Translations under genes and position numbers: made by a program
Notes under the pieces: model-generated
The model's database searches: none
What the model saw: only the letters and a program-made list of their open reading frames with translations
Told to the model about the DNA's origin: nothing
Source: a virus
Length of the DNA stretch: 33,372 bases
Virus record (IMG/VR): IMGVR_UViG_3300029915_000096
Location: 1 to 33,372 of that record
Direction: 5' to 3' (one strand)
Shown: piece by piece, positions 1-33,372 of the stretch
How the letters are laid out: each line of letters opens with the position of its first letter
Numbering within the stretch: position 1 is the stretch's first letter

Positions 1-72
1 CTTTTGTGTCGCCTTACGTCTGGCAGGGACACGAAAGCAACCATCCTCGTCGGACAAGGAAAGATAGAAATC

Positions 73-384
73 ATGAGCTTCAATATCACCAGCGGCCAGT
101 CAAAGACCGCAACTGTCGTTTTCACCGATGCCAACGGCAAGGTTCAGCCGCTGCCCGCCGGTAACATCCCGGTCTGGACTGTCATTCCGGCCGCTGCGCT
201 TAGCTTGACGCCAGCTGCCGATGGCATGAGCTGCGCCATTCTTGGCGGAACGGCGCTCGGTCCGCTTACCCTGACTGCAACGGTCGAGGGCGATCCGACG
301 CCTGGCGTTGATCCGCTCACCCCGTCGATCGTCGGCACCGTTGTTGCCCCGGAAGATACCCAGGGCACGATCACGGTTGCTTAA
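73..384 (+). CDS. Small Ig-like (Big_2-type) phage protein
   Basis: This 103-residue protein begins at ATG 73, preceded by AAGGA at 56-60; an in-frame ATG at 4 would only add a low-complexity leader. The sequence is rich in Thr, Val, Ala and Gly and follows the pattern of bacterial Ig-like folds: an early TATVVFTDANGK strand, a central VWTV strand and a closing strand ending in GTITVA. Such proteins usually sit on virion surfaces or are small structural accessories. There is no signal peptide and no cysteine pair. It lies upstream of a holin-like gene, consistent with the end of a structural region. The fold is inferred from pattern; the exact role is unknown. Confidence 0.6.
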   Translation: MSFNITSGQSKTATVVFTDANGKVQPLPAGNIPVWTVIPAAALSLTPAADGMSCAILGGTALGPLTLTATVEGDPTPGVDPLTPSIVGTVVAPEDTQGTITVA

Positions 385-392
385 GGCCGCAA

Positions 393-420
393 AGGCCCTC
401 GGTTAGAAAGCTGGGGGCCT
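393..420 (+). other. Hairpin between the Ig-like and holin-like genes
   Basis: AGGCCC at 393-398 pairs perfectly with GGGCCT at 415-420 around a 16-nt loop, just after the stop codon at 384. No U-run follows, so a standard intrinsic terminator is not supported. It could be a processing site or a weak pause. Confidence 0.3.
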
Positions 421-443
421 AGCCACACATACGGGAGGATTAC

Positions 444-653
444 ATGCTCATTCATCTTCTGCTGATGCTGTTGATTTACGGTCTGATTTTTGCGCTGATC
501 TATTGGGTGGTGACGCTTATCCCGCTGCCGCCGCCGTTCAATTTGGTCATTCGGGTCGTGCTGGCGATTGTCGCCGTAATCCTGATTATCAGCCTGATCT
601 TGCCACTTGCAGGCGAAGGCGGCGCGGGGTGCGGTTCAAGGCTTCTCTGCTAA
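444..653 (+). CDS. Two-TM membrane protein, holin candidate
   Basis: The 69-residue product is almost entirely hydrophobic. One transmembrane segment covers about residues 4-27 and a second about 33-57, separated by a short PLPPP turn, with a small Gly/Cys-rich tail. ATG 444 is preceded by GGGAGG, a strong ribosome binding site. Size and topology fit a class II holin or another small phage membrane protein. A GXSXG lipase-like gene lies two genes downstream, which makes a lysis role plausible, but no recognisable endolysin is present in this window. Function is inferred from topology and position only. Confidence 0.6.
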   Translation: MLIHLLLMLLIYGLIFALIYWVVTLIPLPPPFNLVIRVVLAIVAVILIISLILPLAGEGGAGCGSRLLC

Positions 654-664
654 CTGGTTTTCGC

Positions 665-693
665 TTGGCAAGCACTCGAAATAGGGCCATATT
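665..693 (+). promoter_or_regulatory. Possible sigma70-type promoter
   Basis: TTGGCA at 665-670 and CATATT at 688-693 are 17 bp apart, in the 83-nt gap between the holin-like gene and the next start at 737. The -10 box is only a partial match, so this is tentative. Confidence 0.3.
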
Positions 694-736
694 GCGGCTC
701 CCTCACGCCCTTCGCGGCCAATTGGAGATCGCACAT

Positions 737-1048
737 ATGTCTGACCCCGCTACGCCCGTTGCTGCCCCCGCTCCGTCGCCTCTGGAGGTTGCCTTTGACA
801 ATCTCGGAAAAGAGCTTGGTTTTGACGTTCTTGCCGATCTAAAAACTCAGTTGACAAACGCCAAGACAAATATAGGCGCTAGCCCGACTGCATTAACTGT
901 CGCTGCTCAGGGCCAGCTCTTGGTAGCGGCTCTCACTTTGTCCCTGCCCTCTCTGGAAACTCAGGCAATTTCCCAGGGGAACACTACTCTTGGCGCGCTC
1001 ATTGACCTGATCCCGAGCGCACCCCTGCCGGCGACACCGGCTCCGTAA
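737..1048 (+). CDS. Hypothetical small protein with Pro/Ala-rich ends
   Basis: This 103-residue protein starts at ATG 737, with GGAG at 724-727; reading further upstream in this frame would run through the holin-like gene. It has Pro/Ala-rich N- and C-terminal tails around a central helical segment of about residues 17-85 that includes KELGFDVLADLKTQL and a hydrophobic LLVAALTLSLPSL stretch. It is not recognised as a known family. A helical core with flexible ends near a membrane protein could suit a small virion or lysis accessory protein, but nothing in the sequence proves this. Confidence 0.6.
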   Translation: MSDPATPVAAPAPSPLEVAFDNLGKELGFDVLADLKTQLTNAKTNIGASPTALTVAAQGQLLVAALTLSLPSLETQAISQGNTTLGALIDLIPSAPLPATPAP

Positions 1049-1054
1049 AATACC

Positions 1055-1735
1055 GTGCTGACCATAACGGCCATATTGGACCAATATGCTTGGCTATACC
1101 AAGACACTTTGCCTGAGCCACCGGGAACGTGGGATCACGTTATCCCGGTGGACGGGGCTTATGCCGCCATCAAGCGTGTGGACGGCACGGACTATGTGAT
1201 GCTGCGCGGGTCCGTGACTTTTCTCGACTGGCTGGAAGATTTCGAGGATTGCGCGCTTCCCTATCCGGATCCGGTATTAGGCGATGTCCACCCCGGAGCG
1301 CGACAGGGCGTCCTTGAGGTCAAGGATCAGATTGACGCGCTCGTGGGTGAGCATGTTGTGTTCGTCGGACACAGCCTTGGCGCGATGCACGCCGCACTGC
1401 TGGCCGGATATAGGGCCGCTGTCGGAAAGCCGGTGGATGCCCTTATCATGTTCGGGGAGCCACGGAGCGGTGGCGCCAGGCTGTCGGCCATCCTCGCCAA
1501 CACCATGGTCCAGTCCTACCGGAACGCCGATATGAACGGACACGATATTGTGACCGATGTAGCACGAAATATTCCGCCACTACTGCCCTATCAGCATGTC
1601 AAAGACCCTTTGACAGATTGCCACCACTCACCGCGCGCCGATGATATTTGGCTTGCTTTTAGATATCATCACGGGGGCCACTATTGCCGCGCCTTTGGCT
1701 GCGGTGGAGTCGCCGCGCTTTCGCTGCCAACCTAA
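1055..1735 (+). CDS. Class 3-type lipase / alpha-beta hydrolase
   Basis: This 226-residue protein carries a clear nucleophile elbow, GHSLG, with Ser107 on the strand VVFVGHSLG. An Asp in the NGHDIV segment (about residue 164) and a His in the YHHGGHY segment (about 205-209) can complete the triad, matching the Ser-Asp-His order of class 3 lipases. The start is GTG 1055, six bases after the previous stop, without an obvious ribosome binding site, so translation may be coupled. No signal peptide is seen. Phage lipases of this kind may act on host envelope lipids during lysis or entry; the substrate cannot be read from sequence. Confidence 0.75.
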   Translation: MLTITAILDQYAWLYQDTLPEPPGTWDHVIPVDGAYAAIKRVDGTDYVMLRGSVTFLDWLEDFEDCALPYPDPVLGDVHPGARQGVLEVKDQIDALVGEHVVFVGHSLGAMHAALLAGYRAAVGKPVDALIMFGEPRSGGARLSAILANTMVQSYRNADMNGHDIVTDVARNIPPLLPYQHVKDPLTDCHHSPRADDIWLAFRYHHGGHYCRAFGCGGVAALSLPT

Positions 1736-1766
1736 AGTTCGTCTGCGTTATCCGGGGAGATAAGCA

Positions 1767-2609
1767 ATGCGATGGTCGAATGAGCGCAAAGAAGAATTGC
1801 GCGCGCTCTGGTTAGATGGCGGCACGATTTCCAGCATCGCCAGCGAGATGAAAACAACGCGCGGCTCTATATCCGGTCAATCGATGCGCATGCATCTTCA
1901 CTACGCCACTGGCGAGCAAAAGCCAATTCAGCCGGGCAGCGATGCAGATTTATATGCGACAACGCGGTTTCTTTCCCATGTTCAGCAGGCACCGCAGTTC
2001 GGCGTTCTGAAGCCCGGCGGCTATCAGCGAAAACTTGGCAACCGCGTGATGAAAGGCAAGTGGAAAGGCATGCCGATCTTCAGCTTGACACTGGAAGAAC
2101 GCGCGACGTGCCCGCGGTCCTGCAAAATGTGGCTTTCATGCTATGGCAATAACATGGGCCGCTCAGTGCGCTATGCTCATGGCGAGGCGCTGATGGACGC
2201 CATCTATGCTGATCTCGTGCGACTTGAGCATCTTCATCCTCGCGGCTTTGTTGTGCGGCTTCATATTCTCGGAGACTTCTTTAGCGTCGAGTATGTGCAG
2301 TTCTGGCGCGACATGCTGGATGAATTTATGGAGCTTCGCGTTTTTGGTTATACCGCCCGCAGCAGTGGTAACCGCGATCTAATCGGATGGGCGATCGAGC
2401 AATTGCGCGACGAACGATGGGAGCGCTTTGCCGTCCGCACATCCGGCGCCGTCATGGGGCCGCGTACCAAGGTCATCGCTCGCGAATATCCTGGCGATGG
2501 CGCGATCACATGCCCAGCACAGACCAACAAGACTTCGTGCTGCGCGACGTGCGCGCTATGCTGGGAGCCCGCCGCTCGCAATAAGGTGATTGCGTTCCTG
2601 CGCCATTAA
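1767..2609 (+). CDS. GcrA-like HTH fused to gp88-like cysteine-rich domain
   Basis: This 280-residue protein starts at ATG 1767 after GGGGAGATAAGCA. Residues about 1-45 (WSNERKEELRALWLDGG, then SSIASEMKTTRGSISG) match the N-terminal DNA-binding segment of GcrA, an alphaproteobacterial cell-cycle regulator, including the variant of its N-GKVHR stretch. The remainder resembles the gene product 88 type domain of actinophages: an internal CPRSCKMWLSCYG cluster, the HILGDFFSVEYVQFW motif and a C-terminal cysteine group (CPAQTNKTSCCATCALCW) that could bind a metal. The biochemical activity of the gp88 domain is not established. The gene heads the DNA metabolism region. The family match of the C-terminal part is from memory of motifs and is less sure than the N-terminal part. 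Confidence 0.6.
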   Translation: MRWSNERKEELRALWLDGGTISSIASEMKTTRGSISGQSMRMHLHYATGEQKPIQPGSDADLYATTRFLSHVQQAPQFGVLKPGGYQRKLGNRVMKGKWKGMPIFSLTLEERATCPRSCKMWLSCYGNNMGRSVRYAHGEALMDAIYADLVRLEHLHPRGFVVRLHILGDFFSVEYVQFWRDMLDEFMELRVFGYTARSSGNRDLIGWAIEQLRDERWERFAVRTSGAVMGPRTKVIAREYPGDGAITCPAQTNKTSCCATCALCWEPAARNKVIAFLRH

Positions 2610-2611
2610 GT

Positions 2612-2670
2612 GGCAGGGGCGCGGCACAGCCCCTATCCGGGGAGGGTAGGAACGTGCGCGCACCCCTGCC
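2612..2670 (+). repeat. Long inverted repeat after the gp88-like gene
   Basis: GGCAGGGG at 2612-2619 is the exact reverse complement of CCCCTGCC at 2663-2670. Beyond one C/A mismatch the pairing continues with GCG 2621-2623 against CGC 2659-2661. An alternative inner hairpin uses GGGGC 2616-2620 and GCCCC 2629-2633. No U-run follows. A strong ribosome binding site lies in the loop. Confidence 0.5.
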
Positions 2671-2710
2671 GTCTGCCGGCGAGATCGCAGATCGCATCGG
2701 CAAATCATAA
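2654..2710 (+). CDS. Possible 18-codon ORF in the intergenic region
   Basis: GTG 2654 follows a GGGGAGGG-type ribosome binding site and opens an 18-codon frame ending at TAA 2708-2710, with the reading PLPSAGEIADRIGKS. The peptide looks like the start of a small helix-turn-helix protein, so it could be a remnant, a leader peptide or chance. It lies partly within the downstream arm of the inverted repeat. Confidence 0.25.
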   Translation: MRAPLPSAGEIADRIGKS

Positions 2711-2744
2711 TCTACAGGATTTATCTGTATTTGCAATTTAACCA

Positions 2745-2772
2745 TTGACAGCCAAAATGGTGGCGCTAAGGT
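2745..2772 (+). promoter_or_regulatory. Probable promoter of the recombination operon
   Basis: A perfect TTGACA at 2745-2750 is followed after 16 bp by TAAGGT at 2767-2772, just upstream of the start at 2802. An operator-like dyad, TACAG 2713-2717 with CTGTA 2725-2729, lies directly upstream. This is the only AT-rich stretch in the neighbourhood. Confidence 0.45.
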
Positions 2773-2801
2773 GGCGCTCGTTGTTTTTTCCGGGGAATTA
2801 A

Positions 2802-3278
2802 ATGTCATCTCGCGCACTGCGCGCAAAGTCCACGACTGAGCAGCCGTTTCATATTACGGCGGCACAGTACCTTGCATTAGCGCTGCCGCTTCATGCGACA
2901 TGGACAACATTCCCAGCTGGCGGCGGCGGAAAGATTCGTGGCTCATTCCTCAAACGCATGGGCTTGTTACCGGGGTGGCCCGACATACAAATTCTGGTAC
3001 GCAACACGTCCTATGATACTGCGCGCTCGCTCAGCCGGTTCATTGGCCTGGAATGCAAGCGCGCCAAAGGCGGCGTCGTCAGTACCAACCAGATTCATGC
3101 TCACAGACTAATTCGCAACGCTGGCGGTGAAGTTTATGTTGTGAGAACCATCGAAGAAATTTACAATGTTCTCACTCAGCAAGAACATCTGAAATTGAGG
3201 GCCGAGCCTTCAATGGCGCTATCGAATCCTGTGGCGCAAAAAACAGGACTCAAAAAACAAGGATCGCAAAATGAGTAA
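2802..3278 (+). CDS. VRR-NUC domain nuclease
   Basis: This 158-residue protein shows the full VRR-NUC layout: a GGGGKIRG segment at about residues 41-47, LLPGWPDI with Asp61, the LECKR strand with Glu84 and Lys86, and the downstream Gln97 in the STNQIHAHRL helix. These are the PD-(D/E)XK catalytic positions of virus-type replication/repair nucleases. Such proteins act on branched or flap DNA in phage recombination. It is the first gene after the TTGACA promoter, with GGGGAA as ribosome binding site, and its last 8 bases overlap the next gene. The C-terminal 25 residues are polar and probably disordered. Confidence 0.85.
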   Translation: MSSRALRAKSTTEQPFHITAAQYLALALPLHATWTTFPAGGGGKIRGSFLKRMGLLPGWPDIQILVRNTSYDTARSLSRFIGLECKRAKGGVVSTNQIHAHRLIRNAGGEVYVVRTIEEIYNVLTQQEHLKLRAEPSMALSNPVAQKTGLKKQGSQNE

Positions 3279-3474
3279 GCAGAAATTGGTATGCACGGCG
3301 GAACTCGATCTGCCGGAAGATGCGCTGGAAGCCGTCAAGCTGCAGGCAGCGCTGTTGGAAGTCTGGGCGCAGTTCAAGGATGCTGTGCCGGATGGAACGG
3401 TGCTGACCGAGCATGTGGTCAAGAGCAAGCCGAAGACCCTGGCGCCGGCTGCATCATCCACTCTGAAGAAGTAG
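3271..3474 (+). CDS. Small hypothetical protein
   Basis: This 67-residue protein overlaps the end of the nuclease gene by 8 bases and has AAGGA as ribosome binding site inside it, so the two are probably translationally coupled. A central acidic-hydrophobic helix (PEDALEAVKLQAALLEVWAQF) is followed by a basic, Lys-rich tail ending in TLKK. No known family was recognised. Its place between a nuclease and a recombination ATPase suggests an accessory to the recombination set. Confidence 0.65.
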   Translation: MSKQKLVCTAELDLPEDALEAVKLQAALLEVWAQFKDAVPDGTVLTEHVVKSKPKTLAPAASSTLKK

Positions 3475-3478
3475 TCAG

Positions 3479-4330
3479 ATGGCGCTCAAAATCATAAGCG
3501 CCGATGAACGTATGGCTAATGCCCACAAGCGCGGCAGCGTGTTTGTGGGCGGAGGCTACAAGGTGGGTAAGACCTCGCTGCTTTATACGCTGCCGCCGGA
3601 ATCCACTCTCGCCTTAGATTTTGAAGGCGGTTTTAAGTCCGTCGAAACCTGGGGCGGCGATGTCATCGAAATTCGTGATTTCGTGGATGCCGTGGACATT
3701 GCCTGCCTGATCGGCGGCATCGATCCATCCAGCGGCCCGAACGATATGTTCTCGATCGACCATTTTGCCCGCTGCCTGAAAGCCTATCCCCAGATAGCCG
3801 AGAAGATGGAAGGCTACTGCTACGTGTTTTTCGACTCGGTATCGCGCCTATCATTTGCGGCGTCGAAATTCGCCAAGCAGCAGCCGGAATCGTTCACCGA
3901 CAAAGGCAAGTTCGACAAGTGGGGCATGTACGGGCTAATCGCCTCAAACATGATAACCCTGCTTAATCATTTGCAGCACAGTAACAAGAATTGTATTTTC
4001 ATCGGGCTGTTGGAAGATGCGGAGGATGAATTTGGGCGGCATTACTGGCGGATCCAAATGGAGGGCGCCAAGACCGCTCGCGAGCTACCCGGCATTGTCG
4101 ATCAGGTCGTGACTATGGCCATCTTCGACTATGACGAAGCGACTGGCGTATTCACGCTCAATCCCAATGGCAAAGAGCGGGCGTTCGTTTGCCATCGCGC
4201 CAACCCGTGGAGTTTTCCCGCCGGCACCCGTAGCGTCGGCAATGTCGAGTTGATGGAAGAACCTCACCTTGGTCGGCTTATTGAAAAACTCAATATGCCG
4301 CCGAAACAATCACAAGTGAAAGGACAATAA
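3479..4330 (+). CDS. Sak4-like RecA-fold ATPase (single-strand annealing recombination)
   Basis: This 283-residue protein has a Walker A motif GGGYKVGKT at about residues 24-32 and a Walker B-like strand YVFFDSVSRL with Asp at about residue 118. The strand TLALDFEGGFKSVE after Walker A is typical of the phage AAA_24/Sak4 group. Sak4 proteins are short RecA-like ATPases that promote strand annealing together with a phage SSB, and here the next gene is an SSB-like protein. Length and order match that pairing. No long insertions or missing motifs are seen. The alternative label is a generic phage nucleotide-binding protein. Confidence 0.75.
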   Translation: MALKIISADERMANAHKRGSVFVGGGYKVGKTSLLYTLPPESTLALDFEGGFKSVETWGGDVIEIRDFVDAVDIACLIGGIDPSSGPNDMFSIDHFARCLKAYPQIAEKMEGYCYVFFDSVSRLSFAASKFAKQQPESFTDKGKFDKWGMYGLIASNMITLLNHLQHSNKNCIFIGLLEDAEDEFGRHYWRIQMEGAKTARELPGIVDQVVTMAIFDYDEATGVFTLNPNGKERAFVCHRANPWSFPAGTRSVGNVELMEEPHLGRLIEKLNMPPKQSQVKGQ

Positions 4331-4331
4331 A

Positions 4332-5072
4332 ATGCCGATGAACCTGAACGATGCTGCCCCGCAGATGACTTTTGAAGTGATACCTGATGGCACGTTCGCA
4401 AAAATCTTACTTCAAGTGAAGCCTGGCGGCTATTCGTTCAAAGGCTGCGAGCAGATGGACGCCGGCCTTTTCCGCACACCGAAGGAAGAAGGCGGTGCCG
4501 TGACGATGGAATGCGAATTTACTGTGCTGGAAGGCCCGTATGTCCATCGCAAGTTCATTGGCTATTGGACGGTCTCGGGTGGTCAGCTTGACGACAAGGG
4601 ACATTCCAAGGGCTGGGGCATTGCGAAGTCTTTCATCCGCGCGGCCATCGAAAGCAACCAGGGCATCCGACCGGACGACATGGGGCCGCAGGCTGTGGCG
4701 ACGCGCCAGATCAATGGCCTGAAGGAAATCGACAACCTCTGGTTCTATGCCAAAATCGATGTCGAGCCCGGCAACGAATACACCGATCAGATGACCGGCG
4801 CGACCAAGCAGGGCTTCGACAAAAACAAAATCGGTCGTATTGTGACGCCTGACATGCCGGAATACGCTGATCTCGTCGCCGGCGAGCCGGTCGCAGCCAA
4901 GCCGAGCGGCGCCAAAAAGATCGGTGCCAAAAAGGATGGTGCGGCTGCCGCCGCGCCCGCCGGTCGGTCGTGGGGTGCGCCTGCCGCCGAATTACCCCTG
5001 GGTGATAAAGCCGTCGCCGCAGCCGCGCCAGCAGCCGAACCCGCGAATAAGCCCGCATGGCTTCGGAAGTAG
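4332..5072 (+). CDS. SSB-like (DUF669-type) DNA-binding protein
   Basis: This 246-residue protein has a beta-rich N-terminal body (to about residue 175) with FEVIPDGTFAKILLQVKPGGY and an ECEFTVLEGPYVHRKFIGYWTV strand pair, followed by a long Ala/Lys/Pro-rich linker and the C-terminal tip KPAWLRK. This body-plus-linker layout and the PAW tip recur in phage SSB-like proteins placed next to Sak4-type ATPases. AAAGGA precedes ATG 4332, one base after the previous stop; ATG 4338 is an alternative. Binding of single-stranded DNA is inferred from the family and the neighbour, not from a catalytic motif. Confidence 0.65.
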   Translation: MPMNLNDAAPQMTFEVIPDGTFAKILLQVKPGGYSFKGCEQMDAGLFRTPKEEGGAVTMECEFTVLEGPYVHRKFIGYWTVSGGQLDDKGHSKGWGIAKSFIRAAIESNQGIRPDDMGPQAVATRQINGLKEIDNLWFYAKIDVEPGNEYTDQMTGATKQGFDKNKIGRIVTPDMPEYADLVAGEPVAAKPSGAKKIGAKKDGAAAAAPAGRSWGAPAAELPLGDKAVAAAAPAAEPANKPAWLRK

Positions 5073-5293
5073 AAAACGTCAGCCGGGCGAAGATCGTCCT
5101 GGCGACGGCGGAAGCTCTTGGTGAATACCTGCAAGGCGCACGGCTTTTGGATAAGAAAATATGGCAACTCCGAATGCCGGAACTGGAAGGAATAGCGAAC
5201 GCAACGGTGAGCGCCTTCATCGTGGCGGAGGCCAAGGAGCGGGCGATGCGGGACGCAGAGCCGGTCGCGGCGCCGTCCGCTTTCTCGGACTAG
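5057..5293 (+). CDS. Small hypothetical helical protein
   Basis: This 78-residue protein overlaps the end of the SSB-like gene by 16 bases. It is mostly helical, with AKIVLATAEALGEYLQGARLLDKKIW followed by a second helix ending in AKERAMRDAE and a Pro/Ala tail. Composition looks like a real protein, unlike the frame that overlaps it downstream. The family is unknown. Its last 133 bases are shared, in another frame, with the next listed gene. Confidence 0.6.
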   Translation: MASEVENVSRAKIVLATAEALGEYLQGARLLDKKIWQLRMPELEGIANATVSAFIVAEAKERAMRDAEPVAAPSAFSD

Positions 5294-5667
5294 AGCCGTG
5301 TGTATGCTGCGGGTTTGAGGGGCATGGGTTTGGGTTCCAGCTTGGCCTGAATCCGATGATGGCCAAATATGAGTTTTGCTCTATGGGCTGCCAGAATACC
5401 GGGGCTTGGATTGCCAAGGCTCAATTGCCGCCAGGTAAAATAGAAGGGACAAAAATGCTTTCGGATATTGAAGAGCGCGCAATGGTCGATGCCCGCGAGC
5501 AATTATTCGGGGCGCTAGTCCGTCAGAAGTTAGATCAGCATTTTAGCGCCTGCACTGAAGCGCAGATTGACGACATCATTAAGTCTGTGGTGGTTGGATT
5601 TCAGGTTTCGATACAGAAGGCTTATGGGCGCGGAGAGTTTCCGTTCTTTGGTAGCGGCAAGCCATGA
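5161..5667 (+). CDS. DUF6511-like zinc-binding phage protein, start uncertain
   Basis: The C-terminal part, from about 5293, resembles DUF6511 proteins of alphaproteobacterial phages: a PCVCCGFEGHGFGF cluster, an FCSMGCQ cluster about 25 residues on, and a closing helical part (ERAMVDAREQLFGALV, then IDDIIKSVVVGFQ). The cysteines probably hold a zinc ion. The only conventional start upstream is ATG 5161, which gives 168 residues but an RG-rich N-terminus that looks like the shadow of the overlapping 5057-5293 gene. The true start may be non-canonical, or the two frames may be joined by a -1 shift. The family call is moderate; the C-terminal frame is secure. Confidence 0.6.
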   Translation: MATPNAGTGRNSERNGERLHRGGGQGAGDAGRRAGRGAVRFLGLEPCVCCGFEGHGFGFQLGLNPMMAKYEFCSMGCQNTGAWIAKAQLPPGKIEGTKMLSDIEERAMVDAREQLFGALVRQKLDQHFSACTEAQIDDIIKSVVVGFQVSIQKAYGRGEFPFFGSGKP

Positions 5668-5870
5668 GCGATACCTACGTCACCATCGATTGCATCTTCA
5701 TCCGCTGCACTGAAAAGGCAGTTCTGATAGATGTTGACGGCGACGAGCATTGGGTGCCGCGATCTTGCATCCATGGCGCAGACGAGCGGCTTTTAGATCA
5801 GACAAACTATGGTGACGAGATAAATTTACGGGTTTGGGAATGGTTGGCTGATAGGGATGGTTTACGATAA
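5664..5870 (+). CDS. Small conserved phage protein
   Basis: This 68-residue protein begins at an ATGA overlap with the preceding stop. Its pattern (TEKAVLIDVDGDEHWVPRSCI, then a final VWEWLADRDGLR) matches a common small phage protein type whose members read KAVLV...WIPKSQI and end in EWLAxxKGL. Those proteins have no assigned function. It sits among recombination genes and runs into the next gene by a TAATG overlap. Confidence 0.65.
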   Translation: MSDTYVTIDCIFIRCTEKAVLIDVDGDEHWVPRSCIHGADERLLDQTNYGDEINLRVWEWLADRDGLR

Positions 5871-6289
5871 TGGGCGTGTGGAATGTTAGCTTCGATCCAA
5901 AGACCAACACCAAAATTTGCAGCACATGTCGCAAAAGACTAAAGCTTGAAAGTTTTCCGAGAAGGTCTTTGAATAAATCAGACGGTAGGGCCTCTGTTTG
6001 CACAGATTGTCACGCTGTATATATGCGTGACTATGCGCGAGAAAATAGAACCAAGGAAGATAAGTCCGCCGCCTCAAAGCGATACAGAGAAAGATTCCCA
6101 GAGCGAGAGAGCGCTAGGGCCGCAGTAAAAAGGGCGCTGAAGCAAAAAAAACTAGTGCGCCCTAGCCGCTGTTCGGAATGCAATAAGCGCACTTTTGTAG
6201 AGGCGCATCATCCTAATTATAAAAAACCTTTGGATGTTATGTGGCTTTGTAAAAAGTGCCATGGAAGTATCCATAGGGGCGCAGAATGA
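5870..6289 (+). CDS. HNH-like zinc finger protein (endonuclease VII type)
   Basis: This 139-residue protein has two zinc knuckles near the N-terminus (C17xxC20 and C44xxC47), a basic helical middle and a second zinc site at the end (CSEC at 101-104 and CKKC at 127-130) bracketing EAHHPNYKKPLDVMWLC and a terminal HGSIH. The AHH plus CxxCH arrangement is the treble-clef core of HNH/endonuclease VII-type enzymes, which cleave branched DNA or act as homing nucleases. Its local base composition is more AT-rich than its neighbours, which may mark recent acquisition. It overlaps its neighbours at both ends (TAATG and ATGA). Confidence 0.7.
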   Translation: MGVWNVSFDPKTNTKICSTCRKRLKLESFPRRSLNKSDGRASVCTDCHAVYMRDYARENRTKEDKSAASKRYRERFPERESARAAVKRALKQKKLVRPSRCSECNKRTFVEAHHPNYKKPLDVMWLCKKCHGSIHRGAE

Positions 6290-7104
6290 TAGACTTGAAT
6301 CACAAGTCAGGCGCATCTCTTGGACCGCAAAATCTTTGCGACCGCATCAATGCGGTCATCGATGCCGCGCTAATTGAGCGGCGCAAGAAAGAGCCGGTGC
6401 GCACTTATTTAGGCGCGTCACAGATCGGTGATCCATGTCTCCGCAAGCTCTACTACAGCTATTCTCATACGCCAGTGGACATCGGACGCGAACTGACGGC
6501 GCGCGCCATCAGGATATTTGATACGGGCCACGCTGGCGAGGATGCCGCTGCTCTGCAGATGGGCGCCGTTGACGTTCCGGAAACCGATGTCTTTCGCACA
6601 ACTGCTGTCAGGTGGATGAAGGATGCCGGGTTTGATCTTTTAACGCGCGATCCAAAAACAAAAGAGCAATTTGGCTTCACTGTTTTGAATGGCCGCCTCA
6701 AGGGCCACACAGACGGCAAGATTGTGAGTGGGCCGTTAACCGATGAGATTCCTTATCCTGTTGGTTGGGAACACAAGGCTTTGAATACCAAAAACTGGAG
6801 CAAGATAAAGCGACACGGCCTTAAAGAGGCATCGCCGCTCTATTACGGCCAGTGTCATATTTATATGGGTTACATGGAGTGGCCGGCATACATTTTCACC
6901 GCGACCAACAAAAACACCCAGGAGCTTAATCACGAGCTGATTACCTATGATGCGCGCGAGGCTCAGACACAAACTGACCGTGCCGTGACCGTAATTCGCG
7001 CAGTCGAGGCCGGCGATCTATTGCCGCGTTTAACGGACAACCCCGACTTCTACCTCTGCAAGTTTTGCGATTGGCGCTTTCGGTGCTGGAATGGAGACAT
7101 GTAA
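6286..7104 (+). CDS. Cas4/RecB-like PD-(D/E)XK exonuclease
   Basis: This 272-residue protein carries the nuclease core with HTDGKIV (Asp142), WEHKAL (Glu161 and Lys163) and a C-terminal helix with YYGQCHIY that matches the QxxxY motif. One cysteine near the N-terminus (C51, in GDPCLRKLYY) and three at the C-terminus (C258, C261, C267) form the four-cysteine iron-sulphur cluster arrangement of Cas4/AddB-type nucleases. It probably resects double-stranded ends to feed the Sak4-like annealing protein. The gene starts with an ATGA overlap and is followed directly by an HNH gene. No CRISPR components are present. Confidence 0.8.
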   Translation: MIDLNHKSGASLGPQNLCDRINAVIDAALIERRKKEPVRTYLGASQIGDPCLRKLYYSYSHTPVDIGRELTARAIRIFDTGHAGEDAAALQMGAVDVPETDVFRTTAVRWMKDAGFDLLTRDPKTKEQFGFTVLNGRLKGHTDGKIVSGPLTDEIPYPVGWEHKALNTKNWSKIKRHGLKEASPLYYGQCHIYMGYMEWPAYIFTATNKNTQELNHELITYDAREAQTQTDRAVTVIRAVEAGDLLPRLTDNPDFYLCKFCDWRFRCWNGDM

Positions 7105-7512
7105 GTGAAGCCCTTTGATCCGTTCACATCGCCATTCGTGCGTCCGTCATGGCACAAGAAGATCAAGCTATATGCGGCTCCGAAAGAAACGCGCATCTGG
7201 AACCGGACGCTTGATGGCACCGGCAAGTGTTGCTGCTTTACCGGATGGAACAATGCGAAAGACGAGCCCTACGGCATTGTGCGCGTCAACGGCCAGCGCT
7301 GGTATCTGCATCGCTATGCCTTCTCCAAATATCATGGCATCGAATTTCAGGCTGGTGACGTAGTGGATCATATTTGCCGCCGCCGCCTTTGCTTTAACCC
7401 GCTGCATCTCGAATGCACTACGCACCGTGAGAATTATGATCGCGGCGATGGGCGCGCGATGTTAATCCAGAATGCGCCAAGCGATGAAGAAATTCAGGAG
7501 TTGTTGGGATGA
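7105..7512 (+). CDS. HNH homing-type endonuclease
   Basis: This 135-residue protein shows the canonical HNH_3 core: YGIVRVNGQRWYLHRYAFS with His69, VVDHICRRRLC with His89, and CFNPLHLE with Asn98 and His101, followed by a THRENYDRG stretch. The start is GTG 7105, immediately after the previous stop, with TGGAG as ribosome binding site. Free-standing HNH genes of this kind are common selfish insertions in phages. Here it sits between a nuclease and a methyltransferase without disturbing either. Confidence 0.8.
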   Translation: MKPFDPFTSPFVRPSWHKKIKLYAAPKETRIWNRTLDGTGKCCCFTGWNNAKDEPYGIVRVNGQRWYLHRYAFSKYHGIEFQAGDVVDHICRRRLCFNPLHLECTTHRENYDRGDGRAMLIQNAPSDEEIQELLG

Positions 7513-8087
7513 CGCGGATTGAAAAAGGCTCATCCATGCACGGGGAAAGCGGCTATGAGCGCGTTGAAAATGACGCTTATTGGACACCTGAATGGTGTAC
7601 CAAGGCCCTTCTAAAGAAGGTGGCGTTGCGCGGCCTTATCGTTGAACCCGCTGCTGGGATCGGCCATATAGCAGATGTTGTGCGCGCGGCCGGTTACGAT
7701 GTGGCCGAGTTTGATATTGTTAACCGCAGCAATAGACCAACTCTAAAGATCGCCGATTTCCTAAAAGTTGACCAACTCAGCTTGTCGCGTGAAGTATCTG
7801 TTGTTACCAACCCGCCCTATGTTCTAGCCGAAGAATTTGTTCGTCACGCCATCAAACTCACAAAAGAACGCGAAGGCATGGTTGCCATGCTTTTACGCAA
7901 TGAGTGGGATTGCGCGGCGAGCCGTCGCGATCTATTTGAGCGCCCGCCTTTCGCAAAAAAACTTGTTCTCACCAAACGCCCGAAGTGGAGTGCGCAAGAT
8001 ACCGCGTCGCCACGTCATAATTTCAGTTGGTTCATTTGGGACTGGGAATATTGCTATCCGCATCCAGTTATGGAGTGGGGACCATGA
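7509..8087 (+). CDS. N6-adenine DNA methyltransferase-like protein
   Basis: This 192-residue protein has the SAM-binding motif VEPAAGIGHIADVV (about residues 45-58) and the catalytic TNPPY motif (about 100-104) of amino-methyltransferases, followed by LRNEWDCAASRRDLF. The compact length, with no separate target recognition domain, is usual for phage orphan enzymes. It may methylate phage DNA to block host restriction. It starts on an ATGA overlap; an internal ATG at residue 10 is an alternative start. The last 4 bases overlap the helicase gene. Target sequence cannot be told from here. Confidence 0.8.
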   Translation: MTRIEKGSSMHGESGYERVENDAYWTPEWCTKALLKKVALRGLIVEPAAGIGHIADVVRAAGYDVAEFDIVNRSNRPTLKIADFLKVDQLSLSREVSVVTNPPYVLAEEFVRHAIKLTKEREGMVAMLLRNEWDCAASRRDLFERPPFAKKLVLTKRPKWSAQDTASPRHNFSWFIWDWEYCYPHPVMEWGP

Positions 8088-9352
8088 CCGACATCACGCT
8101 TACCGACACGCAAGCAGATGCCGTTCGCCGCACTAAAGAATGGTATCTGAAGTGCAAGGCTGAGCTTAAAGCTAAAAAGCCACTCAGCCAGCAAGTTTGG
8201 CGTGTTTTCGGTTATGCCGGAACAGGAAAGTCCACAATCACCAAGTACGCACTTGCCGAACTCGGCAACATCACCGTACTCAGCGGCACATTTACTGGGA
8301 AAGCCGCTCGCGTCCTCACCCAGAAAGGCACGCCAGCCACCACCATCCATTCCATGTGCTACAAGGTCAGCGAGCCATCCAAAGAGGCTATCGAAAAAGC
8401 CAAAGAGGAACTTGCCAAATTGCGCGGCGATGGTCCTGGCAATGGCGATCAGATGATGTGGCGCGCGATGATGCGGACCCGCGAAGAGGCGATTAAGGAA
8501 ATGCATCGGCCAACATTCGTGTTGAATGGCGACGGCCCGGTGCGAGATTGCGATTTAATAGTTCTGGACGAGGTTAGCATGGTTAATGAAACCATGGCGG
8601 CGGATCTTATGAGCTTTGGCAAGCCTATTCTCGTGCTAGGAGATCCCGGACAGCTTCCACCAATCAAGGGCGACGGTGCGTTTACGCAAGCGGTTCCCGA
8701 TGTGATGCTCACGGAGATTCATCGCCAAGCTGAAGGCAGCGCTATTATCAGGCTGGCGACGATGGCGCGCGAGGGAAAGTTCATTCCTTATGGCGTTTAT
8801 AGCGATAGTGTAGTTAAGCTGCGTAAAAGCGAGTTGGGGCCGGAGGATTTACTTCAAGCAGATCAGGTCTTGACTGGCATGAATGCCACCCGCCTGATGT
8901 TGAACAATGCAATGCGCCGCGCCTCTGGTCGGACTTCGGTTTTGCCGGATGGTCCGGAAGAAAAAATCATCTGCCTACGAAATCAAAATGACATTGGATT
9001 GGTCAACGGTTCCTTCCTCACACTTAGCGATATTGAAGATGGCGATGAGTACGGATTCCGCGCGCAAGTCGTGACTGATGATGGCACCGATGTTGGACGG
9101 CGGACAATCTATAAAGGCGCCTTTCTAGATCATATCGAGTTCGATAAAGACCGCGCGCAACGTGACCACTGGAAGAAAAAAGGATTAGTCGATGCGTCAT
9201 TTGGCAATGCAATCACCGTCCATAAGAGTCAAGGAAGCGGCTGGAAAAATATAGTTTGGTTTGATGACGGCTTTGGGCGTGATCTTGTTCGCAATCAACA
9301 CGCATACACGGCCATCACCCGTGCCGAAGAAGGTCTTGTTATACTTGCGTAG
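8084..9352 (+). CDS. RecD/Dda-like SF1B DNA helicase
   Basis: This 422-residue helicase has Walker A GYAGTGKST at about 43-51, Walker B VLDEVSMV near 160, GDPGQLPP near 186, and C-terminal motifs VHKSQGSGW (about 378) and YTAITRA (about 407). This is the AAA_30 plus UvrD_C_2 arrangement of RecD/Dda-type 5'-3' helicases. ATG 8084 overlaps the previous stop in ATGA and is chosen over an upstream start at 8027 that would read through the methyltransferase end. Charged helices at about 105-150 form an insertion after motif I. It likely works with the primase-helicase in replication or recombination. Confidence 0.88.
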   Translation: MTDITLTDTQADAVRRTKEWYLKCKAELKAKKPLSQQVWRVFGYAGTGKSTITKYALAELGNITVLSGTFTGKAARVLTQKGTPATTIHSMCYKVSEPSKEAIEKAKEELAKLRGDGPGNGDQMMWRAMMRTREEAIKEMHRPTFVLNGDGPVRDCDLIVLDEVSMVNETMAADLMSFGKPILVLGDPGQLPPIKGDGAFTQAVPDVMLTEIHRQAEGSAIIRLATMAREGKFIPYGVYSDSVVKLRKSELGPEDLLQADQVLTGMNATRLMLNNAMRRASGRTSVLPDGPEEKIICLRNQNDIGLVNGSFLTLSDIEDGDEYGFRAQVVTDDGTDVGRRTIYKGAFLDHIEFDKDRAQRDHWKKKGLVDASFGNAITVHKSQGSGWKNIVWFDDGFGRDLVRNQHAYTAITRAEEGLVILA

Positions 9353-9376
9353 TCATAAAATGGGCCGGGAAAAATT

Positions 9377-11911
9377 GTGCTTGATCTCAACGATGCCATT
9401 CCGCAATCAGTACCGCCGCCCCTGTACGACATGGACGATCTCAGCCAGCGCCTGGCTGCCACAGCCGCGTCATGGGTGCCGCAATTTTTCCCCCAAGGCC
9501 GCATCAGCGATGACCGCTCGGAACTTCGCCTAGCCAATATCTCCGGATCGCCGCCACGCAAGACCGGATCTTGCGTGATCGGGCTGACTGGCGATATGGC
9601 GGCAGCTTGGCATGACTTTGATGGCGGCGATGGCGGTGGGCCGCTTTCAACGCTCAAGCACGCCAGCGGAAAAGATGGTCGCGAGCTGCTGGATCTGGCA
9701 GCGGAGATTACTGGAACATATCAGCAACCGAACGGAATGCACCGGGAGGCACCCGTGTCTCCCAAAGCAAATATAAAACCCCGCGATGCATCTGCCGAGA
9801 TCGCCCACATTCTCGCCCGCTCCGCGCCGATCGCCGGGACACTGGCTGAGACCTATCTGAAAAGCCGCGGGCTTGACCCGCCGCCGTCTGACGATCTGCG
9901 GTTTTGCGCCAATGTGACGGACTGGAAAGCCGGGGTCGGGCGCCCGGCCATGATCGCTATTCCGCGCCTAGCCAATGGCGAGCCGGCCGGCGGGGTGCAT
10001 CGCACCTTTCTGGCCTATGACGGGTTGGCCAAGGCACCCATGGATCAGCCCAAGAAGATGCTTGGCTCCATGGAAAATGGGGCGATCAGGCTGGCTCCCA
10101 TGGGCGAGGACGGGCGCCTTGGCATTGCGGAGGGCATCGAGACCGCCCTGGCCGCCATGCGGCTGTACGGGCTCCCCGTATGGGCCGCGACTGCGGCGCC
10201 GTTCTTGGGCGGCCGGGACCGATCTGGGGCTTGGATAGGCTTTGTGCCACCCGCCGGCATTCGGGCGCTCTACATCTTCGCGGATGCCGGGGCGGCCGGC
10301 CTGAAGGTCGCAAATGCCGTTCTGGAGCAGGCCAAAGAAAATGGACTCCCCGCGGCGATTATCGAACCAGTTGGGGATGACGATTTCAATGCGGATCTGG
10401 TGGCAGGGGCGGCGCCACGCCAACTGCCAGATTTACACATTATTTCATGTGAAAAATTGGACAGCGGCGAAAATGTAGAAACGAAGGCCAACATAGCCGA
10501 AACCATAGCGCTCGCGATCGGCACGCTGCGCAAGGGCTGCCCCATGGATGAGGTTGAAGTCGTCCTGGACGAGATCGCGCGAGGCGGCTTCGATATTCTG
10601 CCGACGCGCCAAATGCTGGTGAGCATCAAAGATCGCACCGTCATCCCGATGCGGATGCTGGAAGGCGCTCTACGCAAGAAGCGTCTGGAAATTCGTTCGA
10701 CCAACAGCAAAATCAGCGGCGACTGGATGGGACGCATGATTTTGTCCGATGCCGGCGAGCCGCGGCAGATCATGGAAAACGCCGCCACAGTTTTTGAGAT
10801 GGCACCTGAGTTTCAGGGCGTGCTTTGGTTTGATGAATTTGGCAATCGCCCGATGATGCGCAGACCCGCGCCATGGGATATGACAAATGGCGGGTTTTCC
10901 GAGCGCGCATGGTCCGACGCTGACGATGCGGAGGCCACGCGCTGGCTGCAGCGCGCAGGTATCATCGTTCCGTCGTTGATCGCACACGAGGCTGTGCTGA
11001 CGGTTGCTTTTAAATCCACTTATCATCCGGTGCGCGAGTATCTTCAGGACTTGGAATGGGATGGCAAAGAGCGTCTTGATTTTTGGGGTATTGATTATCT
11101 AGGCGCTGAAGAAACGCCCTATACAAAGGCGGTTAGCGCCCGCTGGCTTATATCCGCCGTTGCTAGGGTGATGGAGCCAGGATGTAAGGCCGATCATGCT
11201 TTAATTCTTGAGGGGCAACAGGGAACTTACAAGTCCACTGTATTGCGCACGCTTTTTCATCCATGGTTCAGTGATGACCCTGCCGAAATGGGTAGTAAGG
11301 ACGCAGCAATACAACTCGCCGGGGTATGGTGCATGGAATACGCCGACCTTGATCGCTTCGGGCGCGCTGACCGTAACAGATTAAAAGCATTCATTTCTCG
11401 CCAGATTGATCGCTATCGCGCGCCATTTGCTCGCCATGCGGCAGATTATCCTCGCCAAATTGTTTTTTCTGGAACGACCAACGATAGCTCTTACCTAGAT
11501 GACCCGACTGGCGGGCGCCGATTTTGGCCGCTCAAGGCACCGAATCCGGATCCTAGCGGCGTGGCTGCGGCCAAAGATCAACTGTGGGCAGAAGCTACAC
11601 ATCGTTTTATGAGCGGCGAGAAATTCTATTTGGCTGAAAGTGAATTACAGCAAGATGCCAAGAAGCAGCAGCGCATCAGGCAGCACGAAGAATCATGGGG
11701 GAATAAAATTAAACACGTCCTCAGAGGCGGTGAGAATGGCTACCCGCTAATTCGCGTGACGGTTTCTGAAGTGTTGGAAGGTATCGCGATCCCGGCTGAT
11801 AGGTGGAATACCAGCACTTATAACCGCGTGCGGGACTATTTGCAGTTCATTGGGTGGCTGGAAGATCCGAATGTGGAAGATGGCCGCACATTTTTACGGC
11901 CAGAGATTTGA
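9377..11911 (+). CDS. Toprim primase fused to VapE-type helicase
   Basis: This 844-residue two-part replication protein starts at GTG 9377. The first half has a DFDGGDGGG segment like that before phage primase cores, and a Toprim_3-like domain with AEGIETA (Glu near residue 252) and IFADAGAAG (near 303), where the usual DND reads DAG. The second half, about 545-780, is a virulence-associated E domain with YLQDLEWDGKERLD, Walker A GQQGTYKST (about 613-621), the WCMEYADLD strand, PFARHAADYPRQIVFSGTTN and DPTGGRRFWP. Together these give primase and ring helicase functions at the phage fork. It is the last gene of the plus-strand block and faces a minus-strand operon. Confidence 0.85.
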   Translation: MLDLNDAIPQSVPPPLYDMDDLSQRLAATAASWVPQFFPQGRISDDRSELRLANISGSPPRKTGSCVIGLTGDMAAAWHDFDGGDGGGPLSTLKHASGKDGRELLDLAAEITGTYQQPNGMHREAPVSPKANIKPRDASAEIAHILARSAPIAGTLAETYLKSRGLDPPPSDDLRFCANVTDWKAGVGRPAMIAIPRLANGEPAGGVHRTFLAYDGLAKAPMDQPKKMLGSMENGAIRLAPMGEDGRLGIAEGIETALAAMRLYGLPVWAATAAPFLGGRDRSGAWIGFVPPAGIRALYIFADAGAAGLKVANAVLEQAKENGLPAAIIEPVGDDDFNADLVAGAAPRQLPDLHIISCEKLDSGENVETKANIAETIALAIGTLRKGCPMDEVEVVLDEIARGGFDILPTRQMLVSIKDRTVIPMRMLEGALRKKRLEIRSTNSKISGDWMGRMILSDAGEPRQIMENAATVFEMAPEFQGVLWFDEFGNRPMMRRPAPWDMTNGGFSERAWSDADDAEATRWLQRAGIIVPSLIAHEAVLTVAFKSTYHPVREYLQDLEWDGKERLDFWGIDYLGAEETPYTKAVSARWLISAVARVMEPGCKADHALILEGQQGTYKSTVLRTLFHPWFSDDPAEMGSKDAAIQLAGVWCMEYADLDRFGRADRNRLKAFISRQIDRYRAPFARHAADYPRQIVFSGTTNDSSYLDDPTGGRRFWPLKAPNPDPSGVAAAKDQLWAEATHRFMSGEKFYLAESELQQDAKKQQRIRQHEESWGNKIKHVLRGGENGYPLIRVTVSEVLEGIAIPADRWNTSTYNRVRDYLQFIGWLEDPNVEDGRTFLRPEI

Positions 11912-11927
11912 TGCTTCATTTTTCCAG

Positions 11928-12035
11928 TTAAGATTTCGGGACGCATTGAATGCGAGCGATGGCCTGGTCCCATATCATCGCAACCCACGCCAGAAAAAAG
12001 CGCCATTTGTTTTTGTGGAATACGTCCTCGCTCAC
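11928..12035 (-). CDS. 35-residue membrane-like peptide, last gene of the minus operon
   Basis: GTG 12035 on the minus strand follows AAAGGGAGCGAGAC and opens a 35-codon frame ending at TAA 11930-11928. The peptide has a basic N-terminus and a hydrophobic stretch, WRFFLAWVAMIW, that could cross or lie on a membrane. The start module is the same as in the genes before it, which is the main reason to believe it is expressed. It converges with the primase-helicase gene 16 bp away; no terminator hairpin is visible between them. Confidence 0.55.
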   Translation of the reverse strand: MSEDVFHKNKWRFFLAWVAMIWDQAIARIQCVPKS

Positions 12036-12047
12036 GTCTCGCTCCCT

Positions 12048-12242
12048 TTATGAATTGAGCGCATCGCAGAATTGCTTTGCGATCTGCTCGTTATAAACTT
12101 CACCGATGCGAATACCGTGCCTGTAGAGAAACCATACGAAGCCGGTCGCACCATCTTGGCTGTATTCATAGACGGGCGGCTCCTCGTCTTCGCAAGGCCG
12201 TCCATGCGCGGTGTTTAGTTCGGCTCCCACGGCTTCGCTCAT
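12048..12242 (-). CDS. Small hypothetical protein of the minus operon
   Basis: This 64-residue acidic protein starts at ATG 12242, overlapping the preceding stop by one base (TAATG), so it is probably translationally coupled. It contains a PPVYEYSQDGATGFVWFLYRHG beta-type segment and ends in an AKQFCDAL helix. The pattern of sparse charged and aromatic strands suggests a small single-domain protein. No family was recognised. Confidence 0.6.
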   Translation of the reverse strand: MSEAVGAELNTAHGRPCEDEEPPVYEYSQDGATGFVWFLYRHGIRIGEVYNEQIAKQFCDALNS

Positions 12243-12469
12243 TATTTGTTTACCAAAGCAGCGCGAACCTTCACCGCCCAATCACCCGTTCCGGGACATG
12301 GGCCTTCAATATCCACAAGTTCAAGCAGAAGGGTTTCCGTCTCTTCAATGCGAGCGATAGCCTTTGACAATAGTCCATCAAGATTGTCTCCCGTGTTTTT
12401 ACCGCGCTTAACGCCATGGTTGCGGCGCATTTCCTGAAATTGTCTCAGTTCGATTGAAAGACTGGACAT
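12242..12469 (-). CDS. Small helical protein of the minus operon
   Basis: This 75-residue protein starts at ATG 12469 after AAGAGGAGCCGGTCC; a longer frame reaching 12571 would run through the preceding 58-codon gene. It is largely helical with a basic middle (MRRNHGVKRGKN) and an acidic helix IARIEETETLLLELVDIEG. No known family was recognised. It may be a dimeric helical accessory protein. Confidence 0.6.
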   Translation of the reverse strand: MSSLSIELRQFQEMRRNHGVKRGKNTGDNLDGLLSKAIARIEETETLLLELVDIEGPCPGTGDWAVKVRAALVNK

Positions 12470-12482
12470 GGACCGGCTCCTC

Positions 12483-12659
12483 TTATCTAGGTTTCGTGCA
12501 TGGAACATTCCCATGCTTTGTCGCGTGATAGTATTCGCGCGTCGTGCCGTCAGTTCTATAGCCGGGCTCAAGGCCTAGGTCGCAGAACACGCAGCCGCAG
12601 CTATCCTCGACCTTCGCGCCAGTCGCTTTCGTGTAGTCTGCATTCTTTCCAAATCTCAT
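12483..12659 (-). CDS. 58-residue CxCxxC zinc-binding peptide
   Basis: ATG 12659 follows TAGGAGTCGGGCG, with the previous gene's TAG forming part of the ribosome binding site. The peptide holds the cluster DSCGCVFCDLG and a later C54 in VPCTK, so four cysteines could bind one zinc ion; a His-containing YYHATKHG stretch lies between. It is too short for automatic length cut-offs but matches the spacing and start signal of the operon exactly. Function unknown. Confidence 0.6.
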   Translation of the reverse strand: MRFGKNADYTKATGAKVEDSCGCVFCDLGLEPGYRTDGTTREYYHATKHGNVPCTKPR

Positions 12660-12669
12660 CGCCCGACTC

Positions 12670-12885
12670 CTAGTTGTCTAATTCGGCAAGTAGATTCTTC
12701 ATCACGCGCAACCAGAGCCCGCTGTAGGGCGCACTACGACAAACAGTTCCGGCGTGTAAGGCACTCACGGAATGCTTTTCTGCGATCTCTTTGTACTTCA
12801 TCTTGTGAAATACGCGATCTTCGTAAATAGCCTCATCGCGCTGTCTAATGCGCCTACGGTCATGTCCGTCCAAAAGTATTGGCAC
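12670..12885 (-). CDS. Small helix-turn-helix-like protein
   Basis: This 71-residue protein starts at GTG 12885 after AAGGGAGCGAAGCC; the longer frame upstream to 13077 overlaps the preceding gene and is a shadow. Residues about 17-45 (DEAIYEDRVFHKMKYKEIAEKHSVSALHAGTV) read like a sigma-type helix-turn-helix, with KYKEIAEKHSVS as turn and recognition helix. It may be a small regulator or terminase-like DNA-binding protein. The call rests on the HTH-like pattern only. Confidence 0.55.
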   Translation of the reverse strand: MPILLDGHDRRRIRQRDEAIYEDRVFHKMKYKEIAEKHSVSALHAGTVCRSAPYSGLWLRVMKNLLAELDN

Positions 12886-12901
12886 GGCTTCGCTCCCTTT
12901 T

Positions 12902-13105
12902 TCAAAAACGCATCCCGCCATCATCGGCGCGGACGCACGTATAAAACCCAGCGTCTCCGAATGACGGCGGCGCGAAACACCCCAGCGTGGCACGGCCACA
13001 GTTAGGGCAGACGCGCCCATTCTCGCCACGCTCACGCATCGCGGCGGCCTCGCGGATTGCTCGCTCTTTGGCCTCAAGTTCTGGATAATGCTTGCGACGC
13101 TTCAC
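12902..13105 (-). CDS. Zinc-ribbon small protein
   Basis: This 67-residue protein starts at GTG 13105 with TAAGGGGCCGGGCC in front, where the TAA is the stop of the preceding gene. A basic helical N-terminus (ELEAKERAIREAAAMRERG) leads to a zinc ribbon with CPNC, then C43 and C56 in GFYTC. Such short zinc ribbons in phages often mediate protein or nucleic acid contacts. Specific role unknown. Confidence 0.62.
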   Translation of the reverse strand: MKRRKHYPELEAKERAIREAAAMRERGENGRVCPNCGRATLGCFAPPSFGDAGFYTCVRADDGGMRF

Positions 13106-13116
13106 GGCCCGGCCCC

Positions 13117-13305
13117 TTATTTAGTTGTCGCGGGTTCAGCCGCATCTGGATTGTTCTTCACATAGTCAGGATGGCACGGGCCGCCGCGAACTTTACATTC
13201 CAACATCTGTAATGTGGTTGGCGGTTCACCTGTACCGAGGTCGCAAGCGCACCAGGGCAACCGCTGGAACGGCAGGTTGCACTCAATGGGTTCGACTTCG
13301 TCCAC
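13117..13305 (-). CDS. Cys-rich small protein
   Basis: This 62-residue protein starts at GTG 13305 after AAGGGAGCATCGGC. It has five cysteines (C9, CAC at 19-21, C37 and C44), which may bind metal, around PFQRLPWCACDLGTGEPP. The N-terminus is acidic. No family was recognised. It directly follows the PP-loop ATPase gene and uses the same start module as the other operon members. Confidence 0.6.
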   Translation of the reverse strand: MDEVEPIECNLPFQRLPWCACDLGTGEPPTTLQMLECKVRGGPCHPDYVKNNPDAAEPATTK

Positions 13306-13327
13306 GCCGATGCTCCCTTTTTGGTCG

Positions 13328-14095
13328 TTACATTGCGCAGACGCGACATGCGCCCGCGTTCATACGTTCCCGCTTCATGCGGTTGAGGCTAAGTGTCGGG
13401 ACGCGCCCGCTGGCGAACGCTGCGAACAAATCCTTGAGGGAAACTGGCCAAGCATCACGGCCCGGTGTTCTGAGGGTGTGTCCCTGCGCCGCTTCCCATT
13501 CAGCCGCTTCGGCGGCGCGCTCCGGGTAATAGTGCCAAAACTCCCACCATTCACCGAGGCGCTGGTGGTAACACCGCGCGCAATCCGTCCGGTCGGGGCA
13601 AACAATCCCAAACCTCTTCAATGTCGCCTGCACTTCGTTCTCACCCATGCCCCACTCCCGGAGCGGGAAGCGCATGGTCACGCCTGGAATATCATCGTAT
13701 GCGCCGCCAGCGCGGCCTTCCTCGTCGGCGCGCAGCCCGACATAAGAGACAATCGGGCCTATGGCCGTCTGTTCAAACAGGAACTTGCGGTATGGTTCGA
13801 TCTTGAGGCGGCGGGTGCAGAAGCGGGCGCGGAAGTTGGGCAACATCCCCTCATCGGCAACAATGCTGTCGAGCGTCCCGGCCATGATCGGGATAAGGCG
13901 CTTTCCTAGAAGCTGCCCAAGGTTCAGCCAGTGTTCAAACATCGGCGGCAGTTCATCGCCTGTTGGGGTGCAGAGATAGTTGTACGGGCGCGGCTCGCGC
14001 TCCTTGAGCAAGAACGACAGCGCGCTGCTATCATGGCCTCCCGAAAGGGCCACGACGTGCGCCACGCCGTCGCTGTCTCGCTCGATTAGGGTCAC
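13328..14095 (-). CDS. PP-loop ATPase, PAPS-reductase-like
   Basis: This protein has the PP-loop SGGHDSS at about residues 18-24, a CTPTGDELPP strand in the place of the usual NTG, the conserved FCTRRLKIEPYR, YVGLRADEEGRAG, and a C-terminal CPDRTDCARCYHQ cluster before EWWEFW. This is the phage phosphoadenosine-phosphosulfate-reductase-like family, whose members adenylate a substrate and may handle sulfur; the reaction in phages is not settled. GTG 14095 is preferred over ATG 14116 because it has GGAG at the correct distance and overlaps the previous stop as GTGA. The product is then 255 residues. Links to DNA sulfur or base modification are possible but unproven. Confidence 0.8.
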   Translation of the reverse strand: MTLIERDSDGVAHVVALSGGHDSSALSFLLKEREPRPYNYLCTPTGDELPPMFEHWLNLGQLLGKRLIPIMAGTLDSIVADEGMLPNFRARFCTRRLKIEPYRKFLFEQTAIGPIVSYVGLRADEEGRAGGAYDDIPGVTMRFPLREWGMGENEVQATLKRFGIVCPDRTDCARCYHQRLGEWWEFWHYYPERAAEAAEWEAAQGHTLRTPGRDAWPVSLKDLFAAFASGRVPTLSLNRMKRERMNAGACRVCAM

Positions 14096-14430
14096 GCGGT
14101 CCTCCGCGAGAACCATTGGGTTTTGTCGGGGCCTGCCACTGTATAGCTATGCTGGTATAGGTCTTCCATCAAATTGCTGGCCAGCTTGTGCGCCGTGTTC
14201 CGAAGCGCCTCTAGTTCAACCGGGAAGCGGGGGTAGTTTATCAGCCCAATGCGAACCCCGGCTTCTTCCCCGCCCGTGTAGACATAGGCGACGGGTTCAA
14301 CAGTGACGCACAAGCCTTCGGAAAAGCAGAACTGGCGGCAGGTCTGTTTGGCAACCTGAACATCGCCGGCAATGAATATGTCAAAGCGGTAGCTGGGCGC
14401 CTCAGACAGCGTGCCGTGGTCGTTTGTCAT
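14092..14430 (-). CDS. Hypothetical protein, beta-alpha fold
   Basis: This 112-residue protein starts at ATG 14430 after TAGAGGAGGCCAGA. It begins with a RFDIFIAGDVQVAKQTCRQFC strand-helix unit, followed by LCVTVEPVAYVYTGGEEAGVRIGLINYPRFP strands and a helix ending in LASNLMEDLYQHS. This resembles a two-layer alpha/beta sandwich used in several small phage proteins. No named family was recognised. Its stop shares bases with the GTG start of the PP-loop gene. Confidence 0.62.
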   Translation of the reverse strand: MTNDHGTLSEAPSYRFDIFIAGDVQVAKQTCRQFCFSEGLCVTVEPVAYVYTGGEEAGVRIGLINYPRFPVELEALRNTAHKLASNLMEDLYQHSYTVAGPDKTQWFSRRTA

Positions 14431-14441
14431 TCTGGCCTCCT

Positions 14442-14693
14442 CTATTGTTCGCGCTTGCTGATAGACATAATGCAGAAGCCGCGTTTCACGCCGAACTTCT
14501 CGTCTCGCAGTATATAGTCAACGTCGCGGCGTTCGTGGCGTCCGGTGTAGCCCTTCTCAGGAGACCATTCCTCCAAGACCAGAATATCCGCCACGCCATA
14601 ATCACAGTCATCCTTGCGCACTTCAAACTTCTTCACGCCGCTGGCGATGGCCTCAAAAAACTCCGGCAATGTCTTGAGATGGTGGACTAGCAC
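14442..14693 (-). CDS. DUF3850 (ASCH/PUA-like) protein
   Basis: This 83-residue protein follows DUF3850 nearly from end to end: HHLKTLPEFFEAIASGVKKFEVRKDDCDYGVADILVLEEW, YTGRHERRDVDYIL and a final strand GFCIMSIS. This family is an ASCH/PUA-type fold thought to bind RNA or nucleotides. GTG 14693 is the start, with TAGGGAGCGATGCC in front; an earlier in-frame ATG at 14732 would overlap the preceding gene. It is common as a small phage or plasmid accessory gene. Confidence 0.82.
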   Translation of the reverse strand: MLVHHLKTLPEFFEAIASGVKKFEVRKDDCDYGVADILVLEEWSPEKGYTGRHERRDVDYILRDEKFGVKRGFCIMSISKREQ

Positions 14694-14704
14694 GGCATCG
14701 CTCC

Positions 14705-14962
14705 CTACTTGTTCGCCATGTCGCGTAGACACATACGATAGCCGATGTGCGCGACGGCCATTAGAGTTTCTGTGCGGGGTAGCTGCTCATTGAACCGCCT
14801 AGCGAACGCCGCCTTCATGGCCGCCAGATCATCGTCTGATATGACGGTGCCATCGCGAACGGGCTTCGGGAGATGTGCTGCCGCGCTATCCGCAAATGCT
14901 ATCCGCTCGCCCTCTGTCCGCTGCGGCCTTTGCTCCGGCCACGGTGAAATATGTTCAGTCAT
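14705..14962 (-). CDS. Hypothetical small protein
   Basis: This 85-residue protein starts at ATG 14962 after TAGGAGTTATCGGA. A Pro-rich N-terminus (EHISPWPEQRPQRTEGERIAFADS) is followed by two helices: DDDLAAMKAAFARRFNEQL and TLMAVAHIGYRMCLRDMA. The charged body suggests a soluble two-helix protein. No family was recognised. Confidence 0.6.
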   Translation of the reverse strand: MTEHISPWPEQRPQRTEGERIAFADSAAAHLPKPVRDGTVISDDDLAAMKAAFARRFNEQLPRTETLMAVAHIGYRMCLRDMANK

Positions 14963-14973
14963 TCCGATAACTC

Positions 14974-15204
14974 CTAAATCTCTAAACCGCCGAATCCACG
15001 CGCGAATATCGGCGCGCCATCAAACTGACGCATCGGCTGCGATGGCGCAGCAGACAGACCGGGGTGCGCCGTGCGGGCGCGCTCCGGTACACTGTGGTCG
15101 CACCCTTCGGTGCCCTTGCAGGTCGGGCACGGCAAAAACGGATAGCCGGGCAACGCCTTCAGGTCGGAGACCGCTACAACCTCTGTGTTGTTAACATCGC
15201 GCAT
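14974..15204 (-). CDS. Small protein with CxxC zinc knuckle
   Basis: This 76-residue protein starts at ATG 15204, two bases after the previous stop, with AGAGG upstream. It contains LPCPTCKGTEGCDHS, a likely zinc knuckle (C26, C29, C35 and a His), followed by a Pro/Ala-rich tail. Such knuckle-plus-tail proteins occur in many phages with unknown roles. Its own stop codon forms the start of the ribosome binding site of the next gene. Confidence 0.6.
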   Translation of the reverse strand: MRDVNNTEVVAVSDLKALPGYPFLPCPTCKGTEGCDHSVPERARTAHPGLSAAPSQPMRQFDGAPIFARGFGGLEI

Positions 15205-15206
15205 TT

Positions 15207-15476
15207 TTACAACCTCTCGAATGTCTGGTGGATGAGGCCATGCTTGACGGACTCAAGGATGAAAACCGTTTCCCCGACGCGCATCCCGCTATCGCGCGGT
15301 TCATAGCGGACGCAGGACGGGTTGTCTGGGTCTGTGATGACCGCGATGACGATTACATTCTCGACCGCAAGGCCATCCTCGATATTGGAAAGAAGATGCT
15401 CAAGGCAAGCCTCGACCGGCGAAGCCTTAGACTTATGCTCCACTGGGACGCCATCTAGTCCGATTACTTCCACCAC
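15207..15476 (-). CDS. Hypothetical protein downstream of recombinase
   Basis: This 89-residue protein starts at GTG 15476 after TAGGAGCCGGGCC, where the TAG is the recombinase stop codon. It has an SPVEACLEHLLSNIEDGLAVENVIVIAVITD helix-strand unit and a closing SGMRVGETVFILESVKHGLIH stretch. The first half resembles small phage proteins that begin with VxxCLEHL-type helices. No function can be assigned. Confidence 0.6.
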   Translation of the reverse strand: MVEVIGLDGVPVEHKSKASPVEACLEHLLSNIEDGLAVENVIVIAVITDPDNPSCVRYEPRDSGMRVGETVFILESVKHGLIHQTFERL

Positions 15477-15486
15477 GGCCCGGCTC

Positions 15487-16140
15487 CTAGTTTAGGTTTA
15501 ATTCGCGCAGAAGATTATAGACGGTGCCGTTGCTTACCTTCAGCGCGTCTGCCACCTGCTGCTTGGAATACTTCGGTCGCCAGACCGATTTGCCGCCCAC
15601 GATCTTGCGGGCCTTCTGCGCCAACATCGCCTTGGCTTTAGCCTGTAGCTTCTTGTCCAGTTTCTTCGGTGTGCCCAGCTTCACGCCACGCGCCTTCAGA
15701 GACGCCATCCCGGCCTTGGTGCGCTCAATCGTAAGCTGGCGCTCAAACTCTGCCATAATCGCCAACATGCCCAGGATAAGCCTGCCTGTGGCCGTGGTGA
15801 AGTCGAAGGCTTCGGTCAGGGACTTGAACCCAGCCCCAGCCGCTTCGATCTGCGCAAGGCGCTCGTACAGGTCTTTGATGGACCGGCTAAGGCGGTCCAG
15901 CCGCCAGACCACCAGCGTATCGCCGGGGCGAAGGTCTTTGATCGCCATGTCCAGAACCGGGCGGACTTTCTTCGCGCCGCTGGTCGCTGGCTCTTCGTGA
16001 ATGTGGAAACAGCCCGCCGCTTTCAGCGCGTCAAGCTGCAAGGTCATGACCTGATCGGCGGTCGAAACCCGCGCATACCCTATCAATTCCCCTTTTGGGG
16101 GTTCTGCGGCAGGCGGTGTCGGACGGTTTTTCATCGTCAT
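15487..16140 (-). CDS. Serine recombinase (resolvase/invertase type)
   Basis: This protein of about 217 residues has the catalytic segment IGYARVSTADQ with the active Ser at about residue 26, the VWRLDRLSRS motif, the EFERQLTIERTKAGM long helix, and a C-terminal helix-turn-helix (YSKQQVADALKVSNGTVYNLL). Length and layout fit the small resolvase/invertase group rather than large serine integrases. ATG 16140 and ATG 16134 are both possible starts and neither has a clear ribosome binding site. The product could resolve multimers, invert a segment or regulate transcription. It heads the minus-strand operon from a divergent promoter region. Confidence 0.85.
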   Translation of the reverse strand: MTMKNRPTPPAAEPPKGELIGYARVSTADQVMTLQLDALKAAGCFHIHEEPATSGAKKVRPVLDMAIKDLRPGDTLVVWRLDRLSRSIKDLYERLAQIEAAGAGFKSLTEAFDFTTATGRLILGMLAIMAEFERQLTIERTKAGMASLKARGVKLGTPKKLDKKLQAKAKAMLAQKARKIVGGKSVWRPKYSKQQVADALKVSNGTVYNLLRELNLN

Positions 16141-16141
16141 T

Positions 16142-16184
16142 ACCGTACGGGCTTGACGAATTGCTGTCAAGTGGCGTATATGCT
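16142..16184. promoter_or_regulatory. Divergent promoter region with dyad operator
   Basis: CTTGAC 16152-16157 and GTCAAG 16166-16171 are perfect 6-bp arms separated by 8 bp. On the minus strand TTGACA (16171-16166) is followed after 17 bp by TACGGT, ending at 16142, just before the recombinase start. On the plus strand TTGACG at 16153-16158 is followed after 18 bp by TATATG. Both -35 boxes thus lie within the dyad, so one regulator could control the recombinase operon and the mom-like operon together. Confidence 0.5.
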
Positions 16185-16190
16185 GTTTCA

Positions 16191-16255
16191 GGCCGTCGCT
16201 GGCAATGGGGTTGCCCTAGGGTTTTGGGTGCCGACAAGTCCCGCCAGCGAGGGCC
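16191..16255 (+). other. Structured leader upstream of the mom-like operon
   Basis: GGCC 16191-16194 plus TCGCTGGC 16196-16203 pair with GCCAGCGA 16243-16250 plus GGCC 16252-16255, giving 12 pairs with a single G-G mismatch. A competing small hairpin GGCAA-TGGGG-TTGCC spans 16201-16215, and CCCTAGGG inside the loop is palindromic. In RNA this would be a strong leader structure; in DNA it may be a recombinase or regulator site. Confidence 0.5.
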
Positions 16256-16279
16256 GTAGATTTTAGGAAAGGCCGCCAG

Positions 16280-16444
16280 ATGGGACCGACCGAGGATCAC
16301 ATAGCGGAAGCCATCGCAGCCTTTCAGTTGGCGAAGTCTCGCCTTGAAACCAATGAGCGCGCCATTCGCCTTGCGGTTGAAGCTGTGTTTAAGATGTTCC
16401 CGCGCGAAAAATCCGCTCTGTATAAGTCGTTTTACGGAGAATAG
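16280..16444 (+). CDS. 54-residue helical peptide upstream of mom-like gene
   Basis: ATG 16280 follows AGGAAAGG, and the frame of 54 codons ends at TAG 16442-16444, which itself lies in the ribosome binding site of the next gene. The peptide is almost fully helical: IAEAIAAFQLAKSRLETNERAIRLAVEAVFKMF, then a basic tail ending in KSFYGE. It lacks cysteines, so it is not a homologue of the zinc-finger Com translation activator that precedes mom in phage Mu. A small coiled or dimeric helper is possible. Confidence 0.6.
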   Translation: MGPTEDHIAEAIAAFQLAKSRLETNERAIRLAVEAVFKMFPREKSALYKSFYGE

Positions 16445-16450
16445 GGCGTT

Positions 16451-17056
16451 ATGCGAGTAGCCGTCATCAGCCGCCGTGAAGCCATCGCCCTTGTGGTCGC
16501 GCATCACTACATGCACCGCAAGCCTCCGGTGTCGTTTTGCTTTGGGCTGATTGACGACTTCGGCAATACGAAGGGCTGCATCACCTTCGGGACGCCAGCC
16601 AGCCGTCACATGCTGATCGGCGCTTGCAAGGAAGCCCCGGAAACGGTGATTGAGTTGAACCGCCTATGGGTGCATGACGACATGCCGCGCAATACCGAAA
16701 GCTGGTTTGTCTCCCGCGCCCTGGCGCTGTTGCCACCCAAGATCGTTCTCAGCTATGCCGACACGGCAGCGGGTCACATGGGCTACATCTACCGCGCCGC
16801 GAACTTTTACTATGCCGGCTGGACGGACATGGAGCGCAAGACGCCGCGCTTCGATTACATCGCCCCAGGCAAGCACAGCCGGGACGCCTTCCGCAACGGC
16901 TACACCGACCGGGTGCGCCGCAAGCCTAAGGTGAAATATTGGACCGTGACCGGCAACCGGCGCGAGCGTCACGCCCTCGAAAACGCCTGCCTCTGGCCGA
17001 AGCTAAATTGGAAGTCTAACCCGCCGCCGGTCGAACACCGGCAATCTCTTCAATAA
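16451..17056 (+). CDS. mom: Mom-like DNA adenine modification protein
   Basis: This 201-residue protein closely follows the Mom family that modifies adenine to N6-(methylcarbamoyl)adenine in phage Mu. Conserved stretches are AHHYMHRKPPVSFCFGL, ITFGTPASRHM, ELNRLWVHDDMPRNTESWFVS, SYADTAAGHMGYIYRAANF and the tail VKYWTVTGNRRER. The fold is that of GNAT acyltransferases. Such modification shields phage DNA from many restriction enzymes. ATG 16451 is preceded by AATAGGG, part of which can pair with CGCCCT at 16486-16491 inside the gene. It is the central gene of a short plus-strand operon between two minus-strand operons. Confidence 0.82.
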   Translation: MRVAVISRREAIALVVAHHYMHRKPPVSFCFGLIDDFGNTKGCITFGTPASRHMLIGACKEAPETVIELNRLWVHDDMPRNTESWFVSRALALLPPKIVLSYADTAAGHMGYIYRAANFYYAGWTDMERKTPRFDYIAPGKHSRDAFRNGYTDRVRRKPKVKYWTVTGNRRERHALENACLWPKLNWKSNPPPVEHRQSLQ

Positions 17057-17068
17057 GGGCCCGAAGTC

Positions 17069-17254
17069 ATGGCAAAGCGATTTATTTGGTGTGAAGCACC
17101 CCCGGAGGAAACGGGATTGCCGTGCGCCTGCGGTGCCACGATTGAGGGCAATGATCCCGTTCGTGGGTGCTGCCAAGCACTACATAATCGTCCGAAACCA
17201 GAGCCGTACATTCGCCTTGTCCTGACTGACAAGCGGACCGGCGAGATTATTTGA
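17069..17254 (+). CDS. Cys-rich small protein downstream of mom-like gene
   Basis: This 61-residue protein starts at ATG 17069 with TAAGGGCCCGAAGTC in front, the TAA being the mom-like gene's stop. It has C8, CAC at 18-20 and CC at 33-34, enough for a zinc site, and ends in YIRLVLTDKRTGEII. No family was recognised. Co-transcription with the mom-like gene is likely and it may assist that gene, but there is no direct evidence. Confidence 0.6.
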   Translation: MAKRFIWCEAPPEETGLPCACGATIEGNDPVRGCCQALHNRPKPEPYIRLVLTDKRTGEII

Positions 17255-17270
17255 AAAAGGGCCGGCTCTG

Positions 17271-17426
17271 TTAGTTCGCCCAGCCAATCGCGTCCAGAGC
17301 GTCCGCTAGTCGCCCCATCGCCCAGAATCCGGCGCCCATGAACCCAAGCAACAAGACTGCCGCGGCGATGTCATAAGCCCATGCATGCCAAGCGGGAGCG
17401 GGGATGGGGCGAAGATGAAGGGTCAT
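17271..17426 (-). CDS. 51-residue single-TM membrane peptide
   Basis: ATG 17426 overlaps the previous stop as ATGA on the minus strand and opens a 51-codon frame ending at 17271. After a Pro-rich start (LRPIPAPAWHAW) comes one transmembrane segment, DIAAAVLLLGFMGAGFWAMG, then a short amphipathic tail ending in IGWAN. It is the last gene of the second minus operon and converges with the mom-like operon. A membrane accessory or exclusion function is possible but unproven. Confidence 0.6.
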   Translation of the reverse strand: MTLHLRPIPAPAWHAWAYDIAAAVLLLGFMGAGFWAMGRLADALDAIGWAN

Positions 17427-17638
17427 GGCGACGCCCGCCGGCACGCCGCGCAGCTGCTAACCTCCCGCGCCTCCCGGTCCCATGTGATGGTGTCGCCACG
17501 ACCGATGAGACAGCCGCATAAGCACCGGCCGGCGAACTTGGCGGGGATAATCCACAAATTGCCCAAGTCATTGTTGCGCGGGTTGCCGTCCATGTGGCGG
17601 ACGCGGCCCCTATTTGGATGGTTGATTATGGCACGCAC
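17423..17638 (-). CDS. HNH-like small protein, start uncertain
   Basis: The core NHPNRGRVRHMDGNPRNNDLGNL matches the histidine-and-asparagine segment of HNH_3-type endonucleases (VxHxDGNxxNN then NL), followed by a C-terminal part with CLCGC and CAAC that may bind zinc. Product length is 71 residues from GTG 17638, which has AAGGGG very close by. A TTG or longer frame to 17695 and an ATG at 17593 are alternatives. It overlaps the preceding gene by 29 bases. The protein is short for an active nuclease, so it may be degenerate or use a partner. Confidence 0.55.
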   Translation of the reverse strand: MRAIINHPNRGRVRHMDGNPRNNDLGNLWIIPAKFAGRCLCGCLIGRGDTITWDREAREVSSCAACRRASP

Positions 17639-17900
17639 TCCCCTTCTCCACACTTGCCAGCACTTTACGAAAATCCACGCTCTTGAACTCGGCAACCGTC
17701 ATGCAGGACTCGCATTCGTAAAACTTCCCGCATATCTGAACGAACGGCTGATAATTTGGCGCCAGCCGGCCTGTCACGCTGCAGGTTGCATAGTCGTTTG
17801 GCTCGCCCACCAAAAAGCCTAAGCCGGTCATGATCTCCGGCGGCAGAACGCCCAGCATTTCGTCGTAGCGTTCCTCGGTGACTTCAATCCATTTTATCAT
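17610..17900 (-). CDS. DUF1419-like protein
   Basis: This 96-residue protein starts at ATG 17900 after GGAGGCCTAAGCC. The pattern EERYDEMLGVLPPEIMTGLGFLVGEPNDYATCSVTGRLAPNYQPF, then FYECESCMTVAEFKS, matches my memory of DUF1419 proteins found in rhizobial plasmids and phages. The biochemical role of that family is unknown. It sits in the second minus operon between a hypothetical gene and an HNH-like gene. Confidence 0.6.
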   Translation of the reverse strand: MIKWIEVTEERYDEMLGVLPPEIMTGLGFLVGEPNDYATCSVTGRLAPNYQPFVQICGKFYECESCMTVAEFKSVDFRKVLASVEKGSACHNQPSK

Positions 17901-17903
17901 GGC

Positions 17904-18353
17904 TTAGGCCTCCGCCAATTTGCCACGGGCGATCGTCGTGTCGCAAACATCATAGTCAGTCACGACACCGCCGATCGGTCCGGGATGCGTGGCAACATAC
18001 CGGATGCGAACCAGTTCATCTTTGCTATTGAAGGTCCGCAGCACTTCAACAACCGTGCAAAGTCTGGGATGTTTGCCGGCGGACTTGAACTGCGTTCCGA
18101 TATTGAAGCGCGGCACCAGCGTCGCGCGAACCTCAACAATCGGCTCACCCTTGGCGCATGCGCGGTGCAGTGCGGCAAGCGGGCCGGCGGCATGGTCTAT
18201 TTGCGGTGTGACTTTATGGGTGGAAGCGCCAGATTCGCGAGCCGCAATCTCGCGGTTCAAGAGTGCGATTTGTTCCGGAGAATTGCGCTCCGTGTTCAAA
18301 GCGGCGGTGCGTAGTTCGGCGATTGTATAAGAGGGAAACAAGCGCTTTGCCAT
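17904..18353 (-). CDS. Hypothetical protein
   Basis: This 149-residue protein starts at ATG 18353 with AGGGG upstream. A helical N-terminus (YTIAELRTAALNTERNSPEQIALLNREIAARE) and a low-complexity middle lead to a beta-rich C-terminal half (ATLVPRFNIGTQFKSAGKHPRLCTVVEVLRTFNSKDELVRIRYVATH) that reads like a small SH3-like or KOW-type barrel. No named family was recognised. Confidence 0.62.
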   Translation of the reverse strand: MAKRLFPSYTIAELRTAALNTERNSPEQIALLNREIAARESGASTHKVTPQIDHAAGPLAALHRACAKGEPIVEVRATLVPRFNIGTQFKSAGKHPRLCTVVEVLRTFNSKDELVRIRYVATHPGPIGGVVTDYDVCDTTIARGKLAEA

Positions 18354-18453
18354 TTTTGCGATCCCGCCCCTGATACCAGCCGAGGCGCGCTGTTAGTGTC
18401 TGTAGTATACGCTCTTGTGCAGAATATGAAAGATACAAAATGCAGATATAAGA
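18354..18453 (-). promoter_or_regulatory. AT-rich gap, possible internal minus-strand promoter
   Basis: The 100-bp gap inside the second minus operon is unusually AT-rich. On the minus strand it holds a TTGTAA box followed after 18 bp by TATCTT, and further on a TATACT box preceded by AGCG. None is a strong match, so a secondary promoter for the gene starting at 18353 is only possible. Confidence 0.25.
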
Positions 18454-18660
18454 TTACAAGTTATCAATGTATATAGAAGATGCAATTATGTTTGGAGAGT
18501 TGTCGCCATACTTATCGGCAACCATTTGCACCATCTTCCTTGCGGGCCTGCGTTTGAACAGTTCCGCGTCGCATTCCTCCAAAGACCATGGGCTGCTGTA
18601 GTCTTTGGTCAGGTAAAACACCTTACCGCCTTGAAAACGCTTAATAACCCAGCGCTGCAC
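18454..18660 (-). CDS. Hypothetical small protein
   Basis: This 68-residue protein is taken from GTG 18660, two bases after the stop of the preceding gene; TTG 18699 would give 81 residues and overlap that gene. It reads QRWVIKRFQGGKVFYLTKDY, then SLEECDAELFKRRPARKMVQMVADKYG, a strand pair followed by a helix. The SPWSLEECDAELF pattern is typical of small phage proteins with no assigned function. The end of the gene is AT-rich. Confidence 0.55.
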   Translation of the reverse strand: MQRWVIKRFQGGKVFYLTKDYSSPWSLEECDAELFKRRPARKMVQMVADKYGDNSPNIIASSIYIDNL

Positions 18661-18662
18661 GA

Positions 18663-19094
18663 CTAAATCAGCCCGTTCAAGCCAAGCCAGCGCTGGCAAC
18701 GCATGGACCAGCCTTTTTCGCGCAGATTCGCCGCGACACGGGCCTGTACAAAGCGGGGCAGGTCTTTCAGTGGCTTACCGTACATCTCCGGGTCCCCTGG
18801 CCATGTCGGGCTCTCCCAGCACCGCACAACCCGGCGATCGAGCTTGCCGGAATAGGGTGACACCGCGAACCGCGTGTTCGCCAGCCATTCCTCATCACTG
18901 GCGAATTGCACCGGGCATGTCACTCCCAGCGCCTCTTCGTCCCGCACCCATGACGGCTTATGGTCGCCCGTGTACCGTCCCTGGCGAGCCTGCAGGCACA
19001 TGGCTTGGTCAACCGGATTGAGCTGCGAGCCAAGATAGGTGTTGCCGTGACTGAATAGCTGTTCGTCGTTTTCAAGCGGCGGGGTAACATCCAT
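18663..19094 (-). CDS. Hypothetical protein, first gene of the second minus operon
   Basis: This 143-residue protein is taken from ATG 19094, with AAGGAAAT upstream; frames further upstream run into the promoter. It contains NTYLGSQLNPVDQAMCLQARQGRYTG, an SPYSGKLDRRVVRCWESPTWPGDPEMYG stretch rich in Trp and Pro, and a C-terminal helix VQARVAANLREKGWS. No family was recognised. As the first gene after a strong regulated promoter it is likely expressed early. Confidence 0.62.
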   Translation of the reverse strand: MDVTPPLENDEQLFSHGNTYLGSQLNPVDQAMCLQARQGRYTGDHKPSWVRDEEALGVTCPVQFASDEEWLANTRFAVSPYSGKLDRRVVRCWESPTWPGDPEMYGKPLKDLPRFVQARVAANLREKGWSMRCQRWLGLNGLI

Positions 19095-19145
19095 GTCATA
19101 TTTCCTTGTAGTTTGTCGCAAAGTGTCGTTTGTTCTGATACTGTT

Positions 19146-19159
19146 CCTCAAAAGTGAGG
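19146..19159 (-). other. Small hairpin in the leader of the minus operon
   Basis: CCTCA 19146-19150 and TGAGG 19155-19159 form a 5-bp stem with a 4-base loop, lying in the 5' leader transcribed from the promoter at 19168-19196. It is short and may be incidental. Confidence 0.25.
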
Positions 19160-19167
19160 GGTAACTC

Positions 19168-19196
19168 TTTATAGCGAGTGACCTACAATAGGTCAA
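19168..19196 (-). promoter_or_regulatory. Strong promoter with overlapping dyad operator
   Basis: On the minus strand TTGACC (19196-19191) and TATAAA (19173-19168) are exactly 17 bp apart. A perfect dyad, TGACCTA 19179-19185 and TAGGTCA 19189-19195 with a 3-bp centre, covers the -35 box and spacer. This is the classic placement for a repressor site. A ribbon-helix-helix gene begins divergently at 19329 and is the natural candidate. Confidence 0.7.
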
Positions 19197-19273
19197 TACA
19201 CTGTATAGATGGGTAGTAGGTATTTTGCTAGACCTTATAGGAGCGTGTTTTTTTAGGTTGTGTCCCCTTTTGT

Positions 19274-19313
19274 TCTTTCAACTATAAGTTGTATTGATTT
19301 TTCGGTTGAAAGA
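19274..19313. repeat. Nested inverted repeats before the RHH gene
   Basis: TCTTTCAAC 19274-19282 is the exact reverse complement of GTTGAAAGA 19305-19313. Inside it, CAACT 19279-19283 and AGTTG 19287-19291 form a second dyad with a 3-bp centre. The element lies directly upstream of the regulator start at 19329 and may be an operator or leader hairpin. Confidence 0.5.
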
Positions 19314-19328
19314 GCCAAAAACTATGGG

Positions 19329-19727
19329 ATGCATCCTCAAATGCTCCATGGACCAGCACTGGCCGCCACAAAGTCTGAAAAGAAAGAGCGGAAGGCCCCG
19401 GCAAATTGGTTCTATGGTGCACGCCTGAATCCAGATCTGGCCGCCGCAGTAGATCGAGCAGCCAGTGCAGATGGGGTCACAATTGCGGACGTTGTTCGCA
19501 GCGCCTTAGTCTTATTTTTAAAGATTTCAGAACAGGAAAGCGATTACTTAACTGTTTCCGATCAGCCAGCCGGCCAGACCATCACAGCGCCCCGCACGGC
19601 GGCGCCCTATCGCGGGGACGGTGGAAGCGACCATGCCGGGCTCATGGGGGTCAACCAGCGCCGCTCGCAGCGTCACGCCAACGGGCAGGCGGGCGAGCGA
19701 CTGGTGGATAAATCCCCCGTCCGCTAG
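19329..19727 (+). CDS. Ribbon-helix-helix-type transcription regulator
   Basis: This 132-residue protein is taken from ATG 19329; GTG 19260 is a longer alternative that would include the dyads. The segment FYGARLNPDLAAAVDRAASADGVTIADVVRSALVLFLKISEQ reads as strand, helix, turn, helix of a CopG/Arc-like ribbon-helix-helix fold, with a basic KSEKKERK lead-in. The C-terminal 60 residues are low complexity and poorly conserved in look. Position next to two perfect dyads and a divergent promoter makes it a likely local repressor. No clear ribosome binding site is present at 19329, so the start is uncertain. Confidence 0.62.
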   Translation: MHPQMLHGPALAATKSEKKERKAPANWFYGARLNPDLAAAVDRAASADGVTIADVVRSALVLFLKISEQESDYLTVSDQPAGQTITAPRTAAPYRGDGGSDHAGLMGVNQRRSQRHANGQAGERLVDKSPVR

Positions 19728-19750
19728 GAATTCTCCACCGGCCCGCCGCG

Positions 19751-19772
19751 ATGCGGTATCCAGTTACCGCAT
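19751..19772. other. Perfect 8-bp hairpin in the intergenic region
   Basis: ATGCGGTA 19751-19758 pairs perfectly with TACCGCAT 19765-19772 around a 6-base loop. No U-run follows, so it is more like an operator, a recombinase half-site pair or a structured RNA than a terminator. Confidence 0.45.
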
Positions 19773-20060
19773 ATGCTGGCGAACCGCCGCGCTAGGATCC
19801 AGCTGGCGCGATCGCCCTGCAGCGCTAAGCCCGACACTAGATGTTGATTTTTGGCGCGATTTCCCGTTCTTATAATGGAATGCGAAATGCCATTTCATTG
19901 ATTTTACTAGGCTATTTCGACAGTTTGCGTATAATCAGTAATATGGGAAATGAGTTCCCTAGTCTTAAATAAGAGTAATTCGCAACTAGCGTCGGGACGC
20001 GAGCCGCCGCGCAAAATGTTGCTACCACCCATTTTCCCCCAAAAAATTCTCGCCATTTCC

Positions 20061-20078
20061 TGTAGACACCACATATCA
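20061..20078 (+). promoter_or_regulatory. 18-bp motif shared with 27304-27321
   Basis: The sequence TGTAGACACCACATATCA recurs at 27304-27321 with a single T for C difference, in the same orientation. Both copies lie upstream of plus-strand late-type gene blocks. It is a candidate late promoter or activator site. Confidence 0.45.
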
Positions 20079-20108
20079 ATTCTGCCATCTTCCCTGGCGC
20101 AGTGATCG

Positions 20109-20258
20109 ATGGTGACTTTTCAAATGCCCCCGAACCCCTCGAAAAGGATCCATCGCTCACTGCGCCGCGCTGGTCTTAGTGATCTCGCTACGACTTGGGC
20201 GGTTATGCTTTTCGGCTGCATTATTTTTTGGGCCATTGTGATCTACGAAATTTTCTGA
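20109..20258 (+). CDS. 49-residue single-TM protein
   Basis: ATG 20109 opens a 49-codon frame whose TGA overlaps the next ATG (TGATG at 20256-20260). A basic N-terminus (NPSKRIHRSLRRAG) leads to one transmembrane segment (TWAVMLFGCIIFWAIVIYEIF). No strong ribosome binding site is seen; ATG 20124 is an alternative. The coupling to the next gene and the basic-then-hydrophobic layout support it as a real small membrane protein. Confidence 0.5.
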   Translation: MVTFQMPPNPSKRIHRSLRRAGLSDLATTWAVMLFGCIIFWAIVIYEIF

Positions 20259-20425
20259 TGGACAAGACGTGCATCTGCTTCAAGTGCCGGCTGGAGCATC
20301 CTGGCGGGATGAGTTGTGAGGATGCGCGGGTTGAGCATTTGAGGTTGTTGCAGGCGGCGGTAAGCGCGAGGCGTGCGAGGAAAGCGGCTTCGATGGATCG
20401 GTGGCGGAAGAAGGTGAAGCGGTGA
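20258..20425 (+). CDS. 55-residue zinc-knuckle peptide
   Basis: ATG 20258 overlaps the preceding stop. The N-terminus MDKTCICFKCRLEHPGGMSC holds CxCxxC plus a later Cys and a His, a likely zinc site, followed by a strongly basic helix ending in DRWRKKVKR. It could contact nucleic acid. Its end overlaps the next gene as GTGA, showing tight coupling in the packaging operon. Confidence 0.58.
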   Translation: MDKTCICFKCRLEHPGGMSCEDARVEHLRLLQAAVSARRARKAASMDRWRKKVKR

Positions 20426-20610
20426 GTAACCCAATCAAGTTAGGCACGCTTCAGGTTGTCCCAAAGGATAACAGCGACGAGGTTCGCCTTGTGACATTGC
20501 GCTGCTTGCTGCGTGCGCAGGAAGCCAATGACAGAGATTTGATTGAGCTACTGGCTGGAATTTTACAGAGGTTGGATAATCCTCCGATGTTTTTTGGTGG
20601 CATGAAATGA
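20422..20610 (+). CDS. Small hypothetical protein
   Basis: This 62-residue protein starts at GTG 20422 within a GTGA overlap and has GAAGG upstream. The sequence NPIKLGTLQVVPKDNSDEVRLVTLRCLLRAQEANDRDLIELLAGILQRL is a strand-rich start followed by two helices. No family was recognised. It ends in an ATGA overlap with the next gene. Confidence 0.58.
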   Translation: MSNPIKLGTLQVVPKDNSDEVRLVTLRCLLRAQEANDRDLIELLAGILQRLDNPPMFFGGMK

Positions 20611-20807
20611 CACCCAAGAAATCCACCATCTATCTTCTGGCGCCCATTGCCCTTGGCGGCGGGAGCACTGCGACCGGCCATGTTCGCGAAGAGGGCTCCG
20701 CTGGAACGCGGATATTTGACCGCGCGGATTTCAAAGGTAAGTCGCAGTTTTTCCCTGGGCATTTGGTTGAGAGAGTGGAAATAGAAAAGGAAAATGGAAA
20801 TGACTGA
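20607..20807 (+). CDS. Small hypothetical protein
   Basis: This 66-residue protein starts in an ATGA overlap. The N-terminal STIYLLAPIALGGGS could be a short membrane-associated or signal-like stretch; the rest is charged (DFKGKSQFFPGHLVERVEIEKENG). No cleavage site is evident and no family was recognised. The next gene begins 14 bases before its end. Confidence 0.55.
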   Translation: MTPKKSTIYLLAPIALGGGSTATGHVREEGSAGTRIFDRADFKGKSQFFPGHLVERVEIEKENGND

Positions 20808-21195
20808 TCTCTGGTCTTTGACGATCGCATTCCGCGGCCCGAACACATCGCTGCGGCTGACGTACAACAGCGGTGAGAAGGCGCAGGCGGCATATGAAAT
20901 GCTTAAGCGCCCCGCTCAGCCAGCGGAGGAATTTGACCGTGGCCTGGCGGCGACAACCTATGAGAAGGATATTGAGATCACGGACAGCTACGGCACCACT
21001 GCCATGGTGGACCGGGATGCGGTGATGGTGCATTGGATGACGCATTGCGGCAGCGAGGCGGAGGGCGCTAAGGCGACGCAAATTTTAAATGCGCATGCGC
21101 AAGCCAGTCTACAACGGCAATTGGCGGCGGATCCGATGCTGAAGGGTGTGATTGGCGGCACTGGCGGCCAGACTCGCCAGCCGTTCCAGATGTGA
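20794..21195 (+). CDS. Hypothetical protein before the J-domain gene
   Basis: This 133-residue protein starts at ATG 20794 (or 20800), with AAAAGG upstream. It begins with a LWSLTIAFRGPNTSLRLTYNSGEKAQAAYEML strand-helix unit, then DSYGTTAMVDRDAVMVHWMT, and a C-terminal Gln/Ala-rich helix ending in QTRQPFQM. The first unit resembles proteins that bind small ligands or dimerise by beta addition. No named family was recognised. Confidence 0.6.
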   Translation: MEMTDLWSLTIAFRGPNTSLRLTYNSGEKAQAAYEMLKRPAQPAEEFDRGLAATTYEKDIEITDSYGTTAMVDRDAVMVHWMTHCGSEAEGAKATQILNAHAQASLQRQLAADPMLKGVIGGTGGQTRQPFQM

Positions 21196-21196
21196 C

Positions 21197-21817
21197 ATGC
21201 CGGACCTCTATGCCATCCTGGGCGTGCCGCGCGATGCGGACACTGCGACAATCCGAAAGGCATATCGCAAGGCATCAAAGCGCGCGCACCCGGATGGCGG
21301 CGGCACGGCAGAGAAATTCCGCGCCGTGAGCAAAGCGCTGGAAGTCTTGAGCGATGCCGGGCGCCGCAAGGCTTACGATGAGACCGGCACAATCGAGGAT
21401 AAGCCGGTCGATAACGCGCAAAGCGAACTGATGGGCATTGTCTCGGCGTTGCTGGACGCAGTGCTTGGCGATCTGGATCAGGGCGGCATTCCTTACGAGG
21501 CGGCTGATCTGGTGCAGCGCATGACCAAGTTGGCGTCTGATCGCCAGATTCATATTCATCAGCAGCGCGCCAAACTGAAGGCCAACATCACCAAGCAGAA
21601 GCGGTTGTTCAAGCGCTTTAAGCTGAAGGGTACTGGCGAGAACTTTATGGAGGCTCTGATTGTCGGGCGCATCGCCTTTCTGGAAGGTCAGGACGCGCAG
21701 GCGCAGCGGCAGACCGATCAGATGCGCAAGGCGGAGTTGTTTATTCGAGAATACAAATTTGAGAGCGAGAATGTGTCGCCGCCATCACGATATGGCTATC
21801 AGGTTATGACATGGTAA
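21197..21817 (+). CDS. J-domain (DnaJ-like) protein
   Basis: This 206-residue protein starts at ATG 21197, two bases after the previous stop. Residues 1-66 are a full J-domain: LYAILGVPRDADTATIRKAYRK, the HPD tripeptide at 31-33, and KFRAVSKALEVLSDAGRRKAYDETG. The rest is a long helical, Lys/Gln-rich region without the zinc or substrate domains of DnaJ. It probably recruits host DnaK. The gene occupies the place where a small terminase is often found, directly before TerL, and overlaps it by 7 bases. Confidence 0.85.
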   Translation: MPDLYAILGVPRDADTATIRKAYRKASKRAHPDGGGTAEKFRAVSKALEVLSDAGRRKAYDETGTIEDKPVDNAQSELMGIVSALLDAVLGDLDQGGIPYEAADLVQRMTKLASDRQIHIHQQRAKLKANITKQKRLFKRFKLKGTGENFMEALIVGRIAFLEGQDAQAQRQTDQMRKAELFIREYKFESENVSPPSRYGYQVMTW

Positions 21818-23697
21818 AGCGCGCGACCAGATGGCTGCGGCCATTCGAGAATTTTCTTGGAAACATGCGCATCGACTCCAAGGAAGTTGCGGCGGTCGAT
21901 GAGCATGGCTCGCCGCTTAATCTATGGGACAGCCAGCGCATATTTTTGAATGAAGTGGCCTACGGCCTGGAAGATGGGCAGCACACATTCATGGCTCTCA
22001 AGGCGCGGCAGCTGGGCGTCTCAACTATCTCGCTGGCGATCGATATTTTCTGGTGCCTCGTGCATCCCGGCATGATGGGCGCGCTGGTGACGGATACTGA
22101 GGCCAACCGCAATATCTTTCGCGCCACCATCGAGCGCTACATCAAGAATCTGCCGGTTAGTTTGGTTGGCGAAAACTTCAAACTGCCGCGCATCAACCGA
22201 GACTTCGTGCAGTTTCCGAACGGAAGCCGTCTGGATTTTTTGGTGGCCGGCACACGCAGCAAGGCGACATGGGGCGAGGGCCGCGGTTACACGCTGGCGC
22301 ATTTGACGGAGGTTGCGAACTACGGCGATCCCAATGGTCTGGCTTCTTTTCGCGAGACGCTTTCTGAAACGCACCCCAACCGACTTTTCATTTACGAGAG
22401 TACCGCCAAGGGCTTTAATCACTGGAAGGATATGTGGGACGAATGCGCCCGCGATCCTTTCACCAAGCGCGGCATTTTCATTGGCTGGTGGGCCAAGGAT
22501 CTCAATCGCATCCCGCGCAAGGATCGCCGCTTCCAACTTTACGGCCTTGACCAGCCGGACGGCCAGGAGGCTGAACTTATCAACGCGGTCAAGACCAGGT
22601 TTGATTTCGATGTCAGCATGGAGCAACTGGCATGGATACGTTGGCGCACATCGGACCAGAGCGCCGATGTCAGTAATATCTCTCAGAACCTGCCGTGGGT
22701 GCCGGAGCAGGCATTTATCTTCTCAGGCTTTTCGTTCTTCCAGACGCGCCTGATCGCCCGCGATCTCAGCGACATGGACGACAACGAAAACGAATATGCC
22801 TTCAAGGCGTATCGCTATTGGATCGGCACGGACTTCTTTGCTACCAAAATGGAGCAGCTTGGCCAGGGCTCAAATCCGGATGAGTGGGAGCTGCGAGTTT
22901 GGGAAGAGCCGGTCAAGGCGGGTCAGTATGTGATCGGCTGCGATCCGGCCTTCGGGCGTAACGACTGGCGCGACAAGCATGCGATCTCCATCTGGCGCTG
23001 CTACGCGGACCGCTTGGTGCAGGTTGCGGAGTATGCCAGCCACAATATTGAGGCGCACCAATGCGCCTGGGTGCTGGCGCATCTGGCCAGCGCCTATAAG
23101 GATTGCATTGTCAATCTGGAATTGTCCGGCGGGCCAGGCAAGGCGATCATGCGCGAGTTCGACCGGCTGCGAAATTCTCTGCGTCAGGAAATGTACTCGC
23201 GCCAATTGAAAGAGTTCGATTGGGAAGATGTGCTGAACGGCATGCGCTGGTATCTCTATCATCGCCCCGACAGCATGGGCGCCGGTTATTGCTATAACTT
23301 CCTGACGACGCGCGATTCCAAGTTCGACCTGATGAACCGGCTGCGCAGCGCCTACACCACCCGCGTTCTGCATGTGCGCTCGCGCCCGCTGCTGGGTGAG
23401 ATGCAGGCAGTGGTGCAGGAAGGTTCCACCATCGAGGCACCTGGCCGGGAGAAGGATGACCGCGTGGTTGGCGCGGCGCTGGCAAACTATGCATGGGACG
23501 ATTGGATGCGGCCGCAGCTAATTGCCAACGGCATGACCTATGAGCGGGTACGGGCCGAAGAGGCCGGCGAGGCGAGCGCGTCGCGCGTGATAGTAGACCG
23601 CATCGTCTATAATTATTTCCAGCGCGCCGAGGAATTGGCGAATGAGGATCCGCGCGAGCGGGAGCCGAAGATACTTTTGGATCGGGGGTTGGTATGA
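21811..23697 (+). CDS. terL: Terminase large subunit (packaging ATPase/nuclease)
   Basis: This 628-residue protein has an ATPase domain with MALKARQLGVST (about residues 61-72) as Walker A, and AHLTEVANY (Glu near 167) as Walker B with catalytic Glu. The nuclease domain has CDPAFGRND (Asp near 378), NLELSGGPG (near 434) and EKDDRVVGAALANYAWDD (near 547) as acidic metal ligands. This is the standard TerL motor that threads DNA into the prohead through the portal. It overlaps the J-domain gene at the 5' end and an ATGA starts the next gene. No separate small terminase was recognised. Confidence 0.9.
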   Translation: MVKRATRWLRPFENFLGNMRIDSKEVAAVDEHGSPLNLWDSQRIFLNEVAYGLEDGQHTFMALKARQLGVSTISLAIDIFWCLVHPGMMGALVTDTEANRNIFRATIERYIKNLPVSLVGENFKLPRINRDFVQFPNGSRLDFLVAGTRSKATWGEGRGYTLAHLTEVANYGDPNGLASFRETLSETHPNRLFIYESTAKGFNHWKDMWDECARDPFTKRGIFIGWWAKDLNRIPRKDRRFQLYGLDQPDGQEAELINAVKTRFDFDVSMEQLAWIRWRTSDQSADVSNISQNLPWVPEQAFIFSGFSFFQTRLIARDLSDMDDNENEYAFKAYRYWIGTDFFATKMEQLGQGSNPDEWELRVWEEPVKAGQYVIGCDPAFGRNDWRDKHAISIWRCYADRLVQVAEYASHNIEAHQCAWVLAHLASAYKDCIVNLELSGGPGKAIMREFDRLRNSLRQEMYSRQLKEFDWEDVLNGMRWYLYHRPDSMGAGYCYNFLTTRDSKFDLMNRLRSAYTTRVLHVRSRPLLGEMQAVVQEGSTIEAPGREKDDRVVGAALANYAWDDWMRPQLIANGMTYERVRAEEAGEASASRVIVDRIVYNYFQRAEELANEDPREREPKILLDRGLV

Positions 23698-23900
23698 AGC
23701 GGGTATGGGCTATCGTTGGTGGAACCTTCGTTGTTCCGCTTGCTGAAATTTCGGCGGCGGAGATGAATGAGATTAAATCCAATCGCAGGCTCACCAGCTT
23801 TTGTGCCGTCCCGGTCTATTGGAGCGAAGGGCTTGGCGTGTGGCCTCACCCGACTAGCGAGTGCATCATTGTTTCTGAAATCAAAGAGGATGAAATCTGA
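23694..23900 (+). CDS. Small hypothetical protein after TerL
   Basis: This 68-residue protein starts in an ATGA overlap with TerL and ends in a TGATG overlap with the next gene. It begins with KRVWAIVGGTFVVPLAEISA, a hydrophobic stretch that could be a strand or weak membrane segment, then SFCAVPVYWSEGLGVWPH and an acidic tail. No family was recognised. Confidence 0.58.
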   Translation: MKRVWAIVGGTFVVPLAEISAAEMNEIKSNRRLTSFCAVPVYWSEGLGVWPHPTSECIIVSEIKEDEI

Positions 23901-24253
23901 TGGCCTTAACCCAACAACCCAAACCGATTTTTAAAGCGCCGGAGCAAAAACCGTTCAAGGCGCACGAGCCGGCGCCTGTGGCAGACGTGCCACCGCCGCC
24001 CAGAGATGGCGAATGGCAGCCGATCGAGACGGCGCCAGAGAATGCCGATGCCGTGTTCATGGTGCGCGCCACAGTCAACGGCAAGCCGATTGGCGGCACC
24101 GAAATGCTGGTGCGCTATCGCGCATCCCGCAAGATGGTGGGCAGCAAGTGGCAGCCGGCGCTCACGATTATTGACGACAGGCTGGGCACGAAGCTGGGAT
24201 TCCGGCCGACAGAATGGGCGCCAGCGCCTGAGAAAAAGAAAGGCAATGTCTGA
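23900..24253 (+). CDS. DUF551-like small protein
   Basis: This 117-residue protein has a Pro-rich N-terminal tail (to about residue 35), then GEWQPIETAPENADAVFMVRATVNGKPIGG, and closes with GFRPTEWAPAPEKKK. The WQPIETAP opening and the PTxWxPLPEP-like ending match the frame of DUF551-type proteins, which are short phage proteins without a known function. It begins in a TGATG overlap. The match is by pattern only. Confidence 0.6.
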   Translation: MALTQQPKPIFKAPEQKPFKAHEPAPVADVPPPPRDGEWQPIETAPENADAVFMVRATVNGKPIGGTEMLVRYRASRKMVGSKWQPALTIIDDRLGTKLGFRPTEWAPAPEKKKGNV

Positions 24254-24884
24254 GGAAACCCAATACCTTGGTCATGCGCCAGTCAAAGGCGAGGGGTTCA
24301 TGGAGCCAGATCGTTACCGGGTAAAGTGTCGATGCCTCAGATGCGGACATAACTATTCGCGCATATACAAGGTCGTTCCCAAGATCGACCCGCCATGCCC
24401 CAAGAAGGCGTGCAAGGAAGCCATTGCCGCCGAGCAGCAAGAAAAGGAAACGTCGCATGTCGAGGCGATGCTGGAAACTGGCGAGACGCCTGGCCACATC
24501 GGCAACAACGTCAAGGTCAAGGCGGTAGACGCGACGGCGGAGATCGTCATGCAGGATTACGGCATGACGGATCTGAAGGACAATATGCGCGCTGGCGATG
24601 CGATGACGCCGAAGCTCACCATTCGCCAGCAAAAAATGAGCGAAGGGTTCTGGGGTGGAAAGCGTCAAAGCGACAGACGCAACCCAACTTATCAGCCCGG
24701 CATTCAGGCGCATAAGAAATCCATTGTCGATAATGCGATGTCGGGCGGGTACTTGCCGAATGTTGCGGGGGCCGCGCCGGCCGATTCTGTCACCGGCAAT
24801 ACGGTGCTGACCGACATTCACCGCAATCGCTACAAGCCGCCGGTCAATATTATCTACGATGCGAACAAGGTTCCAAAGAAGTGA
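24246..24884 (+). CDS. Hypothetical phage protein with N-terminal zinc finger
   Basis: This 212-residue protein starts at ATG 24246, overlapping the previous stop, with AAAGG upstream; the longer frame to 24006 lies inside the previous gene. RVKCRCLRCGHNYSRIY and PPCPKKACKEA make a probable zinc finger at residues 24-60. The middle is acidic-helical and the end is basic and Asn/Pro-rich with RNPTYQPGIQAHKKS. Its place between TerL and portal suggests a head or packaging accessory, but no known family was recognised. Confidence 0.6.
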   Translation: MSEETQYLGHAPVKGEGFMEPDRYRVKCRCLRCGHNYSRIYKVVPKIDPPCPKKACKEAIAAEQQEKETSHVEAMLETGETPGHIGNNVKVKAVDATAEIVMQDYGMTDLKDNMRAGDAMTPKLTIRQQKMSEGFWGGKRQSDRRNPTYQPGIQAHKKSIVDNAMSGGYLPNVAGAAPADSVTGNTVLTDIHRNRYKPPVNIIYDANKVPKK

Positions 24885-24892
24885 GGTAAACC

Positions 24893-25117
24893 ATGAAGTC
24901 CGCTCTTAAACTTGTCTCTCAAAAACCGTCTGCACCAGCGCCATACGATGAGCAGCGAGGTCGCAAGCGCATCGTTATGCTGCATGGTCATCTCTTAGCC
25001 GCGGTCGTCCGGTATGTGAATGAAGGCGCTGCTGGTACGATGAAGGATCGCATTCGGGAGGCTAGCGACCTATCCGGCATCCCGCGCAGCCTTATTGAAG
25101 TGGAGATTAAGCGATGA
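24893..25117 (+). CDS. Small hypothetical protein
   Basis: This 74-residue protein starts at ATG 24893 after GAGGTAAACC. It is basic near the start (YDEQRGRKRIVMLHGHLLAAVVRYVNEG) and helical through DRIREASDLSGIPRSLIEVEIKR. The alternation of helix and turn would allow a small DNA-binding or dimer fold, but no family was recognised. Its stop overlaps the next start as ATGA. Confidence 0.58.
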   Translation: MKSALKLVSQKPSAPAPYDEQRGRKRIVMLHGHLLAAVVRYVNEGAAGTMKDRIREASDLSGIPRSLIEVEIKR

Positions 25118-25470
25118 GGCGCGCAGCTTTAATGTTTGCGACATTGATGGTGACGGGGTGCGCGCACGACAACTATAGCGCTTCATCGCATGTCGCATCC
25201 AAGGATGAAACAGCATCCGCCGTCCGCTCTTGCAAGCGGGATATCATGCAAAGCTATGCGGTGTCAGCACCATCCAATCATAACGGCGCCTTGATTGGTG
25301 CAGTTCTGGGGGGACTGATGGGCGGCGCGCTTGGCGGGGCCATCGGCGGTGGTGCCGGCGCGGCTGCAGATCAAGCTAACGGTGTTGATCGGTATAGCAA
25401 CATCGATCAGGATATGGAGCGCTGCATGGCCGACAAGGGGTATGTCGGCACAAGCGATGACGATCACTGA
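25114..25470 (+). CDS. Glycine-zipper lipoprotein
   Basis: This 118-residue protein starts in an ATGA overlap. A lipoprotein signal is clear: basic MRRAALMFATLMVTGC with the lipobox ending in the Cys at about 16. Residues about 58-85 form a glycine zipper (LIGAVLGGLMGGALGGAIGG), which in bacterial outer membrane lipoproteins forms a membrane-spanning or assembly helix. A later pair of cysteines may form a disulphide. In a phage it could be an outer-membrane spanin-like, exclusion or envelope-modifying protein; the role is not known. It converges with the portal gene. Confidence 0.75.
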   Translation: MRRAALMFATLMVTGCAHDNYSASSHVASKDETASAVRSCKRDIMQSYAVSAPSNHNGALIGAVLGGLMGGALGGAIGGGAGAAADQANGVDRYSNIDQDMERCMADKGYVGTSDDDH

Positions 25471-25472
25471 TC

Positions 25473-25500
25473 GGCGGCGCTATTTCTTTTTTCCGCCGCC
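25473..25500. terminator. Hairpin between convergent genes
   Basis: GGCGGCG 25473-25479 pairs perfectly with CGCCGCC 25494-25500; the loop contains the portal stop codon and a TTTCTTTTTTC run. It lies between two convergent genes and could act in both directions, although the U-run is in the loop rather than after the stem. Confidence 0.4.
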
Positions 25501-27276
25501 AGCGCCCTTTTGAAGCAACTCCGGATGCTGCTTTATCAATTCTGCTTCAGCCATTTTCTTGCGTTCCGCATCTGCGACAAGCTCATCTTCCATTGGCGGA
25601 TGGGTAAGTTCGATCAGGCGCTCCTGGCTGATAGCGCCGGCCTTGGCCAAAGCGAACACTAGCTCGCGGGCGTCGGACGCAAAGACTGGCGATGACGAAT
25701 GGCTATCGACCGACACGCGCGAATCCTCATCAACGTCCTTAAGATAAAACTCGATTGCCTTCATCTTTGGTGCCGGCGGCTGAGCCAGAAGATCGCTGGG
25801 CGGCAAGGATGCCTGAATGCCGGCGTCTTCTTCGGTAACGTATGCTTTGAACTTCGTGTCGCTCTTTGCCTGCAGGATCATAAAGGCCAGCGCGCCAATT
25901 CTGGAAACCTGTTTTTCTCCGCGTAGCGCCCGGCGCTTTAGCCGCGGGCTCGCCATGCGCACCAGAGTCTCGGCATGGCCTTGGGCGCGAACGCCGGACT
26001 CGCCGCGACCTGACATCACCGCAGTTGCGTCCGCCATATCGTCAAAGATGCCCTCGGCTTCGTGCATGCTTTCATAGAGGCCGACAGGTATCTCCGGAAG
26101 TATAGGCTTGACTTCGGCGTTCGGGTTGGGATCCGTCATCCAGCCGCCAGGCTTGCGCAGACGGCTGATGGCGATTTCATTCTGGGACGATCCGCGTACA
26201 AACAGCGGCGGATCTTCCTGCTTGCGCAAAAGCTTGTTGATACCATCGATGCGGGCGTTGAGCGTCTTCTGTGCGAGACCGACGCACGCCACTTCCGAGC
26301 GGCCCCAGAAATAACCAGCGATTGGGTTAAGGCAAATTTCCGAGAATGGGTGCTGACCCTTGAGGGGATTTTCGTCATCGGCGCCGGACAGTGGATTGGT
26401 GGGATCGGTTGAGAAAATATTACGCTGGACGGTCTTGCCTTCCAGCACGCAGTCGGGGCCGATGAGCTGGATCGTCACCCAGTCAGAGCGCTCAGTATCC
26501 CAAACCCATAATTCATCAAACTTGATAAGCCCCGCGAGCGTCTTTGGGGACCATGTTGGTGCCGGACCGGACAACCAATTCACCAAGCCGCGCGAGGTCT
26601 GCGATGTGTTCTGGCCAGCGACCTGATAGGGATTGGTGCCGCCCAAGATAACCTGCTTGAGCATCGTGTCGCGATCGGGGCCTTCGCCATCCTTGGCTGG
26701 CGTGATGTAGGTCTGCGCGCGCTTCCATATTTCTTTTGCATCATGTCGGTCAGCGATCATCCGCTCAAATTCTTGCGGGATCATGTAGGTAGTTTGGAAA
26801 AACGCTTCCTGCCGGTCTAGCTCGCACACATCTTCGCGCATGACGCCCATAAATTCCGGCTGGATCATCCATGCATCGATGCGCTTGTGCGATGGGTTCC
26901 AAAGTTGCTTTACGAAGGTCTTGCCTTTGATAAGAGCCCAGTCGAAAGCCTCGCATAATTTGAGATCGATATCGGCGCCGCGGATTTGCGAGTTGAGTTC
27001 CTTGGCGGCGCGCGATCCCTTGGCGCGCTCTTCAGGCCCGACATCTTCCGGCGGAGTAACGGCAAAACGAAGGTCGGCCGGCGAGTAGATGTTGGAGGAA
27101 AGCTTTTCGATATAGGATAGCGTTTTGTTGTAAGTTTGCGGGCTACCGTTCTCGTCGCCGGTCAGATACATCGAGCGATAAACGGCGCCGCGCTGAACGC
27201 GATCAACCAGCGAAACTGAGCAGTTTTGAATGACTTCTGTTGCCCAGTGGCCGATGTGCTTCTTGGGAATGCGCAT
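25480..27276 (-). CDS. Portal protein (reverse strand)
   Basis: This 598-residue protein has the layout of podoviral-type portals: an N-terminal region with QRGAVYRSMYLTGDENGSPQTY, an acidic wing, a central NPIAGYFWGRSEVACVGLAQKTLNARIDGINK stretch, a DDMADATAVMSGRGESGVRAQGHAETLVRMASPRLKRRA helix region, and a C-terminal HPELLQKGAGGGKKK tail. The portal forms the dodecameric channel at the head vertex that works with TerL and the adaptor. It is encoded on the opposite strand from all neighbouring head and packaging genes. No clear ribosome binding site precedes ATG 27276, but a TATAAA box sits 5 bases upstream. Confidence 0.85.
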   Translation of the reverse strand: MRIPKKHIGHWATEVIQNCSVSLVDRVQRGAVYRSMYLTGDENGSPQTYNKTLSYIEKLSSNIYSPADLRFAVTPPEDVGPEERAKGSRAAKELNSQIRGADIDLKLCEAFDWALIKGKTFVKQLWNPSHKRIDAWMIQPEFMGVMREDVCELDRQEAFFQTTYMIPQEFERMIADRHDAKEIWKRAQTYITPAKDGEGPDRDTMLKQVILGGTNPYQVAGQNTSQTSRGLVNWLSGPAPTWSPKTLAGLIKFDELWVWDTERSDWVTIQLIGPDCVLEGKTVQRNIFSTDPTNPLSGADDENPLKGQHPFSEICLNPIAGYFWGRSEVACVGLAQKTLNARIDGINKLLRKQEDPPLFVRGSSQNEIAISRLRKPGGWMTDPNPNAEVKPILPEIPVGLYESMHEAEGIFDDMADATAVMSGRGESGVRAQGHAETLVRMASPRLKRRALRGEKQVSRIGALAFMILQAKSDTKFKAYVTEEDAGIQASLPPSDLLAQPPAPKMKAIEFYLKDVDEDSRVSVDSHSSSPVFASDARELVFALAKAGAISQERLIELTHPPMEDELVADAERKKMAEAELIKQHPELLQKGAGGGKKK

Positions 27277-27303
27277 GTTTTATAGCCCGGCCACTATGGA
27301 TTG

Positions 27304-27321
27304 TGTAGACACCATATATCA
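27304..27321 (+). promoter_or_regulatory. Second copy of the 18-bp motif
   Basis: TGTAGACACCATATATCA differs by one base from the copy at 20061-20078. It lies between the portal and the plus-strand head operon. A TTGACG at 27324-27329 follows, with TATGGT 18 bp beyond it at 27348-27353, giving a weak promoter candidate for the head genes. Confidence 0.45.
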
Positions 27322-27355
27322 TGTTGACGAAGAAGCTAGTACGAGAATATGGTGT
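27309..27355. repeat. Inverted repeat between portal and head operon
   Basis: ACACCATAT 27309-27317 is the exact reverse complement of ATATGGTGT 27347-27355 with 29 bp between them. The left arm overlaps the 18-bp motif, so both may belong to one regulator or recombinase site. Confidence 0.5.
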
Positions 27356-27423
27356 GCTTTGTCTGTGGGCAAGTTGGATCGAAATGGTTCTCCAACACCC
27401 AAGTCTTAGCAAGGAGCCAAGCT

Positions 27424-27468
27424 ATGAAACGCAAGGGTCGTAAGTCGAAGCGCAGCAAGCGCAAGTAG
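27424..27468 (+). CDS. 14-residue polybasic peptide
   Basis: ATG 27424 follows AAGGAG at the usual distance and encodes MKRKGRKSKRSKRK, where 10 of 14 residues are Lys or Arg. The ribosome binding site is as strong as any in the window. A long stem-loop follows 11 bases after the stop. It could bind DNA or RNA inside the head, or be a leader peptide. Very short, so moderate confidence only. Confidence 0.5.
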   Translation: MKRKGRKSKRSKRK

Positions 27469-27478
27469 TCCGGTGAAG

Positions 27479-27511
27479 CGGTGAGGCGGGTTAACCGCCA
27501 GAGCCTCACCG
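27479..27511 (+). terminator. Strong stem-loop after the polybasic ORF
   Basis: CGGTGAGGC 27479-27487 pairs perfectly with GCCTCACCG 27503-27511. The 15-base loop includes the palindrome GGTTAACC. The stem is GC-rich but lacks a following U-run, so it may be a pause or attenuator rather than a full terminator. Confidence 0.4.
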
Positions 27512-27555
27512 TCCACCTACTTCGCCGCGCTTATCAGGGCAAAAGATTTTTCTGA

Positions 27556-27954
27556 ATGGACATGCCATCACCAACCCCCGCCGCCGCTCCGCCCCCCATG
27601 GGCGGAATGCCGCCGCGCCCCCCGGCCCATATTGGTCCGGTCACAACGCCGAGCATCAATGGCGGCAATCAGGTTTCCGCTCATGCCGCGATCAAGAACG
27701 CCGCTGAGCTTCTCCAGCAGTCGCTCCTTCAGCTTCCGATGGGCGGCGAAGAGCACACCAAACTTCTCGGTATCGTCAAGCAGCTCGCCGGCATGACTGC
27801 CGATAGTGCGCCGGACCCGCACGCGCAGATGCAGTCTCTTGTCGAGATGGCGCGCAAGGCTGGCCAGGGCGGCCCGCCCCCCGGACTCAATGGCGCCATG
27901 CCCGCCATGGCTCCCCCACCCCCTCCGCCAGACGCTTCGGCGGGGGCAGCTTAA
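27556..27954 (+). CDS. Pro/Met-rich small structural protein
   Basis: This 132-residue protein has Pro-rich ends (SPTPAAAPPPMGGMPPRPP at the start and PPPPPPDASAGAA at the end) and a helical middle: SAHAAIKNAAELLQQSLLQLPMGGEEHTKLLGIVKQLAGMT. Small proteins of this kind are frequent directly after portals in short-tailed phages and may be part of the scaffold or head interior. The ribosome binding site is weak. No enzymatic motif is present. Confidence 0.65.
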   Translation: MDMPSPTPAAAPPPMGGMPPRPPAHIGPVTTPSINGGNQVSAHAAIKNAAELLQQSLLQLPMGGEEHTKLLGIVKQLAGMTADSAPDPHAQMQSLVEMARKAGQGGPPPGLNGAMPAMAPPPPPPDASAGAA

Positions 27955-27966
27955 CAGGAGATCGCA

Positions 27967-28152
27967 ATGGGCGACAGCACAGGCAAATTCCCCGGTCCGT
28001 ACATAAATGACGTTCGTAAGGACGATCCGATCATGAAGCGCGTCCCGATGGACACGCTCGACATTGGCGCCCGCAAGTCCGGCATGCCGAAGTCCATGGA
28101 TGACCAGGCCAAGATCCAGCATGTTGGCGAAGCCGCTTCGGGGAGGAAGTAA
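27967..28152 (+). CDS. Small hypothetical head-region protein
   Basis: This 61-residue protein starts at ATG 27967 after AGGAGATCGCA. It is basic and low in hydrophobic residues, with KFPGPYINDVRKDDPIMKRVPMD and a KSMDDQAKIQHVGEAASGRK tail, suggesting a mostly extended polypeptide. The strong ribosome binding site suggests abundant expression along with head genes. No family was recognised. Confidence 0.62.
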   Translation: MGDSTGKFPGPYINDVRKDDPIMKRVPMDTLDIGARKSGMPKSMDDQAKIQHVGEAASGRK

Positions 28153-28155
28153 GCC

Positions 28156-28752
28156 ATGAGTGAGACCGTCACCGTTCTCAAGGCCGAACTTGATACGCTG
28201 CGTGCGATCAAGGCCCTGATGGACAAGACCTGGGACAGCAAGGAAACCGGCTCGAAGCTGCGCGCCCTGCTGAAGACCGTCGATCCGAACCTGAAAACTC
28301 CGGAAGACATTACGGATTCCGTGATTGCGCCGGTCAAGGGCGAGATGGAAGAAACCCGCAAGCAGGTCACTGGCCTGACTGAGCGCTTGGACAAGTTTCT
28401 GACCGAGACCAAGGACAAGGACGACACCGCCACGCTGCGCGCCGATCTGGCCAAAGCCCAGAAGAAATTTGGCCTGGATGACGAAGGTCTGACCAAGGTC
28501 ATGCAGCGCATGAAGGACAAGAGCAATCCGGATGTGGAAGCCGCGGCCGCGTGGGTTGCCAGTGAGGCACCCAAGCCGATGCCGATTTCCGACCATGGCA
28601 TTACCCCGCTTGGCGCCGATCTTTTCGGCACCACGAAGGAAGACGACAAGTGGAAGGGCCTGCAGACTGGTGGCGATCCGTTCCGCCCCGGTGGCTGGTT
28701 CGACCAGGAAGCGATCAAGATTCTCAACGAGCCGGCGGAGCAGGCGGCATAA
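28156..28752 (+). CDS. Probable scaffolding protein
   Basis: This 198-residue protein lies directly before the major capsid gene. It is strongly charged and helical, with a coiled-coil-like stretch at about residues 60-120 (VKGEMEETRKQVTGLTERLDKFLTETKDKDDTATLRADLAKAQKKFG). The C-terminal third is Gly/Pro-rich with KPMPISDHGITPLGADLFG. Position, charge and coiled-coil nature match scaffolding proteins that guide prohead assembly and then leave. There is no protease motif. The call is from context and composition, not homology. Confidence 0.65.
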   Translation: MSETVTVLKAELDTLRAIKALMDKTWDSKETGSKLRALLKTVDPNLKTPEDITDSVIAPVKGEMEETRKQVTGLTERLDKFLTETKDKDDTATLRADLAKAQKKFGLDDEGLTKVMQRMKDKSNPDVEAAAAWVASEAPKPMPISDHGITPLGADLFGTTKEDDKWKGLQTGGDPFRPGGWFDQEAIKILNEPAEQAA

Positions 28753-28787
28753 TCGCCTAACGGCAGAGCAAGGGGAGTTGGAGTAAC

Positions 28788-29843
28788 ATGGCAGCGTTTA
28801 GCGGTGGAATTACAGGGGGCATTGTCCCCGGCGGCGCAATTGGCGCGCAACTTGCGGCGATCACCCGCCGCGCGGCTGTGCCGTCCGTCTTCGTCCAGAT
28901 TTACCAGGGGCATCCGCTTCTGTCGCTATTGCTTAGCAACGCGCAGTCGGCCAAGGGTGGTATCAGCCAGGTCACGATCCCGGCGCAGGGCGCATCCTTT
29001 GTGCAGTTCTCGTGGGGCTCTTTTGCCGGCGACTTCCCGATGCCGGAAGATCAGGCCGCGATTCAGAATGCCCAGTTCAATCTCAAGCTTGGCATGTGCC
29101 CGATTGGCTTCTTCGGCATGGAGGCGCTGATCCAGTCATCGGAAGTCATCATTCCGAAACTTCGCGCCGTGATGAGCGACGCCGCGATTGTCATCAAGCA
29201 GAACTTCGCCAGCGCGCTCTACACCAACAACTATGCCAACACCTTGGCGTTCGACTCGCTCTATCAGGCGTATGACAACGGCACAAATGTCCCAGCCTAT
29301 GGCGGCATTACACGCGCCGGAAACCAGTGGTGGAATGGCCAGTACATTCCCAATCAGGCTTCCATTGCCAACCGCACCGGCATGGCCATTACCCTGACCC
29401 GCGTGCAGAACGGCGCGGGCGGCGAGGCACCGGACTTTGCCGTGATGAACCCGGCCGATTGGGCGACGCTCATGGCCGACTTCATGGGCTACGAGCAGTA
29501 CCAGACCCGTCCGAAGTCGATCTACGGCAAGGATGATGTGGTCAACGCCGGCTTCCGTGCAATCCGCGTGCTGGACACGCCGATCTTCCCGGATCCCTTC
29601 TGTCCGCAGGGCGAGATGTACGCGCTTAATTCGCGTTATCTCGCGATGTATGTTTCCGAATATGCGCCGTTTGTGTTCTCCGGTTTCGAGTCAACGATTC
29701 CGCAGGGCCAGATCGCGAGCATCGGTGTTCTGATTTCGGCGCTCAACTTGGTCTGTGCAAAGCCTTCTTCGGGCGCGCATCTGACCGGGCTGGCAGCGCC
29801 GGCATGGCCTGGCGTCCTCGGCACAACGCCGGCCGTCATTTAA
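28788..29843 (+). CDS. Major capsid protein
   Basis: This 351-residue protein starts at ATG 28788 after a GGGGAGTTGGAGT ribosome binding site. It begins GGITGGIVPGGAIGAQLAAITRRAAVP, then SFVQFSWGSFAGDFPMPEDQ, and has a FAVMNPADWATLMADFMGYEQYQTRP middle and an ALNSRYLAMYVSEYAPFVFSGFESTIP C-terminal part typical of HK97-fold-like coat proteins of short-tailed phages. Size and position after a scaffold-like gene and before adaptor genes support it as the main coat protein. No delta domain or protease gene is present. Confidence 0.85.
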   Translation: MAAFSGGITGGIVPGGAIGAQLAAITRRAAVPSVFVQIYQGHPLLSLLLSNAQSAKGGISQVTIPAQGASFVQFSWGSFAGDFPMPEDQAAIQNAQFNLKLGMCPIGFFGMEALIQSSEVIIPKLRAVMSDAAIVIKQNFASALYTNNYANTLAFDSLYQAYDNGTNVPAYGGITRAGNQWWNGQYIPNQASIANRTGMAITLTRVQNGAGGEAPDFAVMNPADWATLMADFMGYEQYQTRPKSIYGKDDVVNAGFRAIRVLDTPIFPDPFCPQGEMYALNSRYLAMYVSEYAPFVFSGFESTIPQGQIASIGVLISALNLVCAKPSSGAHLTGLAAPAWPGVLGTTPAVI

Positions 29844-29864
29844 CGAGAGAAGCGGGAGAGTTTC

Positions 29865-30944
29865 ATGGCAGGACCAGTTTATGGCGGCGCGGGCATCACG
29901 GGGACACTCCGTGGCCAGTCCACGAATGTTCTCAATTTGCAGGCGGGGCAGGTGGCACTTATCCCATCCGGCAAGTGGTATCTGGAATGCGGGCCGTATT
30001 GCGCGTACCAGGAATACGACATCATCACTGGCATCTGGCGCTCGATCGGCAACGATACGCGCGCCAGCCGGACGGTCTATTCCGATGGCGCAAACTTCCG
30101 CGTTGCCAATCAGAGCGGCTGTGTTATCGGTGCCCTGCTGACCAATAAGGGTTCGGGGTACACTTCGGTCCCGACCGTCACCGATGCCACGACTGGCGCA
30201 GTGTATCAGGCCATTCTGGGTCCAGTGGTCAATACGGTCGTGACTGTCAGCAATGGCGGCACCGGCTACACCTATCCTCCGATTGTGACGTTCTCGGCGC
30301 CGCCGCAGCCGGGCGTGCAGGCTACCGGCCATTGCGCGATTTCGGGCGGTATCGTCACCACCGTGACGGTAGACGATCAGGGCGCCGGCTACACTGTCAA
30401 CCCGACCGTCACCTTCACCAATGATCCACGCGAGGGTCTGAATGGCGTTGCCATCGGCAGCGGTGCCCAGGCGACTGCCACCACGACCGGGGCACTGACC
30501 GTTGGCGCGGTTGTGGTTCTGGACCATGGCAACCCGGTCACGTCGATCCCGACCATCACGTTTGCGGGCGGCGGCGGTGCTTCCGCCGCGGCGACTTGCA
30601 TCATGAACTGGGCGATCACGGCCTATACCGTCACCACTTCCGGCACCGGCTATACCGGCGTTGTGGAAGTGACCGGCTTGGGCGGGTTCCCGGCGACGGG
30701 CGCGGCCTATACCAATCCCACGATCCAGTCCAACCTTCTGCGTGGGCGCCGTGCTTCGATCCTGGCGGCCTTGGCTACGACCTTCGCCAACATTACGGCG
30801 ACGGGCCAGACCGTCTATGACGGTGGCGCTTATCCCGGCGTTCCGAGTGCGCTAGTGACTTCCACGTCGGCATTCACAACGGCGGCCGGTCTTGGGTTTG
30901 CGGTTGGCGGTGTGAATGATACCTATCGCCTGTTCGCGTCGTAA
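29865..30944 (+). CDS. Beta-repeat virion protein, possible head decoration
   Basis: This 359-residue protein has an N-terminal body of about 90 residues (QVALIPSGKWYLECGPYCAYQEYDIITGIW) followed by about five beta-repeats with GSGYTSVPTVT, GTGYTYPPIVTF, GAGYTVNPTVTF, a SIPTITFAGGGGAS unit and GTGYTGV. It ends with a different C-terminal unit. This repeat type recurs in the long protein starting at 31788. A decoration, fibre or head-completion role is possible. It follows the capsid gene with GAGAGAAGCGGGAG upstream. Confidence 0.7.
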   Translation: MAGPVYGGAGITGTLRGQSTNVLNLQAGQVALIPSGKWYLECGPYCAYQEYDIITGIWRSIGNDTRASRTVYSDGANFRVANQSGCVIGALLTNKGSGYTSVPTVTDATTGAVYQAILGPVVNTVVTVSNGGTGYTYPPIVTFSAPPQPGVQATGHCAISGGIVTTVTVDDQGAGYTVNPTVTFTNDPREGLNGVAIGSGAQATATTTGALTVGAVVVLDHGNPVTSIPTITFAGGGGASAAATCIMNWAITAYTVTTSGTGYTGVVEVTGLGGFPATGAAYTNPTIQSNLLRGRRASILAALATTFANITATGQTVYDGGAYPGVPSALVTSTSAFTTAAGLGFAVGGVNDTYRLFAS

Positions 30945-30951
30945 CAGATCA

Positions 30952-30989
30952 ACGCGCGGGGCGCGCTTAGTTTAAGGCGTCCCGCGCGT
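30952..30989 (+). terminator. Hairpin after the beta-repeat gene
   Basis: ACGCGCGGG 30952-30960 pairs perfectly with CCCGCGCGT 30981-30989 around a 20-base loop, directly after the stop codon at 30944. No U-run follows, so partial termination or mRNA processing is more likely than full termination. Confidence 0.45.
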
Positions 30990-31008
30990 CCCGCCATCGG
31001 AGTAGAAG

Positions 31009-31788
31009 ATGGCGCAGGAACTTGGCTGGTATTTGAACGACGCCTCGGCTTTGCTCCGGGATTCGTCCAATCTGTTCACATCACAAGCGCAGCTCACCCG
31101 CTGGATCAATCAGGCCAGGCGCGAGGCTGCCAAGTTTACCGGCTGTATCCGCGCGCTGATTGCTGGCACTGCCCCCCAAGGCAATAGCGCCCTCGCTGGA
31201 ACGATGATCGCAGGCGCCGCCCTCGCCGGTCTGGACCAGCAGACATCTTTTGCCACAATCCCAGGCGTTGAGATGTACCCTTACGAGTTTGCCAATCCGT
31301 ACTTGCGGGCGCAGAACGCCGGTATAAAGGCGATCATCGATGTTCTGGATATTTCGGTATCGTGGGGGGCGACGCGGCCGACCTTGAACTGGATGCCGTG
31401 GGGAGACCTTCAGGCGCTGGCGCGGTCCTACAATGTCGGCGTGACCAGCTATCCATTTGCCTGGGCGTGCCAGGGTGATGGCACCCGCGGCAAGGTTTTT
31501 CTCTTTCCTATCCCCAGCGTTGGCGGCATCAGTGGTGAGATGGAGTGGGATGTTATTTGCATTCCGACAGATCTTAATACCAACGATGACTATGACGCTA
31601 TTCCGGAATCCTTTCAGGATGCGATCAAGTACCGCGCGGTCGCGCTTGCCCTCATGGCATCGTTTCGGTTTACCGAGTCTCAGGTTCATACCCAGATGTT
31701 CTTGACTGAACTCGGTGTTGATCGCGCGTCAGCCAAGCGCGGCGCAGTTCAGAATTATTATTGGCAAACTGATGTATTGGGCAGCTAA
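31009..31788 (+). CDS. Head-tail adaptor protein
   Basis: This 259-residue protein has an N-terminal helical region with LGWYLNDASALLRDSSNLFTSQAQLTRWINQARREAAKFTG, the typical start of short-tailed phage adaptors (SU10/P22 gp4-like), which bind below the portal. The rest is beta-rich with ISVSWGATRPTLNWMPWGDLQAL and FLFPIPSVGG, ending in DAIKYRAVALALMASFRFTESQVHTQMF. It follows the capsid block and precedes the stopper-like gene by a TAATG overlap. The order capsid, adaptor, stopper fits the family. Confidence 0.75.
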   Translation: MAQELGWYLNDASALLRDSSNLFTSQAQLTRWINQARREAAKFTGCIRALIAGTAPQGNSALAGTMIAGAALAGLDQQTSFATIPGVEMYPYEFANPYLRAQNAGIKAIIDVLDISVSWGATRPTLNWMPWGDLQALARSYNVGVTSYPFAWACQGDGTRGKVFLFPIPSVGGISGEMEWDVICIPTDLNTNDDYDAIPESFQDAIKYRAVALALMASFRFTESQVHTQMFLTELGVDRASAKRGAVQNYYWQTDVLGS

Positions 31789-33372
31789 TGCCGGACATCA
31801 ATGAACAGGCCAAACTTAACGCCGCCGCATCAAGGAGTTTAGGGCGGCCAGAAGGCTTTGCGCTTTATTCGCCGTTTCCGTTTGGCGGGATGAATTATCA
31901 GTCTTCCAGAATAGCTATAACAGATCAAGAATTTTATTGGCGCGAGAATTTCGTCCGCATTGGTGATGGTAATCTACGTACGACATGGGATGTTGGAACG
32001 CCGATTTATACTGCGTCCGGTAAAACCATTGTTTCATTTTTCTTCTTCTACATAGATGAAGATAATTTTGTGGCCATTTTCTTTTCGGACGGAACAGCAA
32101 TTCAACTTGATCTTGATCTTGGTACAACCGTATCGATCAGCTCGACGGTGGGGACATTCTATCTTCCCGGCGGAAATCTCCCGGCGTGCGTGCAGTGGGG
32201 CAGTCAGTATCTCCTAATCTCAAACAACAACACGCAAAACGATTACTGGATTTGGGATGGAGATGGCGGACCGCCGTTTGCCGGGCTTTATTCTGCGGGC
32301 GGTCTTGGTCCAGATGTAACGATCCTTGCCAATGGCAGCAATTATAATTCTACGCCGACGATGACCGTGTACGGGGGCTCTGGCTCCGGTGTTGTCTTGA
32401 GCGCGACTATTCAAGATGGCGGCGTAGTTCTCTTGGATGTTGTTAATCCAGGAACGGGATATGAAGTTGGCGATCAGCCGCAAGTGGCGTTCTCTGGTGG
32501 CGGCAGTAATGACAGCGCCATTTTGGAAGCGGTGCTCGCGTCCGGTGGCGTGCTGGCTGTTGATATTACCGCCCATGGAACGCTTTACACGACTCCGCCG
32601 ACAATAGGATTTTCCGGCGGCGGCGGGTCAGGTGCTGCCGCCACCGCCATAATGGGCGTGTCTGCAATTGCCATAACGGCCGGCGGAACAACTTACACGA
32701 CGCCGCCAACTGTTGTGTTTACAGGCGGTGGCGGATCTGGCGCAGCTGGGGTTGCTGTAATTAGCGGCGGGGCCGTCATATCTGTTACCATGACCAATCG
32801 TGGGACGGGGTATACCTCTGCACCAGGCATTAGCTTCACAGGTGGCGGCGGATCTGGCGCGACAGCGACATCCACTCTTTTTGTTATCGGCGCGACCGTC
32901 ACGTTGCCGGGCTCCGGCTACACATCAAATCCGGCGGTTTTGATTTCAGGTGGTGGTGGGTCGGGTGCGACAGCGACCGCCTATATTACGTCCGGCGGCA
33001 TTGGTTCGGTTACTGTCGTATATGGTGGGACTGGGTTTATTACGGTTCCGACGTTATCAGTGGTTGGCGGCAATGGAACCGGGGCGCTATTAACGGCGGT
33101 TCTGGCGGCAACAAGCGTCTCATCTGTCGATGTTCAAAACGGCGGATCCGGCTTTTTTAATGCACCAGTCATTACGCTTACAAGTTCAAGCGGGATTGGT
33201 TCTGGCGCTACAGCAACCGCTGTTTTACAGGGTGGTGCGATAGTTCAAATTGTCGTGACAAATGCCGGTAGCGGATACGAGGCGCCCCCGACCGTTCTCA
33301 TTACTCCGAATGCTCTGGATACCTTGGCGACGGGGGCTGCGGCGGTTTCTGTTTTAGTCCCGACCTCAATCG
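31788..33372 (+). CDS. Stopper/hub-like protein with beta-repeats, truncated by window end
   Basis: ATG 31788 overlaps the previous stop as TAATG, and the frame stays open for at least 528 codons to the window end. Residues about 1-175 (SPFPFGGMNYQSSRIAITDQEFYWRENFVRIGDGNLRTTWD and later QWGSQYLLISNNN) resemble the start of P22 gp10-like stopper or hub proteins that close the DNA channel. From about residue 178 there are nine imperfect repeats of about 36-41 residues with the pattern GTGYxxxPxVxFxGGGGSGA. The last repeat is cut by the edge. The repeats may form a beta-solenoid or be involved in host contact. Confidence 0.72.
   Translation, partial: MPDINEQAKLNAAASRSLGRPEGFALYSPFPFGGMNYQSSRIAITDQEFYWRENFVRIGDGNLRTTWDVGTPIYTASGKTIVSFFFFYIDEDNFVAIFFSDGTAIQLDLDLGTTVSISSTVGTFYLPGGNLPACVQWGSQYLLISNNNTQNDYWIWDGDGGPPFAGLYSAGGLGPDVTILANGSNYNSTPTMTVYGGSGSGVVLSATIQDGGVVLLDVVNPGTGYEVGDQPQVAFSGGGSNDSAILEAVLASGGVLAVDITAHGTLYTTPPTIGFSGGGGSGAAATAIMGVSAIAITAGGTTYTTPPTVVFTGGGGSGAAGVAVISGGAVISVTMTNRGTGYTSAPGISFTGGGGSGATATSTLFVIGATVTLPGSGYTSNPAVLISGGGGSGATATAYITSGGIGSVTVVYGGTGFITVPTLSVVGGNGTGALLTAVLAATSVSSVDVQNGGSGFFNAPVITLTSSSGIGSGATATAVLQGGAIVQIVVTNAGSGYEAPPTVLITPNALDTLATGAAAVSVLVPTSI

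Follow-up and report, generated by a model that had tools for sequence, protein, structure and literature searches.

A minus-strand portal gene between plus-strand terminase and capsid genes: a stable orientation that has changed more than once in a virus group

Introduction

In phage annotation, packaging and head genes are usually expected to keep almost the same order and strand, and this expectation serves as a guide. The window analysed here, a virus record of 33,372 bases, raises the question of how a portal gene came to lie on the minus strand between plus-strand genes for the large terminase subunit (TerL) and the capsid, and what this placement might do. The initial annotation, which drew attention to the layout, considered an inversion event or a switch, and pointed to a serine recombinase gene and to a 9-bp inverted repeat beside the portal. 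Our best explanation, which we consider probable, is that the portal is a fixed and functional gene that was inverted during evolution and is read as a divergent late unit with the head operon.

Results

The portal gene and its neighbours

The locus contains the following features.

21811-23697, plus strand: TerL gene, 39% identity to the annotated TerL of MW202753
24246-24884, plus strand: conserved gene o24237, which overlaps the portal start in most co-oriented relatives and is still plus in the window
24893-25470, plus strand: two small ORFs that separate o24237 from the portal stop
25473-25500: GC-rich hairpin spanning the ends of the convergent genes (a 51-nt piece has dG -17.7 kcal/mol and z -2.15)
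25480-27276, minus strand: portal protein gene, an intact 598-aa ORF with an ATG start, inverted relative to its neighbours
27277-27423: divergent intergenic region of 147 nt, from the portal start to the head-operon start
27309-27355: inverted repeat ACACCATAT-N29-ATATGGTGT with two outward-facing TATGGT hexamers
27324-27353, plus strand: promoter-like TTGACG-N18-TATGGT, directed toward the head operon
27424-27468, plus strand: 14-aa basic micro-gene MKRKGRKSKRSKRK, preceded by AAGGAG, the first ORF on the head-operon side
27556-28752, plus strand: head-operon genes o27556, o27967 and o28156, in an order conserved in relatives
28788-29843, plus strand: major capsid protein (MCP) gene (phrog_9953, E 1.7e-21)
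31009-31788, plus strand: SU10-type head-tail adaptor gene (Pfam PF24175, E 8e-10)

TerL is followed by five small plus-strand ORFs that extend up to position 25470, and everything from position 27424 on (the tiny ORF, 27556, 27967, 28156 and the MCP gene) is plus as well. The ORF list, in which the neighbours are all plus, thus bears out the placement of a minus-strand portal between TerL and the capsid genes. No family match above the cut-off was obtained for o27556, o27967 and o28156 (scaffold position), and among the loci compared, L002 (described below) included, the two small ORFs at 24893-25470 had matches only in the window and its twin contig. An Rfam scan of positions 24800-28800 at gathering scores and a megablast search of the right part of the window against phages gave no match. 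Directly upstream of TerL lies a gene for a DnaJ-domain protein (21194-21817, plus; Pfam 2e-18), relatives of which are also found upstream of TerL in loci L007 and L054, and a tRNA-Ala gene (anticodon ggc; 84-165, minus) is located close to the left end of the record.

Searches of the portal protein against Pfam and PHROGs gave no match. The protein is 30-32% identical to the annotated portals of MW202753 and MW202825, and the top Foldseek match of its AlphaFold model (pLDDT 78, pTM 0.76) is the portal of SU10 (7z44, E 4e-17). VIA-align of the model gave a Z of 22.6 over 413 residues for the SU10 portal, tied with the Pan3 portal complex at 23.2, and the Foldseek and VIA-align matches shown are all, by their titles, portals or portal-bearing complexes. 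Judged by its predicted portal fold and its location between the large terminase and capsid genes, the 598-aa minus-strand ORF is a tailed-phage portal. A relative with the same layout and orientation, L002 (IMGVR 3300021181_000067), has a portal that is 74% and an MCP that is 89% identical to those of the window. Between these two viruses the portal has a dN of 0.21 and a dS, near saturation, of 1.95 (MCP: 0.094 and 1.18), and because of this difference between the portal's dN and dS the codon comparison shows that purifying selection acts on the inverted portal between the window and L002.

Orientation of the portal among relatives

Relatives were found by scans with the portal, TerL, the MCP and an MCP alignment; same-contig duplicates were dropped, near-identical viruses from different samples were kept, and orientation was read against the MCP, or against TerL where the MCP was missing. 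With the best 80 of 135 taken in the last viral scan, and with the window included, there are 122 loci with a portal, 64 of them antiparallel and 58 co-oriented. Five MCP-matching loci had no portal match in the scanned stretch; for one of them, L056, a longer stretch showed the portal to be co-oriented, and this locus is counted in the 122. Thus, the comparison of gene order and strand that the initial annotation had proposed brought out both orientations. They never occur together among close relatives: none of the 465 portal pairs with at least 60% identity (from 102 portals of at least 380 aa) is discordant, and the closest discordant pair, L070 and L149, is 59.5% identical. Contig IMGVR 3300030045_000037, a twin that may stem from the same site and represent the same virus, is identical to the window over 12,901 bases and has the same orientation. 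Taken together, the antiparallel portal looks like an old, stable state and not like a switch.

The same data bear on whether the layout is an assembly artefact at the borders or a misannotated ORF. Nothing but the oddity of the layout speaks for this, and it is refuted by the presence of the antiparallel layout in 64 of the 122 loci, from many IMG/VR metagenomes, by the dN and dS values and by the predicted portal fold, so that we regard it as practically dismissed. For annotators this is a caution that an antiparallel portal is no assembly error.

One fragment of the same virus group, L159 (4,354 bases), is binned in a MAG named uncultured Geobacteraceae and has the same MCP as L135 and L136. 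Instead of host genome, it may represent a viral contig that entered the bin and, because 4.3 kb is too short, it gives no host name.

The recombinase gene and the flanks of the portal

According to another explanation, the portal is part of a DNA switch, in which a site-specific recombinase, for example the serine recombinase encoded at 15487-16140, flips the gene on and off or between two expression states. A gene of the resolvase/invertase type is indeed present 9 kb from the portal (Pfam Resolvase, 3e-40), the 9-bp inverted repeat adjoins the portal and is exact (arms 27309-27317 and 27347-27355), and an imperfect 19-nt pair lies on the portal flanks. However, relatives of the recombinase outside the window were seen in nine loci (which differ in reach) that are all co-oriented, so that we see no link between the recombinase and the flip. 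The 9-bp repeat, as already noticed at the outset, has no partner on the left side, and the suggested search of both portal flanks for matching inverted repeats gave nothing beyond chance for the window: its best inverted match across the portal, the 19-nt pair (25342-25360 and 27786-27804, 84%), was equalled or exceeded in 35 of 200 shuffles. An exact inverted border match longer than chance was present in one of 46 antiparallel loci (L152). Hence, the two characteristics of Gin/Hin-type systems, inverted recombination sites on both borders and both orientations among near-identical genomes, were not observed, the latter in any of the 465 pairs. The twin contig shares the orientation of the window, and growth would be difficult to explain if an essential gene were switched off. 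A switch is therefore very improbable in our view. Of the two options that had been put forward, the inversion event is upheld by co-oriented outgroups and repeated changes (see below), and the switch is not supported, given the lack of discordant pairs and, in the window, of flanking repeats above chance.

How often the orientation changed

The MCP tree (105 rows) requires at least seven orientation changes and the portal tree (97 rows) five. A first TerL tree (68 rows, without L104-L106 and L148/L149) shows one change. In a second TerL tree (50 rows), to which L105, L106, L148, L149 and three more rows were added and from which distant or near-identical rows were dropped, there are three, and a tree of TerL plus MCP (37 rows, a chosen subset) has four; in neither case did any of 200 bootstrap trees have a single change. 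The starred branches alone force two changes on each of the MCP, portal, 50-row TerL and TerL plus MCP trees. The placing of all antiparallel portals in a single clade is rejected by the AU test on the portal tree (p 7e-4, or 7e-5 without L104-L106) and on TerL plus MCP (p 9e-115). Furthermore, L148 and L149 are sisters of the co-oriented L070 at 100/100 in the 50-row TerL tree, and it is therefore firm that the orientation changed more than once in this virus group.

The differing borders described below suggest at least three flips. The third, in L104-L106, is supported by its different border and not by the AU test: on TerL plus MCP, L105/L106 and the main antiparallel group as one clade are unrejected (p 0.285). 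When L105, L106 and L148 are left out, one antiparallel clade is allowed (AU p 0.53), and because the position of the window on TerL plus MCP is poorly resolved, the data are compatible with one inversion shared by the window and the large antiparallel clade.

Borders of the inverted unit

The end of o24237 overlaps the portal start in 22 of the 25 co-oriented loci compared, with start codons assigned by rule and L056 not counted. Where an antiparallel portal accompanies a plus-strand o24237, the two stops are 0-17 nt apart in 19 of 37 loci. The remaining 18, which include the window, have 36 nt to 8.2 kb between the stops, partly taken up by cargo genes. In L104, L105 and L106, o24237 is inverted along with the portal, and the portal of L148 and L149 is followed by three or four small ORFs on the minus strand (by a crude choice of ORFs). 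Since o24237 and these small ORFs vary in it, the inverted unit differs among lineages. Its right border is upstream of the head operon in each lineage. TerL shares the strand of the capsid genes in the window, and does so too in those antiparallel loci that gave a TerL match.

Each change on the trees could be either a gain or a reversal. A single old inversion after which several lineages returned to co-orientation would accord with this ambiguity, and with the poor resolution of the deep forks of the TerL and TerL plus MCP trees. However, the co-oriented outgroups make this history longer in steps, it would have had to restore the overlap of o24237 and the portal seen in those 22 loci, and the inverted units differ in content; we consider it improbable. 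Because the outgroups and SU10 are co-oriented, the antiparallel state is probably derived, and co-orientation is well supported as the ancestral state. The same co-orientation and the conserved overlap lead us to favour repeated gains.

Alternatively, the changes may be gene swaps, in which recombination placed a relative's portal into this slot in the reverse direction. This would be in line with the stronger divergence of the portal than of the MCP between the window and L002 (74% vs 89% identity), and with the coming and going of cargo genes beside the portal. On the other hand, L104-L106 carry o24237 and the portal together as a unit, and L070 and L148-L149 group identically on the MCP, portal and TerL trees, so that the flip in L148/L149 needed no portal from outside this grouping. 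Such a replacement is unlikely, in our judgement.

Cargo genes of about 7-8 kb lie beside the portal in L095 (L054 contig), L097 (L076 contig), L174 (L101 contig) and L096 (L056 contig). They are located between o24237 and the inverted portal in the first three, mostly plus in L054 and L101 and mixed in L076, and between the portal and the head operon in L056, where they are mostly minus. The strands in L054 and L056 would agree with a large inversion dragging the cargo along, and those in L076 are mixed, but we do not claim this because the ORF comparison gave no cargo proteins common to L054/L076 and L056.

The divergent gap

Both arms of the 9-bp repeat are on the same side of the portal, and the repeat looks more like part of a promoter region than like a recombination half-site. 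An inverted repeat of equal length appeared in 8 of 300 shuffles of the gap 27277-27423. L002 has kept the 7-bp core of the repeat; the parts retained in its gap, which has otherwise diverged, are ACCATATATC, TTGACG and AATATGGTG, and the spacer of its rightward promoter-like sequence is N17. The best leftward promoter-like match of the window (8/12) is not the mirrored TATGGT, and the right repeat arm overlaps with the -10 of this match. Prokaryotic bidirectional promoters are reported to be pseudo-symmetrical (PMC12825309), which fits the repeat in the gap without proving it.

We scanned the 150 nt beyond the portal for sites with at least 9/12 matches to the sigma-70 consensus only, with 20 shuffles, in 45 distinct antiparallel loci (L104-L106 left out) and 43 co-oriented loci. 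In these counts, which are indicative because related sequences are counted as independent, rightward sites were present in 24 of the 45 antiparallel loci (shuffle mean 4.6) and leftward sites in 12 (shuffle mean 4.25, highest 8), and the co-oriented loci had rightward sites in 8 of 43 (shuffle mean 3.1) and leftward sites in 4 (3.35). The candidate start sites in the divergent gap are consensus sites only, clear in the rightward and weak in the leftward direction, and the putative leftward promoter signal of the antiparallel loci is modest. At the other end of the portal, the hairpin at 25473-25500 is a possible shared terminator of the convergent genes.

A basic micro-gene between the portal and capsid genes

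The micro-gene found in the window is conserved in many relatives, in which it has 9-19 codons, about two thirds of them for K and R (K/R/H-rich), and a Shine-Dalgarno sequence, and lies between the portal and capsid genes, as a rule directly upstream of o27556. Strict criteria detect it in 23 of 28 co-oriented and 29 of 58 antiparallel cases, which makes 52 of the 86 distinct portal-to-head gaps; shuffles would give 0.15, and the reverse strand has none. Under looser criteria it is found in 84 of 107 loci, L054, L070 and L078 among others, as 60 distinct peptides, and not in the other 23, which include L148, L149 and L007. Hence, it occurs with both portal orientations, and candidates are present in the distant MW202753 and MW202825 (L004, L005). 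In 16 close pairs, which overlap and come from peptides that passed a filter favouring basic ones, the single-base codon differences are 28 synonymous versus 2 nonsynonymous. As guesses, the product could condense DNA, serve in assembly or act as a leader peptide; the micro-gene merits separate study.

Discussion

A fixed and functional inversion, the reading that we favour, would have arisen and would work as follows. In the ancestor, TerL, o24237, the portal, the tiny gene and the capsid genes would all have shared a strand, and the start of the portal would have overlapped the stop of o24237. In the lineage of the window, the portal alone would have been inverted in place, which would have brought its start next to the head-operon promoter region and turned its stop toward the TerL side. 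RNA polymerase starting from 27277-27423 would then read leftward into the portal, and the same region would be read rightward into the tiny gene, the scaffold-position gene and the capsid gene. As an outcome, portal and capsid would be made together, and the portal dose would be uncoupled from TerL. Other lineages of the virus group would have undergone comparable flips with other borders. The orientation of the portal, its stability and the occurrence of more than one change are observed in the comparison of relatives; the leftward promoter activity, the timing and the benefit of the inverted portal are what we infer from the layout.

The assumption that head genes are normally co-oriented, made in the initial annotation, has an exception in phage P2, whose portal and terminase genes are opposite to the capsid genes. 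In the P2 late region (NC_001895; genes Q and P against O and N), the portal is likewise read away from the scaffold and capsid genes, and the divergent region contains an annotated start site for each operon, with an activator site between the two. The portal of the window is also opposite to the scaffold/capsid strand; however, the large terminase of P2 is inverted with the portal, whereas TerL of the window stays on the capsid strand. Because the terminase does not go with the portal, we do not file the layout as P2-type. Most likely, by analogy, it acts like the divergent node of P2, minus the inverted terminase.

Other phages resemble the window in content and differ from it in orientation. 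Kuravirus SU10 provides the best solved portal match (Foldseek; tied top in VIA-align) and shares the head-tail adaptor family, but its TerL, portal, scaffold and major head protein genes are all on one strand. Likewise, MW202753.1 and MW202825.1, uncultured phages from Manatee Spring, have the same order of TerL, portal and capsid genes, with a co-oriented portal, unlike the window. In the phiCbK-like phages, the portal is located 18-20 kb downstream of terL and heads a plus-strand structural module, and the available text of PMC3556154 describes no single-gene portal inversion for them. Inversion of the portal alone did not turn up in searches of open-access papers, including passages of PMC8601537 and PMC3556154.

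More than one strand change has thus affected a single essential head gene and mostly spared the genes around it, and the repeated flips are natural replicates for asking what purpose the transcription unit of the portal serves. Twelve copies of the portal are needed, versus hundreds of the capsid protein. We tentatively propose, as an idea that may well prove wrong, that a hot spot lies between the terminase and the head operon, at which convergent inversions have affected the portal, by itself or together with an adjacent gene, at least three times, with different borders and each time head-to-head with the head operon. Selection would favour a P2-like divergent node for the portal:capsid ratio without moving the terminase, and this node as a rule would carry the conserved micro-gene, whose basic peptide (about 12 aa) may aid head assembly or DNA packaging.

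A minor observation concerns the terminase gene itself. The TerL of L043 (5153-9208), and those of L026, L042 and L045, were matched as two or three pieces within one long frame, as if in-frame, intein-like inserts interrupted the gene.
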